A stretch of DNA of 64,000 nt, from the NCBI RefSeq assembly GCF_003967175.1, contig NZ_AP018553.1, positions 124,001 to 188,000 of the forward strand, given 5' to 3'. The position numbers and the translations under genes are program-made. This DNA comes from Sulfodiicoccus acidiphilus (lineage in GTDB: Archaea > Thermoproteota > Thermoprotei_A > Sulfolobales > Sulfolobaceae). The notes beneath the pieces are model-generated. The model was not told where the DNA came from. It did no database searches and was given only the letters and a program-made list of their open reading frames with translations. This document shows positions 1 to 64,000 of the stretch, in pieces (positions within the stretch are counted from its first letter, which is position 1; every line of letters begins with the position of its first letter).

Positions 1-1
1 C

Positions 2-379
2 CTTGATGCCCTTGAGGAATATTTAGTCAAGGGTGACGGACCTGCTACAGTCGCTCACAGGTACTCGATCTCAAAACATCAGTTGCGAGGATATGCGCAG
101 AGGGTGACCGAGAAGAGTGGAGGCGAACTAAGGGCTAAGAAGATAGTGCCAATTCTAAGGGAGATATTTAAGGATACAGAACCGGTTGTTTCAAAAGCAA
201 GTACTGGTATGTTCGTTTGCAAGATCTGTGGTCAGTCTATGCCTAAGGAAGACACTGAGGAGCATATAAGGAAGTTCCATAAGGAGGTAGTGGTCCTTGC
301 TATTAAGAACTCTATGCAGAAGTTGGAGAACCTGAAGAAGGCCAGGGAGCAGGTAATATTTACTTCCACAAATAAGTAA
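2..379 (+). CDS. C2H2 zinc-finger protein, 5'-truncated by window edge
   Basis: The frame is open to the left edge of the window, so the gene is partial and its true start is not visible; a TTG at 83 is internal to the open frame. The visible N-terminal part (around SISKHQLRGYAQRV) reads like a helix-turn-helix segment. The C-terminal half holds one C2H2 zinc finger: CKICG, then HIRKFH about 17 residues later. A small cytoplasmic nucleic-acid-binding protein is the likely role; no specific target can be inferred. A ribbon-helix-helix gene with its own promoter follows, so the two need not be co-transcribed. Confidence 0.7.
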   Translation, partial: LDALEEYLVKGDGPATVAHRYSISKHQLRGYAQRVTEKSGGELRAKKIVPILREIFKDTEPVVSKASTGMFVCKICGQSMPKEDTEEHIRKFHKEVVVLAIKNSMQKLENLKKAREQVIFTSTNK

Positions 380-437
380 CTTCTCCCTATTTCACCCTTA
401 AACCATGTTATCTTGTTTGGGCAATCTAGAGAGATTC

Positions 438-447
438 ATTTAATACT
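438..447 (+). promoter_or_regulatory. TATA box of the ribbon-helix-helix gene
   Basis: TTTAATACTT is centred about 27 nt before the GTG at 470. This is the spacing expected when transcription begins at the start codon (leaderless mRNA). Confidence 0.45.
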
Positions 448-469
448 TGCCCTGAGTCATTTCTCGTCC

Positions 470-655
470 GTGAAGTCTACTCAGTCTGCCTCTAAGAGGG
501 TCCTAAGTGTCAGATTGAAGGATAGTGTGGTTAAGAAGATAGATCAATTAATACATGAGAGGAAGTTCGAAAGTAGGACGCACTTCATTAAAAGCGCTCT
601 AGATTTCTATATATCAAAAAAACTCAATGAGGAAAGGACGGTGAACGGTTCGTGA
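470..655 (+). CDS. Ribbon-helix-helix (CopG-like) transcriptional regulator
   Basis: A 61-residue protein. I chose GTG 470 over the upstream ATG at 413 because a TATA box sits about 27 nt before it and homology-like sequence begins there. A beta-strand (KRVLSVRLKDSVVKKIDQL) is followed by two helices with FESRTHFIKSALDFYISKK, the classic RHH pattern of strand, helix, turn, helix. RHH proteins bind DNA as dimers through the paired strands. It lies just upstream of argG on the same strand, but argG has its own TATA box, so a regulatory link to the arginine operon is only a guess. Confidence 0.75.
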   Translation: MKSTQSASKRVLSVRLKDSVVKKIDQLIHERKFESRTHFIKSALDFYISKKLNEERTVNGS

Positions 656-735
656 GATGTGTCATAAAGGTAGATTAAAGGACTCCTTTAATTTTATCTA
701 TGTGGAGAACCATATAGTTTTCATTTTCTTCATGG

Positions 736-743
736 CTTATATT
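736..743 (+). promoter_or_regulatory. TATA box of the argG operon
   Basis: CTTATATT is centred 28 nt upstream of ATG 768. It supports that ATG, rather than the in-frame ATG at 732, as the start of a leaderless operon transcript. Confidence 0.5.
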
Positions 744-767
744 CCATTAGTACTCTCGCCCTTTGGT

Positions 768-1940
768 ATGAAGATAGTCCTTGCCTATTCGGGAGGTCTG
801 GACACCACTGTGGCTATAAAGTGGCTGTCGGAGAAGTATAGGGCGCAGGTAGTTACGGTTACGGTTGACGTAGGCCAGGAGGAGAATTTCAGTGAAATCG
901 AAAAGAGGGCCTACATTGCAGGAGCGGAGAAGCACTACACAATCGATGCCAAGGAAGAGTTCGCTAACTCTTTCGTGGCGCCCTCAATAATGATGAATGC
1001 CCTCTATGAGGGTGTATATCCCCTCTCCACCGCCCTAGCTAGGCCCTTGATAGCAGAAAAGGTAGTGGAGGTGGCTAAGAAGGAAGGTGCCACCCACGTG
1101 GCACACGGTTCCACATCTAAGGGTAACGATCAGGTCAGGTTCGACCTAGCAATCAAGTCGAAGATGCCGGAGGCCGAGATCGTGGCGCCAGCAAGGACTT
1201 GGGGGATGACTAGGCAACAGGAGGTCCTTTACGCCAAAGAAAAAGGGATTCCCATAAAGGAGGAAAACAAGAAGTTCAGTATAGATGAGAACCTATGGGG
1301 AAGAAGTATAGAAGGGGACACAATATCTGATCCATATGCGGAAGTTCCAGAGGAGGCTTTTGAATGGACTAAAGTAACTTCAACTGAACCATTGGAGATC
1401 GAGCTGGAATTCAAGGAGGGTGTTCCAATTACGATCAACGGCAAGAGGTCCTCTTTGTTGGAGATTGTGAGGTACTTGAATAGAGAGGCCGGAGCTAGGG
1501 GATTTGGAAGGGTGGATCACCTAGAGAACAGGTTGGTCGGGTTCAAGTCACGTGAAGTATATGAGGTGCCTGCAGCTCTCCTCATCTATTCGGCACACCA
1601 GGACTTAGAGAAGGCAGTTTATACGCCACTCGAACTGAGGTTCAAGAGGTATGTAGACCAACTTTGGTCCGACTTGGTGTACAGGGGCCTGTGGTATGAA
1701 CCTCTGAGATCACTTCTTGACGAAGTAGGCAGATCGATGAACAAGTACGTTGAGGGAGTAGTCAAATTGAGGGTGAAAGGGGGTGGAGTTAATGTGTTGG
1801 GGAGGAGAGCCAAGTACTCCCCCTATGCCGAGAACGTTGCTAGTTACGAGAGGGGTTGGTATCCCACGGACGAGATGGCACGGGGGTTCATAGAGATATG
1901 GGGCATGCACTCACTCCTTGCAAACAGGTCGAGGGCCTAA
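768..1940 (+). CDS. argG: Argininosuccinate synthase
   Basis: A 390-residue cytoplasmic enzyme that joins citrulline and aspartate with ATP to give argininosuccinate, the penultimate step of arginine synthesis. The N-terminal PP-loop nucleotide-binding motif SGGLDTT lies at about residues 8-14, followed by the HGSTSKGNDQVRFDL substrate region typical of ArgG. Length matches the family (about 390-400). An open frame extends upstream to 657, but the conserved MKIVLAYSGG start and a TATA box 28 nt upstream favour 768. It is the first gene of argG-argH-carA-carB-argX; argH follows 3 nt after the stop. Confidence 0.97.
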   Translation: MKIVLAYSGGLDTTVAIKWLSEKYRAQVVTVTVDVGQEENFSEIEKRAYIAGAEKHYTIDAKEEFANSFVAPSIMMNALYEGVYPLSTALARPLIAEKVVEVAKKEGATHVAHGSTSKGNDQVRFDLAIKSKMPEAEIVAPARTWGMTRQQEVLYAKEKGIPIKEENKKFSIDENLWGRSIEGDTISDPYAEVPEEAFEWTKVTSTEPLEIELEFKEGVPITINGKRSSLLEIVRYLNREAGARGFGRVDHLENRLVGFKSREVYEVPAALLIYSAHQDLEKAVYTPLELRFKRYVDQLWSDLVYRGLWYEPLRSLLDEVGRSMNKYVEGVVKLRVKGGGVNVLGRRAKYSPYAENVASYERGWYPTDEMARGFIEIWGMHSLLANRSRA

Positions 1941-1943
1941 AAG

Positions 1944-3296
1944 TTGCTCTATAGGAAATGGGGTAATGAGTCGGACTTCGTAGTTTCCTTCACCTCCTCT
2001 TTGATCTCTGACAAGGAAATCCAAGAGGAGGTGAAGAAAGTGATGATAGTTCACGTGCTTGAGCTAAACAAATTGGGGATAGTGAGTAGGGAGTTAGGGG
2101 CCAAGTTGCTTAAGGCCATAGAGGAGTTTCAAATGGATGGGGGGAAATTCGAGGACATTCACGAAGGACTTGAGGCCCACCTGATCTCCCGAGTAGGCCA
2201 GGAAGCCGGAGTAGTTGGCTTAGGTAGGAGCAGGAACGATCACGTAGCTACAGCCCTTCGCCTTAAAATGAGGGAGGAATTGTTGCGAGTTTTGGATGAA
2301 CTATTGGAACTTAGACAAGTTGTCCTCGAGAGGTCATCAACGACGATCGAGAAGGTGTTTCCAACGTTCACTCACTTGCAGCAGGCTCAGCCCTCGACTT
2401 TAGCTCATTACATGCTTCACGTAGAGGAGGAAATGAGTTCACTGTGGGAAAACCTGTTCTCATCTCTACGTGCAGTGAATAGGTCACCTTTGGGGGCTGG
2501 GGCCGTTGTCGGAACTCAAGTACCTTTGGACAGAAAGAGAGAAGCACGAGTCTTAGGCTTCGAAGGTGTGTTAGTTAACACCATATCTGCGACGTCCTCT
2601 AGAGCAGACCTACTCATGGTGTCGATGGGGTTAACGTTGTTGTTGACCGTGCTGAGCAGGTTCGCTGAGGATCTGGTAGTCTATAGCTCAATGGGGATAG
2701 TGAAGCTACCAGACTCCCATGTGAGTACAAGTAGTCTCATGCCACAGAAGAGGAATCCAGTTACCGCAGAGATAATGAGAGCCAAGGCGGCCGACGCGAT
2801 AGGACACATGACTTCACTGCTATCAAACTACAAGGGATTGCCTACAGGTTACAACTTGGATCTGCAGGAAATGAATCCCCACTACTGGGAGCTCGCACAT
2901 AGTGCCTTAAGTTCCATTTCCGTCTTCAAAGACATCGTTAAGAATTTAAGCATTGGAAAGAAGGTTGAGGAAGGCTTTCTGTCTCCTTACACGCTGTCGA
3001 CGGACGAGGCGGAACGGAGGTCCATGGCAGGAGAACCTTATAGAACCGCCTATTCCGAAGTGGCCTCCGAAGTTATTCAAGGCAAGTTCAAGCCCAGCTT
3101 AGACTTTGTGAGCTCTATTAGCTCCAAGGCAGTAATGGGTTCACCGTCACCACGTTTTCTGAGTTCGGACTTGGAAGTCGCTAGGATTCGGCTAAATGAG
3201 GACTACTCGAGACTAGCTAAGTATAGGTCCTCAATTGAGGAGGGCTTGAGGTTGTTGGAGGTATGGAAGAATGAGTTACTGCAGAAGGGGGAGTAA
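1944..3296 (+). CDS. argH: Argininosuccinate lyase
   Basis: A 450-residue member of the fumarase/aspartase superfamily that cleaves argininosuccinate to arginine and fumarate. The superfamily signature SSLMPQKRNP is at about residues 264-273, and GRSRNDHVATALRL near the N-terminus matches the ArgH substrate-binding segment. It starts with TTG 3 nt after argG, with no room for a promoter, so it is co-transcribed. Its last 26 nt overlap carA in another frame. Confidence 0.96.
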   Translation: MLYRKWGNESDFVVSFTSSLISDKEIQEEVKKVMIVHVLELNKLGIVSRELGAKLLKAIEEFQMDGGKFEDIHEGLEAHLISRVGQEAGVVGLGRSRNDHVATALRLKMREELLRVLDELLELRQVVLERSSTTIEKVFPTFTHLQQAQPSTLAHYMLHVEEEMSSLWENLFSSLRAVNRSPLGAGAVVGTQVPLDRKREARVLGFEGVLVNTISATSSRADLLMVSMGLTLLLTVLSRFAEDLVVYSSMGIVKLPDSHVSTSSLMPQKRNPVTAEIMRAKAADAIGHMTSLLSNYKGLPTGYNLDLQEMNPHYWELAHSALSSISVFKDIVKNLSIGKKVEEGFLSPYTLSTDEAERRSMAGEPYRTAYSEVASEVIQGKFKPSLDFVSSISSKAVMGSPSPRFLSSDLEVARIRLNEDYSRLAKYRSSIEEGLRLLEVWKNELLQKGE

Positions 3297-4389
3297 AGGT
3301 TATCTATATCTAGAGGATGGGACCTTACTTGAAGGGTGTGGATTCGGCTCACCTCAGACGAGGATCGGCGAAGTCGTATTTACTACAGCCATGAACGGCT
3401 ATCCAGAGAGTTTGACGGATCCCTCGTATAGGGGTCAGATACTGGTCATAACCTATCCATTGGTGGGGAACTATGGTGTACCTAGTCCAGTTATTGACGA
3501 TGGAATTCTCCTTAACTTCGAATCTGAAAGGATCCAAGCGGAAGGATTGGTAGTACAAGAGGAGACCGAGGGCGTGAAATGGAACTCAAGTAAGTCCCTT
3601 AACCGTTGGTTGGAGGAGGAAGGAGTTCCTGGACTATCCAACGTCGATACGAGATCGCTAGTTAAGAAAGTGAGGAAAAGCGGCGTTATGATGGGTGTTA
3701 TCACTCAGGGTGAACCTCCAAGCGACCCAGAGACCTTACTTAAGAGGAAGTATGACGAGATCGACTTTACCTCCTTACTCTCTCCCTTGAAACCAATTAT
3801 TCATAGAGGGAAAGGTAAGGGTGTTGTAGTCGTAGTGGACTGTGGAGTAAAGCATGGAATATTGAGGTCTCTAACGAAAAGGGGACTCACGGTGGTGAGA
3901 GTTCCCTGCAGCTTCGGTGCTGATGAGGTTATGGACTACGTTCCAAGCGGAATCCTGTTCAGTAACGGTCCAGGGAATCCGAACTTGCTAGAGGGGCAGG
4001 TGAAGACGTTCAGGGATCTCTCTGAGTACAGGATCCCAATACTCGGCATATGTTTGGGTCACCAAATAGGTGTACTTGCCTTGGGAGGGAGGGTTGAGAA
4101 AATGAAGTTTGGTCATAGGGGTGTTAACAAAGCCGTGGTTGAAGTAGGAACTAATAGATTCTACATCTCTACTCACAACCACGGTTACGCTGTTTTCAGG
4201 GACGGTGTACCTGACGGTACTAGGGTCTGGTTCTATAATCCCGATGACAACGTCGTGGAAGGATTGAAACATGAGAAATTGCCTATAATGACAGTTCAGT
4301 TTCATCCAGAGGCTAGTCCAGGCCCCTGGGACGCCCGATGGGTGTTCGATCTTTTCCTAAAAGAGGTGAAAAAGAATGGAAATTCCTAG
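3271..4389 (+). CDS. carA: Carbamoyl-phosphate synthase small (glutaminase) subunit
   Basis: A 372-residue amidotransferase subunit that releases ammonia from glutamine for carbamoyl phosphate, a precursor of arginine and pyrimidines. The N-terminal CPSase domain includes [20 protein letters not shown]. The C-terminal class I glutaminase has its nucleophile in GICLGHQIG (Cys about 260) and the His/Glu pair in [10 protein letters not shown] (about 345 and 347). Its ATG lies inside the end of argH and its stop overlaps carB, so translation is probably coupled. Confidence 0.96.
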
Positions 4390-7300
4390 GAAGGTACTTG
4401 TAGTAGGTTCTGGGCCTATAAAGGTGGCAGAGGCGGCCGAGTTTGACTACAGTGGTACACAAGCCCTCAAGGCCCTCAAAGAAGAGGGAATCGAGACGAT
4501 ACTAGTGAACTCCAACGTAGCAACGGTGCAGACCAGTTACAAGTTTACCGACAAGCTCTACCTGCAGCCAGTCTCGTGGTGGAGCGTGGAGAAGGTGATT
4601 GAAAAGGAGAGGCCAGACGCGATAGTGGTAAGTTTCGGGGACAAACGGCCCTCAACGTTGGAGTGGACCTACACAATAAGGGGATTCTCCAGAGATACTC
4701 TGTAAGGGTGTTGGGGACTCAAATCCAGGGAATAGAAAAGGCCCTTAGCAGGGAGAAGTTCAGAGAAACCATGATCGATCACGGGCTCCCAGTTCCTCCC
4801 AGTTTCTCCGCGAGAAATGAGGACGAGGCGGTAGGGAGGGCCAGGGAGCTAGGTTTCCCTGTGATGGTGCGAGTGAGCTTCAACCTAGGAGGAAGGGGAT
4901 CAACTGTAGCATGGAACGAGGAGTCCTTCAGAAAGGAAATACGGCGGGCCTTGGCCCAAAGTTACATTGGAGAGTTGCTGGTAGAGAAGTACCTTCACCA
5001 CTGGAAGGAACTAGAGTATGAGGTAATGAGGGACGAGGCCGGAAACGGTGTTGTGGTAGCCTGCATGGAGAACCTGGATCCCATGGGTGTTCACACTGGG
5101 GAATCCGTAGTCGTAGCTCCATGCCAGACGCTAGATAACGTTGAACTACAGGACATGAGAACAGAGGCCGTGAAGGTGGCAGAGAGTATAGGACTTGTAG
5201 GGGAATGCAACGTACAGTTTGCTCTCTCTCCAAACAGCTCGGAACACTTCGTAATAGAGACCAATCCAAGGATGTCTAGGTCTAGCGCCCTGGCCAGTAA
5301 AGCCACTGGTTATCCCCTAGCCTACGTTGCGGCAAAACTGGCTCTAGGTTACAGGCTACATGAAGTGCTCAATAAGGTGACTGGGGTGACTTACGCCTCC
5401 TTTGAACCTAGTCTGGACTACGTGGTGATAAAGGCTCCTAGGTGGGACATGAGTAAGTTCGAAGGGATAGAGGAGTCCCTAGGCACTGAAATGAAGAGCA
5501 TTGGGGAGGTCATGAGCATAGGAAGATCCTTCGAGGAGGCCATTCAAAAAGCCGTTAGGATGTTAGATATAGGTGAACCTGGAGTTGTGGGAGGCTCATT
5601 CTATGAAGAGGGAGACATAAAGGAAGCGTTAACTGCATTAACTAAGAGGAAACCCTATTGGTTCGTTTACGCGGCTAAGGCCCTCAAGGAAGGAGTGAGC
5701 GAGGAACAATTGTATGAACTCACTGGAATCGATAGGTTCTTTCTAAAGAAGATAAACGAGATTGTGAAGTTCTACGAGTCGCTGCGAGTTACCACCCCCT
5801 CTCCGCAACTTATTCGAAGGGCCAAGGAGATGGGCTTCAGCGATCTACAGTTGTCGAGGGTTTGGGGAATAGATGAGGACATAGTGAGGAAACTGAGGTT
5901 CGAGAACAATATATTGCCCGTCGTCAAACAGATTGATACGTTGGCAGGTGAGTGGCCAGCTTCTACCAACTACCTTTATACTACATATAACGGAAGGGAA
6001 GACGACGTGGAGTTCAAGGAGTCCGAGGACAGTACACTAGTGATTGGAGCAGGTGGTTTCAGAATTGGTGTGTCAGTTGAGTTCGATTGGGGTGTGGTCT
6101 CGTTAGTTCAGGCGTTAAGGGAGGCTTCTTCTGGAGTGAGTGTACTAAATTGCAACCCAGAGACCGTCTCGACTGACTGGGACGTCGTTGGGAAGCTCTA
6201 CTTCGACGAGGTGAGTAAAGAAAGGATACTGGACCTACTGTATAAAGAAAAGTTCGATAGGGTCGCTCTGTTCGCTGGGGGACAGCTGGGGAACACCGTC
6301 GCCAAGGAGTTGGAAGAACAGGGAGTGAAAATATTCGGAACCCATGGCCGTAGCGTCGACGTCGCCGAAGACAGAAGCAAGTTTTCCCAACTCTTAGAGG
6401 AGATCGGCGTGAGTCAGCCTAGATGGACTAAAGCCACATCTATGGAAGAGATCAGGGAATTCGTCGAAGAGGTCGGCTTTCCCGTTCTTGTGAGACCTAG
6501 CTACGTACTCAGTGGTTCTGGCATGAGAGTTGCTAACAATGAGAGAGAGCTAGAGAGCTATGTGAGGCACGCCACAATAGTTTCACTTAGGTATCCAGTT
6601 ACAATCTCCAAATTCGTGGATGATGCGGTGGAGGTGGAGGTTGACGGTGTGTCGGATGGTAATGGTGTGTTGGGCGTGATCTTGGAACATGTGGAAGAGG
6701 CAGGAGTGCACAGCGGAGACGCAACTATAGTGGTTCCCACCAGGAAGCTGACAAGCGAGAGCCTGAGTAAAGTGAGGGGAGTGACCCACAGAATCGCTGT
6801 AGGTCTTGGAGTGAAAGGGCCCTTCAACTTGCAGCTCTTAGTCAAAGAAGGCGAACCTTACGTCATAGAAATGAACCTAAGGGCGAGCAGATCCATGCCC
6901 TTCAGCAGTAAAGCGGTTGGCCTCGACTTAATAAAGAAGTCAGTCTCGATCATTTCTAGCTCAAGTAAAATGGATGGATTCACAGAGCTGAGGCCAAAGT
7001 CGTGGTTCGTGAAGACGGCTCAATTCTCCTGGGCCCAACTGAGGGGTGCTTATCCGTACCTTGGGCCCGAGATGCGAAGCACAGGGGAAGCTGCCGCATT
7101 CGGTGTGAGCTTCCAAGACGCCCTAATCAAAAGTTGGTTGTCAACTCCTCCAAACAGATTGCCCACAGGTAAGTTAGTTTTAGTCTATGGTAGGCGAAAC
7201 TCGGGATTTCTTAGGGAAGCTGCACTAACCTTAATGCAGGAAGGGATTCCAGTCGCGACCTTGGATTTGATACCTTTAGATGGCTTGGAACTCATAGAAA

Positions 7301-7512
7301 GGGAGAGGGCTATCCAAATGATCAGGGAAGGAAAAGTGGAGATGCTAATGACTGATGGATATGAGATAAAGATGGATTACGACGTAAGGAGGACAGCGGC
7401 TGACTTCAATGTTCCCCTCGTACTAAATGGTAGACTGGCTCTAGAGCTATCCAAGGCCTTCCGAGAGGAACTCACCTTTTACGAGACAAGGGCCTACGGT
7501 GGTGGAATTTGA
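4376..7512 (+). pseudogene. carB: Carbamoyl-phosphate synthase large subunit, one frameshift
   Basis: The reading frame is split into 4376-4705 and an overlapping continuation to 7512. The first part starts with the CarB N-terminus ([20 protein letters not shown]). At the G-run 4637-4640 the frame slips: restoring one G gives [20 protein letters not shown], exactly what CarB has there. The repaired protein would be about 1045 residues, the normal length, with two ATP-grasp halves (the second begins near [17 protein letters not shown]) and a C-terminal allosteric MGS-like domain. CarB makes carbamoyl phosphate from bicarbonate, ammonia and 2 ATP. As the only carB in view and a likely essential gene, it is more probably hit by a consensus error than truly broken. 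Confidence 0.93.
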
Positions 7513-8354
7513 GGATAAGTCTTCTAGTTGATTTGGTTAGACAGGAAGAGAAGCTCCTCATAAACGCGCTAAGTGCGGGTGGTGTTCAGTACGACGTTAT
7601 AAACGTTGGACAGGAGTCCCTGCCATTTACTAGAGAGTTAGGAAGATATGATGTAGCTGTGGTGAGGCCGGTAAGCATGAGCAGGGCACTCTATTCCTCT
7701 GCAGTTTTCCAAGCTGCAGGTGTTCACTGCGTAAATTCCCCAACCGGCATAGCCTTGGCTGGAGACAAGATACTCACCTACTCTATGCTTTTCAAAGAGG
7801 GTATCCCGATACCCGACTCTGAAGTGGCCCTCTCTCCAGACTCCACCTTTAAGGCATATGAAAGGAGAGGGTTTCCTCTGATAGATAAGCCACCTATAGG
7901 TAGCTGGGGTAGACTGGTGACCCTAGTGAGGGACGTGATAGAGGGAAAGGCCATAATTGAGCATAGGGAAATGATGGGTAATAGTCTGCTGAAGGTCCAC
8001 ATAGTTCAGGAGTACGTTAACTATAGGTCTAGGGACATAAGATGCATAGTGATGGGAGACGAAGTTCTAGGTTGCTACGCTAGGAACATACCAAAGGACG
8101 ACTGGAGGGCTAACGTAGCTTTAGGAGGAGTACCATCAAGGATCGACACAGATGAGGACCTCGAGAAGTTGGCGCGGAAAGCGGTTAAGGTTGTTGGAGG
8201 AGAATTCATGTCGATCGACATTTTAGAGCACGAAAGCCGCGGATACCTAGTAAACGAAATCAATGACGTTCCAGAGTTTAAAGGTTTCATGGTGGCTCTT
8301 AACATTAATGTGGCAGAGAGATTGGTGGAGTACCTGAAACACAAGTATGGTTAG
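7509..8354 (+). CDS. argX: Glutamate--LysW ligase ArgX (ATP-grasp)
   Basis: A 281-residue ATP-grasp ligase of the LysX/ArgX family, which attaches an amino acid to the C-terminal glutamate of the carrier LysW in archaeal lysine and arginine synthesis. The ATP-grasp core is visible in [10 protein letters not shown] and in the C-terminal metal-binding [14 protein letters not shown] choose ArgX (glutamate-specific, arginine pathway) because it is the last gene of an argG-argH-carAB operon, and because GF follows the NEIND segment, a feature I recall for ArgX rather than LysX. Substrate assignment is inference. It overlaps carB by 4 nt. LysW itself is not in the window. Confidence 0.85.
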
Positions 8355-8393
8355 GTCTTATAGATGGCGGAGAACTCATTAAGCTTGGAAAAA

Positions 8394-8981
8394 TCAGGCA
8401 GTCCGGGCCAAGAAGAGATCGTGGTTAGTTTCCTCGAGTATTTTCCTTAACATATCGATCTTTTGCCTTAGTCCAGGAACTAGAGACTTTGGATACTCTA
8501 GCCTCCACAACATTTCATACATCTCGTCCATTACCTTGTAGAGCTCCTCCGCTTCCTCAATCCTGTTTCTCCTTAGGAGTTCTAAGACAGTCCTCCTCAT
8601 TTCTCCCACGGCGTCAGCCACCCCTGAGACGTAATATGTCTCGGGTATGCCGAGGTCCTCCGGCCCTCCGAGCGGCGTCTGGAAGTAGAGCGATATAACC
8701 ACCGACGCCTCAGCAAGTTCCTGAAATGCGGTTCCAACGTCCCCGTAAAGTAGTTCTGGAAACGATTTGAGTACCTTCCTGAGTTCTTCCACCTTCACCT
8801 GTGCCTCTTTGTACTTCTCTAGGGCTTTGTCCTTCTCTCTCCTATGTGAAAGTGAGACTATTTCCCCACAAAGTCTGATTAACTCTCTGGAAGTGAGTAA
8901 GATCTTCTCTCTTCCCTCGAACCGCTCGGCTAACCTGCTTTCGAGGTTAGAGAGGTGTCTTCGTAAATCCTCCTGCAGCAT
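8394..8981 (-). CDS. Translin family RNA-binding protein
   Basis: A 195-residue all-helical protein. The segment VSGVADAVGEMRRTVLELL is the translin signature, and the surrounding helices (FQELAEASVVISLYFQTP, DEMYEMLWRLEYP) follow the family pattern. Translins form octameric barrels that bind short single-stranded RNA or DNA; eukaryotic translin-TRAX is a ribonuclease. The archaeal role is not established. The gene is convergent with the arginine operon (39 nt gap) and divergent from the Elf1 cluster. Confidence 0.8.
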   Translation of the reverse strand: MLQEDLRRHLSNLESRLAERFEGREKILLTSRELIRLCGEIVSLSHRREKDKALEKYKEAQVKVEELRKVLKSFPELLYGDVGTAFQELAEASVVISLYFQTPLGGPEDLGIPETYYVSGVADAVGEMRRTVLELLRRNRIEEAEELYKVMDEMYEMLWRLEYPKSLVPGLRQKIDMLRKILEETNHDLFLARTA

Positions 8982-9172
8982 ATATCTACTACGTGAAAAG
9001 GAGATTATAGGAATGGGGTTCGTGCGGAGGGAGCCCTAAGTTATTTCCCGTTCCTCTTTCACTGTAATTCTTACTAGATAGTGTTATTTGGGCTTATTTC
9101 GTTAGAATCTATCACTATTGGCGTCTTCTTGTGTAATAGCTTTTTATACGTGTCTTCAATAGGAGGCAATCA

Positions 9173-9349
9173 ATGAATTTACCCCTGCTGGTGTATTTGG
9201 CGTCGGTGGCAGGGATAGGGATAGCGACCGCCTACGCTATAGTAGTTGAGTTACCTATTGAAAGCAGTGCACAGAAGCAGAAAGGAGGGAAGGTGAAAGT
9301 TGGGAGGGAGAAAAAGAAGAAAACTAGTACCAGTAAGGCAAAAGCCTAA
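9173..9349 (+). CDS. Small single-TM protein with lysine-rich tail
   Basis: A 58-residue ORF too short for usual cut-offs. Residues 4-27 (LPLLVYLASVAGIGIATAYA) form one likely membrane segment; the second half is very basic, with GREKKKK and a Thr/Ser/Lys-rich end. ATG 9173 is preceded by AGGAGG at 9161-9166 and by a TATA-like CTTTTTATAC at about 9140-9149. The end overlaps the Elf1 gene by 50 nt in another frame, so the two are probably co-transcribed. I do not recognise a family. The promoter and start signals make it more credible than a chance ORF. Confidence 0.55.
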   Translation: MNLPLLVYLASVAGIGIATAYAIVVELPIESSAQKQKGGKVKVGREKKKKTSTSKAKA

Positions 9350-9581
9350 GCTACCGAAGACCTTCGAGTGTCCTAGATGCGGGAAGGTCTCAATGACCAT
9401 AAAGGTGGAGAAGGGAGTTGGTAGGCTAAGTTGTGGTAATTGCGGACTAAGTGCCGAGATAGAGGTCCCTCCAGTTTTCGGTGAGGTGGACGTCTATGGG
9501 AAGTTCATTGATCTCTACGCAGAAGGTAGAATAACTCTACAAGAGGGCGTGAAAGGTGAGGATGAAGGGGAGGGTGAATAA
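9300..9581 (+). CDS. Elf1-type transcription elongation factor (zinc ribbon)
   Basis: A 93-residue protein matching archaeal Elf1: a basic N-terminal tail (GGRKRRKLVPVRQK), a zinc ribbon with CPRCG and CGNCG, then the conserved EVDVYGKFIDLY. Elf1 binds RNA polymerase during elongation. It starts with TTG 9300, with a GGTG ribosome-binding sequence a few nt upstream, and ends in an acidic Glu/Gly-rich tail. It overlaps both the small membrane protein before it and GGGP synthase after it, indicating one operon. Confidence 0.85.
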   Translation: MGGRKRRKLVPVRQKPKLPKTFECPRCGKVSMTIKVEKGVGRLSCGNCGLSAEIEVPPVFGEVDVYGKFIDLYAEGRITLQEGVKGEDEGEGE

Positions 9582-10326
9582 TTACATAGAGAAGTTGCTA
9601 GGGGAAGGAAGGACCCTGCACTTCTCTCTTATAGACCCAGACAAGGTGGATTCCCTAGATCAGTTGGGGAAGTTAATCGAGAGGCTCTACAAAGCTGGAA
9701 CCTCTGGGTTTCTGGTAGGTGGGACGATAGGTGTAACTCAGAGCAAGCTAGAAGCTGTCTTAGAAACGATGGAGGATTACGAAATTCCCAAAATCATTTT
9801 CCCAAGCAACATCAATGTGTTATCCCCTTTGGCCGACGCAGTACTCTTCATGTCACTTCTCAATTCTGACGATCTGTATTATGTTGTAGGGGCCCAAGTT
9901 ATGGGCGCACCTCTGGTTAAGCAGATGGGCTTGGAGATCCTCCCTACGGCCTACTTGATAATAGGGGAAGGAGGTACGGCTGGTCATGTAGGGCGGGTGA
10001 GGACTATCCCTTTCGATAATCATGAGCTAGGTGCAGCATATGCAATGGCAGCCGAATTCATGGGAATGCGTTATATTTACCTAGAGGCTGGCTCTGGCTC
10101 TCCTAGGACAGTTAATCCATCTATGGTAAGGTACGTGGCGAAGCTAACTAACCTCAACGTGATAGTTGGGGGTGGAATTAGGAACCCAGAGGCCGCTAGG
10201 TCTATATGCGAGGCCGGAGCAGACATCGTGGTGACGGGGACTCTTCTGGAGACGGATCCAGAGAGGGCCGTAAAAGTTATAGAGGCAGTAACCGAATTCA
10301 GGACAGTGAGGGAGAGTGCCAAGTAA
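9562..10326 (+). CDS. Geranylgeranylglyceryl phosphate synthase
   Basis: A 254-residue TIM-barrel prenyltransferase that adds geranylgeranyl to sn-glycerol-1-phosphate, the first ether bond of archaeal lipids. Family motifs are SLIDPDK near the N-terminus, YLEAGSGSP, and the phosphate-binding VGGGIRNPEAA. The start may be ATG 9562 or the in-frame GTG at 9556; the first has a GGTGAGG just before it. It overlaps the 3' end of Elf1 and the 5' end of Sec61-beta. The substrate is made by the G1P dehydrogenase encoded at 15.8-16.9 kb. Confidence 0.95.
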   Translation: MKGRVNNYIEKLLGEGRTLHFSLIDPDKVDSLDQLGKLIERLYKAGTSGFLVGGTIGVTQSKLEAVLETMEDYEIPKIIFPSNINVLSPLADAVLFMSLLNSDDLYYVVGAQVMGAPLVKQMGLEILPTAYLIIGEGGTAGHVGRVRTIPFDNHELGAAYAMAAEFMGMRYIYLEAGSGSPRTVNPSMVRYVAKLTNLNVIVGGGIRNPEAARSICEAGADIVVTGTLLETDPERAVKVIEAVTEFRTVRESAK

Positions 10327-10492
10327 GAAAAAGAAGAGGGAGACAGTCCCCATGAGCAGTATGGCTGGCCTGATTAGGTACTATGAGGAAGAGAAGGAGG
10401 TAGTTAAAGTATCGCCTAAGGTCCTTTTGGTGTGCAGTGTGGTTTTAGTGGCCGCTGTTATAGTTGTAACCAAGTTACTTCCCGTACCCTGA
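10316..10492 (+). CDS. Preprotein translocase Sec61-beta subunit
   Basis: A 58-residue protein starting with GTG inside the end of the GGGP synthase gene. It has a basic N-terminus (PSKKKRETVPMSSMAGLIRYYEEE), where AGLIRYYEEE is the Sec61-beta signature, then one C-terminal membrane helix (VLLVCSVVLVAAVIVV). It is the tail-anchored, non-essential third subunit of the SecYE-beta channel. Co-transcription with Elf1 and GGGP synthase is likely from the overlaps. Confidence 0.88.
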   Translation: MPSKKKKRETVPMSSMAGLIRYYEEEKEVVKVSPKVLLVCSVVLVAAVIVVTKLLPVP

Positions 10493-10507
10493 GCCGCGGG
10501 GCCCGTT

Positions 10508-11083
10508 ATGATACCTTCGAGGGCAGAGTTGAAGCAACTTAGGGAATTGGCAGGCTTGACACAGAAGGAGCTCGCCAAGAGAGTCGGGGTGTCGCAATCT
10601 CTGATAGCCAAGGTTGAAAGTGGTAGAATAGACCCAAAGGTATCGCTAGTTAAAAGGATACTGGACGAAATTTACTCCGTCCTTAATACGCACGAGACTG
10701 TCGAGAAAGTCATGAAACACCCAGTAATATGCGCGGAGGAAAATGAGAGCCTGTCATCTATAACTCAGAAAATGGAAACCAATGGAATTTCCCAGCTACC
10801 TGTTCTTAACGGGGATGGTAGAGTGATTGGAATGATTTACGATTCCGTGATTCTTAAGAGGTTGTTAAGAGGCCCTGCACGCGAGCTAAAGGCGAAAGAC
10901 GTCATGGCTCCTGTACCTCCACTCCTCTCATTAAAGACTTCCTTGGACGTGGCCATGAAGCTCCTACATAAACATCAAGCAGTTCTCGTAGTTGACGAGA
11001 AGCTGCAGCCGCTCGGCATAATCACGAGAAGCGATATTATATTGTATAAGATAACGGCCCAGGGGGGCCGCGGAGTCGGCTGA
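10508..11083 (+). CDS. HTH-XRE transcriptional regulator with two CBS domains
   Basis: A 191-residue protein. Residues about 5-60 form an XRE-type helix-turn-helix (LAGLTQKELAKRVGVSQSLI), followed by two CBS domains at about 65-118 and 125-182 (VMKHPVICAEENESLSSI; VMAPVPPLLSLKTSLDVA). CBS pairs bind adenosine nucleotides, so an energy-sensing regulator is plausible; its targets are unknown. It starts 15 nt after Sec61-beta. The last 23 nt of the ORF overlap the RNase P RNA, and the RNase P promoter lies inside its 3' end. Confidence 0.88.
   Translation: MIPSRAELKQLRELAGLTQKELAKRVGVSQSLIAKVESGRIDPKVSLVKRILDEIYSVLNTHETVEKVMKHPVICAEENESLSSITQKMETNGISQLPVLNGDGRVIGMIYDSVILKRLLRGPARELKAKDVMAPVPPLLSLKTSLDVAMKLLHKHQAVLVVDEKLQPLGIITRSDIILYKITAQGGRGVG
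11037..11044 (+). promoter_or_regulatory. TATA box of RNase P RNA, inside the upstream ORF
   Basis: TTATATTG lies about 20-24 nt before the predicted 5' end of the RNA at 11061. It is embedded in the last codons of the HTH-CBS gene. Confidence 0.45.
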
Positions 11084-11375
11084 CGGGGGCTTCCTGCCCC
11101 TGAGGAAACTCCAGCCTACTGGCCAAGGACAACCTCGTGAGAGGTGGGGTCAGTAGCCCCGGCAACGGCACAGAAACTCGCGATCGTCTAGGAAATGAAA
11201 ATGAACCTGCCTCAAGTGGGGGCAACCTCACTTGGGTGGCGAGACTGGGACGATCGCGTGAAAGGCCGTCCTGTCCGTAGCAAGTGAGGGTGGGCGTGAG
11301 ACGGCCCGATCCACCCCTAGAACGCGTAGCCGGATGCCGACCAGAACAGAAGCTGGGTTACCTCGCGGCCCCCCT
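11061..11375 (+). ncRNA. rnpB: RNase P RNA
   Basis: The catalytic RNA that removes 5' leaders from pre-tRNAs. The ends pair to form helix P1: AGGGGGGCCGCGG at 11061-11073 with its complement at about 11363-11375. Inside are the universal core elements: GAGGAAACTCC (CR-I), GGCAACGGCACAGAAAC (CR-IV) and CCAGAACAGAAGCTGGGTTA (CR-V). The length of about 315 nt fits archaeal type A RNA. The ends are set by P1 pairing and may be off by a few nt. The 5' end overlaps the preceding ORF. Confidence 0.93.
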
Positions 11376-11672
11376 AAGTTGGTTAAACCGATCATTTTCA
11401 CGTTTCCCACTGATTTGGCTACGATGTAACTTCTCCTAAATTTCTTAATTGTTTCTAATTCAGCTACAAGTACCCTCTCGAGAGACGATTCCTGGTCACT
11501 AACTCATTGGTGCCGTTTCAGAAAGATATCCTTGTCCTTACGTCCGTCTTTTCTAAATTAATATGTTAAGGTAATATGTATGAGAACTATCGCACTTCCT
11601 CATCAGTAGATAAACTATAAAATAGGGACTAAGTGACAACACTATTGCCTTAGTGGGACTACGAAAGGGGGA

Positions 11673-11801
11673 TCACGATAACCTGTTTATCAATGCTGCT
11701 ACGAATATCAATACCGCAGCTACATCGTCAGCCATATCAGCGGATCGCTGAGGCTCGATGATAGTCCAAACTAACTTTAAGGCGAGTGCCACCGCAAACA
11801 T
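11673..11801 (-). CDS. Possible small membrane protein or gene remnant
   Basis: A 42-residue ORF from ATG 11801, hydrophobic at both ends (MFAVALALKLVWTIIEPQ, then VAAVLIFVAALINRLS) with an acidic centre. The frame stays open and protein-like for 17 codons upstream of the ATG but has no canonical start there. It could be the C-terminal remnant of a larger membrane protein or a genuine small protein. Family not recognised. Confidence 0.3.
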   Translation of the reverse strand: MFAVALALKLVWTIIEPQRSADMADDVAAVLIFVAALINRLS

Positions 11802-12463
11802 CCCTAGGTAGAAGTTCCCTAGTCTAGACAGTGTCTCATTCTTTCTAAGTTAAGCTTTCACTTAAATCTGCTAGAACCTAACGAGGATGAATCGTTGACG
11901 GAGATTGAGCGTAAATCTCTAGGCAGCTGATTGTGTTGGGATAAACCGTTATCTCTCCCTTACTTTGGGTTCTTGGGTAGGGAAACCTGTATCAAGTTTC
12001 ACAACGGAGCAGCTCACGGACCACGAGAGCATTACACCGTTTTTAGCTGCTCCGATTCACAAAACGACGAGAGCCCCACCTTCTGGGAGGCGGGACGTAG
12101 ATTTAAACAACAACTTGCTGAAATGTTCTCATCGACGCTAACGACACCCCTCTCTAACTCGACCGAGGACTCGACCAAAATGAGGGAGGAACAACCAACT
12201 TTTTACTTTAATTCGTCTCCCACTTAACGCTATTTCGTCTACGAAGGTTCCCCCATCGGATGTTGGAGTCCTATGGACCACCTATTGCCCATCGAAGTAG
12301 AGCCTAACCGACAGTGGGAACTACGAACCCTTGGAGGAGAACCCTCAACGATGGGGAGGAAGCCAGGCAAAAGGGGACTTAACCTAGAGTCTCTCGGTGT
12401 TTTAGAGCCCTTTCATTAAGGGCCAGATTGGACGTGACTTAGAGTAGTTGTCACACGACGGAG

Positions 12464-12729
12464 TGTTTACCCGCGGCGTAACTCATCCACCTCCAATTCC
12501 GCCCCGGCCACCCTTAAGGGATCGCAAACCCTCAAGTCCTCGGGGCCGGTGGAGGGGAGCACCACCCTCCACCCTCACCTTCGTCGTCCCCCACCCTCTC
12601 GAGAGGTGCCCGTCCTCGGTTCATGGGTAGTCGACTGAAGTCCTCGGGTGGCACTACGTGAACGCAACTCTCGACAAGGACGTTTAGAAGAGATTGAAAG
12701 CGTTTGGTTGCGCGAAGGTGCTATAGTCT
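12464..12729 (+). repeat. 266-bp perfect inverted repeat, copy 1
   Basis: These 266 nt are identical to the reverse complement of 37351-37616, compared base by base. There is no terminal inverted repeat, no obvious target duplication and no convincing ORF. Both copies lie in non-coding surroundings. Confidence 0.95.
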
Positions 12730-13197
12730 CCGAGTTCCTAGTGACGAACCCTCTAACTCACCTCCTCGCTGCCCTGGAAGGGTTCCCCTCCTATGGCTCG
12801 TCTTTCCCACCCTCTGTTCGGGTTCACGTCCCTGGTGGGCAGTAGAGTGGATCGGGGAGGGACCCCACTCGAAGGTGGGACTTTCCTCCGTGAAGTCCAT
12901 TGAGGGAGAACGCGGTCGCCCCTCCCTCGTTTTCGTCGAAACCCCGATCGATCTGGGGGGAGGGGCGTCGTTGGCGCCAACCAGGGAAATTTAGACGGAG
13001 GGGTGGAGGGGGCTACACCCCCGTGAAGGGCGAGGGTTTCCGCCCCCTCGACCCCCAGTTTGTAAGTCTTATCTTCGGACCCGCCCTTCAGGTGGCGAGA
13101 TAAGTAGTCTCCAGTCCGCGGTGGGAATTGTGAACCTCCTGGAGGCTACCCATTAGGGAAGAAGTGGTGCGGGTTTATTGAAACTCTCGCTTGTGAC

Positions 13198-14001
13198 TTA
13201 GTAGGGTAGCCTAGCTATTAATCCTTGGAGTTCAAGGTCCCTATTGATCTTTCTACTCCTCCATTCATAATACATCCTCGAGATCTCAACAGGTGTGAGT
13301 GTATTGCCCTCTATAACCTCGTTTTCTTTTACCCTCCCTTCCGCTACCACGTATTCTAGGTCTTCGTCCCCTCCTCTTCTCACTAATATTTTGTTGTTCT
13401 TGGGTCTCACGTTCATTGCTATTACTGGAAATATGAGGAACGTCGGGGCCGTGGGAACGAAGTTAAGCACCACCTTGCTCCTGGTGGCTGCCAATTGGTC
13501 TATGGACTTGAGCTCCATGAACACCACTCTCCTTTTTTCTATTTTTATTAGTTGACTATTATCAAACTCTGCAATCACATCATCCTCGTTTCCCTCCTTT
13601 ACTCTCGTTTCTAACTCGTTCAGGCTAGAGTATGACATAAAGGTTAATCTGAACTTGCCTCGGAGCGGTACTACCTTCACTGGCACCTGGTTGTTTTCGT
13701 AGACCTCTATTTCAGCATCGGAGAGTGGCGTCGCGTAATAGGCGAAGTTCATGTAATTTTCGCTCCTATAATCCAACAGCTGTAGTGCCCTCCTGACAAA
13801 GAGGGTTCTTTCGAAGCCGGCCTCCTTGTAGGCCCTCTCTAGTGGTTCCCTGTATCTTCTCATTAGTCTGTTCATCAGCTCAGGCTCTAGATAGAATGAG
13901 ATTATTGGAACCATACCGTTACTCTTTGCGTAATCTAGGGCTCTCGAAGCGTTTGCGATACCACGGCTGGCCAACGTCTCTAGGGCAAACACGACTCTCA
14001 C
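13198..14001 (-). CDS. Hypothetical protein, 267 residues
   Basis: The ORF is long, has normal composition, and is preceded by a good TATA box (GCTTTTATAAAGG, about 26 nt upstream of GTG 14001), so it is likely a real leaderless gene. I see no signal peptide, membrane helix or catalytic motif I can name. The N-terminal part (VFALETLASRGIANASRAL) is helical; the middle alternates predicted strands (KVVPLRGKFRLTFMSYS, RRVVFMELKSID); the end is basic and helical. It borders the gene-poor 11.4-13.2 kb stretch. Function unknown. Confidence 0.7.
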   Translation of the reverse strand: MRVVFALETLASRGIANASRALDYAKSNGMVPIISFYLEPELMNRLMRRYREPLERAYKEAGFERTLFVRRALQLLDYRSENYMNFAYYATPLSDAEIEVYENNQVPVKVVPLRGKFRLTFMSYSSLNELETRVKEGNEDDVIAEFDNSQLIKIEKRRVVFMELKSIDQLAATRSKVVLNFVPTAPTFLIFPVIAMNVRPKNNKILVRRGGDEDLEYVVAEGRVKENEVIEGNTLTPVEISRMYYEWRSRKINRDLELQGLIARLPY

Positions 14002-14341
14002 TCGGTATTCTCCTTTATAAAAGCAAAAGTTACGCGAGCCATGTATCCGCGAATCGATGAGGGAACTCCACCCTTCAGGGTATGGAGAAAGTTAGCGTCT
14101 GTTCTACACTTTCATTTCAACTGTTTCATGCTCTACTGTGCTAGAGTGTAAGGACTTAGCCTCTCTACCACCCTGTTGACCGTGAGACTCCTTAGGGACA
14201 AACTGTAGGGAGACTCAGATCCCTGTGTTCTCCTCCCATACTTCTGGGCGGAGGCCACGTCGACGTGAGAATTCGTTTTCCATCAAACACCGCTATAAGT
14301 GGATATAAAACGTTTCTGTTAACATGAAAAGGATTCAGCTC
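14002..14341. other. Intergenic region with hairpins
   Basis: It holds the promoter of the minus-strand gene ending at 14001, an imperfect hairpin at 14066-14087 (CTCCACCCT with AGGG and TATGGAG), a second inverted pair around CCTCCC and GGGCGGAGG near 14231-14253, and the palindrome CACGTCGACGTG at 14256-14267. No gene seen. Confidence 0.5.
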
Positions 14342-14716
14342 TCATTTATTTAATCTCTCTCCAAGCCTTTTAGCTAATCTCTCTACTTCCCTCTCATTAA
14401 CTAACCGACCGTGTTGTCTCAATCCTCCGCCGAAGCTCTTGGGTATATGAAGTAGTTCATGGATTAATACCTTAGTCCTCTCTTCACCTGTCAATTTTTC
14501 GAATTTTTCGTTAATAATTTCAATGACGTACAATGGTCTCAAGTCAAATCCGACTAGAACTGCTCTAGGAACTGACCATATGCGTGCTACTGCCTTACCT
14601 CGACTTCCTATAGACCTCACTACTGTGACTCGCTCGCTCTCGATATAGGTGAGGCCTAACTGGCCAATTATTTCTCTAACCCTCTCTGTCAGTTTCTCGT
14701 CCTTCAAATATCGCAT
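14342..14716 (-). CDS. Putative zinc metallopeptidase-like protein
   Basis: A 124-residue protein with an HExxH-type zinc site in VLIHELLHIPKSFGGGLRQHG, which resembles small phage-type or SprT-like putative metallopeptidases. The His-Glu-Leu-Leu-His motif plus a downstream His could complete the zinc ligands. I start at ATG 14716 because an AT-rich TATA-like element lies about 28 nt upstream; an in-frame TTG at 14752 would add 12 residues. Cytoplasmic, substrate unknown. Confidence 0.7.
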   Translation of the reverse strand: MRYLKDEKLTERVREIIGQLGLTYIESERVTVVRSIGSRGKAVARIWSVPRAVLVGFDLRPLYVIEIINEKFEKLTGEERTKVLIHELLHIPKSFGGGLRQHGRLVNEREVERLAKRLGERLNK

Positions 14717-14875
14717 TTGGGATCGACCTACCAGGGGCACAAAAATAATCAATACTAGTAACTATATGTTTGGGTGGAAAACCTTTCTATAAGGGGCCAC
14801 CTATCCCTACTGGAGATGGTCTTCCTCTTCTTAATTCACATTAAGGTTACAGAAGGGATCCAAAAACCTCCACAA

Positions 14876-14950
<75 letters not shown>

Positions 14951-15078
14951 AGGTTTTCGTTGCTCCACGCCTTAAAATCTCTACTTCTTTGTAGTGAGGC
15001 TTGCGATAAGGGATTTTTGTCCTACAAATATTCCATCTTCTCAGTGTGATTAACACTAATTTAAACGACAAGTTATCC

Positions 15079-15096
15079 GCCCCTCACGGAAGGGGC
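15079..15096. repeat. Hairpin GCCCCT/AGGGGC, transposon-end-like
   Basis: A 6-bp stem with a 6-nt loop followed by CTTTCCTTCCC. The layout resembles the end hairpins of IS200/IS605-type elements, but no transposase gene is nearby. It could equally be a simple terminator structure. Confidence 0.3.
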
Positions 15097-15161
15097 TTTC
15101 CTTCCCACCAATCCCCCGATAAGATAAAAAGTCCTTATCTATAGGTATGTGAACTTACATT

Positions 15162-15836
15162 GTGAGACGTGTCGAAATGGATGGAAAGGAGGTTCTCGCG
15201 CAAGAGGCAATGCGTTACGTTCGTGATGTGAAGTTCCTTGGTCTAGGGACTGGGAGGACAGTTAGGACATTAATCAAGCGACTGAATAAGGAGGGAATTC
15301 TCAGTTCTATAGAGGTTATATGCAGTTCCGTCGACACCGAGAGGCAGGTGGCAGCTCTAGGAGGAAACGTTCTGTCCATATTTGTGGGAAAGCAACCTGA
15401 GATCTACATAGATAGCTTCGACTTGTTAGTTGAGAGAAAGACGTTAGTAAAGGGAGGTGGTGCGGCCCTTCTGAGAGAGAAGTTACTAGCATACTATTCT
15501 CAGAAACGAATATACCTAGGAGAGTCCCACAAGTTGAAGGATACTCCTCCCGTTTCTGTCCCAGTTGAGGTAGTTCCAACATCTCTTAGTTATTTAGTTA
15601 AAACTCTAGAGCAGAAAGGATTCAACGTTTTAGTGCGTGAGTCTGAGGGGAAGATAGGTCCAGTGATTACTGACAACGGTAACGCTGTTATTGATGTAGA
15701 AGTAAGAGATTTGAAAAAGCTATGTGACCTTGATCGCGATTTGAAGATGTATGTGGGGGTGGTAGAGACAGGCATTTTCTGTCCCCCCTTTACGACGAGA
15801 TACTTGTCGCACATGGAGGAGAGATTGAACGCATAA
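15162..15836 (+). CDS. rpiA: Ribose-5-phosphate isomerase A
   Basis: A 224-residue enzyme interconverting ribose 5-phosphate and ribulose 5-phosphate. RpiA features are the N-terminal LGLGTGRTVRTLIK phosphate loop, the catalytic-loop region YIDSFDLLVERKTLVKGGGAAL, and the C-terminal VGVVETGIF before the stop. Start is GTG 15162; a TATA-like CTTATCTATA lies about 25 nt before. The usual G(A/S)DE-type catalytic stretch appears as DSFD-LLVE here, slightly divergent but in the right place. It is convergent with the G1P dehydrogenase gene. Confidence 0.88.
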   Translation: MRRVEMDGKEVLAQEAMRYVRDVKFLGLGTGRTVRTLIKRLNKEGILSSIEVICSSVDTERQVAALGGNVLSIFVGKQPEIYIDSFDLLVERKTLVKGGGAALLREKLLAYYSQKRIYLGESHKLKDTPPVSVPVEVVPTSLSYLVKTLEQKGFNVLVRESEGKIGPVITDNGNAVIDVEVRDLKKLCDLDRDLKMYVGVVETGIFCPPFTTRYLSHMEERLNA

Positions 15837-15846
15837 CGAAGAAGAT

Positions 15847-16896
15847 CTAGGAAATAACTCCAGTCTCGGTGGCCAACCTCTCTGCGGCCTCCCACGTCAA
15901 GCCCCTGTCGCCCAATATGGTGTACCTCTCAGTTCTTATGGTATGAGAAATGGTTAGGGCCTTGACAACTATGTCGTCAGGTATCCCCACGTCTCTGGCC
16001 CTAGTTGGTATCCCCGCCCCGCTTAATATCTTTCTTAATCTTTTCCAGTTTATTCCGTGAAGGTAAGCCATCATTATTGTACCTAGCGCTACCAGTTCCC
16101 CGTGCAGAGCGTGATTGGGGTAAATTAAATCGACGGCGTGAGCGAAGAGGTGTTCTGAACCGCTGGCTGGCCTTGTACTTCCAGCCAACCCCATGGCTAC
16201 GCCGCTACTTATTAGCGCCTCCACTAGACTCCTCACCCCCTCAAACTTGTCCCTCTCTATTAACGTAGCGCAACTCAATGCGTGTTTTGCTGACATTAGA
16301 GCTAGGGACGCGGTATAGTCCCCGTAGTATTCTCCCCTCAATTTGGAGGCGAGTTTCCAGTCCCTTACTGCTATCAACTTTCCCACGGTGTCCCCTATTC
16401 CTGCGTTTATCAGTCTCCGGGGGGCTTGGGATAGTACTCGGAGGTCGGCCACTATTAGAGAGGGCTCCTTCGCCTTAACCGAGACTACTCTGCCTAGTCC
16501 TTTGAGTGAGGCAAACGGGGAAGTGACACCGTCGTGAGAAGGAGCAGTAGGCACGCTTACGAAGTCGGAGTTGGTTCTGAAGCTCACGTACTTAGCTATG
16601 TCTATGCTTCTTCCACCTCCGACGCCCAATACGGTCATTGTTCCCTTCGATCTCACTACCGACTCGGCCTCCTCCACCTCTTCCATGTCTCCCCTGTAGG
16701 TCTCCAAGACCTCCACCTTTCCTTCAGTCCTGTTCAGTATTGCCTCGACTACCATGGTCCTAACGGTGGGCCCTGTAACTAAGAGGTAAGGAGCACGCAG
16801 TCCCAAGGACCTCACGAACTCTCCAATTCTCTCAATCAGTCCCGTGCCGACGTATATTCTCCGTGGTAGGTCTATTACGTGTTCTCGGGACTGCAC
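15847..16896 (-). CDS. egsA: sn-Glycerol-1-phosphate dehydrogenase
   Basis: A 349-residue NAD(P)H-dependent enzyme that reduces dihydroxyacetone phosphate to sn-glycerol-1-phosphate, the archaeal lipid backbone. Seen are the dinucleotide-binding [16 protein letters not shown], the substrate loop [16 protein letters not shown], and zinc-ligand regions FAHAVDL and [12 protein letters not shown]. It starts with GTG 16896, directly after a strong TATA box (leaderless). It works just upstream of the GGGP synthase encoded at 9.6 kb and is divergent from aCPSF1. Confidence 0.96.
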
Positions 16897-16912
16897 GGCT
16901 TAGAATAGAAGA

Positions 16913-16928
16913 CTTAAATATAATAAAG
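16913..16928 (-). promoter_or_regulatory. TATA box of egsA
   Basis: On the minus strand, CTTTATTATATTTAAG places its TATA core about 20-26 nt before the GTG at 16896, as for a leaderless transcript. Confidence 0.5.
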
Positions 16929-16985
16929 CTACTACCACTCTTCGAAGTCGTTCTACTTCTAACGACTAGGAGATGGTGAGAATAA

Positions 16986-18905
16986 TTGGCAGTGAGTAAC
17001 CTAAGGATGAACATAATAGCTTCCCTAATGGAGGGTCTCCCAAAGGAGGCCCAAATCTCCAGAATAGAGTTTGAGGGGCCTGCCATAGCTGTTTACGTTA
17101 AGAATCCAGAGGCCGTGGCCGACAAGATGGACGCTATTAGGAAAGTGGCCAAGGAGATAAAGAAGAGAGTGGTGGTAAAGGCCGATCCCTCTGTTAGACG
17201 TGATCAAAAGGAAACTAGTGAGATAATAAAGAATATGGTAACACCCGAGGCGGAGATTGTAGACATAAAGTTCGACGACGTGATGGGCGAAGTTATTATA
17301 AAGGCCAAGAAGCCTGGACTAGTGATAGGTAAGGGTGGGCAGATTCAGCAGAAGATATTCATGGAGACGAAGTGGAGGCCGGTCATTGTAAGGGAACCCC
17401 CAATAAAATCTAGAATGTTGGATAATATCATGGTCCACATAGTTAATGAGAATGAATATAGGATGAAGACGTTAAGAAATTTCGGCGAGAGGATACACCG
17501 CGAACTGATCTTTAAGGACAGGTACGTCAGGGTTACTGCCCTAGGTGGCTTCAGTGAGGTGGGACGCTCAGCGGTCCTAGTGGAGACGCAAGAGAGCAAA
17601 ATCCTCTTGGATACAGGCGTAAATCCCAGCGTCTCCTTCGGCGAGAGGATGTACCCTAAGTTGGACATTGAACAGTTGAACCTAGAGGACGTGGACGCGG
17701 TTGTGGTTACCCACGCCCACTTAGATCACTCTGGCATGATTCCTTTTCTCTTTAAGTACGGTTACGAGGGTCCAGTTTACGCCACTCCCCCTACTAGGGA
17801 CATAATGGCCCTACTCCAGCTCGACTTGTTGGACGTGGCCTCGAAAGAGGGCAGGCCCCTCCCATACTCAGCTAAAGAAGTAAGGAAGGAGCTTCTCCAC
17901 ACCATAACTCTCGACTACGAGGAAGTCACCGACATAGCCCCTGATGTGAGGCTCACTTTCTACAATGCTGGACACATAGTTGGTTCCGCTATGGCTCACC
18001 TTCACATAGGAGACGGTATACACAACCTAGTTTACACCGGAGATTACAAGTACGCCAGAACTAGGCTCCTTGACCGAGCAACGGATCAGTTCCCAAGAGT
18101 GGATACGTTAATTAGCGAGACTACATATGGGGCCCAGTCACAGCCTACTAGGGAGGAGTCAGAGCTACAGTTGATTGAACTAATAACCAGAACTATCAAC
18201 AGAAATGGGAAGGTCCTAATTCCAGTGCTCGCAGTGGGAAGAGGACAGGAAATAATGCTGATCGTAAACAACGCGATAAAGAACAAGCTAATTCCACAGG
18301 TGCCAGTTTACGTTTCTGGTCTAGTTGATGAGGTGACTGCAATACATAACGCCTATCCAGAGCTTCTAAGTAGGGAAGTCAGAGATCAAATACTTTATAA
18401 GGACGAGAACCCTTTTACTTCAGAGTTCTTCCGTCGGATCGAGGGATATAGGGAGGACGTAGCAAAGGGAGATCCTTCCATTATTCTGGCTACCTCTGGA
18501 ATGCTCAACGGAGGTTCTTCACTCGAGTTCTTCAAGGACATGGCCTCAGATTCCAGAAACACATTAATATTCGTGAGCTATCAGGCTGAGGGAACGCTGG
18601 GCAGGAAGTTAAGAGATGGTGCAAAGGAGGTTCAGCTGGTGGATAGAGACGGACGCGTGCAGAACATAAAGGTCCAAATGGAAGTGAACGCAGTGGAGGG
18701 TTTCTCTGGACACTCTGACAGAAATCAGCTGAAGAGGTTCATGGAAAATATCTCACCTCGTCCCAAGAACATAGTGTTAAATCACGGTGAGCCCTCTGCT
18801 ATAGCTTCATTCGCTCACTTACTCGAGCAACGGAAGAGGGAAATGGGGCTAACTGGAACAAGAATATTCACACCCTCCATATTAGACAGCATGAGGTTAG
18901 TGTGA
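16986..18905 (+). CDS. Archaeal CPSF1 (FttA) transcription-termination ribonuclease
   Basis: A 639-residue protein with N-terminal KH domains (KH GxxG loop in [12 protein letters not shown] near residue 115), then a metallo-beta-lactamase fold with zinc motif THAHLDHSG at about 242-250, and a beta-CASP domain ([10 protein letters not shown] near 503, EGFSGHSD near 573, LNHGEP near 598). This is the archaeal homologue of CPSF73, which cleaves nascent RNA and drives 3'-end formation and transcription termination. Start is TTG 16986 or GTG 16992, both close to a GGTGAG sequence. Divergent from egsA. Confidence 0.95.
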
Positions 18906-18922
18906 GAATGAAAAATTCTGTA

Positions 18923-19141
18923 TTAGAGTTTGAAGGGAAATTTGACGTACTTCCCACCTTCGGTTAGGATTTCTAAAGTATGTTCTCCACGGGTGGGCAT
19001 GATGCCGGCGAGTGAAATCGGCGTGATCCTGTCTCCTCTAGGGATTAAGTTTGGAGAGAAGTCGTATACTGGTTTTCCATCCACGTTGATTGCTATTACC
19101 TTCTCGTCCTGTGGGAAATTAGTGCGAACTGCTACCTGCAT
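18923..19141 (-). CDS. Small hypothetical protein, 72 residues
   Basis: A compact beta-rich protein (AINVDGKPVYDFSPNLIP, then HTLEILTEGGKYVKFPF) with no Cys and no membrane segment. ATG 19141 has a TATA element (CTTAAAAAG) centred about 29 nt upstream, on the same DNA that serves the divergent gene at 19195. It ends 17 nt from the end of the aCPSF1 gene, convergent. I do not recognise a family, but the promoter and composition support a real gene. Confidence 0.65.
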   Translation of the reverse strand: MQVAVRTNFPQDEKVIAINVDGKPVYDFSPNLIPRGDRITPISLAGIMPTRGEHTLEILTEGGKYVKFPFKL

Positions 19142-19165
19142 CGTATATTATTTTACCCTTCTACC

Positions 19166-19174
19166 CTTTTTAAG
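19166..19174. promoter_or_regulatory. Shared bidirectional TATA element
   Basis: CTTTTTAAG reads as a TATA box toward GTG 19195 on the + strand and, as CTTAAAAAG, toward ATG 19141 on the - strand. Both start codons lie 25-29 nt from it, so one element may serve two leaderless divergent genes within a 53-nt gap. Confidence 0.45.
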
Positions 19175-19194
19175 AGAGGAGACCCTCTAATACC

Positions 19195-19800
19195 GTGGGC
19201 CTCATCATTTACCTATTGACGACGTTCCTAGTGTCTTTCCTGTCCAATGCTACCCCATTCTTCGGGGCTCCATACACATTGGTTACGGCCACCCTGTTAG
19301 CTGAAGCAGGAGTTAACCCGTTAAACTTCGTTTTATTCGTAACGGCGGCGGCGCTAGCAGCCTCTACATCAAAATTAGTGATGTATGTCTTAGGGGTTGC
19401 CCTTAAAAGACCTCTAACCAAAAGTAAAAATATTAGATTTATCTCCAAATTTGTTAATAAGAAGTCGTTTTATGTGACTCTATTCGTTTTATCCATAATT
19501 CCCTTTCTCCCCTTAGATGACTATGTCTTCATTGTAGGTGGGGCCTCCGACGCTAAGGTAGGTAGTATGCTGGCCGTATCTTCTCTCGGGAAACTGATTA
19601 AGACTGGAGCAGAAGTCACGGTGGAGCTGGAGGGATTGAGAGTAGCCGAAGGCTTGCTAAGGGGGTTTGGGCTATCTTACTTAGACTTAGGCCTCATAGG
19701 TACAATAGCATTCGTTGTGATCGGCTTAGCTATCGCGAAATTAGACTGGGAGAATATTTATCGAAAGGTGTTGACACAGAGCCATAGAGAGGGAGCATGA
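19195..19800 (+). CDS. DedA/SNARE-associated-like membrane protein
   Basis: A 201-residue polytopic protein with about five membrane segments, including the N-terminal IIYLLTTFLVSFLS, a helix with Ala-rich VTAAALAAST, and a C-terminal GLIGTIAFVVIGLAIA. The PFFGAPYTLVTATLLAEAG stretch and the SIIPFLPLDDYVFIVGGA stretch resemble the re-entrant loops of DedA-type proteins, which move lipid-linked substrates. The assignment rests on pattern only. GTG 19195 is leaderless by spacing to the TATA box; the stop abuts the Nudix gene. Confidence 0.65.
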   Translation: MGLIIYLLTTFLVSFLSNATPFFGAPYTLVTATLLAEAGVNPLNFVLFVTAAALAASTSKLVMYVLGVALKRPLTKSKNIRFISKFVNKKSFYVTLFVLSIIPFLPLDDYVFIVGGASDAKVGSMLAVSSLGKLIKTGAEVTVELEGLRVAEGLLRGFGLSYLDLGLIGTIAFVVIGLAIAKLDWENIYRKVLTQSHREGA

Positions 19801-20301
19801 GTGCGAGTGTTCAAGGGTCGTAAATTCGAAGTGCTTGTCGAGAGGAAGTCTCTACCAAATGGAGATGAGACGGAGATAGAGTTCATCCACCACCGGGGAT
19901 CTGCCGTAGTGGTGCCGATGCTGAGCTCTGAGGAGGTAGTGGTTATAAGGCAGTATAGACCAGTGGTAGGAAAGTGGCTTTACGAGTTTCCAGCTGGAAC
20001 TGTAGAGGAAGGAGAGTCTCCAGTGCAGACAGCTATCAGGGAGCTCAAGGAGGAAACCGGCTACAATGCGGAAGAACTTCAACAACTTATCGCCTTCTAT
20101 CCGTCGCCGGGGGTTAGTGACGAGTTAATGTACGTCTTTTTGGCAAGACGGTTAAGAGTGGGGGAATCCAAGCCAGAAAAACATGAGCTTATAGAGGTAA
20201 ATAAATTGAACATTAATGAACTCTACGGTATGCTCAATAGAGGCCTCCTTAACGATGCTAAAACAATCTTGGCACTGTTCCTACTTAGATCAAAGATGTG
20301 A
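19801..20301 (+). CDS. Nudix hydrolase, ADP-ribose pyrophosphatase-like
   Basis: A 166-residue protein with a complete Nudix box: GTVEEGESPVQTAIRELKEE then TGY, matching GX5EX7REUXEEXGU. YRPVVGKWLYEFPAGTVE upstream of the box is typical of ADP-ribose or nucleoside-diphosphate-sugar pyrophosphatases. It starts with GTG immediately after the stop of the membrane-protein gene, so it is co-transcribed with it. A housecleaning hydrolase is likely. Confidence 0.88.
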   Translation: MRVFKGRKFEVLVERKSLPNGDETEIEFIHHRGSAVVVPMLSSEEVVVIRQYRPVVGKWLYEFPAGTVEEGESPVQTAIRELKEETGYNAEELQQLIAFYPSPGVSDELMYVFLARRLRVGESKPEKHELIEVNKLNINELYGMLNRGLLNDAKTILALFLLRSKM

Positions 20302-20357
20302 CGAATGGCAGGTGTAGTTCATAGGACTAGAAAAACTTGATGAGACTATAAAGAGAT

Positions 20358-20825
20358 TTACAAAGTAACCTTGTATACATTCTCCTCTTTCCTCAGGAGC
20401 CCCGAGTACACCCCCCACTCTGTGAGGGTGACCTCTAGGTCATACATACCTGAGGGAGTGTCGAAAACTTTCACTCCTTTTCTTCTAAGCTCCTCTATGA
20501 GGGCCTCCAACGTAAAGGCCCCTAGACTAACTGCGGTGGCGAACGGTTCCACCTTTACTATAGAGTTCCTTATTATTTCTTTTCTATGCTTGAGACCAGC
20601 TCTTACGAACTCGAGCCCCTTGTCTGTCACAACTATGTCCCCCTCTCCTATTGTTATGAAGCCTAGCGAATCCGCAGAGTACACTATTGGCATAAGATCG
20701 TCGAGATCCACTTCCATCTCTTTCTCCAGTTGATAAAGATCCGTCTTTCCCCTAAAGGTATTGATAAGGACATAGAGGAGGCCTACAAGGTCGGCTATTC
20801 TCGAACTTGGGTGAATGACGTCCAT
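20358..20825 (-). CDS. AAA-associated C-terminal domain protein, stand-alone
   Basis: A 155-residue protein resembling the domain found at the C-terminus of some nitrate/taurine-type ABC ATPases: a winged-helix-like start (IADLVGLLYVLINTFRGKTDLYQLEKEM), a linker (ADSLGFITIGEGDIVVTDKG), then helical and strand segments ending in LTEWGVYSGLLRKEENVY. No ATPase or permease gene is adjacent, so here it probably acts alone, perhaps as a regulator. It is divergent from tsr3. Confidence 0.65.
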   Translation of the reverse strand: MDVIHPSSRIADLVGLLYVLINTFRGKTDLYQLEKEMEVDLDDLMPIVYSADSLGFITIGEGDIVVTDKGLEFVRAGLKHRKEIIRNSIVKVEPFATAVSLGAFTLEALIEELRRKGVKVFDTPSGMYDLEVTLTEWGVYSGLLRKEENVYKVTL

Positions 20826-20935
20826 GTTTCGCTGAGGCAGTTGTCACTCGTCCATATTCAATGTTTCCCTCAGATCCTCAATAAGTTATTTTTAGGTGCA
20901 GAGAGGAACATTGTTCAAATGTGAGTTCGTAATTG

Positions 20936-21430
20936 ATGAGGATACTCGTTTTGGACTTGGCGCAGGACGATCCTAAGAAGTGTACAGGAAAACGAATGAT
21001 CAGAATGGGTAGGGCAGAAAGAACACTTAGACCTAGAGGGCTGGTGTTGAATCCGATCTCCAATTTTGTCCTAGGGCCACAAGACAGATCCTCGTTTGAC
21101 ACAATTACTGTCATAGATTCGTCGTGGAATAAGAGCGATTCGGGGTTCTTCTCAAAGTTTTTCTCGAGCTCGAGGAGACTTCCGATCCTGTTAGCTGGAA
21201 ATCCGGTTAATTATGCCAAGCCCTACAAGCTCTCTTCTTTGGAAGCAACTGCGGCCGCTTTATTTATATTAGGGGAAAGAGAGCAGGCACTAGAAATTCT
21301 CACCTTGGTTAAGTGGGGACACACTTTCCTCGAATTGAACAATGAGCTCCTTGAACGTTACGCCTCCTCTAGTGACGTAGTAGAAGAGGAAAAACGAATT
21401 ATGATAGATGTATTCGGACTTGAAGTCTAG
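20936..21430 (+). CDS. tsr3: Tsr3, rRNA aminocarboxypropyltransferase
   Basis: A 164-residue SPOUT-like enzyme that transfers the 3-amino-3-carboxypropyl group of S-adenosylmethionine to a small-subunit rRNA nucleotide in ribosome maturation. Family features: DPKKCTGKRMIRMGRAE near the N-terminus, LVLNPISNFVLGPQD, PILLAGNPVNYAKPYKLSSL and EATAAALFILG. ATG 20936 follows an in-frame TTG at 20933; either may be used. Confidence 0.9.
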   Translation: MRILVLDLAQDDPKKCTGKRMIRMGRAERTLRPRGLVLNPISNFVLGPQDRSSFDTITVIDSSWNKSDSGFFSKFFSSSRRLPILLAGNPVNYAKPYKLSSLEATAAALFILGEREQALEILTLVKWGHTFLELNNELLERYASSSDVVEEEKRIMIDVFGLEV

Positions 21431-21748
21431 GAAGATTAAGACCCCAAGCCCTTCGAGACAATTTTGCGATGTTCGGTATATATTCTCTTAGTTCTCTTGG
21501 GCTTATCGATCTCGTGAGAAAACGGCTACCTTCTTCTCAATTATTCGAGAAGAGTACGATCCCACTTACGTGGACTACGCGTAAGTGGGGAAACCTCCAG
21601 ATATATACTTCTTAGAGTTATTAGAACACTTTCGAGTTTTAGCTCACGAGTGCTTGTACTAAATTAATAAGGGAAATTCTAGGGTTAGGTTCCATCCAGG
21701 GCGGTAAGAAGAGTCAGGATTCCTTTCTTAAACCTAAGTCTTAATAGC
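21431..21748. other. Intergenic region with a 10-bp stem-loop
   Basis: No gene seen. CCCACTTACG (21561-21570) and its exact complement (21580-21589) form a hairpin with a 9-nt loop, lying between the convergent tsr3 and MFS genes. It could aid termination or be a mobile-element relic. Confidence 0.5.
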
Positions 21749-23170
21749 TCAGGAACGTGTAGCTATCTCCAACTCCTCTTTTGAAGCTTCCTCCAAGTTT
21801 TTCAGTTTTGGCTCCTTTACCAATATAACCGTTAAGATCGCTCCAATCACGCTGACTATGGCTAGCATCTCCAGGATCCCCTTTACTCCTATAGACAGTA
21901 ATAGTTCTGGGAAAATGAATGTGGTTATAGCAGCTCCCAACTTCCCAGCTGCCGCAGATATCCCGTGACCCGTAGTTCTATATCTAACTGGAAACACCTC
22001 TGCTGGGATCACAAACGTAGTAGTGTTAGGTCCAAAGTCAATGAAGAAGTAGGAAAGTCCGTAGATTAGCATAGCCGCCCAAGAAGGAACTAAAAACCCC
22101 GTTATCTTCGAGCCACTTGTTAATGCCAGCGAGACCACCGCTGCGTAGAGTATGGCCATCATTAAGAATCCTTGGGTCTGTATAACTTTCCTGCCCAATC
22201 TATCCATTGCAGCCACTGCCGTAAAGTAACCGAAGAACCCAATTATGTAGGGAATTCCAGCATACAGAATGGCTTTCTCTAGAGTGGAGGCCGTACCCAG
22301 TATTGAGGAAACGATTACTCCACTATACGCTCCGGTGCCATACAGTGCCATGTCCAATATGAACCAAGTGGAGGCCGTTCCCACAAGAAGGAATCCGTAC
22401 TTTGATAGAAATTCCGTCAGGGAAACTTTTCGCGCTCTAACTGCACTACTCTGAAGCTGAGTTCCTAACACTGTAGCGGCCTTTTTAGCCTCTTCAGCAT
22501 CCCCTTTCACGAGTAGAGCATATCTAGGAGTTTCTGGAGTCTTCCTCCTCAAATATATTACGGTGGCCGCGGGGATCGCACCTACTCCTGCTATTACTCT
22601 CCAAGCTATAGAAGCTGGAAAAGCTATCACAGAGCCAACTCCTACTGCTATCGCAGCTAGAGTTCCTAGCCCTTGATTCGCGAAAACCAGGGCTATTAAC
22701 TTACCTCTATCTTTAGTATTTGAATATTCTGACATTATTGTTGCTGAAATTGGATAATCTCCTCCGATTCCTAAGCCCATTATTGACCTGAAGGCAATTA
22801 GATAGTAAATGTTAGGAGATAACGCCGATAGGACAGCACCAAGTACCATCAGGGAGGCCTCAACACCATATACTGCTTTCCTTCCCACTCTGTCTCCTAG
22901 GAAGCCAAAGATCAGTTGCCCTATGACAGCAGAAATGATTGATGAAGAGGCTAGGGCACCTGTTACAAATGTGTTATGCTCAATTATAAAACCTGGAATA
23001 CTATATGCTCCAAAAATGATTAATATTGCAGTTATATTGAACAGATCATATGCGTCGGTAAAGAAACCCATTCCGGCTGTGTACCATATTTTCAAGTGAT
23101 TGAACGATAGTTTTAATGAGTCGGCCCCTTCAAACGGACTTCTTCCCTGCTTTCCTCCGTTCTGCTCCAT
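21749..23170 (-). CDS. MFS transporter, phosphate/sugar symporter type
   Basis: A 473-residue protein with about 12 membrane helices. GMGFFTDAYDLFNITAILII near the N-terminus and FLGDRVGRKAVYG between helices 2 and 3 match the phosphate:H+ symporter and related sugar-porter branches of the major facilitator superfamily; LGIGGDYPISATIMSEY is the TM4-5 motif of the same group. The substrate cannot be fixed from sequence. The N-terminal tail is hydrophilic and faces the cytoplasm. Several TATA-like sequences lie upstream at 23.2 kb. Confidence 0.85.
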   Translation of the reverse strand: MEQNGGKQGRSPFEGADSLKLSFNHLKIWYTAGMGFFTDAYDLFNITAILIIFGAYSIPGFIIEHNTFVTGALASSSIISAVIGQLIFGFLGDRVGRKAVYGVEASLMVLGAVLSALSPNIYYLIAFRSIMGLGIGGDYPISATIMSEYSNTKDRGKLIALVFANQGLGTLAAIAVGVGSVIAFPASIAWRVIAGVGAIPAATVIYLRRKTPETPRYALLVKGDAEEAKKAATVLGTQLQSSAVRARKVSLTEFLSKYGFLLVGTASTWFILDMALYGTGAYSGVIVSSILGTASTLEKAILYAGIPYIIGFFGYFTAVAAMDRLGRKVIQTQGFLMMAILYAAVVSLALTSGSKITGFLVPSWAAMLIYGLSYFFIDFGPNTTTFVIPAEVFPVRYRTTGHGISAAAGKLGAAITTFIFPELLLSIGVKGILEMLAIVSVIGAILTVILVKEPKLKNLEEASKEELEIATRS

Positions 23171-23666
23171 CTCGTTCTCGAGAGAGCTGAAGATACGCCG
23201 GTTAAATAGATACCTTATAGAGAAGCAGTAAACTATATAGACTATATATGATAGCCTAGTTTTCCGAAAAGTTAGACGTCAAGGCGGAGTGGAATACGGA
23301 TTGAACTATTTAGTTCAACTAAGGTGTACCTCACTTATTCACTTATTTAGATTATGAAGGCTTCTAGGCCATTCACGAAGACACACACGTCAGCCGCGGA
23401 AGTTCCCCTAACCTCCTTACGAACCACACGGAAGGTTCGCGTAAGGTCGTTCCCCTCGACCTCTGTTCCCACAGTTCTAAGTGTGTAGCTCTATCTCCTC
23501 GAAGCCTCTTTCACTATTTACATAAAAATATTTTATAGTAATTATCTTATATGTGAAATCAAAATATCGTGTAATCGTTTCTGAAGCATATTCTGTATAG
23601 AACGTTCTATAAAATTATAGAATTCTTAAATCGTGTGATCATGGTACCCCAGAATCTATGAAGCTT
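23171..23666. other. AT-rich intergenic region, about 500 bp
   Basis: It holds the upstream region of the MFS gene, an imperfect hairpin near 23429-23461 (CCTTACGAACC with GGTTCGCGTAAGG), the 14-bp palindrome ATAGAACGTTCTAT at 23597-23610, and very AT-rich DNA at 23510-23640 downstream of the sulfocyanin gene. No gene seen. Confidence 0.5.
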
Positions 23667-24311
23667 TTAATTTACAATCACGTATGGAGCAGAAACGTTG
23701 GAAGACGCCACTACGACTATCCACATTCCACTTTCAGCGTGAGTATCTATTCCACAGCAGAGCCAATAGTATCCGGCCTGTATATCCTTGTATACTCCAT
23801 TTACAGACTGACCGTTCATTATACCAGAGTATTGATAGCTACTCATATTGGTCCCCAGCTGAAATAATATTTTGCCGTTTAGACCTATGTCAGCACTATT
23901 AGGTATAGGAGTGTTGTTCATCACTAGGTTCAGGTTATGAGGTAGAGATTGCTCGTTTACGAACGTGATGTTAAGATTGGCCCCCGTCGGGACATATATT
24001 ACCATTTTACCATCGCTTGTACCGTTTAGATTGAATGGTTGGGAGATATCTTCTGCTATCAGAGTAATATACACGGTATTCGTAGCCTTGGAGTAGGGCA
24101 AGGGAGTGCCAGGCACGGAGATTGTCAAGTTAGAGGATGGCGAACTGACGTTTTTTGCCGTTGTGTTAGAGTTAGTGGTGTTTTGCGGCTTCGGGGAAGG
24201 AATTGTGCCGCTTCCATGCATGTGTGAGACAATCAAGGCCCCACCAACTGCTGCCAGGACTACTACGACTACTATCGCGATTATGACGAAAGAGGAAAGT
24301 CCCTTAGACAT
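23667..24311 (-). CDS. Sulfocyanin-family blue copper protein
   Basis: A 214-residue, membrane-anchored, extracellular electron carrier. Residues about 7-29 form one membrane anchor (SFVIIAIVVVVVLAAVGG), followed by an Asn/Ser/Thr/Pro-rich linker and a cupredoxin domain from about residue 60. Copper ligands are recognisable: His in EQSLPHNLNL, Cys in YWLCCGIDTH, the His after it, and Met in AESGMW. Sulfocyanin passes electrons in terminal-oxidase supercomplexes of Sulfolobales. No oxidase genes are adjacent, so this is a separate copy. A second Cys beside the ligand Cys is notable. Confidence 0.9.
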   Translation of the reverse strand: MSKGLSSFVIIAIVVVVVLAAVGGALIVSHMHGSGTIPSPKPQNTTNSNTTAKNVSSPSSNLTISVPGTPLPYSKATNTVYITLIAEDISQPFNLNGTSDGKMVIYVPTGANLNITFVNEQSLPHNLNLVMNNTPIPNSADIGLNGKILFQLGTNMSSYQYSGIMNGQSVNGVYKDIQAGYYWLCCGIDTHAESGMWIVVVASSNVSAPYVIVN

Positions 24312-24396
24312 ACTACCCGCTCATTAACCTATTTAATAAAACTTTACCAATTTTTCTCCATGTAGAGTCTTCTCCCAGTCAGACGTGCTTGTCAAC

Positions 24397-25181
24397 TCAC
24401 CTTAAATTCCATGTATTCACTACCAATACGAGTGCGGTTGTCATTGAAATTACAAAACCGGACAGCATTAGAGGCCACATAGGAACGGCCAATGCCGCAT
24501 AAAGCATCCCTCCTAGGGCTGCCACACTGACCCCAAAGAAGCTAACCACTGATAGGGCGGAAAAGATCTTGTTGAGTGACGTCGAGACGAACATTAGTCC
24601 CAGCGAGGTAAAGAAGGCTAAGGCTCCTAGAACCACGTGGATGAAAAGGAGGGGAGGATACCCTCAAGCGAGCTTTGAATTGGAAACACGGAGATTCCTA
24701 ATATTCCTACTATTAAGATTAATAGGAAGACTCCAAGCGACAACGGAAATGCCAGTTGCCGAACCCGGAACCTCAAGGCGAAATGAACGAGCGAATAGAT
24801 GATTGTGGCAACTGCTGTGACGAAGCCTGCCAACATTACGAAGGTTAACTGGAGACTGAACTGTTGAAACGATAACCTTTCAATTAAGAAGAATATCCCC
24901 CCAATCCCAGCAGCCCCTACAGCACCAAGATTTAGAATAGAAGCTGCAAGGAGCTTCCTATCACCTATCGCTGAGGACAGTGCAGCGAAGAGTAATGATC
25001 CCACCGCAGACGCACCTCCCAGGGCCATGTGTGCATATATCATCGGACTGAGGTGTGAGCGCGGGGTTAAGTATGGCACGACGTATACCGTCGAGTATAC
25101 CCCTAAAAGTCCCACTAAAGCGTAAAGCGTCAACATCGCTCCTAATACTGTCCCTAAAAGTGTCCTGATGCTTGAGGCCAT
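24397..25181 (-). pseudogene. Polytopic membrane protein, one frameshift
   Basis: Two overlapping frames, 25181-24627 (184 residues, five membrane helices) and 24636-24397 (79 residues, three helices), read as one protein of about 260 residues if one base is restored in the C-run (G-run 24651-24654 on the + strand). ATG 25181 has a TATA box (TTTTTAAAAA) about 25 nt upstream. The helices (YAHMALGGASAVGSLLFAAL; FVMLAGFVTAVATIIYSLVHF) suggest an integral membrane protein of unknown function. It lies upstream of the sulfocyanin gene on the same strand, but an 85-nt gap separates them. Whether the break is real or a sequencing error is open. Confidence 0.65.
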
Positions 25182-25587
25182 GTAGTAGATTCGAGAGGCC
25201 AGTTTTTAAAAATTTAGCAAGACGAAACTTTGTTTCCGGATAGTCAGGTTTGGGAAACGCTCCTCACCTTTGCGGGAAACCGTCACCTCATCATCTATCG
25301 TAAAATCACTGCCGACAGCTTTTAACCTTTGGGAAACATAGTCGATCAAAAGCTATGGAGGTTTCCACATTTGACACAATTCACTCAAACCGTTTTAGAG
25401 ATCTTAGCTAAGGGGAAGAAATGGTAATTGTGGATGAGAGAATGGTCGTCAAATTAAATCAATTAAATCTAGGATATAAACTTAGCCTTTTCTTATTCGG
25501 GCGGCGTTCTCTAATTTACGACCCGAACCTTGTTCGAACCCGAGGTGTTTGGCTCTCAGGTTTTACCTTTCGAGGCGGACCTGTAAA
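25182..25587. other. Intergenic region, about 400 bp
   Basis: It carries the promoter for the minus-strand membrane protein at its left end. An open frame from ATG 25421 (about 57 codons) runs through it but has no family likeness or clear promoter; I do not call it. Nothing else seen. Confidence 0.4.
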
Positions 25588-26019
25588 ATGCTAAGTTGGA
25601 TAGTTGGAACCAAATTCTCCTCTTGGTCTGAAATGAGCGACATTTTCGCGGACTATAGAAACGCTGCAGTATATGTTGACAGTGAAGACATAATTCAGAT
25701 GATCAAGGTTGGAGAGTTCGATGATTTCTATACGCAATATTCCGTTCTTCTGAGTCCCTCTTATTTGAAGAGACTCCGCGTTAGATACTTGAAAATGATG
25801 ACCTACGCTGCTTTTCCTGTCTTCGACCAAGAAATATACGAATCGATGGTATATCTCCCCAAAGTTAAGGGGAGAGCATCGTATGGAAAAGTTGGTTTCG
25901 AGGGAGGATGGATAGTTTATCCTTGCGAGGGTTGTCAGGAGGCCCAGCGGTTACATTTGGAACTTCATCTTTCTGCGGAGAAGCAGTTGGAGATATTGAT
26001 GCTCCACCTTAGAAGGTAG
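25588..26019 (+). CDS. Hypothetical protein, 143 residues
   Basis: An ORF of normal composition, starting at ATG 25588 (the in-frame TTG upstream adds 13 residues with no support). It contains two Cys as PCEGCQEAQRL near the C-terminus and is otherwise rich in Tyr and charged residues (FDDFYTQYSVLLSPSYLKRL). No membrane helix or known motif. It stands alone between two long non-coding gaps. Function unknown. Confidence 0.5.
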   Translation: MLSWIVGTKFSSWSEMSDIFADYRNAAVYVDSEDIIQMIKVGEFDDFYTQYSVLLSPSYLKRLRVRYLKMMTYAAFPVFDQEIYESMVYLPKVKGRASYGKVGFEGGWIVYPCEGCQEAQRLHLELHLSAEKQLEILMLHLRR

Positions 26020-26601
26020 ATGTTCTGTTTTCCTCTATTTAGAGGACACTACGGGACTTCTCTATTAATCCTTGTTCACTCCGACTCAAGGAGACCCAGA
26101 GGACTTATGGCTAAGTATCTGCTATATGTTGTAGAAAGAGGTTTCTGATTCTCCTTAAATACTCTAATGGGGATGCAACTCTAGAGTTGCTGAAGGAACT
26201 GGTGAACCACTTCAGAAACTTCCCAGAGTAAGGAGGAAGATCGGTGATTCAGGTGCGGTTAGTAAAATGCCCTATTACAGGTTTTCCTACACTAGATGGG
26301 CACAAATTTGTGTGGGAGCTCGAATCCTTCACTATTATAGAAGTATTTTCGGGTTTCTAGTAGAAGATTTTCTACGAGGTTCCACTTCACATCTACTCCG
26401 TCTCGAAGTTGTAGAAGTGAGGGACAAGGTGCTAATCCTCTCATAACAGCATTGTGAATTTCTGAACGATCTATAACGGGGATTAGGCTTGTGGTCTAGA
26501 CTAAGTTCACGATTTCGATCGTCATGAGAATAAAGTGAGCTACCAAATGAGAGTGTTACCACAGGGGTAGTTTTTAGTCCAACCCACCCTAAACGATTCA
26601 G
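26020..26601. other. Intergenic region, about 580 bp
   Basis: No intact gene. It contains a short protein-like relic (26107-26231), the 16-bp palindrome GCAACTCTAGAGTTGC (26175-26190) inside it, and low-complexity sequence further right. The promoter for the CDP-alcohol transferase should lie at its right end, but I see no strong TATA box. Confidence 0.45.
26107..26231 (+). pseudogene. Possible degraded small ORF
   Basis: ATG 26107 opens MAKYLLYVVERGF and stops; a neighbouring frame then continues as LILLKYSNGDATLELLKELV and ends at 26231. The two parts look like one small helical protein of about 45 residues broken by a single-base shift. Weak evidence; no family recognised. Confidence 0.25.
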
Positions 26602-27174
26602 ATGTTTGAAAACCTTAGGGAAGCCACCAAAAGACTGGTTTCACCTGTTGCTAAAACTCTAGTGAAACTAGGATTAACTGCAAACCAAGTGACGTTGCTG
26701 GGCCTTGTATTCTCGTTTTTATATTTAGTACTGTTATATTTTAACTTTTATTTGATTGCAGTTGCTTTTTTAGTGTCCTCCGCTCTCATGGACGCCTTTG
26801 ACGGAGAAGTGGCCAGAATGAGGGGAACAAGCGGACCAGCGGGAGCTTTCATAGATTCCAATTTGGATAGGATCGAAGATCTTGTGTATCTCTTAGGCTT
26901 CCTCGTGTTAGGTTATCCGCCACTTGCGGTGTCGATAACCATAGGCTCAGCACTCATAACTTCCTATGTTAGAGCAAAAGCCGAGGCGTTAGGTCAAGTT
27001 ATGAGAGGGAGGGGAATAATTGAGAGGGGAGACAGACTATTATTCATTTTCCTTATATTAATAGTAGGATCATTTCAGAAAACTGTTGCCATTTATATTT
27101 TCTATGTTTTCACACTCCTATCCGCGATCACTGTAATACAAAGAATTTTTATCGGCTATAAGGCGATCAGGTAG
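26602..27174 (+). CDS. CDP-alcohol phosphatidyltransferase family protein
   Basis: A 190-residue membrane enzyme with the full family signature DGX2ARX8GX3DX3D, seen as DAFDGEVARMRG followed by GAFIDSNLD at about residues 62-91. About six membrane helices. In archaea this family transfers a polar head-group precursor such as inositol phosphate to CDP-archaeol; archaetidylinositol phosphate synthase is the likeliest role, but the head group cannot be read from sequence. It is the third lipid gene in the window. A small gene follows after 3 nt. Confidence 0.87.
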   Translation: MFENLREATKRLVSPVAKTLVKLGLTANQVTLLGLVFSFLYLVLLYFNFYLIAVAFLVSSALMDAFDGEVARMRGTSGPAGAFIDSNLDRIEDLVYLLGFLVLGYPPLAVSITIGSALITSYVRAKAEALGQVMRGRGIIERGDRLLFIFLILIVGSFQKTVAIYIFYVFTLLSAITVIQRIFIGYKAIR

Positions 27175-27177
27175 AGC

Positions 27178-27543
27178 ATGGAAGAGGCAATATCCTCAGT
27201 TTTAAAGTCTATTGGCGCAGAGGTCTCGCCTTGGATTCCCGTCTCGGAGCGTCCAGGAAAGGAACCATTTGCCAAGGAAGCCGAATATAAGGCCAAAGAT
27301 TATTGGGGAAAAATACACCTAAGGAATACTGGGGAGCTTTACGTATTGGTCGTTACAAAGGCTGTGAAGAACTGGAAGGATAGTGTGGGAAAGCTAAACC
27401 TTAAGGGAAGGGTGGTGGATGCGGTAGGTGGACTCCTTTGGCTCAAGGAGAATCCGGAACTATTGAAGGGCGATTTGGAGATGATTTCCTCTTTTTTGGC
27501 TCGAAGTAATACTGCAGTGGGTTCTCAGTCCCACAGTCGCTAA
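27178..27543 (+). CDS. Hypothetical protein, 121 residues
   Basis: A soluble protein directly after the CDP-alcohol transferase, so probably co-transcribed. It is mixed alpha/beta (YWGKIHLRNTGELYVLVVTK) with a helical C-terminus. The last 101 nt overlap the 3' end of the convergent primase gene, which is unusually long for a tail-to-tail overlap; the final residues (NTAVGSQSHSR) may be an artefact of a shifted stop. No family recognised. Confidence 0.55.
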   Translation: MEEAISSVLKSIGAEVSPWIPVSERPGKEPFAKEAEYKAKDYWGKIHLRNTGELYVLVVTKAVKNWKDSVGKLNLKGRVVDAVGGLLWLKENPELLKGDLEMISSFLARSNTAVGSQSHSR

Positions 27544-28333
27544 CACATAGTCCAAGTTCAGCCATCCTCCTACATGAGAAAGGAATGAATTTGGCTTTTC
27601 TCATCCTGTCTTGAAGCTCAGGCCATCTTTCCAAGAGCCTTTCAGCTTCTTGGTACCTCCCTACATTCGTCAGAAACACGGCTAGTATTGTGGTCTGAGC
27701 TTCGTTTAACTCTTTGTTGCTTAACTCTACCATGCATGGAGGGAAGGCATCTTCCTTACTGCTTGTTATTCTAAATCCCTCCAATTCTCCCCTCATTTCT
27801 TCGACTATTTTCTCTATCTTTTCTTTAATAAGATAGAAAATTAATTTTTTTATATCAGCATCTGTTAGCTTTACAACTCCGGCCTCTACGTTGAAGTTCC
27901 GTAGAGCGAGTGATTCATCTCTAAATCTGGCTGATGCATGTAGGTACTGTATTAAATCTACTCGAAATACTACGAATACTGCTCCATTCCTCTTTTCTTG
28001 CGATATACTCGCTCTCAGCCCAAACTTCTCAAGTAGTTTTACAACCTCTTCCGGCGACTTTATTAAAGAGGTGAAAAACGAAGCTTCCTTTACTGTCGTC
28101 TCTTGCCTCAGCGACTCGTCATCGGATGCAGCCAAAAATGCGGTTAATGCCAAGAAGACCTTGAGGTTATAGGATTCGGTGTGACGCCCAAAGTTTTCTC
28201 CACCTGCTCTATGTCTCGCTTCTTTCCCTAGGTCACCTGTAAGGAGATCATGAACTGATATTCCTAGCTCTGCCAAGACTCTCTTCCAGTCATTGAGGAA
28301 AGGGAACTTCGAGTCGAGCGAGGTGGAGGTCAA
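27443..28333 (-). CDS. priL: DNA primase large subunit PriL
   Basis: A 296-residue regulatory subunit of the archaeal/eukaryotic-type primase that makes primers with PriS. The C-terminal half carries the four cysteines of the 4Fe-4S cluster: PPCMVEL, FSCRRM, and two in LCVSDCGTENPLQYY. The N-terminal half is helical, as in the family. Start is TTG 28333, immediately upstream of which lies the divergent metG promoter. The C-terminal tail after QYYFEPKK is Lys/Ser/Pro-rich and overlaps the opposite gene by 101 nt, so the exact end is less certain. Confidence 0.9.
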   Translation of the reverse strand: MTSTSLDSKFPFLNDWKRVLAELGISVHDLLTGDLGKEARHRAGGENFGRHTESYNLKVFLALTAFLAASDDESLRQETTVKEASFFTSLIKSPEEVVKLLEKFGLRASISQEKRNGAVFVVFRVDLIQYLHASARFRDESLALRNFNVEAGVVKLTDADIKKLIFYLIKEKIEKIVEEMRGELEGFRITSSKEDAFPPCMVELSNKELNEAQTTILAVFLTNVGRYQEAERLLERWPELQDRMRKAKFIPFSCRRMAELGLCVSDCGTENPLQYYFEPKKRKSSPNRPSIVPDSP

Positions 28334-28357
28334 TTCAGGCCTATATTTTCTCCGAGA

Positions 28358-28366
28358 CTTTTAATA
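28358..28366 (+). promoter_or_regulatory. TATA box of metG
   Basis: CTTTTAATA is centred 27-28 nt before ATG 28390. Confidence 0.45.
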
Positions 28367-28389
28367 AGCAGAGAGGGGGACTCATTGAG

Positions 28390-30099
28390 ATGAAAGTCCT
28401 AGTAGCCTCAGCGTGGCCATATGTAAACGCTGTTCCTCACCTGGGTAACTTAGTTGGGTCTCACCTTTCTGCTGACGTGTTCGCCAGATATGCCAGGTTG
28501 CGTTATGGAAAGGAAAACGTGGTTTTCGTCAGTGGGAGCGATGAACATGGAACACCCATTGAGGTTGAGGCTATACGAAGGAAAACAAGTCCTAGGGAGT
28601 TAACGGATCAAGCTCACGACTACGACGTTAAGTTATTCGATGGATGGGAGCTCAGTTTCGATAACTATTCTAGGACCGAATCTCCTGTTCATAAGAGGTT
28701 CGTCTCAGATTTTCTGATGGGACTGAGGGACTACCTAGAAGTCAAGGAGGAAGAAATCCCTTACTGTGAAGTGGACAGAATATATCTCCCTGATAGGTTC
28801 GTAAAGGGTACTTGCCCTTACTGTGGCTTCGAGGATGCTCGGGGAGACCAGTGCGACAACTGTGGTAGACTCCTTAGTCCTGAACTGCTCAAGGATCCTA
28901 GATGTAGTATTTGCTCGTCGAAGCCAGTTTGGAAGAGAACAGTGCATTGGTTCTTCAATCTCGAAAGATTAGAGGAGGATTTGAAGAGTTGGTTAGAACG
29001 GGCCAAGTTCCCAAAGAACGTTGAGGCGGTAGCGATGAGTTGGGTAACTGAAGGTCTGAGGCCTAGGAGCCTCACCCGCGATAACTCGTGGGGAATTCCA
29101 GCTCCATTTCCAGGAGCTGAGGGTAAGACTATTTACGTGTGGTTCGAAGCCCTCTTAGGATATCTGTCAGCTACTGTGGAATTCTTTGAGAGGAAAGGAA
29201 AGAAGGAAGAGTGGCTCAACTTCTGGAAAGGCCAGGATGTGAGAAGTTATTATTTCATGGGTAAAGACAATATACCCTTCCATGCCGTGATCCTTCCGGC
29301 AATGTTGTTGGCCTCTAAGAAAGGATATTCTCTTCCGTACATGATAGCGGCCTCGGAATACCTCCTCTACGAAGGGCAGAAGTTCAGTAAAAGCAGGAAA
29401 GTTGGAATCTGGATTGACGAGGCCTTGGAGATCATGGATGTTGAGTATTGGAGGTATCTCTTGATTAGACTGAGGCCTGAGGAGAGGGACATGAACTTCG
29501 CTTGGAAGGAGGCAATACGCATAATCAACACCGAACTCAACAACGATTTAGGGAACTATATTAACAGGGTTCTTTCCATGATAAAAAGGAGCTTCAATTC
29601 AGTTGTCCCCCAGATCTCTAATCCCTCTCAGAACGACCTTAACTTTCGCGCATTCATGGAAGAGGTGGTGGTGGAAGTGTCTAAGAAGTATGACGATGCA
29701 AAGCTGAAGGGAGCATTAGAATCTACCCTTCAACTAGCTAGGGAAGGTAACCAATACCTAAACAGAGCCTCACCATGGGATGCTATAGCAAAGGGCAGAA
29801 TGGAAGAAGCTGGAACAGTTCTCACTATAGCTGTAAATTCCATAAGGACTCTAGGCATATTGCTTTACCCGGTCATGCCTACTCACATGAACTATCTTTA
29901 TTCCATGCTGAACTTAGGAAAGGTTGAAGACGACGTTTGGGACTCAGCTGGAAAGCTTACAATTAAACCAGGACATAAGATCGGTGAGGTAAGAACGTTG
30001 TTCAAGAAGTTGCCCGACGACTTTGAAAAGGAGGTAGAAGAAAAATTAAAGGACGCTAGAAGGAAAATTGAGGCAGTAAGACCGCCCTTGCTTAGGTAG
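28390..30099 (+). CDS. metG: Methionyl-tRNA synthetase
   Basis: A 569-residue class I aminoacyl-tRNA synthetase. The HIGH-type motif is PHLGN at residues 17-21 and the KMSKS-type motif is KFSKSR near 332. A zinc knuckle insertion has CPYCGFEDARGDQCDNCG from about residue 141, followed by CSIC. Length fits archaeal MetRS lacking the C-terminal tRNA-binding domain. The 3' end overlaps the convergent atpI by 8 nt. Confidence 0.96.
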   Translation: MKVLVASAWPYVNAVPHLGNLVGSHLSADVFARYARLRYGKENVVFVSGSDEHGTPIEVEAIRRKTSPRELTDQAHDYDVKLFDGWELSFDNYSRTESPVHKRFVSDFLMGLRDYLEVKEEEIPYCEVDRIYLPDRFVKGTCPYCGFEDARGDQCDNCGRLLSPELLKDPRCSICSSKPVWKRTVHWFFNLERLEEDLKSWLERAKFPKNVEAVAMSWVTEGLRPRSLTRDNSWGIPAPFPGAEGKTIYVWFEALLGYLSATVEFFERKGKKEEWLNFWKGQDVRSYYFMGKDNIPFHAVILPAMLLASKKGYSLPYMIAASEYLLYEGQKFSKSRKVGIWIDEALEIMDVEYWRYLLIRLRPEERDMNFAWKEAIRIINTELNNDLGNYINRVLSMIKRSFNSVVPQISNPSQNDLNFRAFMEEVVVEVSKKYDDAKLKGALESTLQLAREGNQYLNRASPWDAIAKGRMEEAGTVLTIAVNSIRTLGILLYPVMPTHMNYLYSMLNLGKVEDDVWDSAGKLTIKPGHKIGEVRTLFKKLPDDFEKEVEEKLKDARRKIEAVRPPLLR

Positions 30100-32224
30100 T
30101 TTCTAGATTAACGTAAGTGGACACCGGGGAGAAGCTCCTTCCTCTTCCTTCGTAGAACTTACTGAACATCTCGTAGAAGTGAAGTCTAAGGTCTTGGATG
30201 AAGACGATCAGTCCCTCCAGCGCTATGGCCAACAGGTTTCCTATTATCAATATTACTACTGCTAAAGGATTCGCAAGTATACTTAGTACGTTTGGGGTCC
30301 TAGCCACTAAGTAGGCCATGTAGGAAAAGGCGTAAAGGATGTAGTAGTGGGCTAGCGCGAAGACCAATATTCGAATAAACGATACCGTGTTCGAGAATAA
30401 GAGCAACCCGGCTTCAAAACCCCCTTCTACAAAACCTAGCCCAACCGCATATCCGATCGATCCCCCTTCATGTCTTCTCAATAGGAGAATCTTGGCTATC
30501 CAGTTATAGAGCAATGTAAGGCCCACCCAAAAGATGAGTATATACCCCAGAACATTAGCTGGAGTGTTCAATTGAGGAGTGAAGAGGTGCTCTAGGCCAT
30601 TTAAGACACCTGTGAGCACTTGAATCACTGCTCCAAAGTAGTTGCTGGGGTCTGTAGTGCCATAGGCGAAAATTATGATGGGAACAAGGTAGAGCAGAAA
30701 CACTGGAAGTTTATCGTATTTTATGTATTCCAAATCCCTCTTCTTAATGGCGTTAATCAGTCCTAAGAGGGCGCTCACGAAGAGTGCGATCGCCCCTATC
30801 AATATCGAGAGAAGTATAGCGTTGGGCACGGTCTGAGAGATGTTCACATACTCTCCGAACGGAAGAAGGACACTCACTATTGAACCTGGCGCCGTGTAAA
30901 CCGAGGTGGGTATGGGCCAAGGTAAAGGTCCTGGTTGACCGCCAGGAATTCCCAGCTCTCGTGTCCCCCCTACAGGGAGGGGCCCGAAGAAGCCGCGAGC
31001 AATAAGTCCAGTTATCATTGCGCCTACACTCGAGTAGAGCAATACTAGTGATATGTCCTTAATCGTCCTACTGTTCCTCCTGATACCATATTTTCTGAAC
31101 CATAGTGCAAAAAGGAAGATCACTATGGCATTTCCCAAATCTGGAAACATTAGGGCAAAGAGAATGGGAAAGGAGACTATTAGGAACACCGTAGGCGATA
31201 TCTCCCAATAGGACGGAGTTCCGTATATCTCCGTCAGGGACTCGAAGACTCTAGCTGCCTTTCCGAGCGGCACATAGGTTGGTGGCTCTTCCTTTTCTCC
31301 ATACCGTCTCGGCCTGTCCCACGTTACAGTTGCTATACCCTGAAGTTCCTTTTGTAACTTCTTCACAAGTTTTTCTGGGGTAAATCCTTCGAACTGAAGG
31401 AAGAACTCTGAGACTCTCGCCTTCGATATCATCGTCATTGCGTCCCTAACAGTCCAAAGCCTACCGAGTACTGCACGTATTTCTAATTCTTCCTTCCTAA
31501 CTCTCTCTCCGAATCTCCGCTTCAATTCTTGGGCCCTTCTCTCCAACTCCTCAGCCTGCTTAGACAGCTCCGAGTAAGCTGCGGATGGCGATCCTTGAAG
31601 CCCCTCAAGGGACTCTAGACGTCTCAGTCCCACCTCTTTCACAACCTTGCTAAGTTCAGTACCTTTCTCTGACACTAATAGAACTGCGTACCAGTCCTTA
31701 CCTAATGCCACGGCGTTGGTAGCAATCCAATCGTACTCCTTGAGTTTAGCCAACTGTGTCTCGTTGGCTATCCCAAATGCCATTTCAAATAATTGTGATT
31801 GATAAATTTGAGACATTGATATGTTGATTTCCTTGAAGGGTTCGAGCTCCTTCAATTTTCCCTTAACTATTTCTAGCTCTCCCCTGACCTGCCCTAGCTC
31901 TTCAAATGCCTCGGAAAACTTGTTCTCAAGCTCGCTCGCCTGTTTGTTTACTTCCTCTGCGGCCTCAAACCAGTCAGTTACCTTCATCCGTCCCTCCGTC
32001 AACTTGTCAAGACCAGCTACTTCCATTATTAGCCCCACTTTGTTGATGTGCTCTTGAATGTAGCTCAGCACTCTCCTAGCCTCATCCATCCTCACGTCAC
32101 TTATTCCAGAAGCTGGCTCCTCTGGTTGAAACATTCCGAACCTTAGAATTCTACTCACAACTTGGTTGAGGGACTCCCTTTCGGCGAATATTCCTACTCT
32201 AACCATGTCCTCAGGGAATATCAA
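30092..32224 (-). CDS. atpI: A-type ATP synthase subunit I (stator a-like)
   Basis: A 710-residue subunit that carries the proton half-channels and links to the peripheral stalk. The N-terminal about 330 residues are charged and coiled-coil-like (ASELENKFSEAFEELGQVRG); the C-terminal half has seven or eight membrane helices, including FALMFPDLGNAIVIFLFALW and the late SFIRILVFALAHYYILYAFS helix typical of subunit a. It is divergent from atpF-E-A-B-D and separated by a 67-nt AT-rich promoter region, so the two transcripts are probably balanced from one locus. Confidence 0.93.
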   Translation of the reverse strand: MIFPEDMVRVGIFAERESLNQVVSRILRFGMFQPEEPASGISDVRMDEARRVLSYIQEHINKVGLIMEVAGLDKLTEGRMKVTDWFEAAEEVNKQASELENKFSEAFEELGQVRGELEIVKGKLKELEPFKEINISMSQIYQSQLFEMAFGIANETQLAKLKEYDWIATNAVALGKDWYAVLLVSEKGTELSKVVKEVGLRRLESLEGLQGSPSAAYSELSKQAEELERRAQELKRRFGERVRKEELEIRAVLGRLWTVRDAMTMISKARVSEFFLQFEGFTPEKLVKKLQKELQGIATVTWDRPRRYGEKEEPPTYVPLGKAARVFESLTEIYGTPSYWEISPTVFLIVSFPILFALMFPDLGNAIVIFLFALWFRKYGIRRNSRTIKDISLVLLYSSVGAMITGLIARGFFGPLPVGGTRELGIPGGQPGPLPWPIPTSVYTAPGSIVSVLLPFGEYVNISQTVPNAILLSILIGAIALFVSALLGLINAIKKRDLEYIKYDKLPVFLLYLVPIIIFAYGTTDPSNYFGAVIQVLTGVLNGLEHLFTPQLNTPANVLGYILIFWVGLTLLYNWIAKILLLRRHEGGSIGYAVGLGFVEGGFEAGLLLFSNTVSFIRILVFALAHYYILYAFSYMAYLVARTPNVLSILANPLAVVILIIGNLLAIALEGLIVFIQDLRLHFYEMFSKFYEGRGRSFSPVSTYVNLETT

Positions 32225-32291
32225 TACGAGTCACACGGACTCAGCCCTACGTATAAAAAAGCTTAATTCTTCACCGCAGACCTGAAGCCTA

Positions 32292-32594
32292 ATGGGAAAG
32301 GTCGTTGTTGTTGGAGATAGGTACACCACTTCAGCATTTGCGGTACTTGGAGCCGAAGATATGGTACTTGAGGATCCCTACAAACTACTCGAAACACTTA
32401 ACAGTATAAGAAGAAGGGAAGACGTTGACCTAGTTTTGGTGTCACGCGACCTCTATGAACCTGTCAGGGAATCCGTAGATTCTCTTTTGTTGAACCTCTC
32501 CAAGCCAGTGGTTACAGTGATCCCTACACCCTTCAGTCAAGGAACCCCACTTGACGTGAAGAAGATAATATTTAAGGCTTTAGGGTTCGGGTGA
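32292..32594 (+). CDS. atpF: A-type ATP synthase subunit F
   Basis: A 100-residue central-stalk subunit. KVVVVGDRYTTSAFAVLGAE near the N-terminus is the V/A-ATPase F-subunit start, and KPVVTVIPTPFSQ follows the pattern of the C-terminal part. A TATA-like TATAAAAAAGCTTAAT lies at about 32252-32267. First gene of the + strand ATPase cluster; subunit E follows after 4 nt. Confidence 0.88.
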   Translation: MGKVVVVGDRYTTSAFAVLGAEDMVLEDPYKLLETLNSIRRREDVDLVLVSRDLYEPVRESVDSLLLNLSKPVVTVIPTPFSQGTPLDVKKIIFKALGFG

Positions 32595-32598
32595 TGGT

Positions 32599-33171
32599 GT
32601 GGACTTAGAGAAACTGCTTGACCAGTCGACCTCGAAAGTCAAGAGGAGGGTTGAACAGGAACTCTCTCGAGCCAAAGAGGAAGCGTTGAAATTGGTAGAG
32701 CAATCCTATCTTAAGTCCTTAGATCACTCCACATCTAAAATTAGAGAGTTGACGGAGAGTTCTAAGGAAAGAATAGAAGGGGAGAAGGCTAGATTAGACG
32801 TCGAAAATAAGAGAGCTTTGATAGATGAAAGAAACTACTGGTTAGACAAGGCCTACTCCAAGCTTCAGGAAGCTTTGGGGAGCTACTTCGCAAGTAAGGA
32901 ATACGAGGAAGCTTTAATTGCCATTATAAAACGGGAGATAACTGAAGGAGTGGAAGTGGTATGTTCTCCGAGAGACGTAGAGAAGGTTAGGAAGGCAATA
33001 GGGGGTTTTAAGAACATAAAAATAAGGACTAGCGACAAGATTATAGGTGGCATTCAACTCTACTACCCCGAGATATCAATGATGAAGGACTTCTCAATAG
33101 ACCTCTTTGCTAAGCAAGTCTTCGAGACCAATAAGGAGAAACTGGCTCAAATACTCTTCGAGGGTGAATGA
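32599..33171 (+). CDS. atpE: A-type ATP synthase subunit E
   Basis: A 190-residue peripheral-stalk subunit. The N-terminal half is a long charged coiled coil ([20 protein letters not shown]); the C-terminal half has the globular E domain with a Gly/Ile-rich strand near [14 protein letters not shown]. It begins with GTG 4 nt after subunit F and ends 1 nt before the A-subunit ATG. Confidence 0.88.
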
Positions 33172-33172
33172 C

Positions 33173-34948
33173 ATGGAAACTGGGAAGATCGTGAGAGTAA
33201 ACGGGCCTTTAGTTGTCGCCGAGGGAATGAGAAAGGCTCAGATGTACGAGGTCGTCGAGGTAGGAGAGGACAGACTAATAGGTGAGATAACTAGGATAGA
33301 GGGTGACCGTGCTTTCATTCAGGTTTACGAGGACACAGGTGGTATAAGGCCGGGAGAGAACGTATACAGGACTGGCTCTCCCCTATCAGTGGAGTTAGGA
33401 CCTGGGATCATGGGCAGAATATTTGACGGATTAGAGAGGCCCCTCGACGAGATTCTTCAAGAGGTTAAGGTTCCATTCGTTAAGAGAGGAGTTAAGGTTC
33501 CAAATCTACCTAGGGAGAAGAAGTGGCACTTCGTTCCGTCAAAGAACTTGAATCGCGAGAAGGTTGAGGGAGGTGACGTTATTGGCTCAGTGATGGAAAC
33601 TTCCTTAATAGAACATAAGATCATGGTTCCGCCAGATGTTCATGGGATAGTGAAAGAGATCAGGCCGGAAGGGGACTACACAATAGACGAGCCAATAATG
33701 ACTATTGAGTCTCAAGGGGAAGAAAGAGTTGTCACAATGATGCAGAGGTGGCCCGCTAGGATACCAAGACCTTTTAAGGAGAAACTGGATCCTAGCGAAC
33801 CACTCATAACGGGTACCAGAGTCTTAGATACTATATTCCCCATAGCTAAGGGAGGAACAGCTGCGATCCCTGGGCCGTTTGGGAGTGGCAAGACGGTCAC
33901 TCTGCAAGGACTTTCCAAATGGAGTGAGGCGAAAGTTGTGATCTACATAGGATGCGGGGAGAGAGGTAACGAGATGACAGACACCCTGACTTCTTATCCT
34001 AAACTGAAGGACCCATGGACAGGCAAACCTTTGATGGAGAGAACCATCCTTATCGCCAATACGAGTAACATGCCCGTGGCCGCGAGGGAGGCCAGCATAT
34101 ACGTAGGACTAACCATGGCGGAGTACTTCAGGGACCAAGGTTATGACGCTCTACTAGTAGCAGACTCAACCTCAAGGTGGGCCGAGGCCCTGAGGGACCT
34201 AGGAGGCAGGCTTGAGGAGATGCCGGCTGAGGAGGGCTATCCGAGTTACCTGTCCTCTAGACTGGCCGAGTATTATGAGAGAGCGGGGAGGGTCAGGACT
34301 ATAGGTAGTCCAGATAGAAGTGGTTCAGTCACGGTTGCATCTGCTGTTTCACCTCCAGGAGGAGACTTCACAGAGCCTGTGACTAGTATTACCTTGAGGT
34401 TTGTGAGAGTATTCTGGCCTTTAGACGTCTCTTTAGCTCAATCCAGACACTATCCTGCCATAAATTGGATACAGGGATTCTCCGCTTACGTGGATTTAGT
34501 AGCGGACTGGTGGAGTAAAAACGTAGATCCGATGTGGAGAGAGTACCGTGACACCATGGTCAGGGTGCTCATAAGGGAAGATGAACTGAAGCAGATAGTT
34601 AGGCTAGTGGGTTCAGAATCCCTATCTGAAAGGGACAAGATGACTATAGAAGTGGCACGAGTGATAAAGGAGGCATTTCTGAAACAGAACGCATTCGACG
34701 AAGTTGACGCCTTTTCTTCACCGCAGAAGCAGGTCAGAGTGATGAAATTAATATACGTCTACAATAGGCTCTCCTCTGAGCTTATAGGTAAAGGTGTCTC
34801 CGCAAAGAAAATAATGGATACGGTGACGGCCGTAACCGACGTAATAAGATCTAGGTACTCTATAAAGAATAACGAGCTACAGAAGTTCGACGAGCTAGAG
34901 GCCAAGCTCAGGACACAGTTCGACCAATTAATGAAGGAGGTGAGCTAA
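33173..34948 (+). CDS. atpA: A-type ATP synthase catalytic subunit A
   Basis: A 591-residue catalytic subunit. Walker [11 protein letters not shown] lies at about residues 233-242, and the A-subunit-specific insertion precedes it ([17 protein letters not shown] and following). The Walker-B-like segment is [19 protein letters not shown] start at ATG 33173, which is in frame with a longer open frame that overlaps subunit [13 protein letters not shown] is the family's usual start. Makes or hydrolyses ATP in the A1 head. Confidence 0.97.
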
Positions 34949-34949
34949 A

Positions 34950-36337
34950 GTGCAGGTCTCGATTAGAGAGTTCAGTTCCATTTCTTCGATAAAGGGGCCG
35001 CTGATGGTTGTACAGGGCGTTAATGACGCGGCCTACAACGAAATAGTTGAGGTTGAATTGGGGAATGGAGAGAAGAGAAGGGGTATCGTAGTAGACTCCC
35101 AACTAGGACTTGCCGTAGTACAGATATTCGAAGGAACCAGTGGAATATCTCCAGGTAGCTCTAGGGTTAGGTTCCTAGGGCGGGGACTTGAGGTCAAAGT
35201 CTCCGAGGAGATGCTAGGACGTATATTCAATCCCCTAGGCGAACCTCTTGACGGTGGGTCACCTATAATCAAGGGAGAGAGGAGGAACGTTAATGGCGAA
35301 CCACTTAACCCAGCTGCTAGGGAGTACCCCGAAGAGTTTATTCAGACTGGTATCTCCGCTATCGATGGTCTTAACGCCCTCCTGAGAGGGCAGAAGCTTC
35401 CCATATTTAGTGGTAGTGGACTTCCTGCGAATCAGCTAGCGGCCCAAATAGCTAGGCAAGCGACTGTAAGGGGGAGGAGTCGAATTTCGTAGTAGTCTTC
35501 GCAGCCATAGGGATAAGGTATGACGAGGCCTTGTTCTTCAGGAAGTTCTTCGAGGAGACTGGCGCTATAAACAGGGTCGCCCTTTTCATGACTCTGGCTA
35601 ACGATCCTCCCGTTGTCAAAACATTAACCCCTAAGACAGCGTTAACCCTGGCCGAATACCTAGCTTTCGAACAGGACCTTCATGTCCTCGCTATCCTCAT
35701 AGACATGACAAATTATTGTGAGGCGCTTAGGGAGATAAGTGCCTCCAAGGAAGAAGTTCCAGGCAGGCAAGGTTACCCTGGCTACATGTACACCGACTTG
35801 GCGACTATATATGAGAGGACAGGGAAAGTGAAGGGCAAGAAAGGCTCGATAACCCAAATGCCAATACTTTCAATGCCTAATGACGACATAACTCACCCCA
35901 TACCAGACCTTACGGGATATATAACCGAGGGACAGATAGTCTTAGACAGGGCCCTTTACAATAAGGGCATATATCCTCCGATTAACGTGCTAAGCAGTCT
36001 GTCTAGACTCATGAAGGATGGAATAGGGGCAGGTAAAACTAGGGAAGATCACAAGGATGTCTACAACCAGCTCTATTCCTCGTATGCTCGTGGAGTAGAA
36101 CTAAGAGGGTTGGCCGCCATAGTGGGGGAGGAGGGCCTCAGCGAAACTGACAGAAAATACTTACTGTTCGCTGACGCCTTCGAAAGAGAGTTCGTGAACC
36201 AAGGGGTAACGGAAAATAGGACGCTTGAACAAACGTTAGACATAGGATGGAAGGTTCTCTCCACATTGCCGGAGAGAGAGTTAACAAATGTGAGACAGGA
36301 GTATATTGAAAAGTATATGAAGGGAATAAGGAAATGA
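34950..36337 (+). pseudogene. atpB: A-type ATP synthase subunit B, one frameshift
   Basis: The frame is broken at the G-run 35470-35474. Before it, 34950-35492 encodes the normal N-terminus to [16 protein letters not shown] and then reads into a stop; after it, the neighbouring frame carries the rest ([20 protein letters not shown] to the end). Adding one G restores [20 protein letters not shown], the conserved B-subunit sequence, and a protein of about 462 residues. Subunit B is the non-catalytic partner of A and indispensable, so a consensus error is the likely cause. It ends overlapping atpD by 4 nt. Confidence 0.93.
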
Positions 36338-36963
36338 GTTCTAAGAAGGTTTTGCCAACCAAGCTTAACTTAATTACACTAAGGAGGCAGTCGAAGCTCA
36401 TAAAGACAATAAGGCGAATATTGGAGAACAAGAGGGAAGTTCTACTTCTCTACTTGAGGACGTATGCTGCGGAGTATGAGAGTGTATATGGAGAGGTAGT
36501 GAAGGCATTGAAAGTTAGCTACGACGGGATTCTAAACGCCTCAGTGGACGAAGGATTAGACTCAATTCAGCAGATTACTTCCTCTACTCCGAGGACCCTC
36601 GAGGTAGGTCTAGTGACCAAGTCAATTTTCGGAGTTAAGATACCTATAGTTAAGCTCAATGAGTCGAGCATCCCTCAGCGGACTTTTTCAGGAATAGAAA
36701 CCTCTCCGTACCTCGTAGAGAGTTACGATCAGATGAAAGACGGGTTAAAGATGCTAATTCGATTAGTAGAACTGGAGTCTACCATACGTTCCTTATCGAT
36801 GGAACTCAGGAGAACACAGAGGTTGATTAATGCTGTGGATAACTCTATAATGCCCTTTTATGATTCCTCCATAAAGTATGTTAAAACTGTATTAGAGGAT
36901 AGAATGAGAGAAGAATTTATAAGACTTAAGGTAATGAGAAGAATGCTTCAGCGGAGGAGGTAA
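36334..36963 (+). CDS. atpD: A-type ATP synthase subunit D (central stalk)
   Basis: A 209-residue rotor-shaft subunit made of long helices. [20 protein letters not shown] at the start and [20 protein letters not shown] in the C-terminal part are the D-subunit signatures. Its ATG overlaps the atpB stop by 4 nt, and a short ORF follows 3 nt after its stop. Confidence 0.92.
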
Positions 36964-36965
36964 TA

Positions 36966-37109
36966 ATGGGTGATTACGTTGACTATGTCAAGAAGGTCCT
37001 AGACGAAAAAAAGAGTGATATAGTAGCTCAGATAGAAGCTGAGTACAGAAGGATCCTAGAAAGGAAAATCAAAGAGTTAGAGCGTATAAAACAGGAATCT
37101 ACTGTTTAG
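36966..37109 (+). CDS. Putative small ATPase subunit (G/epsilon-like)
   Basis: A 47-residue, highly charged helical protein (YVKKVLDEKKSDIVAQIEAE) starting 3 nt after atpD with a GGAGG ribosome-binding site at its front. Small helical subunits in this position are known in Sulfolobus ATPase operons; the assignment rests on position and composition, not on a motif. It is the last recognisable ATPase gene here; no proteolipid gene follows. Confidence 0.55.
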   Translation: MGDYVDYVKKVLDEKKSDIVAQIEAEYRRILERKIKELERIKQESTV

Positions 37110-37350
37110 ATAAGTCCTAAACGATATTGGCGTTCTAGCTCTATCGAGGGTCCGATGGAAATGCATGAGCGTAGGCGAAGTTAGTCTCTTAGGGATACGG
37201 ATCAACGAAGGATCCACACCACTTATGGAAGATCACTTCTGAATCGTCTTACTACCTAACTGAGACGTAGTCTTGAACCGACTAGGAATTCCCCAACGGT
37301 GATCAGGAAGTTGGAGGTTACTAGTTGTGGGTGGATTAAGGACTTTTTAC

Positions 37351-37616
37351 AGACTATAGCACCTTCGCGCAACCAAACGCTTTCAATCTCTTCTAAACGT
37401 CCTTGTCGAGAGTTGCGTTCACGTAGTGCCACCCGAGGACTTCAGTCGACTACCCATGAACCGAGGACGGGCACCTCTCGAGAGGGTGGGGGACGACGAA
37501 GGTGAGGGTGGAGGGTGGTGCTCCCCTCCACCGGCCCCGAGGACTTGAGGGTTTGCGATCCCTTAAGGGTGGCCGGGGCGGAATTGGAGGTGGATGAGTT
37601 ACGCCGCGGGTAAACA
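37351..37616 (-). repeat. 266-bp perfect inverted repeat, copy 2
   Basis: The exact reverse complement of 12464-12729. It begins AGACTATAGCACC and ends GGGTAAACA on the + strand; identity stops sharply at both ends. It shows no ORF, terminal inverted repeat or target duplication that I can see. Confidence 0.95.
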
Positions 37617-37725
37617 TAGACTAGAACATCCCCACAAACCTTACCAAGGACTTAACACTGTTTCACGATCCCAAATTTGGTCCATAGACCTGGTAATTGT
37701 CCGATTTGAAATAGGCCTCCCCAAG

Positions 37726-37734
37726 CTTTAATTT
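37726..37734 (+). promoter_or_regulatory. TATA box of rpo12
   Basis: CTTTAATTT is centred 27 nt before ATG 37757, fitting a leaderless transcript. Confidence 0.45.
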
Positions 37735-37756
37735 GGTCTGTTCAGTACACCTCTAT

Positions 37757-37903
37757 ATGGCTTCCTACAGATGTGGTAAGTGTTGGAAAACCTTTGACGA
37801 CGCCCAGCTTAAAGTACTTCCTGGAATAAGGTGTCCATACTGTGGGCATAGAATAATATATATGGTAAGAAAGCCGATTGTAAAAGCGGTTAAGGCAGTT
37901 TAG
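37757..37903 (+). CDS. rpoP: RNA polymerase subunit P (Rpo12)
   Basis: A 48-residue zinc-ribbon subunit. [10 protein letters not shown] and [10 protein letters not shown] provide the four cysteines, and the order with RxxxP ending matches Rpb12/Rpo12. Too short for standard ORF cut-offs. It starts leaderless by TATA spacing. Its last 14 nt overlap the 3' end of the convergent agmatinase gene. Confidence 0.9.
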
Positions 37904-38780
37904 ATTTTACAGCTGCAGCGACCTCAAATATCATCTTGGCCCCTAGAATAGCCGTTATCCCTGAGTGGTCAAATGGCGGAGACACTTCTACTACGTCGAA
38001 TCCCACCGTTCGTTGGTCAACTATGAGGTTCATGATGTCTAGTATAGTTGAGGGATCTAGACCTTCGGGCTCCGGAGTTGCCACTCCTGGTGCATAAGCG
38101 GGATCTATAGCGTCCATGTCAAGTGAAACATAGACGTTCCTGCATCCGTTGAAGTGTGTTAGTACCTTTCTGCTAACCTCCCTAGGGCCGAGCAGTTTCA
38201 CCTGATGAGAGGTGATGAAAGGTATTCCAGCTGTATTGGCATACTCTATTTCGTCTTTACCTACGGCCCTGTTTCCTACCTCCATTATCTTGAATCCTAA
38301 TTCCGAGATTCTCCTCATTACACATGCGTGGTCGTATCTATAGCCCATGTATTCGTCTCTGAGATCTAGATGAGCGTCAAACGAGAGAACACACGTTTCT
38401 TCGGGACTCATTGCGCTCACGATTCCCGTCGTTATGGTGTGTTCACCCCCAATGGAAATCAGGAATTTTCCTTTATTCAAGACATATGTTGCAGCATCTC
38501 TTATTCTCCTCAAGTTGAGTTCGACATCAGAGGGGTGCAATATGACGTCGCCTACGTCGTCGAAGCCGAACTCACTTACGTCAACCCCAGTTCTAATAGA
38601 GTAGAATTCTATGAACTGTGCAGCCTCCCTAATAGCACCTGGAGCAAATCTACTACCTGGTCTGTAGCTACTCGTTATGTCCATGGGGATTCCCATTACA
38701 GCGAACTTGGAGGTGTGTCTCCTCGACCCGGCGAAAAGCCGACTTCCCTCATTTACGTAAAGCAACGCCGATTCGTCCAT
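37890..38780 (-). CDS. speB: Agmatinase/ureohydrolase
   Basis: A 296-residue binuclear manganese hydrolase of the arginase/agmatinase family. Metal-site motifs are [20 protein letters not shown] (Asp and His ligands) and [15 protein letters not shown]. The start at ATG 38780 (MDESALLY) is preferred; the open frame runs 37 residues further up without homology-like sequence. It would convert agmatine to putrescine and urea, feeding the spermidine synthase encoded at 43.2-44.1 kb. Arginase activity is the alternative. Confidence 0.88.
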
Positions 38781-38824
38781 AGTGGCGTAATTCGATGTTC
38801 TTTTATTAAGTCTAGCGTTTCTCC

Positions 38825-40546
38825 ATGGCCGTGGATAACGTAGATAAGGTGCTGGATCTCGCCAAGAGGAGGGGACTTTTCTGGCCATCATACGAAATTT
38901 ACGGTGGAGTAGGAGGACTCTATGATCTGGGCCACGTGGGAGTTAAAGTTAAGAACAGGATCATCAGGTTGTGGAGACGGCTCTTTGTCGAGGAGAACTC
39001 TGACTTTGTGGTGGAGATAGAGACTCCTGTCATCACCCCTAAAAGGGTCTTAGAAGCTAGTGGTCATGTACAGAACTTCACTGATCCAGTAGTCGAGTGC
39101 TTGAGTTGTCATAGGGTGTTCAGGGCAGATCACTTAGTGGAGGGGGCTCTTCATATTTCAGCGGAGGGACTGACTACTTCTCAGTTAACGGAACTGATAA
39201 AGTCAAAGGGCCTCAAGTGTCCTCAATGTGGGGGAGAACTTGGCGAAGCTAGGACGTTCAACCTCCTCTTCACCACGAATATAGGTCCTTATACAGGTGA
39301 GACAGGATATCTAAGGCCTGAAACCGCACAGGGAATATTCACCTCTTTCAAGAGAGTCTTCATGAGTGCCAGAGAGAAGCTCCCCTTAGGGATCGCCCAG
39401 GTGGGCAGGGTGGCGAGGAACGAAATATCCCCGAGGCAAGGGCTACTGAGAATGAGAGAGTTCACGATAATGGAAATGGAGTTCTTCATCGACCCTAAGA
39501 AGCCTGGAGACCCTCCCATTTCTAAAATTGGTAAAAGGAAGCTAAACATACTTCTAGCAGAGTCAAAGGTAAGAGGTGACCCCCCTTCCTCGTTCAGTGT
39601 GGAAGAGTTGATGACTGGTAAACTAGTTCAGAGTCCATGGATGGTGTATTGGATGGCGATAGCTAATGACTTCGTTAATAAGCTAGGCATTAGAAGTGAG
39701 AATTCCTACTTCGAAGAAAAGCTCCCTCAGGAGAGAGCTCACTACTCTTCCCAGACCTTCGATCAGTTAGTTGTAATAGGAGACGAGAAGATCGAGTTGT
39801 CAGGACATGCCTACAGAACCGATTACGACCTTTCGAGACACATGCAGTTCAGCGGGGAGGATCTCACTGTTTTCAGACGTTTTGAAGAGCCAAAGCTTAC
39901 TAGAGTGAAAAAAGTGGTTCAATTACCTGTTCGGAAAGACAAGTTAACTGCAGCTAACTTAACAGAGTTCCTGAAGGGAAAGAGCCCCGAAGAGATAGAG
40001 GAGGCGTTGAAACTTGGGGTCGTGATAGGTGACACACCTCTAAGTACCCTTGTTAAGGTTGAGGAAGTGGAGGAGAAAGTGTCTGGTGAGAAGTTCGTTC
40101 CTCACGTAATAGAGCCTTCCTTCGGGGTCGAAAGGTGTCTATACGTGGCCACGCTGAGGGCATATAGGGAAATCCAGGGTAGGGTCGTTCTGTCCCTACC
40201 AATCGATATAGTTCCTTACGACGTTGCAGTATTCCCTCTGCTAGGCAGAGACGATATGGTGAGAGAGGCAGAGAGAATAGTCTCGATGCTAAGAGCTAAG
40301 TACGATGTTCTATACGACTCCTCAGGTAGCATAGGTAGGCGGTACGCTAGGATAGATGAGATTGGGGTGCCATTTGCCATAACCGTGGATGGGGACACAT
40401 TAAGGGATGGTACGGTCACCATAAGGGACAGGGATAGCTGGAACCAAGTTAGGGTTCCTCAGGCAACGTTGCTGGAAGTGTTGGAGAAGTTATTTAACGG
40501 CGAGAAGTTAGAGAGTTTAGGTATGCCCGTGAAGGGTGAGCTCTAG
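38825..40546 (+). CDS. glyS: Glycyl-tRNA synthetase
   Basis: A 573-residue class II enzyme of the archaeal/eukaryotic alpha-2 type. Motifs are [20 protein letters not shown] at the start, CxxC pairs in [10 protein letters not shown] and [10 protein letters not shown], class II motif 2 in [18 protein letters not shown], and the C-terminal anticodon-binding domain (VALSL-type strand near [19 protein letters not shown]). The ATG lies 44 nt from the divergent agmatinase start. Confidence 0.95.
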
Positions 40547-40890
40547 TGTCAGAACCCGAAGAGCGAAAGATGAACGTGAGGGACCTAGTGAATGTCATAC
40601 CCCCTGCTTCTGCTCTTAAAGGGGACAAGAAGCTAGAAGTTAAGGAGAAGAGAGTTAAGTTGAGGAGACGGCCAGATGTTCAACAGGGCTTCGTCCTGAT
40701 CTCTTCAAAATTAGCATCGGAATTGAAAATAGTTGATACTGTAGAAATATCCGTAAAAGGTAGCAGATCCAAGTTCAGAGCTATCGTTCAGGAGGCGATT
40801 CCAGATTACGAAATATATGCTAACGAGTCAGACATGGTGTCTAAGGGACTTCAAGACAACAGTACTGTTACTGTGAGGGCCTCAAAATGA
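40546..40890 (+). CDS. Hypothetical protein, 114 residues
   Basis: It starts with GTG at the last base of the glyS stop, so it is in the glyS operon. The protein is basic in the middle (EVKEKRVKLRRRPDVQQGFV) and predicted beta-rich after it (VDTVEISVKGSRSKFRAIV), which might suggest a nucleic-acid-binding barrel. No motif I can name. It overlaps the next gene by 4 nt. Confidence 0.65.
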   Translation: MSEPEERKMNVRDLVNVIPPASALKGDKKLEVKEKRVKLRRRPDVQQGFVLISSKLASELKIVDTVEISVKGSRSKFRAIVQEAIPDYEIYANESDMVSKGLQDNSTVTVRASK

Positions 40891-41351
40891 GTGCTAAGCG
40901 CGAAAACACCGGCGTTAAGAAAGGTTCTACGGACTCCATAGATAGCCGACATGGTGATGTAGATGGCCTGCAGGTCACTCTGAACGATCTTGATGAGGTT
41001 ATAGACGCTCATTCTTCTGTTCTTGAGGCGCTTGAAAGGAGTGTAACACTTAAGGACACGGAGAGTCTACTGAAGACATTGTCCTCAGCTAGGAGATTGA
41101 GAAAAGAGATGAAGAAGAGTGTGACCTCTTTAAGTCATAATTTCAGCATCATGCCTGAAAGCCAGGTTAAAGAACAAGTCAAGGGTATATTAGGTTACTT
41201 GTACCTTGTAGGACTCAGTGAGGAAATGGAGTTGCTAGCCAAGGCAGCAGAACTCATGGGTAAACTAGATCCGGTCGAAGAAAGGAAAGTCAGGGAAGAC
41301 ATGAAGGCCGTGAAAGAGATCCGAGACCCCCTGGCGCAAATTAGTTTTTAA
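40887..41351 (+). CDS. Hypothetical helical protein, 154 residues
   Basis: An ATG overlapping the previous stop. The first 25 residues are polar and flexible; the rest is helical (LNDLDEVIDAHSSVLEALER; EEMELLAKAAELMGKLDPVE). No Cys, membrane helix or catalytic motif. It is the third gene in the glyS cluster and is followed after 24 nt by a PhoU-like protein. Function unknown. Confidence 0.65.
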   Translation: MSAKRENTGVKKGSTDSIDSRHGDVDGLQVTLNDLDEVIDAHSSVLEALERSVTLKDTESLLKTLSSARRLRKEMKKSVTSLSHNFSIMPESQVKEQVKGILGYLYLVGLSEEMELLAKAAELMGKLDPVEERKVREDMKAVKEIRDPLAQISF

Positions 41352-41375
41352 ACGAGAGTTCATTTACCTCTCTCG

Positions 41376-42023
41376 ATGAGTGAAGGTATCGCTCAAATGA
41401 ACATTGAAGAACAGATTCAGAGGACGGCCAACCTCTTGCTAGACGAGGTTCGTTTATTCTACGAGATGCTCTCAAAGGTCCCAGACGGCCAACAGAAGGC
41501 AATGCAGAGCTACAGCAAAATATTCGGAGTTAAGAACGCTGTAGAGGAAAGCAAACACAGGACCATGGAGTACATAGTTAGAGTTGGCCCTAGCTTAATG
41601 GAGAGGGACCTTTATATTGACTTATTAAATTACATTGAGGAGACCTCTCAGGACATCGACGCGGCTGCTTACAGGCTTGCGACGTTAATAGCAAGAAACG
41701 TCAATATAGGACCTTCCTTTCACGGCCTTTTAACCAGGATAACAGAGAAGGCCATCGCCTCTCTCACACACTTCCTTGAAGGACTAAGGATGATTTCCGT
41801 CAACGTAAAGATCGCGATAGAGAACGCTATTACTATTTCCAAAATAGAGGAGGAAGTGGATGAACTGTACAGGGATCTAGAGTTGCAACTTTTCGATAAG
41901 AAGGCCGACGATCTAGTATACCTTATGCTGATGAAGGATATCACAGACAGACTCGAGGACGCCGTAGATTTAATGAAAAGTGCTGCAGATGATATGCGCT
42001 ATATAGCGATACAGAGGACCTGA
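41376..42023 (+). CDS. PhoU-like/DUF47 family protein
   Basis: A 215-residue all-helical protein. The C-terminal pattern EEEVDELYRDLELQLFDKKA and ITDRLEDAVDLMKSAADDM is typical of DUF47/PhoU-like metal-binding helical bundles, which usually act with inorganic-phosphate transporters or as Pho regulators. No transporter is adjacent. The start may be ATG 41376 or ATG 41397. It ends 1 nt before endA. Confidence 0.75.
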   Translation: MSEGIAQMNIEEQIQRTANLLLDEVRLFYEMLSKVPDGQQKAMQSYSKIFGVKNAVEESKHRTMEYIVRVGPSLMERDLYIDLLNYIEETSQDIDAAAYRLATLIARNVNIGPSFHGLLTRITEKAIASLTHFLEGLRMISVNVKIAIENAITISKIEEEVDELYRDLELQLFDKKADDLVYLMLMKDITDRLEDAVDLMKSAADDMRYIAIQRT

Positions 42024-42024
42024 C

Positions 42025-42564
42025 TTGCCCTGTACTGGAAATCTATTAGGAGAGAGGGTAGTAGTTTTTGACATCGATGAAGCTAAGCAACTGTACAATA
42101 AGGGTTACTTCGGCAAGCCTCTAGGCGAAAGTAAGCCCAGGGAAATTAAATCACCATTAGAGCTATCCTTAATAGAGTCCGTATATTTAATGAAGAAAGG
42201 AGAGCTAAAGGTAGTCCGTAATAGGACTCCTCTTTCAGTAGAAGAATTAATCGACTTGGCCTCTACTAAGGTCTCCAGATTTAACGTTCTAAACTTCGTC
42301 TACGAGAACCTCAGAGACAAGGGCTTCATAGTCAGATCAGGCATCAAGTTCGGGGCGGATTACGCAATATATACTATTGGACCAGGAGTTGAACACGCTC
42401 CCTATTTGGTTGTAGCCCTTGACGCGGCCTCTCAAATCTCGGTGAATGAGCTAATGGGATTTGGTAGGGTTTCTCACAGTGTGAAAAAAAGGTTAATTCT
42501 AGCACTTGTTGATGAAAAGGCAAAGTGGGTCAGGTACATAACGTTTAAATGGGAAAGGATGTAG
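42025..42564 (+). CDS. endA: tRNA-splicing endonuclease
   Basis: A 179-residue subunit that cuts bulge-helix-bulge introns. The catalytic triad is recognisable: Tyr about 113 in GADYAIY, His about 124 in GVEHAPYLVV, Lys about 165 in VDEKAKWVRY. Crenarchaeal enzymes need a second, structural subunit, not seen here. It starts with TTG 1 nt after the PhoU-like gene. Two of the three tRNA genes in the window have introns of the kind it removes, both within 2.8 kb. Confidence 0.93.
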   Translation: MPCTGNLLGERVVVFDIDEAKQLYNKGYFGKPLGESKPREIKSPLELSLIESVYLMKKGELKVVRNRTPLSVEELIDLASTKVSRFNVLNFVYENLRDKGFIVRSGIKFGADYAIYTIGPGVEHAPYLVVALDAASQISVNELMGFGRVSHSVKKRLILALVDEKAKWVRYITFKWERM

Positions 42565-42602
42565 ATATTAACCTGCATCAAAGCTACTAGGAGGTCGTCG
42601 TA

Positions 42603-43013
42603 TTGGACATTGGTGACTCGAGAAGGTTCGGAGAGAGTAGGCCACCGAGAGACCAGAGGAGAGAGATAGGGGATGGCGAACCGAAACCCATGCCATTAGG
42701 AGATAAGTGTAACTACCTTTGTCCCTACTTCAAGTGCAATAAGAAGGCCCTAATGATAACAATGAAGTACATGAAGGGAAATCCGTACAAGATTGGCAAG
42801 TGCAGGTGGGTAGGTGATACCTGTATAACTGGAGACTGTCAGTACGCTTATTGCGAGAAGAGAGCATTGCTTCCAGGAAATAGATGCGCTTTCGCTATGA
42901 GGAGAAAGGAGGAAAATGAAAAAGAGGAGGAATACGAGGAAGATGAAGTGGAGAGTAGAGTGAAGGAAATACTTTCCAAAAAGTTAGGTGGAAAGGGCAT
43001 AGAAGGGATCTAA
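42603..43013 (+). CDS. Cys-rich hypothetical protein
   Basis: A 136-residue protein with a Gly/Arg/Pro-rich first 33 residues, a cysteine-dense middle (KCNYLCPYFKC, GKCRWVGDTCITGDC, YCEKRALLPGNRC; nine Cys over about 60 residues) and a long acidic coiled tail (EENEKEEEYEEDEVESR). The Cys pattern suggests bound zinc or an iron-sulfur cluster. It begins with TTG 42603, 38 nt after endA, preceded by AGGAGGT. No family recognised. Confidence 0.7.
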   Translation: MDIGDSRRFGESRPPRDQRREIGDGEPKPMPLGDKCNYLCPYFKCNKKALMITMKYMKGNPYKIGKCRWVGDTCITGDCQYAYCEKRALLPGNRCAFAMRRKEENEKEEEYEEDEVESRVKEILSKKLGGKGIEGI

Positions 43014-43095
43014 GGATCTTTTCGACGTCCACACTGTTTGATGTGCGATTCGACTTATTGTTTCTGGATTGGAGTTTAAGTTCCTCAGAGAAGGG

Positions 43096-43203
43096 CGCCG
43101 GGGGCGGGATTCGAACCCGCGCGCTCTTGAAGAGCAGTGGGTCCCTCTCCCAGCTGGAAATTAGGTCTCGAGCCCACCCCCTTGACCACTCGGGCACCCC
43201 GGC
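43096..43203 (-). tRNA. tRNA-Ser (anticodon CGA) with 24-nt intron
   Basis: A type II tRNA: acceptor GCCGGGG/CCCCGGC, anticodon stem GTGGG/CCCAC, variable arm CTCTTCAAGAG, T-arm GCGGG-TTCGAAT-CCCGC, discriminator G. The loop reads CTCGAG then A once the intron at 43143-43166 is removed, giving anticodon CGA. The intron lies after position 37, the canonical archaeal site. Confidence 0.92.
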
Positions 43204-43232
43204 AGGTGAAGATTTCCCTTAACGTTATAAAG

Positions 43233-44141
43233 TTAAGCTGGTACAACCACCGGATTGGACTCGGTGGATACTTTTTTCTCAAAGTTCAGGATTCTTCTTA
43301 ATCCCTTAGGTATGTTGAACATCGACGCATGAGTAGGTCCATCATAATGTTTGAGCTCTCCAACTATCCTCTCCTTAACTTCCTCATCCACCTTTTCACT
43401 TTTAATTATAGAGCCTCCTCCTTTTATAGATGCCACGAATCCCCACAACCCATCGAACGCAGGTATGTATGTGATATAGGGATGTGAGTTACCAAATACA
43501 ACCCTGCAGGTATTGTTTATAACGCTGAACACCTCTAGGGAAAATGAGGGAGAAGTAGCTTGGGTAACTATGCCGCCCCCATCCCTCACTTTTGAGGACA
43601 GTATTTCATAGAACTCTTTCGTGTATAGTTTGTACGAGGTAGATTCCCTCATGGGATCCGTAAGATCCAGTACGACCGCGTCAAAAACCTCACTACTTTT
43701 CTTCACGTAGTCATACCCGTCCCCTATCACTAGCTCCGTCCTTGGATCCTCGAAGGCACCGGCGTGCCATTCCTTCATGTAATTCCTCGCAACGTCTATA
43801 ACCGTCGAGTCTATATCTACCATAACTGCCTTCCTTACATATCTGTGCTTGAGGACTTCCCTCAGGGTGGCTCCTTCTCCCCCTCCTAGGATTAGGACCT
43901 CCTTAGGTTCGTTAAGCGATAGTAGGAGAGGGTGTACCAAAGATTCGTGATAAATGTATTCGTCCTCTACCGAAGACTGTATCTTCCCGTCTATTATGAG
44001 GGTTTTTCCGAATCTATGAAGGTTGGCAAGCATAATTCTTTGGAAATCAGTTTGTTTGTCGAAAAACACGTTGGTTATACCGTGAGCGTGAAACTCGTAG
44101 GGTGTTTGCCACTCGATGTGCCAACTCCAATTATATGACAT
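43233..44141 (-). CDS. speE: Spermidine synthase (polyamine aminopropyltransferase)
   Basis: A 302-residue enzyme that adds an aminopropyl group from decarboxylated S-adenosylmethionine to putrescine or a related amine. Motifs are ILGGGEGATLREVLKH (nucleotide site), VMVDIDSTVIDVARNY, and VVLDLTDPMRE with the catalytic Asp. DEYIYHESLVHPLLLS is the typical gate region. It is the third gene of a minus-strand group (Sm protein, L37e, speE), starting 1 nt after L37e ends. Confidence 0.93.
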   Translation of the reverse strand: MSYNWSWHIEWQTPYEFHAHGITNVFFDKQTDFQRIMLANLHRFGKTLIIDGKIQSSVEDEYIYHESLVHPLLLSLNEPKEVLILGGGEGATLREVLKHRYVRKAVMVDIDSTVIDVARNYMKEWHAGAFEDPRTELVIGDGYDYVKKSSEVFDAVVLDLTDPMRESTSYKLYTKEFYEILSSKVRDGGGIVTQATSPSFSLEVFSVINNTCRVVFGNSHPYITYIPAFDGLWGFVASIKGGGSIIKSEKVDEEVKERIVGELKHYDGPTHASMFNIPKGLRRILNFEKKVSTESNPVVVPA

Positions 44142-44142
44142 G

Positions 44143-44328
44143 TTATCTTAACCTTATTCCATTTATTTTCTTGTTCTGCCAATCGAACCTTTTCAGTTTT
44201 GCGGAACGCCCGAAGCCACATGCAGCACAATACTTTTTAGCGGCATTGTAGGAATTTCTGCCACACCTCCTGCATCTTATGTGAGTGCCCCCTTTGTTCA
44301 TTTTGCCAAAGGAAGGTGTCCCTTTCAA
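44143..44328 (-). CDS. rpl37e: Ribosomal protein L37e
   Basis: A 61-residue large-subunit protein with a four-Cys zinc site: [13 protein letters not shown] and [18 protein letters not shown], the standard L37e pattern. It lies between the Sm-like protein and spermidine synthase in one operon; the Sm-L37e pairing is common in archaea. Confidence 0.96.
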
Positions 44329-44338
44329 CTATCTCACC

Positions 44339-44566
44339 TTACTGCGGTATAGGAGATATCAGTATGACGTTATCTCCTCTTATTACTATCGTACCTAGCT
44401 TCTTACCGTTTCCGTCACTCTGTATCTCTTCAGAGTCTACTAGAACTAAGTTCATATGCTGATCGTAGCTCTTTAGTATACCTCTTACCTCCTTGTTCCC
44501 TTTTAATTTTACGAGAATTACGTTACCCACTGAATCTGAGAGCATCTTATGGGCAGTTTCTGCCAA
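44339..44566 (-). CDS. Sm-like (LSm) RNA-binding protein
   Basis: A 75-residue protein with Sm1 ([20 protein letters not shown], then [10 protein letters not shown]) and Sm2 ([15 protein letters not shown]) motifs, which forms a heptameric RNA-binding ring. Start is TTG 44566, with a GGTG ribosome-binding sequence upstream and a TATA box (CTTTATAAA) around 44605, so this transcript has a short leader. Confidence 0.94.
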
Positions 44567-44732
44567 ACCACTGCACCTTCAGTCTCACATGAACCTCGAG
44601 TGATTTATAAAGATTGGGGATCAAGAAGTGTGTAGCTTCTCCTTCCTACTTTCTGTGCGTGCTTGGTAAACCGAGATTTCAGTGCCTTCTTAGTTGTAAA
44701 AGAAGTCGATGGCTGAGATAGCTCAGCTAAAA

Positions 44733-44740
44733 CTTATATT
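44733..44740 (+). promoter_or_regulatory. TATA box of tRNA-Tyr
   Basis: CTTATATT is centred 28 nt before the first base of the tRNA. Confidence 0.5.
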
Positions 44741-44764
44741 CTGGTTGAGGCCGAGTAAGGGTGT

Positions 44765-44850
44765 CCCGCCGTAGCTCAGTAGTAGAGCGCCCGGCTGTAG
44801 ATAGGGGCGCGGGGACCGGGTGGTCCGGGGTTCAAGTCCCCGCGGCGGGA
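44765..44850 (+). tRNA. tRNA-Tyr (anticodon GTA) with 14-nt intron
   Basis: Acceptor CCCGCCG/CGGCGGG with the C1-G72 pair typical of archaeal tRNA-Tyr, anticodon stem CCCGG/CCGGG, anticodon GTA, T-arm CGGGG-TTCAAGT-CCCCG, discriminator A. The intron is 44801-44814, after position 37; its exact edge is ambiguous by one base. Confidence 0.95.
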
Positions 44851-44885
44851 CCTGTTTCATTTATTCTGCTTATTGTTACCTAGTG

Positions 44886-44893
44886 TTTTTTTT
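44886..44893 (+). terminator. Oligo-T terminator after tRNA-Tyr
   Basis: A run of eight T about 35 nt past the tRNA 3' end; T-runs alone terminate archaeal RNA polymerase. Confidence 0.4.
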
Positions 44894-44914
44894 CTCAACG
44901 GATCATTTCCCTGC

Positions 44915-45100
44915 ATGAATTGTTACTCCTCCGACGGATTTAGAATATGTGTTGAGATCTGTGGAAAGCTCGTCTGTGACGAAAAGACTGTTTCGGACTA
45001 CGGTAAGCTCTGTGAGGAATGTGATAAAGGTCAGAAAGCTTCATGTAGAGAACTTCTGTCTCGCTATGGATGTTGGAGTGCAACCGGTTGGTGGCTCTGA
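44915..45100 (+). CDS. Possible Cys-rich mini-protein
   Basis: A 61-residue ORF with eight cysteines (RICVEICGKLVC, then KLCEECDKGQKASC, and YGC near the end), an arrangement that suggests metal or disulfide structure. ATG 44915 sits just past the tRNA-Tyr terminator; I see no clear TATA box or ribosome-binding site. The end runs into a probable transposon relic. Family not recognised. Confidence 0.35.
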   Translation: MNCYSSDGFRICVEICGKLVCDEKTVSDYGKLCEECDKGQKASCRELLSRYGCWSATGWWL

Positions 45101-45488
45101 ATTCCAGCATACTGACTCCTTCCCACCCTGGAAGGGTGGGGGTTCCCTTCCCATAGAGCTCATCGTTCCCACCATCGATTCGGGATTACGTCTCTCATTT
45201 TGCTGGGCAGTCGGGGTAGCAAGAGAGCCCCTCACGTGAAAAGATAGAACTTTCTTTCAAGACGTCTAGTCCCTTAAGAGGAAAGGAAGATGCTAGTTCC
45301 TCCCTCAGTTCCATCAAACCCTAGATCGAGCTGGAGAGGGGCATCGCTAGCATCACTAAGAAAAATTTAGAAAAGAAGTATTTAAATATAAGAGGCTATC
45401 CATCCCCGCCGTAAACGGAGAGGCTTTTTGCCTCCTTAACCCACTCGTTGTAAAAGCTACGTCATTGGGACAGTGAGGAGAGGGGTCG
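45101..45488. mobile_element. Probable IS200/IS605-type end remnants, no transposase
   Basis: A perfect hairpin CCCACCCT/AGGGTGGG (45122-45129 and 45133-45140) followed by GGGTTCCCTTCCC resembles the right-end structure of IS200/IS605-family elements in Sulfolobales. A second, degenerate element at about 45403-45435 (CCCCGCCGTAAACGGAGAGG then CTTTTTGCC) resembles the CGCC-GTAAA-GGCG hairpins of such elements. No tnpA or tnpB frame is present. Assignment is from remembered patterns. Confidence 0.35.
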
Positions 45489-46055
45489 TTATCTAGTTAC
45501 CCCATAAACCAGTCCAGCTGAAATTAAACCGGCTAAAACCATAACTACCGAGGTCCTCAATTTGTCCTCCAGTCTTCCCTCATAAACGAAACCTAGCGCT
45601 ACAAACGTCGAAGTTAGAGAAACTATTGCTAACAATATTCCTATTCTCCCCCCTATTAAAACATATGTTAGGACAGGGATCAAGCCCAACATGGGCGACA
45701 ATCCGTGAACTGTTGCCGAAAGGACAATAGCGACCTTAGCTCCATAATCATAAATTGTTCCATCTAGCCTCTTCATTAACTGTCTTTCCAAATTCTTTAA
45801 TTCGATTTTCCTTTCTTCCGATTCTACTATGAGAGAGTTTGCCGCCGATGAAATCGCGATTCCTACGAGTCCCCCCAGTGCTGTTAGTAACACCGTCTCG
45901 GGCCTAGCCCCTATTGTGTATAATGGTATTATTACGCTCATGGCTAGGACGATTCCATCGAAAGCACCTAGTATAAGATATCTTCTTAACATTGGAGCTA
46001 AATTCATGTAGGCAATGTACTTCAGTACTTCGCGCAGTGTATGTAGTTTAGGCAT
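45489..46055 (-). CDS. VIT1/CCC1-like membrane protein
   Basis: A 188-residue protein with about five membrane helices. RRYLILGAFDGIVLAMSVII resembles the first helix of VIT1/CCC1 iron/manganese transporters (AFDG motif), and AISSAANSLIVESEERKIEL the cytoplasmic metal-binding segment after helix 2. A role in vacuole-free divalent-metal export is only a possibility. The short gene on the other strand is divergent. Confidence 0.7.
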   Translation of the reverse strand: MPKLHTLREVLKYIAYMNLAPMLRRYLILGAFDGIVLAMSVIIPLYTIGARPETVLLTALGGLVGIAISSAANSLIVESEERKIELKNLERQLMKRLDGTIYDYGAKVAIVLSATVHGLSPMLGLIPVLTYVLIGGRIGILLAIVSLTSTFVALGFVYEGRLEDKLRTSVVMVLAGLISAGLVYGVTR

Positions 46056-46067
46056 CGTTGCACATCA

Positions 46068-46075
46068 TTTATATA
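46068..46075 (+). promoter_or_regulatory. TATA box of the secreted-type protein
   Basis: TTTATATA is centred 27-28 nt before GTG 46099. Confidence 0.45.
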
Positions 46076-46098
46076 TTGGGAAAAATGCTTTACGACGC

Positions 46099-46485
46099 GT
46101 GAGTAGGACTATAGTTGTAGCTCTAATGGTAATTGTTCTGGCCGTTACCTCTATAGGTGTTTACGCCCTTTCGTCTTATAGGACCATTGTGACCGTGACT
46201 CCCATTTCGGTTTCATCAATAAATGGGGAGAATGAACTCGAGGTAAAGGTGCTCATAAATTACGGCCCATTTGGAGGAACTTCTCCGCTCAGTGACGCTG
46301 AGGTCTGGGTTAGTGGACCTAGCGGTATTGTAGCTCAGAATGCAACTAATCCCCATGGGATAGTAACGTTCCAGTTACCTTCAGGGGATTATACGGTCCT
46401 AGTTACTGTTCTTCACGAAACAATAAAAGTGCACTTGACTCAGAGTGAACAGATAGAAATCGATTATGCCTATCTTTACAAATGA
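46099..46485 (+). CDS. Small exported or membrane-anchored protein
   Basis: A 128-residue protein with an N-terminal hydrophobic segment (TIVVALMVIVLAVTSIGVYAL) that is a signal or anchor, then a beta-rich domain. DAEVWVSGPSGIV, NPHGIVTFQLPSGDYTVLV looks like a carboxypeptidase-regulatory-like (Ig-type) fold. The start GTG 46099 is preferred over an upstream TTG because of TATA spacing and because the signal begins there. Partner and role unknown. Confidence 0.65.
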   Translation: MSRTIVVALMVIVLAVTSIGVYALSSYRTIVTVTPISVSSINGENELEVKVLINYGPFGGTSPLSDAEVWVSGPSGIVAQNATNPHGIVTFQLPSGDYTVLVTVLHETIKVHLTQSEQIEIDYAYLYK

Positions 46486-46658
46486 TAATATCTATATAGT
46501 TATTCTTAACATTCTTAAGAAACTTAAGTAAATTATTAGAGAAGACTCTACTTATGGACTCATTACTTTTACAGTGAAATTATAAAGCCTACTCCTTAAG
46601 GCCATGAGGAAATTGGATTAACATAATCGCTAAATAGTTTTGTCGCTAGGAACTAATT

Positions 46659-47147
46659 ATGTCGTTAAAGCTGGATGTCGTGAAGATAGACATCCCTGAA
46701 GGAACAAATGTTATAGTAGGACAAGCTCACTTCATAAAGACGGTGGAGGATTTATATGAGGCCTTGGTCACTTCAAGTCCCCACCTGAGGTTCGGCCTTT
46801 GCTTTTCTGAAGCCAGTGGGAAGAGGTTGGTGAGGAAAGAGGGAAATGATGAAGAATTGACCAACCTAGCTGTAGAACAATGTCTCAAAGTAGGAGCGGG
46901 TCACATCTTCTTTATTTATATAAAAAATGGATATCCCATCAATATCTTAAATCAAGTAAAATCTGTTCAGGAAGTTGTGAGGATCTTCGCTGCTACAGCA
47001 AATCCGCTACAAGTCATTGTGGCTCATACAGATCAGGGACGAGGAATCGTGGGAGTAGTTGATGGACAGTCTCCGCTAGGTGTTGAGGACGAATTTGCTA
47101 TAGAGGAGAGGAAGACGCTCCTCAGGAAGTTCGGATATAAGAGATAG
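46659..47147 (+). CDS. Adenosine-specific kinase family protein
   Basis: A 162-residue protein strongly matching the archaeal/bacterial adenosine-specific-kinase family: [40 protein letters not shown], and [20 protein letters not shown]. The family name comes from a binding study; the physiological reaction is not settled. A TATA-like CTAAATAG lies about 25 nt upstream of the ATG. The last 72 nt overlap the convergent DUF309 gene. Confidence 0.87.
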
Positions 47148-47534
47148 AGCTTTTTCCAATAATTGATTTGAGACCTCTATTTGTCCTTTCCTATACTTAA
47201 GCAAGGAGGTGCAAAGGAATATTAACGCCTGTAGGTACTTTCTCTCTTCTCCCGAACTAACTTTCCATCTATCCTCTAATAACTCATGACACTCCCAAAA
47301 CCTCTCACTGTTGAACTTCTCCCAGAAACTTCCCGTTAGGCGTTCAGCGTTGACTACTTCTAGGGGCTCTCCCATCATCGTCTTAACTACCTCTAGGTCC
47401 TTCTGTTCTCCTCTTAGGTCCACCTCTAACAGCTTACCCCTCCTCACATCTATTACATCTAGGTTTGAGCCTCTAAGGTACTTCTTGACTTCTTCGGCGT
47501 CCCTCTCAGATTTGAAAAAGAGCAGGAACCTCAT
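47076..47534 (-). CDS. DUF309 family protein
   Basis: A 152-residue protein. The C-terminal half has the DUF309 signature [13 protein letters not shown] with Cys-His-Glu, then [19 protein letters not shown]. The N-terminal about 60 residues form a small alpha/beta region ([20 protein letters not shown]) resembling a ferredoxin-like domain. Function of DUF309 is unknown; a metal site is suggested by the HELL-type motif. It is divergent from the radical-SAM gene. Confidence 0.8.
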
Positions 47535-47567
47535 AAGATTTAGTGTAGGTCCACAGTTAATAATAGT

Positions 47568-48617
47568 ATGGAGGCGTCGCTCTTCAGACTGGAGGGAGGG
47601 AGGGTAAGGTGTTTAGCCTGTGCGAGGAAGTGTTTGATAGGAGAGGGACAGTCAGGGTTCTGCGGAGTCAGATCCGTCAAGGGCGGAAAACTTCACTTGG
47701 ATGTTTATGGTCTAGTAGAGGCAGCCCATGTAGATCCCATAGAGAAGAAGCCGCTGGTCCACTTCAACCCGGGCTCTAAGGTATTCTCGATTTCCACCAC
47801 AGGTTGTTCTTGGATGTGCATGTACTGCCAGAATTACGAGATAAGCCAGCGGAGGCGAGTTGAAGGCGTTAATCTTTCACCTAAGGAGGTAGTCGAGCTG
47901 GCGCTAGCCTACGGCTCAGACGGTGTGACCTATACCTATAATGAGCCTATGATCTTCTCAGAATTTGCTCACGACGTGGCTCAAGAAGCTAGGAAGTATG
48001 GACTCTTTAACACTTACGTCTCTAACGGGTACGGTACGATAGAAGGTGTTGAGTACCTCTCTAGGTTCTTGGACGCCATTACCATAGATTTCAAGGGAAA
48101 TGCCTCCCCTAAGTTCTTGAGAAGATATACGGGGGCCTCAGGACCAGAACCTATCCTAGAGACCGCGGTCGAGCTGGCTCGGAGGGGAGTTCACGTCGAA
48201 TTCACGGATCTCGTAATACCTGAATTGGGTGACGAACTAGATTATGCAAGGAAGTTGGTCCGATTTATAAGAGATTCCTTGGGAGACGAAGTTCCGATTC
48301 ACTTCCTCAGGTTCCATCCAGACTACAAAATGAATAATCTACCTTGGACGCCGGTCGAAACGTTGGAGGCTCACTACAAGATCGCCAAGGAGGAGGGAAT
48401 GAAATATGTCTATATAGGTAACGTGCCAGGACACCCTTACGAAAGTACATACTGTCCGTCCTGTGGCCGCGTCGTCATAGGGAGAGACGGCTTCAGGCTG
48501 GTCACGTGGAACTTGGACAATAACAAGAGGTGTAGATTCTGTGGTACCCCTATACCTATAAAAGGTCGGTTGTCCAGGCACGCGTTCGAAGAGAGATTTG
48601 AAGCAGTTTACATTTAA
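47568..48617 (+). CDS. Radical SAM protein, AmmeMemoRadiSam (PflA-like)
   Basis: A 349-residue enzyme. The radical-SAM cluster motif is CSWMCMYC at about residues 82-89, preceded by a Cys-rich N-terminus ([19 protein letters not shown]) and followed by a C-terminal CPSCG and CRFCG zinc-like pair. The whole matches the AmrS-type proteins found next to AMMECR1 and Memo proteins. Those partners are not in this window. Substrate unknown. Confidence 0.88.
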
Positions 48618-49688
48618 TCACTGAACGTATTTCCACACGTCTTCCACCTTCTTTATTATTGCCATTCCAGATGCCTTCCTAGCCCTATTCATTATAGCCA
48701 ACCCTATTCCCCTCTCTGGGAAGGGCTCCATGACTCCAACTTGACATTCAGACTTATCTAAGGCCCTAAATGCACCGAAGAGGTTCTTTGCGATTTCGTA
48801 GAGATCGGAGCTAGAGCCTAATTCGATGTTACACTTAGGGATTCCCTTCAATGCATTTATTGTCTCCTTAGAAGCCAACAGGGCAACATCCATACGATTT
48901 GCCAGTAGCCTCACCACGTTATCTAATTCGCTTCTTTTCTCCACTACTAGTAACTTCTTTTCTGGGGCGTAATGTCTATACTTCATCCCAGGGGCCATCG
49001 CTTTCTCCGCGAACACCATACCTCTAGCTACATCTGGTAGCTCTACTCTTCCTAGGTATTTTTCTAAGTCCTCTGGCCCCAAGGGGCCAGGTCTGTAGAG
49101 AATCGGAGGCTCCTTTGTTAAATCGACTACTGTAGACTCGACTCCAAAAAATACGTTTCCCCCATCAAGGATTAGCTCAACCACCCCAAACAAGTCCTCG
49201 ACCACGTGAGAAGCGGTGGTTGGACTGGGTTTCCCTGACCTGTTCGCACTGGGGGCAGCTATGGGAACGCCACTCTCCTTTATTAACTGTAGAGCAACTG
49301 GATGGGCTGGCATCCTTATCGCCACTGTGTCCAACCCTCCAGTGGTCTGAGGGGGAATCTTATCAGTTTTTCTTAGGATGATTGTCAATGGTCCAGGCCA
49401 GAACACTTCCGCTATCTCGAGAGCTTTCTCGGGAACTTCTGTAGCTACTTCGAATAGCTGTTCCTTATCTGCGATGTGAACTATGAGAGGGTTGTCAGAA
49501 GGTCTTCCCTTAGCCAAGAATATTCTAGTCGCTGCCTGCGGATCGTAGGCATTCGCTCCTAATCCATAAACGGTCTCGGTGGGAAAGGCCACGAGGCCTC
49601 CACTTCGTATTACTTTAGCCGCCTCAGCTATAACCTCAGCCTGTGGGTTAAGGGGGTCAACAGTTAGCACCCTAGTCTGAACTTTCAC
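48618..49688 (-). CDS. sua5: L-threonylcarbamoyladenylate synthase (Sua5)
   Basis: A 356-residue enzyme that activates threonine and bicarbonate with ATP for the universal tRNA t6A37 modification. The YrdC domain carries FPTETVYGLGANAY, KGRPSDNPLIVHI and APSANRSGKPSPT; the C-terminal Sua5 domain starts near APGMKYRHYAPEKKL. It starts with GTG 31 nt after the glucan debranching gene, so it may be read from that operon. Confidence 0.95.
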   Translation of the reverse strand: MKVQTRVLTVDPLNPQAEVIAEAAKVIRSGGLVAFPTETVYGLGANAYDPQAATRIFLAKGRPSDNPLIVHIADKEQLFEVATEVPEKALEIAEVFWPGPLTIILRKTDKIPPQTTGGLDTVAIRMPAHPVALQLIKESGVPIAAPSANRSGKPSPTTASHVVEDLFGVVELILDGGNVFFGVESTVVDLTKEPPILYRPGPLGPEDLEKYLGRVELPDVARGMVFAEKAMAPGMKYRHYAPEKKLLVVEKRSELDNVVRLLANRMDVALLASKETINALKGIPKCNIELGSSSDLYEIAKNLFGAFRALDKSECQVGVMEPFPERGIGLAIMNRARKASGMAIIKKVEDVWKYVQ

Positions 49689-49719
49689 GGATTTTAAGGA
49701 GACTCTAAGCCTAAAAACG

Positions 49720-51549
49720 TCATACTGACAACAGTCTGCTCAATCCTCTAAGGACCTCCGCTACACTCCAGGCCTGTGCAATACAGCCTCCTTGTCTGTA
49801 TGGGGCCACATCATTGAAGAGCTCTGGAACGAATCCCCTATTTGCCCTAGCGTAGGAGGTCAGCGGTTCGAAGTAGGCTATTAGGGACTTTATGTTTACG
49901 GGATCCTTCTCGATATCAATCTTCGCATCCACGTAGGCTCCGAGCAACCATGGCCATATCGGGCCATTATGGTACGCCTCGTCTCTTGAAACTCTATTTC
50001 CCGCATATATTGGCTTATATTGGGGATCTGATCTAGAAAGTGTGCTTAGACCGAAAGGTCTCAAGAGTTCTCTCTCTATTACCTCTACTATCTTTCTCGA
50101 GGTATCCTCTTCTACAACCTTGAATGGAAGTGAAGCGGCGAATATCTGGTTAGGCCTTAAGGAGGTGTTAGGCCTCATCTCCTCGTCGATATAGTCGTAA
50201 AGGCCGTGCTCTCCCACGAAGTTATTGTTGAAAGCCTCTCTTAGCTTCTCAGCCTCATCTAGGAAGATGGGCTCCCTTCCTATTTCTTCCGACAGTTTCC
50301 CAATTACTCTCAACGAGTTATAGAGTAAAGCATTAACTTCTACTGCGGCCCCCTCACGCGGTGTGACCGTTCTACCGTTGTATTGGGCGTCCATCCACGT
50401 CAGCGGCGCACCTCTATGAAAAAGTAGTCCATTGTGGGTTCTCACAACACCGTTACCCTTCAGGTACCATTCGATCGCCTCGATCAGTTTATCTAAGTTC
50501 TTTATCACAAACTCCTTATCATGTGTGTAGTTGTAGTATGAGTAGACCGAGTTAATAGCCCATAGAGTTACGTCAACTCCGCGGTAGATAGGTTCACCGT
50601 CATATTCCCTAAATTGGTTAGGTAGGAACCCTCTAAAAGAGAAATCAATGTACCTCTGGAGTATTTCTCTAGCCTCAGTGAACAACCCATTCATCAGGAG
50701 AATTCCCTCCATAGCTATCATGGTGTCCCTTCCCCATTCGCCGAACCAGTGATATCCCGCTATTATAGCTGGACCTCTGGATCCTTTGACTAAGAAGTCT
50801 AAGGCAGCTCTCCTCATTTTTCCCAGCACAGTGTCTGGAGTATACTCCAAGTCTGGGGGAGACGACCTAACTGTCCCAAAACCCAACTCAAACTGCCTTG
50901 AGGTGAACTTAATCGCAACTGGGTTGTAGAGGTCATCAACGTAGTTGTTACCTAGTTCCCTATCCTTTATGTAATTGAAGTTATAATACCAGAAACCAGT
51001 CCTCTGCATTGCGTAAGCTTTGTCGGACCAAACCCTCAGGAGCTCGCGATCTCCCTCCCTAACTACTATTTCTTGCCCCTCACTCTTAGTAACGAAGGTA
51101 GCGAATCCGCTCCTTCTAGTTAAGTGGTGACTCCTGTCCGTCACTAGGGGTAATATCTTCACCTCACATTTCCCTTCTACTCTATATTTCACTGTCACAG
51201 CATTTTCTCTTACATGGGGAATTAGGACCTTCACAATGGAACAGTTAGGAAACCTGTAGATCCATTTAACATAATTAGATCCCCATTCGAATGTATCCAA
51301 ATAAACGTGACCTTGAGGATATATTATGTCCGGGTACGTGTTAGAAGACATTGGAAACTCCTGCTCGCCATCGTAGATCCATTCCTCCAGTTTAGAGAGG
51401 ACGACTCTCCTCCCCTGAGGTGGTAGTGTCGCCGAAACCAGTAAACCATGGTATGTTCTTGTATTTATACCGCATGGGGTAGAGGAAGAATAACCGCCGA
51501 GCCCGTTCGGCAGTATCCACTCGCTGGAGAGGCAGTCGTCCAGGTCCAT
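49720..51549 (-). CDS. Glycogen debranching enzyme, archaeal type (GH133)
   Basis: A 609-residue hydrolase of the amylo-alpha-1,6-glucosidase group. Typical segments: EWILPNGLGGYSSSTPCGIN and TRTYHGLLVSA at the start, HWFGEWGRDTMIAMEGILL, LTWMDAQYNGRTVTPREG, and the late YHNGPIWPWLLGAY. It would trim branch points of glycogen in the cytoplasm (no signal peptide). It starts 9 nt after the GH15 gene, so the two are one operon for glucan breakdown. Confidence 0.92.
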   Translation of the reverse strand: MDLDDCLSSEWILPNGLGGYSSSTPCGINTRTYHGLLVSATLPPQGRRVVLSKLEEWIYDGEQEFPMSSNTYPDIIYPQGHVYLDTFEWGSNYVKWIYRFPNCSIVKVLIPHVRENAVTVKYRVEGKCEVKILPLVTDRSHHLTRRSGFATFVTKSEGQEIVVREGDRELLRVWSDKAYAMQRTGFWYYNFNYIKDRELGNNYVDDLYNPVAIKFTSRQFELGFGTVRSSPPDLEYTPDTVLGKMRRAALDFLVKGSRGPAIIAGYHWFGEWGRDTMIAMEGILLMNGLFTEAREILQRYIDFSFRGFLPNQFREYDGEPIYRGVDVTLWAINSVYSYYNYTHDKEFVIKNLDKLIEAIEWYLKGNGVVRTHNGLLFHRGAPLTWMDAQYNGRTVTPREGAAVEVNALLYNSLRVIGKLSEEIGREPIFLDEAEKLREAFNNNFVGEHGLYDYIDEEMRPNTSLRPNQIFAASLPFKVVEEDTSRKIVEVIERELLRPFGLSTLSRSDPQYKPIYAGNRVSRDEAYHNGPIWPWLLGAYVDAKIDIEKDPVNIKSLIAYFEPLTSYARANRGFVPELFNDVAPYRQGGCIAQAWSVAEVLRGLSRLLSV

Positions 51550-51558
51550 CCTAATCTA

Positions 51559-53397
51559 CTAAAGAAGAGACTTCAGCGCTATAATTAACTCTGCGTGTGA
51601 CCAAACTAACGGAGTCACGGAGACAGACTCGCCAGTTTCTGGGTCCACTTGTTCTGGCAACATATAGCTTGGAGTTCTGTGGTTTGCTGCCCACTTTATG
51701 TAAGACATGGCACCATCTTTATCACCTAAGGCACTTTTATGTTCGGATAACCAGAGCGTGGTAATAATCCACGGATTTGGAGCCTGTTTTCGCCTCTGAT
51801 ATAGGTCGTTCTCGTACCTGATTATTCCCCCTCCCACCTTGAGTTTCTCCTCAACCACTTCCATCGTGTTAACTACCAGTGGTTCACGTGGGGAAAACAG
51901 TCCGAAGAAGAAAGACGCGTAGAGACTAGAGTCAACTGTCAAATCCTTGTTGCCAGCTTCATCGAGGCGTCTCACAAGCCTATCCTCTGCGGTCATTCTA
52001 CTCTTAACTCGTTCCTTCATCTGCTTAGCCACGTCTCTAGCATCTACTGCTAGCCCTCTATCCCCTACGCTCTCGGCCAACTCAGATCCCGCTGTTAGGG
52101 CACCGTAAACAGTAGCAACTGTGAAGAGGTGTATACCATACCTCTCCTCCCAGAGGTCGAAACTTGGCTTCGGTAGTCCATCTTCTGTGTAAGATATCAT
52201 AAATTTCATTGCTGGCCTGACGAAGGATTTGTATAGTTCTGTGACGTCGTCTAAATCCCTGTAGAGGTCGAAGTGCGTAGCCAGTGCCCACACAGTTAAA
52301 GCCGTCTCGTCCTCTTGTATAGGAAGTATTTCCCTGCTTCCCATATACCACGGGTGCCAAGAACTAGCTAGAGTGCCATCACTGTTGTACTTGTGATACA
52401 AGGCTCCTCCTTGAGTTGGAAGGGAGGCCAGAAATCTGTATATCCTGAGGGCTAAGTCACCGTAACCCGCGATATCGAGGGCATGCGCAGCGTAGGCCGC
52501 GTCTCTTGGCCAGCAGTAGAAATAGCCGTCGCCATATAGCTTAACGAAGCTATAGTCGGACGAGGCTATAAGGGATCCATTGTTTCCGAGGTGCGACCTT
52601 ATCACGAATAGACTCACGGACAATAGCTCCTTCAGCTCCTCTGGGACCTCAACGATCCTGCACAACCTTAACCAGTTTGACCAAAGAAGATATGTTCTCG
52701 CGAACGAGGCCTCTATATTCGTTCTGTCTACTTTAGACACCAAATTTCTGACGTCGTCTAGATTTCTTCCAAAACCTATAGCGTAGTATGCCTTGCTCGG
52801 TTTTGTAGGACTCAGTTTCATTTTGTAGCCTATTATAGAAGTGACGTCGCGTCCTTGGGCTATCGGATAGCCCTCCAGTTTGTCGTCGTTAATGTCACTC
52901 TCAGCGTCACCCTTTCCTATCGTGAATGATACTCCACCATCTTCTTGACCGATTAACTTGAATGCTACGTACCTCTTCGACTTGTAGTGTATTATCGACT
53001 TACTCTTGGGTTCGTAAAATGCTGTATCTCCTATATCATTGCCATATAGTGCGATTTTGTTAATGAAGTAAATTGAGGCCTCTTTCTTGGCTTCGGAATT
53101 AATGCTAATTATTCTGTAGAAGATTGGCTCATCAGGGTCAACGAAATCTTGGAAGGTGACAGTAACTTCCTTCCCGTTTAGGATTGTCTCGAAGATCATC
53201 GACGAATTAAGGTACCTCGTCGTTGAAGTGAAGGCATCGGGCCGCAAAACTGTTCCATCTACGTAAATCGAGAATTCCACACCTCTTCCGTTACTCTGGT
53301 TTTCCATGCCGACGTGAGGATAGTAAAGATCTATTATGTTACCTTTGGAATCCAAATTGATCAATAACCTGCCATTACCTAAACTACCTGTCCTCAC
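51559..53397 (-). CDS. GH15 family glucoamylase-like hydrolase
   Basis: A 612-residue protein with an N-terminal beta-sandwich ([18 protein letters not shown]) and an (alpha/alpha)6 barrel. [18 protein letters not shown] is the catalytic-domain entry, [14 protein letters not shown] the likely general-acid region, and [20 protein letters not shown] carries the general-base Glu. It probably releases glucose from starch or glycogen; some Sulfolobus GH15 enzymes are trehalases, so trehalase is a real alternative. GTG 53397 has a TATA box (CTTTTATG) about 27 nt upstream. Confidence 0.9.
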
Positions 53398-53677
53398 CTC
53401 TTCAATTTACAGTCCCTACCATAAAAGCCTAAGTCTCTCGAAAAGGCCCAAGACGGTGGTTGGGAGTATTCGCTCATGGTACTTCCATCGGTTAGGGACT
53501 TCTTCCTTTGTTGCTATTTCCTTAAGTGCTACTAACAGTTTTACTAACTGTGCGAGATCAAAAAGCGGGTAGAAAGACGGGAAAAAGGACGGGAAAAAGG
53601 AGGAACAACGCTGCCCTTCTGAGGTTGAAGTGGCAAAACTTATTTACGTGGAGCAGTCAAGTACGCAGGGACATTAC

Positions 53678-53974
53678 ATGGTCAAGGCTAGTCGAGGGAA
53701 TAGAGCTAGGAGCAGGAGTCTGCTTAGGAAGTCAGTGAGAGAGAGGGGAGCTGTACCCCCTCTTAGTAATTTGATGAAGAAGTATGAAAAGGGGGAGAAA
53801 GTGGTCATAAAGATCAACAGCTCCATTCACAAAGGGATGCCTCATAGAAGGTATCAAGGTCTAGTTGGAACCGTTATAGGCTCAAGAGGCAAGGCCTACT
53901 TGGTTGTAACTAAGTTGGGAAAGAAAGAAAAGATGATAATAGTTAGGCCTGAGCATTTGTCTCCCTTAAGGTGA
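53678..53974 (+). CDS. rpl21e: Ribosomal protein L21e
   Basis: A 98-residue large-subunit protein: VKASRGNRARSRSLLRKSVR at the start, then KVVIKINSSIHKGMPHRRYQ and GTVIGSRGKAYLV. ATG 53678 is chosen over the upstream in-frame start; an AAACTTATTTAC TATA-like sequence lies about 35 nt before it. First gene of a tight operon to 56.8 kb. Its TGA is in the same frame as the Rpo4 gene that follows. Confidence 0.94.
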   Translation: MVKASRGNRARSRSLLRKSVRERGAVPPLSNLMKKYEKGEKVVIKINSSIHKGMPHRRYQGLVGTVIGSRGKAYLVVTKLGKKEKMIIVRPEHLSPLR

Positions 53975-54022
53975 TACAGTACGCCCCTCCAGATAATTGA
54001 GGAGAAGTACATCCCCTACTCC

Positions 54023-54316
54023 GTGGCGGGCAAGATATTAGGGGAAGTAGTGAAATCTGGACAGACCTCGACTATCCTTCAAAGGACTTACGAGTACCTA
54101 AATTCGGTATCTAAATGCAGTGCCGAGGATGCTTCGAAAATAGTAGAGGAGCTAGATGGTTTACTATCAAAGGAAGAAACGAAAGTGATGATAGCTAGCA
54201 TATGTCCTAAGACTCACGAGGAGCTTAGAACACTCTTAACGTTGGAGGGGAAGACTTATACTACGGAGGAGCTAGATCGTGTACTAGAGATTGTAAGGAA
54301 ATATGTGAAGTCTTGA
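54023..54316 (+). CDS. rpoF: RNA polymerase subunit Rpo4 (RpoF), start unclear
   Basis: Rpo4 pairs with Rpo7 to form the polymerase stalk. The called frame from GTG 54023 gives 97 residues (ILQRTYEYLNSVSKCSAEDA; EVVKSG before it; IVRKYVKS at the end). The same frame stays open back to 53975 and encodes PLQIIEEKYIPYSVAGKIL, which matches the family's usual N-terminus (IVEE.YIPYSVA), but it has no ATG, GTG or TTG there. Either a non-standard start is used or one base differs near 53974-53990. The protein is otherwise complete. Confidence 0.9.
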   Translation: MAGKILGEVVKSGQTSTILQRTYEYLNSVSKCSAEDASKIVEELDGLLSKEETKVMIASICPKTHEELRTLLTLEGKTYTTEELDRVLEIVRKYVKS

Positions 54317-54966
54317 AAGTTTTTACACCTCTAAACAAACTTGTAATGCAGGGGAAACATTTGCTGCAGAGGAAACGACCGAGGGAGAGGTACGTCTACG
54401 TATTGGATTTCATGGAGGAAGGAAATCCGTTAGATAGGCATAAGTATCACCAAAATAAGCCCGTGCTTCAGATTCTCGGGAGAGACTACTTCCTTCTCAT
54501 GGATGGCTCTCCCAAAGTGGAAGACGTCGAGATAAGGCCGGAGCAGTTGTTGGACCTTGAAGAGCTGAACATTTTAAAGATAGACGACGTAATAAGTGTG
54601 GAAGACCTTACTTCCATCGCTAAGGACGTACTTCCTAGGATATTGGAAAGGATAGTCGAGGATAGAAAGAGCGAGTTCGTATCTTTCTTCAACTTATCTG
54701 AGTCGTTAACGTTGAAGCTGCACTCGTTAGAGCTCCTACCAGGTATAGGCAAGGGTTCCTTGAGGAAGATCCTTGATGAGCGAGGGAAAAGGAAGTTTGA
54801 CAGTTTTGAGGACATAGAGGCAAGGACGGGCTTGAAGAACGTGAAGGAAATTCTAGTTCGCCGAATCCTGTTGGAGTTAGAGGGAGGAGAGAAGTACAAC
54901 CTGTTCGTTTACCCGTTTAATAGTAAAGCAGTTTTCGTCGGCTCCCTCGAGAGGCTGCGGATTTGA
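54313..54966 (+). CDS. DUF655 family protein
   Basis: A 217-residue nucleic-acid-binding protein of the archaeal DUF655 family: an N-terminal OB-like part (RYVYVLDFMEEGNPLDRHKY) and a C-terminal helix-hairpin-helix (LELLPGIGKGSLRKILDER). It overlaps rpo4 and ksgA by 4 nt each. Its conserved place between Rpo4 and KsgA suggests a role in RNA processing or ribosome maturation, which is inference. Start is TTG 54313. Confidence 0.85.
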   Translation: MKVFTPLNKLVMQGKHLLQRKRPRERYVYVLDFMEEGNPLDRHKYHQNKPVLQILGRDYFLLMDGSPKVEDVEIRPEQLLDLEELNILKIDDVISVEDLTSIAKDVLPRILERIVEDRKSEFVSFFNLSESLTLKLHSLELLPGIGKGSLRKILDERGKRKFDSFEDIEARTGLKNVKEILVRRILLELEGGEKYNLFVYPFNSKAVFVGSLERLRI

Positions 54967-55628
54967 ACTTGAAAGCGAGGAAAAGCCTTTCTCAACACTT
55001 CCTAGTTGACAAGAGGGTTGCCCAAATCGTCTCGTCCTTCGCGACTAATAGACCTATAATAGAGGTGGGATGTGGAGAAGGTTCTCTGAGCCAGTTCCTC
55101 CATCCTGACTTATGCGTTGAGTTGGACGAGAGATTTATCCCCTACATAAGGGGTTTCAATCCAGTACTCGCAGACGCGAAGAGCCCACCCTTTTTAAGGG
55201 GGGAAGTGTTCTCATCCCTTCCGTTCTCTATATCTAGAGAATTTATGAAACTCTCCGCTGCGAGTCAGGTGTCTAGATTAATACTTATACTTCAATCTGA
55301 CTTCGTTAGTAAACTTCTAACCGAACCTACTTATATTTCATATATAGCGAACTACACTTTTGACATTTCAGAAAAGCTTACTATATCCCCGCGCAGCTTT
55401 AGACCCAGACCTAAAGTCTATTCTACGCTGGTTGAAATGAGAAGGAAAAGGGAATATAGTGAAGAGCTAGACAGAGTATTATCTTGTATCTCAAGATTCA
55501 GAAACAAGAGCCTCAGAAGGGCGGCCTCGTTTTGTGGACTGAAGTCAGATTTATCAAGGAAAGTAAGGTCCTTTAAACCAAGAGAGGTTTGCGTACTTTT
55601 GAGTTCCTTGGGCTTAAGTTGTGCCTAA
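54963..55628 (+). CDS. ksgA: rRNA adenine N6-dimethyltransferase (KsgA/Dim1)
   Basis: A 221-residue methyltransferase that dimethylates two adjacent adenosines near the 3' end of 16S rRNA. The start ARKSLSQHFLVDKRVAQIV and the SAM loop IEVGCGEGSLSQFL are diagnostic, as is the C-terminal SFRPRPKVYSTLVEM. Motif IV, normally N-L-P-Y/F, reads SSLPFSIS here, so the usual Asn is Ser. Start is TTG 54963, overlapping DUF655. Confidence 0.9.
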   Translation: MNLKARKSLSQHFLVDKRVAQIVSSFATNRPIIEVGCGEGSLSQFLHPDLCVELDERFIPYIRGFNPVLADAKSPPFLRGEVFSSLPFSISREFMKLSAASQVSRLILILQSDFVSKLLTEPTYISYIANYTFDISEKLTISPRSFRPRPKVYSTLVEMRRKREYSEELDRVLSCISRFRNKSLRRAASFCGLKSDLSRKVRSFKPREVCVLLSSLGLSCA

Positions 55629-56179
55629 ACGATGAGGTTTACGAACCCGCCGAAGACACGGCGTTACTGATGGAACTTATCCAGGTGAGGCCAGGCGAAT
55701 CTGTTCTAGAAGTGGGATCGGGAACAGGCGTGTTAGGCGTGAGGGCAGCTATGCTCGGAGGAAGGGTTACAATGATCGATGTAAATCCCCAGGCAGCTGA
55801 AGCTTCTCTATGTTCTTCAAGGTTAAACAAGGTTGACGTCAATGTACTGAATTGTGATTTATTGACATGCCTCAGAAAATTCAAAGTAGATGTAGGCATC
55901 TTCAATCCTCCTTATCTTCCCTTTGAGGAATATACTACGTGGTTACATTACAGTTGGTCTGGTGGTAAAACTGGGAACAATGTTCTTATTAAGTTCCTTC
56001 AGAGTCTGAGAGCAGGACGATATTACTTCTTGGCATCCTCTTTAGGGGACTTAGATGAATTAATGACTTTCTTAAGTAAGTCGGGATTTGCATTTAGGTC
56101 CAAGACTAAAGTTATAGGTTTCGAAGAGCTTGTTGCTTTCGAAGGAGTAGATGATAAGAGTAGTACTGGTGGAACCTGA
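55589..56179 (+). CDS. HemK/PrmC-like class I methyltransferase
   Basis: A 196-residue SAM enzyme with YEPAEDTALLMELI, VLEVGSGTGVLGVRAAMLG and the catalytic NPPYLPFEE of glutamine-N5 or amine methyltransferases. The likely substrate is the GGQ glutamine of release factor aRF1. Start is TTG 55589, inside the last 40 nt of ksgA, which is a long overlap but keeps the conserved N-terminus. Confidence 0.85.
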   Translation: MRTFEFLGLKLCLNDEVYEPAEDTALLMELIQVRPGESVLEVGSGTGVLGVRAAMLGGRVTMIDVNPQAAEASLCSSRLNKVDVNVLNCDLLTCLRKFKVDVGIFNPPYLPFEEYTTWLHYSWSGGKTGNNVLIKFLQSLRAGRYYFLASSLGDLDELMTFLSKSGFAFRSKTKVIGFEELVAFEGVDDKSSTGGT

Positions 56180-56834
56180 GGGGGAATATAACGTAGGTTT
56201 CGTGGCACGCCTTTGTCGTAACTTCGACGTTGAGCAGCTATACATCGTAAACCCCAGATGCGATCTGCGCTCTGCCCTCAATTTCGCCGCTCATGGTAAA
56301 GAGGCCCTGCTGAAGGCTCAGGTGGTCGATACCTTGTCTCAGGCTTTGGAAGGTGTGGACTTGAAGATGGCAACTTCCAGTGATGCCGACAATCCAGGAG
56401 ACATTCTGAGACTTTCAATTCCCCCGTGGACTGCGGCAGAAGTAGGGAGAGGCAAGAGGACTGCTCTAATTTTCGGAAGAGAGAGCGTTGGGTTGACGCG
56501 GGAAGAGATCTCCATGGCAGACTTTCTACTTCACATCCCGGCCTCTAAGGAGTATCCGGTTCTTAACCTGTCACACGCCGTATCTATCCTTCTCTACGAG
56601 TTCAGACGTGAGGCGAACAGGGATCAACGAAATGTCAATGCTGAGTCACTATCTCTCCTAGACAAATATGTGAGGTTGCTCTACGAACAGGTGAAGGGAA
56701 GGAGTGTGGACGAGAGAGCATACATAGTAACTAAGAGAGTCATTTTCAGGGGCGTGAGAACTGAAGCCGAGGCTAGGACTCTTATGCGGCTCATGAGAAA
56801 GTTGTATTTGAAGCTTGAGGGTGTGTGGCGGTGA
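56151..56834 (+). CDS. trmJ: tRNA 2'-O-methyltransferase TrmJ (SPOUT family)
   Basis: A 227-residue SPOUT enzyme. VVLVEPEGEYNVGFVARLCR is the SpoU start, LIFGRESVGLTREEI and LNLSHAVSILLYEFRRE are motifs 2 and 3 of the TrmH/TrmJ family. TrmJ methylates position 32 of tRNA anticodon loops; Sulfolobus TrmJ acts on C32. It overlaps the HemK-like gene by 29 nt. Confidence 0.87.
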   Translation: MIRVVLVEPEGEYNVGFVARLCRNFDVEQLYIVNPRCDLRSALNFAAHGKEALLKAQVVDTLSQALEGVDLKMATSSDADNPGDILRLSIPPWTAAEVGRGKRTALIFGRESVGLTREEISMADFLLHIPASKEYPVLNLSHAVSILLYEFRREANRDQRNVNAESLSLLDKYVRLLYEQVKGRSVDERAYIVTKRVIFRGVRTEAEARTLMRLMRKLYLKLEGVWR

Positions 56835-56861
56835 AAAGATTTAATTGGCCATCTTATAGAT

Positions 56862-57458
56862 GTGGGCAAGATGCCTCAGAAAGCAACCTCAGTGAAGGAC
56901 AAGTGGAGAGCCAAGAGGTGGTATCCCATATTCGCGCCAAGGATCTTTGGGGAGGTGCAGTTAGGCGTAACTCCGGCCTACTCTGCTGAAATGGCCCTTG
57001 GTAGAAAAGTGGAAACCACTCTGTACGAGCTTTCTGGAGACACGAGTATGATACATGTCCATCTCTACTTTAAGGCGGCTAAGAACAATGGAGAGAGACT
57101 AGACACCATGTTCGTGGGTCACGAGATGTCGAGAGACTACATAAGATCATTAATAAGAAGAAAGAGTTCAAAGGTCAATGTCATTGTAGATGTTACCACG
57201 AAGGATGGATATACTATGAGGCTGAAGGGACTAGCCTTAACTACATACAGGTGTCATAGATCCCAGAGGACGGCCCTTAGGAATATAATGAGTGAGGTTT
57301 TGAAGAAGAAGGCGCAAGAGTCTTCCTTTGATCAGTTCATTCAGGACGTTGTATTTGGGAAGCTCTCTAACGATCTGTTCGAGGTAGGAAAGAAAATTTA
57401 TCCACTTAGGAAGGTTGAGATAGAGAAAAGTAAGGTTCTAAGGTTACCGGCTCAGTGA
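56862..57458 (+). CDS. rps3ae: Ribosomal protein S3Ae (eS1)
   Basis: A 198-residue small-subunit protein. DKWRAKRWYPIFAPRIFGEV, LTTYRCHRSQRTALRNIMSE and the C-terminal KIYPLRKVEIEKSKVLR match the S3Ae family. GTG 56862 is followed by an in-frame ATG at 56871; a TATA element (GATTTAATT) about 22-27 nt upstream fits either as a leaderless start. It has its own promoter within the larger operon. Confidence 0.94.
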   Translation: MGKMPQKATSVKDKWRAKRWYPIFAPRIFGEVQLGVTPAYSAEMALGRKVETTLYELSGDTSMIHVHLYFKAAKNNGERLDTMFVGHEMSRDYIRSLIRRKSSKVNVIVDVTTKDGYTMRLKGLALTTYRCHRSQRTALRNIMSEVLKKKAQESSFDQFIQDVVFGKLSNDLFEVGKKIYPLRKVEIEKSKVLRLPAQ

Positions 57459-57464
57459 GTTCTT

Positions 57465-58649
57465 TTGAAAGCCGTAGTTCTAGCGGCCGGCCGTGGAGAG
57501 AGGTTAGAGCCTATAACTCAGACTAGGCCAAAGCCGCTCATCCCGCTCATGGGTACGACCCTGTTGGAGAGAATAGTTAATATATTAAAGAGATATGTTG
57601 ATCAAGTAATAGTAATTGGAAACCAGGAACTAAGAGAGAGGTATTTCGAGACTACGGTTATTCAGCAACGGCCAGGTGCCCTAGGAACCGCGGCGGCATT
57701 ATCATCCTTAAGACTAAACGAGGATAGCTTCCTCGTAGTTTACGGAGACCTTTTGTTTGATGAAGGAGCAATAAGCAAGGTGGTCGACGCGCCGGGCAAC
57801 ACAATTCTCGGGGTTAAAGTCTCCAATCCTTCTAATTACGGTGTTATATTATCGTCTGGAAACAAGCTCGAGAAGATTATAGAGAAGCCCCAGAACCCAC
57901 CATCCAACATCGTGAATGGGGGAATCTATAAACTGAGTAGTGAGGTCTTCTCTATCATAGATAAACTTCTCCCTTCTCCTCGGAACGAACTTGAACTCAC
58001 AGATGCCATAAATGTTTTAGCCAGTCAAACAAAAGTGAGTGTTCTCATTCACGATGGAATGTGGATGGATGTGGGGAAACCTTGGCAGGTGATAGAGGCC
58101 AACAAAACTGTAATGGACGCAGAATTACGAACGGAGTTAAAAGGTAAAGTACACGAGGATGTGAAGGTAATTGGGAAAGTCTTTGTAGAGGAGACAGCCG
58201 AGGTGAAGCCTGGAACTGTAATAGAGGGTCCCGCCTACATAGGATCAGGTGCTGAGATCGGTCCTTTAGCTCACATTCGACCTTACACAGTAATAGGACG
58301 GAAATCCAAAGTAGGTTCTTTTGTTGAAGTAAAGGAGACTGTTTTAATGGAAGGTGTGAAGCTCCCTCATTTAAACTACGTTGGAGACAGCGTGGTGTGT
58401 GAGGAAGTGAATTTAGGCGCGGGGACAATAGTAGCTAACCTTAGATTCGACGAATCAGAAGTAAAAATGAGTATCAAGGGCACCAAAGTGTCGACCGGAA
58501 GAAGGAAGATGGGAGCGATCATCGGAGGATACGTCAAAACAGGTATCAATGTTAGTATCCTGCCTGGAGTGAAAGTGGGTTCAAGGGCCATAATATACCC
58601 AGGCCGTATAGTGAACAGAGACGTTGAAAGCGGAGAAGTTTATAAATGA
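57465..58649 (+). CDS. Bifunctional sugar-1-P nucleotidyl/acetyltransferase (GlmU-like)
   Basis: A 394-residue protein with an N-terminal nucleotidyltransferase (AAGRGERLEPITQTRPKPLI, the activating signature) and a C-terminal left-handed beta-helix of hexapeptide repeats from about residue 235 (VIEGPAYIGSGAEIGPLAHI). This layout is that of the characterised Sulfurisphaera tokodaii enzyme making UDP-GlcNAc or dTDP-sugars and acetylating the amino sugar. The real sugar is not determinable. Start is TTG 57465, 6 nt after S3Ae. Confidence 0.88.
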   Translation: MKAVVLAAGRGERLEPITQTRPKPLIPLMGTTLLERIVNILKRYVDQVIVIGNQELRERYFETTVIQQRPGALGTAAALSSLRLNEDSFLVVYGDLLFDEGAISKVVDAPGNTILGVKVSNPSNYGVILSSGNKLEKIIEKPQNPPSNIVNGGIYKLSSEVFSIIDKLLPSPRNELELTDAINVLASQTKVSVLIHDGMWMDVGKPWQVIEANKTVMDAELRTELKGKVHEDVKVIGKVFVEETAEVKPGTVIEGPAYIGSGAEIGPLAHIRPYTVIGRKSKVGSFVEVKETVLMEGVKLPHLNYVGDSVVCEEVNLGAGTIVANLRFDESEVKMSIKGTKVSTGRRKMGAIIGGYVKTGINVSILPGVKVGSRAIIYPGRIVNRDVESGEVYK

Positions 58650-58652
58650 ATT

Positions 58653-58991
58653 TTAGGATTCTAAGACGTTGCTGAGTTTCTCGATCATTCTAGTAAGGAT
58701 TCCAGCGTTCTTCTCAGCGTCCTTTTCTGCCTGATCTAGGACTTTCCTAACCTCATCGTTTGTTATCTTTGATAGCCTTGCTTTGTAGTTCTGAATAGAA
58801 GTGAGTTCCTCTTCCAGCGAATCCAGAACTGCCCTGAGTGTTTCTTGATCCCCCTTCGGAGTTCGTAGAGCACGATCCTTAAGACATGTGAAGTGAACGA
58901 CCGTCTTATTCGACATGTAGGTAAAAGGCTCTTCCCAAGCGATCTGATTCTCGCAAAAACCACACTTCCATTTGGTATAGCTTTTGCTCAT
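58653..58991 (-). CDS. DUF2175 family zinc-finger protein
   Basis: A 112-residue archaeal protein. The N-terminal part has WKCGFCENQIAWEEPFTYMS and VHFTCLKDRA, a CxxC...HxxC zinc site that resembles a LIM-like half-finger; the rest is a charged helix (LEEELTSIQNYKARLSKITN). DUF2175 proteins are Sulfolobales-enriched and uncharacterised. Convergent with the nucleotidyltransferase gene (3 nt gap). Confidence 0.8.
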   Translation of the reverse strand: MSKSYTKWKCGFCENQIAWEEPFTYMSNKTVVHFTCLKDRALRTPKGDQETLRAVLDSLEEELTSIQNYKARLSKITNDEVRKVLDQAEKDAEKNAGILTRMIEKLSNVLES

Positions 58992-59341
58992 AATACCCCC
59001 TTTAGATACTCCTGCTATAAGTGTTTATTCTACTTACGAAATGAACGCGAGGGAAGTCCCAATGACCCACCTCCTATGGAAATCGATATATAAGGAAGCT
59101 TAATACCAAAATTATAACTAACTTCATACATCGGTGCATGAATAAGGTCGGCTTCAGGATTTTCTTTTACGTGATATATATTATTCCTAAGGGAAATTTA
59201 TGGTTAAGAAAATCATTAAACTTCTTGTTTCCTCACAGAAGGCAATAACCAAAGAAAGACATCCCTACCTTATTGTTCGAACATTCTATCAAGCAAAAAG
59301 TTATAAGTGACGTTCTGAAAAAGACCTGAGGTGGATAGGTC
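58992..59341. other. Intergenic region before superoxide dismutase
   Basis: About 350 bp, AT-rich. It carries the promoter of the DUF2175 gene at the left, a candidate small ORF at 59200-59310, and the superoxide dismutase promoter (AAGTTATAAG near 59298) with a GAGGTGG ribosome-binding site at 59329-59335 on the right. Confidence 0.45.
59200..59310 (+). CDS. Possible small basic peptide
   Basis: A 36-residue ORF (MVKKIIKLLVSSQKAITKER and on) rich in Lys. GATATATATTA lies about 21-28 nt before its ATG, the spacing of a leaderless promoter. No ribosome-binding site and no known family; it may be chance. Confidence 0.3.
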   Translation: MVKKIIKLLVSSQKAITKERHPYLIVRTFYQAKSYK

Positions 59342-59962
59342 TTGTCCATACAGCTAAGGAAGTATGAACTCCCCCAGCTTCCTTACAAGCTCGATGCTCT
59401 TGAGCCCTACATCAGTAAAGACATAATGGATGTTCATTACAATGGCCATCACAAGGGTTACGTTAACGGTGCGAACTCCCTTGTGGATAGGTTAGAGAAA
59501 GTAGTTAAAGGCGAAGTGACGAGCTATGATGTACAGGGTATAGTTAGGGGTTTAGCTTTCAATATAAATGGTCACAAACTGCACGACCTCTTTTGGAAGA
59601 ATATGGCACCTGCAGGAAAGGGAGGTGGAAAACCTGGAGGTGCGTTGGCCGACCTAATACAGAAGCAGTACGGTGGTTTCGACAGGTTCAAGCAAGTATT
59701 CACAGAGGTGGCAAACTCCCTACCTGGCACTGGCTGGACTGTCTTGTATTATGATACGGAAAATGGTAACCTTCAGTTGATGACATTTGAGAATCACTTC
59801 ATGAACCACATTGCTGAACTTCCAATAATTATGATAGTGGATGAGTTCGAGCATGCATATTATCTGCAGTATAAGAACAAGAGGGCGGATTATGTTAGCG
59901 CATGGTGGAACGTCGTTAATTGGGACTATGCAGAGGAGAAGTTGAAGAAGTACATGAAATAA
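59342..59962 (+). CDS. sod: Iron/manganese superoxide dismutase
   Basis: A 206-residue enzyme. Metal ligands are His in [12 protein letters not shown], His in [12 protein letters not shown], and Asp and His in [20 protein letters not shown]. The Gly-rich [14 protein letters not shown] region is typical of Sulfolobus Fe-SOD. Start is TTG 59342 with a GAGGTGG ribosome-binding site 6 nt upstream, so this mRNA has a short leader. Confidence 0.95.
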
Positions 59963-59990
59963 TTTATCGCACCGCTCTTTTTCTTGTGTT

Positions 59991-61058
59991 ATGGTAAGTG
60001 CTGTAGTTCTAGCTGGAGGAAACGCTACCCGGCTAAGGCCATTAAGTTTGACGAGGCCGAAGGCCCTTCTTCCCGTAGTTGACAAACCTATCTTGGATTA
60101 CATAATACAAGGTCTCAGAAAAGGAGGCGTCGATAGGATCTACATATCGGTAAGAGTCATGGCTGAGAAGATACAGGAAAGGTACAGTGAAGAAGACCTA
60201 ATATTCGTAAGAGAGGATAAGCCGTTGGGGGATGCGGGACCTTTGAATCTCATAGCAAACAAATACGAACTTGGGGATGACGTCCTAGTAGTTTATGGAG
60301 ATGTTTACAGCGAAGTGGATTTCAGTAGAGTCTACGAGTTTCACAAAGAAAAGGATCTTACAGCCACCGTAGTAGGGACTAGGGTTTCGAATCCTCGGCG
60401 GTACGGAGTACTTCTGAAAGACGATTATGTGCTTACTGAAATTGCCGAGAAACCTTCTCACCCTAAGGATAACCTAGTCAACGCGGGGGTCTACGTCTTC
60501 AAGACTGAAGTATTACGAAAGGTTCAAGCGAGGGGCATTGGACGAGAACTTCTCCCCAAACTAATCAACGAGGGAACAGTGGGAGTCTTCGAATATCAGG
60601 GAGTTTGGGCCGATATAGGTGTCCCTCAAGATTACCTAGAGCTTAACCTCAAACTGATAAGGCGCTCGTATCAAAGAGGATACGTCAGTGAGGATGCTTT
60701 AGTTTCAAAAGACGCTAAGCTAATACCTCCATATTTTGTGGGTAGGGGTGCGAAAGTCGGGGCCTACTCGAAAATAGAGAACAGTCTAATAGGTAGAGAA
60801 TCGAAAATAGGAGATTGGTGTCGAATAACGGATTCACTCCTGATGGAAGGTGTGGAAGTTGGCTCAGGATCCGCTATAGCTAAAGCAATATTAGGGGCTG
60901 GAGTGAGTTTGGGAGAGTGGGTCCATGTGAGGGAGGGCTCCATATTGGGCGATGAGGTCAATGTGTCCGAGGGTGTGCTACTGAACTCCAAGACAATTGT
61001 TCTTCCATTCAAAGAGATAAATGAGTCAATAGAAGAAACGGGAAAGATCGTGTTATGA
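59991..61058 (+). CDS. Sugar-phosphate nucleotidyltransferase (ManC/GlmU-like)
   Basis: A 355-residue protein: N-terminal nucleotidyltransferase (VLAGGNATRLRPLSLTRPKA) and a C-terminal beta-helix of hexapeptide repeats (LIPPYFVGRGAKVGAYSKIE, DSLLMEGVEVGSGSAIAKAI). It is like archaeal mannose-1-phosphate guanylyltransferases or glucose-1-phosphate thymidylyltransferases; sugar specificity is open. It resembles the enzyme at 57.5 kb, so the window has two such genes. It overlaps the next gene by 4 nt. Confidence 0.87.
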   Translation: MVSAVVLAGGNATRLRPLSLTRPKALLPVVDKPILDYIIQGLRKGGVDRIYISVRVMAEKIQERYSEEDLIFVREDKPLGDAGPLNLIANKYELGDDVLVVYGDVYSEVDFSRVYEFHKEKDLTATVVGTRVSNPRRYGVLLKDDYVLTEIAEKPSHPKDNLVNAGVYVFKTEVLRKVQARGIGRELLPKLINEGTVGVFEYQGVWADIGVPQDYLELNLKLIRRSYQRGYVSEDALVSKDAKLIPPYFVGRGAKVGAYSKIENSLIGRESKIGDWCRITDSLLMEGVEVGSGSAIAKAILGAGVSLGEWVHVREGSILGDEVNVSEGVLLNSKTIVLPFKEINESIEETGKIVL

Positions 61059-61750
61059 TAATTGAAGAAGTACTCGATGAGTTAAGCTTTTTCTTGAAAG
61101 GCCGTAAAGTGGTTAACCTTTGTATGGGAGTTAACTACACTTCAGCTGTACTTGACGATCGGAGCGTAGGCATAAGCAATACGATCTACGATAAGGAGTA
61201 CCCTCTAGGCGGAAAATTAGCGGGAATGTCTGCCTACGACGCAGCGTCGGCTCTAGGAACTTCTACTGAAAGGAGTGTGGCCACTGCTATTATGAACGCT
61301 CTTACAGTTCATCCTTTTGGGGACCAAGATCCCACCACCGATTCAGAGGGCAGGCTTTGCGTTTTCGGTTACTCTCCAAATTTCCATGGCAAAAAATTTA
61401 ATAAAATTTATATATATGATTTTAATGTTAGGGAAGAGATTGTAGAGAGAAACGTTGTACTGAGGCCATATTCTATGTTCAAGGGCGAAAGTTGTGAGGT
61501 TGCGGTCCTTTTTGGATCGACGTTGGTCAATGGGACGGTTGACGATATTTTAAGTAAGCTTAGTTCAGATATCTTGATCTTGGCTGGTATTTCCGCCATC
61601 TATGCACCTCTCACATTAAAGAGGCATGGTTTTACACACGTCTTGAAGTACTTCCTCAGCGATAGATTTACGGCCTTCAGGGTAGTTTGTGAAGGAGGGG
61701 GTTCAGACGAACTTAGGAAGTATATTATAAGAAAATATAAGAAAATATGA
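61055..61750 (+). CDS. DUF364/DUF4213-type heavy-metal chelation-like protein
   Basis: A 231-residue protein resembling the DUF364 family, with a DUF4213-like N-terminal part (KVVNLCMGVNYTSAVLDDRS) and LVNGTVDDILSKLSSDILIL followed by GISAIYAPLTLKRHGFTHVL in the C-terminal half. The family is often encoded near molybdenum or iron transport genes, which are absent here. It is translationally coupled to the nucleotidyltransferase. A local stretch at 61390-61425 is very AT-rich. Confidence 0.7.
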   Translation: MIIEEVLDELSFFLKGRKVVNLCMGVNYTSAVLDDRSVGISNTIYDKEYPLGGKLAGMSAYDAASALGTSTERSVATAIMNALTVHPFGDQDPTTDSEGRLCVFGYSPNFHGKKFNKIYIYDFNVREEIVERNVVLRPYSMFKGESCEVAVLFGSTLVNGTVDDILSKLSSDILILAGISAIYAPLTLKRHGFTHVLKYFLSDRFTAFRVVCEGGGSDELRKYIIRKYKKI

Positions 61751-61915
61751 AGAAAGCGGTAGTACATTTTGGGCATTAAGATTGAATCTTAGATCGTGTC
61801 CCTTTAAACCTCTGGGGCGATATGAAGACTGTTAGTAGCCGCTTAATTGTGTTACGAAGTGAAGCTCTGCGTTGAGCAACAAGCCTTATTCAACCTGCTG
61901 AATAATTACTATCTC

Positions 61916-62683
61916 GTGAATGTTCACCTAGTGTCCTTCACTGAGAACGGTGAGAAGTTAATAGCAATAGCAGCCAAGATCTCTCATTCTCGTAAAGGAT
62001 GGATTGAACACGAGGACATGAGTGGAGAGGAGGTCGAAACGTGGATAAGAGAGTCCTTCAGACATGGTTACCTTTCGGTTTTTGAACATTCGGTTTACAC
62101 TTTCTCTATAGAGGGAATATCGAGGGTTTGTTCTCATCAACTAGTGCGCCACAGGGTGGCGTCTTATACGCAGACCTCCCACAGGTTTGCTAGACCTATT
62201 GATGAACATTACAAGCCCATCACGCCTCCCTCTGCTAGAGGTAAAATAGAGAGCGCCTATTCCAAGATATATGAGTTGTACTGGTCCATCCTCCAAGAGG
62301 GAGTACCTGAGGAAGACGCTAGGTATGTGTTGCCAAATGGAGTCAACACTAATATAGTTGTGACCATGAACGCTAGGGAATTGATAAATTTCTTTGCTCT
62401 ACGTCTTTGCTCTAGGGCTCAATGGGAAATAAGGGAAGTTGCTTGGAGAATGTTCGAGGAAGTAAGAAAAGTCCATCCACTCATATTTAAGTATGCCGGG
62501 CCTTCCTGTATACTTCACGATAACTGGATAAGCAATTCCTTGGCTACAGTGGAAGATGTTGAGGAAGGAAAGCATCACCTAGTCTCAGAGAGGTGCATAG
62601 AAGGAGTCCCTCGGCCAAACATCCCTAAATGTATAACTAATTCAAGACAGATCGTGAACGTTTTCAAGAGTAACCGCGAATAA
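61916..62683 (+). CDS. thyX: Flavin-dependent thymidylate synthase
   Basis: A 255-residue FAD enzyme that makes dTMP from dUMP. The ThyX motif RHRX2SX4SXR is present in full as [13 protein letters not shown] near residue 77. I start at GTG 61916 ([15 protein letters not shown]), where homology-like sequence begins and a CCTTATTC TATA-like box lies about 28 nt upstream; the open frame further up is not supported. Confidence 0.95.
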
Positions 62684-62692
62684 AAATACATA

Positions 62693-63124
62693 ATGACACT
62701 TCTGAAAAAGGTTTTTTATGGCTACGTCCGTAGGACGGATGGGATGACGCTAACACAGCCTTTAGTCGCCTTCGGCGTTACGATTGTCCTGATCCTTGCG
62801 ATAGGCTATGGAGGATATAAGTTCCTGAGTATAGCTCTAGAGGGTAAGCCCTCTCCCCTCAAGACAGATAGGTTTGAGGCCGGAAATATACCAACCGGAG
62901 AAGGGAGGCTTTGGTTCCCTCTACAATATTACGGGTATTTGTTGATTTACACCACATTGGAGCCTATAATTGTTCTATTGTTTCTGGCATCGTCTGCTCT
63001 AACTATTCAAGCTACTTACTATCTCCTCTTCCTTGTAGGGGCGTTAATAATCGTACTTTATCCTGTTATAAATTATGCGATAAGACAGATAAATACTATA
63101 TCTTATTGGGAGTTGAGAAGGTGA
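62693..63124 (+). CDS. nuoA: NADH-quinone oxidoreductase subunit A
   Basis: A 143-residue membrane subunit with three helices ([61 protein letters not shown]). The [14 protein letters not shown] stretch with its Glu is the conserved second helix of NuoA. First gene of a nuo cluster with C and D; the usual nuoB is not between them. It ends 4 nt before nuoC. Confidence 0.85.
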
Positions 63125-63128
63125 GAAA

Positions 63129-63800
63129 ATGACTCAACCCAACCAACCTACCACTCAACCCAACCAACCTACCACTCAACCCAACCAACCTACCACTCAA
63201 CCCAACCAACCTACCACTCAACCCAACCAACCTACCACTCAACCCAACCAACCTACCACTCAACCCAACCAACCTACCACTCAACCCAACCAACCTACCA
63301 CTCAACCCACCAAATCTAGGTTTGGTGATAAATTACTGCAGGAATTAAAGAATACCTTTGGGATAGAAGGAAAGGCAGAGAGCGATCGGCGAATTATGAT
63401 AGAGATTCCAGATCCTGCACAGATACGGAAAGTAGCCGAGTTTCTAAGAGAAAAAGGGATTGATCATGTTAAGTCTATCACAGGGATAGATTATCCCGAT
63501 CAAAAGAAATTTTCAATAGTTTACCATGTGTCATCCTATGGAGACTTTGAATTAGCTAAACTGATACTATCGTTACGAACTTATGTTCCGTATGAAAGAC
63601 CAGAAATTGAAACACTTTATGAAATTTGGCCAAGCGTGTGGACCTTTGAAAGGGAAACGTATGAGATGTTGGGAATAACCTTCAAAGGGCATCCAGATCT
63701 TAGGAGAATGTTCCTACCCGAGGACTTTGAGGGAGTGTACCCATTGAGGAAGAGTTTCAAGGTCAAACAGGAGGCGTTATTCATTGACAAGCAGGCCTGA
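63129..63800 (+). CDS. nuoC: NADH-quinone oxidoreductase subunit C with repeat N-terminus
   Basis: A 223-residue peripheral-arm subunit. From about residue 75 it is a normal NuoC ([54 protein letters not shown]). The first 57 residues are eight perfect copies of the seven-residue unit TQPNQPT, an unusual flexible Thr/Gln/Pro/Asn tail. ATG 63129 has a GGTGAG ribosome-binding sequence just upstream. It is followed after 4 nt by nuoD. Confidence 0.93.
63132..63308 (+). repeat. 21-bp tandem repeat, eight identical units plus a partial
   Basis: Units of ACTCAACCCAACCAACCTACC start at 63132 and recur every 21 nt to 63299, followed by a partial copy to 63308. All eight are identical at the DNA level, including third codon positions. 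Confidence 0.97.
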
Positions 63801-63804
63801 GGAA

Positions 63805-64000
63805 ATGCTCCCAGAAGGGGGTATGGGAGTAGAAATAGTTCCGGCTTCTGGAGAACTTAACGTAGGGCCACAGCACCCAGGAGCTGGGCACATGAGGATA
63901 GTAGTCAAACTTAACGGAGACATAATAGAAGATGTGGATCTCGACGTAGGATATGTTCACAGATCTGTTGAGAAACTGTGTGAAAGCAGAAATTACATGC
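63805..64000 (+). CDS. nuoD: NADH-quinone oxidoreductase subunit D, 3'-truncated
   Basis: The N-terminal 65 residues of the 49-kDa subunit: [20 protein letters not shown] and [20 protein letters not shown], the conserved start of NuoD around the quinone site. ATG 63805 or the in-frame ATG 63823 could start it. The gene runs off the right edge of the window. Confidence 0.93.

Follow-up and report, generated by a model that had tools for sequence, protein, structure and literature searches.

The repeat pair and its surroundings

The window considered here is a 64,000-nucleotide stretch, bases 124001-188000, of the genome of Sulfodiicoccus acidiphilus HS-1, which was assembled from PacBio reads as a single contig of 2,353,189 bases (PMC6647314). 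Two copies of a 266-bp sequence, designated A and B, lie in this window in opposite orientations. Comparison of positions 12464-12729 with the reverse complement of 37351-37616 gave zero differences over exactly 266 bp, and the match stops at once on either side, not one base of it extending further. The perfect inverted repeat reported in a preliminary description of this DNA is therefore real, its identity and orientation having been reproduced exactly, and both copies were also correctly placed in non-coding gaps. Copy A is intergenic, on the 3' side of the RNase P RNA gene (11064-11372), and copy B occupies the intergenic space between ORFs 36334-36963(+) and 37890-38891(-). The features of the two copies are as follows.

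12464..12729, minus strand (tnpB sense): copy A of the probable non-autonomous element, running from its left end at 12729 to its right end at 12464
37351..37616, plus strand: copy B, identical to A but inverted, running from its left end at 37351 to its right end at 37616
about 12465-12725, minus strand: body of copy A
12463-12464 and 12726-12727: putative exchange dinucleotide GT of copy A
12728-12729: CT of copy A, mostly target-derived
12674..12729, minus strand: left end of copy A (AGACTATAGCAC...), the counterpart, in alignment, of the opening ~56 nt of the complete IS607-type elements in relatives
12618..12673, minus strand: linker of copy A, boundaries approximate, unmatched in complete elements
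12588..12617, minus strand: internal tnpB scrap of copy A, 80-85% identical to complete elements across 27-30 nt
12464..12570, minus strand: right end of copy A, tnpB 3' remnant running into the terminus, candidate guide-RNA scaffold
12470..12508, minus strand: terminal hairpin P4 (CCGGGGCGG...CGCCGCGGG, tnpB sense), 11 of the 13 family pairs kept
12562..12575, plus strand: CCACCCT-CCACCCT, a 7-bp tandem duplication private to copies A and B

A dispersed repeat of ~300 bp (12756-13066) directly adjoins copy A. It has ~35 further matches in the genome with 66-99% identity, several of them near other TnpB loci, and is probably another short mobile element.

Copies in the genome and in related archaea

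The preliminary description proposed that copies be counted throughout the genome and sought in other Sulfolobales. Six full-length copies (94-100% identity) were found in S. acidiphilus, together with older, diverged ones. The four that exist besides A and B are 258-259 bp in length with 94-96% identity, and two older relatives stand at ~70-74%. Since four further full-length copies are present elsewhere in the genome, chance is excluded as the source of the repeat. The ends of the copies are sharp, with TGTTTACCCGCGG at one end and GCTATAGTCT at the other; identity breaks exactly at these ends and the flanks of all copies are unrelated, in agreement with the sharp borders described earlier. 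A stretch of 302 bp (L082:1049-1350; G000:C1:358748) carries both terminal motifs around an interior that is not alignable with the family, and is perhaps another deletion derivative.

Among 60 relatives, diverged homologues were found in four genera, and most of them begin at the same first base. When two mismatches at most were allowed, the end motif was found 117 times in Metallosphaera yellowstonensis MK1 and 10-17 times in several other genomes, and the reversed control pattern gave zero matches in the same search. A longer pattern with one mismatch allowed was found 106 times in M. yellowstonensis and is present in 19 of the 197 genomes of the order, belonging to 9 of its 74 genera. The same ends bound elements of ~300 bp in many Sulfolobaceae. 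No match to the element was obtained in the known plasmids or phages searched. The right-end motif is present on two contigs, a viral one from IMG/VR and another binned as Caldivirga (L249:5473-5492; L245:3224-3248), where, by eye, little else of the element is recognisable.

Complete elements and the structure of the short form

Several copies of the end motif sit at the 3' end of a tnpB-like gene, and complete elements with the same two ends, 1959, 1962 and 1972 bp in length, were found in three relatives. They encode a serine-recombinase TnpA together with TnpB and belong to the IS607 family. Both genes are intact in one relative (G030); in another (G028) the tnpB of 441 codons stops 3 bases short of the element end, and the IS607-type tnpA upstream of it is frameshifted. 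The TnpA of 205 aa is an IS607 transposase (NF033518, E 4.6e-64; PF00239, E 6.6e-26), in the complete relatives it has an N-terminal HTH_17 at residues 4-51, and its best solved matches include the TnpA of ISC1926 and ISC1904. The TnpB of the complete elements matches TIGR01766 (E 4.1e-16) and no Pfam family. The cognate TnpB (L085:1501-2826) falls below the guided_TnpB cut-off and, by eye, has no CxxC zinc-ribbon motif, so that, judged from its sequence, it looks like an atypical TnpB. The possibility, raised in the preliminary description, that the repeat is part of a known IS has thus been largely borne out by complete IS607 elements with the same ends in relatives, although none is present in this genome.

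Read in the tnpB sense, well-preserved short copies align with the complete element over their first ~52-56 nt and last ~140-150 nt, and they contain an extra tnpB scrap from near nt 1690-1740. The short form is missing ~85 nt of tnpB between this scrap and the 3' part and nearly everything upstream of the scrap, and its linker of ~55 nt has no match anywhere in the complete elements. Such a layout is common to the copies from Sulfodiicoccus, Metallosphaera and g6 genomes, and the short form therefore probably descends from a single deletion derivative. Subterminal inverse similarity is present in the family, though there is none at the tips.

The tnpB reading frame is interrupted in both window copies. 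BLAST against the complete elements recovers only the scrap and the right end of these copies, the latter with ~66-67% identity, and their left end was recognised via the family alignment and the common terminal bases. In the linker of copy A, TTCACGTAG is the degenerate counterpart of a TATA-like block, TTTATATAG, of other family members.

Junctions and the mode of insertion

At 62 distinct junctions, G stands before TGTTTACC in 60 cases and A stands before that G in 43, and the opposite end is usually AGTCT followed by unrelated bases, this constancy at both ends being partly imposed by the search pattern. Occupied and empty sites, the comparison of which had been advised in the preliminary description, were compared in relatives and revealed no target duplication. 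Unoccupied sites were three bases longer than the joined flanks, the added bases being CCT, TCT and TTT at two sites and TCT at others; divergent cases were found too. These extra bases indicate that TCT is largely target-derived, and the assignment of the constant TCT to the element was therefore dropped. The bases of the unoccupied sites are also compatible with strand exchange over an overlap of 2 bp, GT, with nothing duplicated. Most junctions agree with such an overlap; AT takes the place of GT at one junction in two of the six S. acidiphilus copies, and GG was not seen. For IS607, exchange over GG without target duplication has been described (PMC6188088; PMC4058570).

Since the final CT of the 266 bp, following GT, is mostly target sequence common to many insertions, the mobile unit is a few bases shorter than the 266-bp stretch of identity. 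No unoccupied versions of the two window sites were found in the congener G001. The absence of a transposase, terminal repeats and target duplication from the repeat was correctly noted in the preliminary description, and the junctions and unoccupied sites agree with it. It presents no puzzle and is the expected signature of the IS607 family of serine-recombinase elements.

At the site of the complete element in G028 (G028:C1:1553035-1554993; L079), three relatives are longer by ~69 bases, which suggests that target sequence was lost during insertion or later.

A probable orphan derivative of an IS607-family element

With its anatomy and junctions as described above, and its transposition deduced from them, the 266-bp sequence is very probably a non-autonomous, MITE-like derivative of an IS607-family element formed by internal deletion. 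Such a deletion in an element with a TnpA serine recombinase and TnpB would yield a short element with both ends and, because both ends are kept, the cognate TnpA could move it in trans, presumably by exchange at a matched GT dinucleotide, a movement that would leave no tip repeats and no target duplication. A recent event, most likely over a short distance, would have made copies A and B, and the loss of the cognate TnpA and TnpB from the genome would have left the copies stranded. The 3' end of tnpB, positioned as a guide-RNA scaffold, may yield a guide RNA where TnpB coexists. Among the explanations offered in the preliminary description for the perfect identity, the one with most support is mobility in trans, of which recent duplication is a consequence. 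For the family, with its putative and partly covarying structure at the tnpB 3' end, a conserved RNA function is plausible; the case for it is weakest for copies A and B.

The cognate TnpB has no match in the S. acidiphilus HS-1 genome, and the only trace of the parent transposase there is a fossil tnpA fragment (G000:C1:1760001-1760084; L152) of 28 aa with 71% identity. The S. acidiphilus copies are therefore orphans, the set remaining after loss of the parent element. Five IS607 TnpAs belonging to a different subfamily (42-45% identity) are also encoded in the genome; mobilisation by them was judged unlikely because their elements end differently from the 266-bp element. The copies are probably stranded, and their mobility would now be unlikely unless the parent were reintroduced. 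Unsequenced strains may harbour additional relatives of the autonomous element.

A possible guide RNA

TnpB systems have their guide-RNA scaffold on the 3' side of tnpB, and the guide itself comes from the flank. In the family considered here, the retained 3' end of tnpB lies at the element border with the flank directly after it, which is the position of TnpB guide RNAs. The IS607 TnpB guide RNA known as RAGATH-18 is independent of the coding sequence, its TAM being AGGAG or GAGGG (PMC11061315). It is possible, although we lean against it, that the element spreads or persists by making a TnpB guide RNA from its own promoter, with TnpB from elsewhere cutting unoccupied sites and favouring retention of the element. 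This would add to the explanation by an IS607 derivative and would not replace it.

A family structure of ~190 nt with four hairpins at the tnpB 3' end speaks for a guide RNA, having 88.9% paired cells across 51 sequences versus at most 57% when slid, and 38 double-changed cells that keep pairs versus at most 19 when slid and a mean of 21.6 when shuffled; this structure was drawn from one family member, which is a bias, and the slide and shuffle controls leave phylogeny in. The TATA-like block of the linker, found in most copies and conserved about as well as the left end, and AGAC, which is constant at the opposite junction and is a possible TAM, point in the same direction. On the other hand, RNAalifold gave a weak consensus of -7 kcal/mol for the full alignment, the window copies have a degenerate TATA-like block and fold no better than shuffled sequences, and the genome is without a cognate TnpB. 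A miniature guide-RNA unit is, on these sequence features, plausible for the family and doubtful for the eroded window copies, and in those family members that coexist with TnpB, a guide RNA may be produced from the retained tnpB 3' end. No Rfam family matched at gathering score, and a known RNA family was therefore rejected as the identity of the 266-bp repeat.

A broader proposal, which seems to us somewhat unlikely, is that the family unites a miniature transposon with a portable guide-RNA gene having its own promoter, the RNA of which would load the TnpB of other elements to cut vacated sites. The units of M. yellowstonensis, at least 100 in number, would then form a guide swarm served by few TnpB genes and spread in trans by the serine recombinase. 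If the guide-RNA reading is true, the RNA should start ~25 nt past the TTTATATA block and run into the flank. Well-preserved copies retain the end of tnpB from which the scaffold would form, and they therefore provide a natural test of whether guide RNAs acting in trans can spread elements encoding neither transposase nor nuclease.

Origin of the identical pair

The nearest other copy is 3 substitutions away from A and B. Two of the 15 copy pairs are less than 25 kb apart (simulated P 0.03, for a distance cut-off set after the data were seen), and the second close pair differs by 2 substitutions and 1 indel. The perfect identity of A and B, together with their private 7-bp duplication, argues for a recent hop, probably local, or for gene conversion. 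The pair appears to have arisen in a recent event, most likely by short-distance copying, with gene conversion between older insertions as the alternative.

Nearby repeats are generally well known to undergo gene conversion, and even the 7-bp duplication is common to both copies. The exact end of identity at the element borders, however, is expected from either process, and the remaining copies, including the second close pair, have not been homogenised. Conversion is unlikely in our opinion, and we favour local transposition.

A non-coding RNA gene of independent origin, copied within the chromosome without any tie to a transposon, would also be non-coding, conserved and structured, but the sequence has ends and tnpB sequence in common with IS607 elements, its insertion sites are unrelated, it occurs 117 times in one species and it belongs to no Rfam family, which makes this explanation very improbable. 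An assembly artefact, a concern of the preliminary description that the perfect identity of the copies might feed, is made highly unlikely by the complete PacBio assembly (PMC6647314), the unrelated flanks of every copy and the four further copies that are non-identical.

Comparison with known elements

Like MITEs, the element is short, non-coding and multicopy, with ends common to autonomous elements in other genomes. Terminal inverted repeats and target duplication are absent, and it is for this reason called MITE-like and not a classical MITE; it works like a MITE, though outside the classical definition. The MITE-like lifestyle rests here on an IS607 serine recombinase, without terminal or direct repeats, and MITE finders that seek terminal repeats would miss the family. 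A search of the literature available without subscription found no description of such an IS607-derived family in Sulfolobales.

The Sulfolobus MITEs SM1-SM4 and SMN1 are likewise short, non-coding and multicopy and are moved in trans by related elements (PMC3718332; PMC10969869). They have been described with terminal inverted repeats flanked by direct repeats and depend on the transposases of ISC1733 and ISC1058 (PMC3718332; PMC10969869), whereas the window element has neither type of repeat and is IS607-derived. ISC1904 and ISC1926, IS607 elements of Sulfolobales, resemble the complete relatives in having a serine-recombinase TnpA with TnpB, and also in the lack of tip repeats and target duplication and in what is probably matched-dinucleotide exchange. 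Unlike them, the window element is gene-free, with GT as the putative exchange dinucleotide in place of GG and a target preference for (A)GTCT.

The structured region at the 3' side of tnpB, with the flank in what would be the guide position, resembles the omegaRNA/reRNA class, including RAGATH-18; in contrast to RAGATH-18, the candidate RNA of the window element overlaps the coding end of tnpB and has no Rfam match. PATE-like elements derived from IS200/IS605 share with it a TnpB remnant, the absence of target duplication and a hairpin near the right end, but the complete relatives of the window element carry a resolvase-type serine recombinase and not a Y1 (HUH) TnpA.
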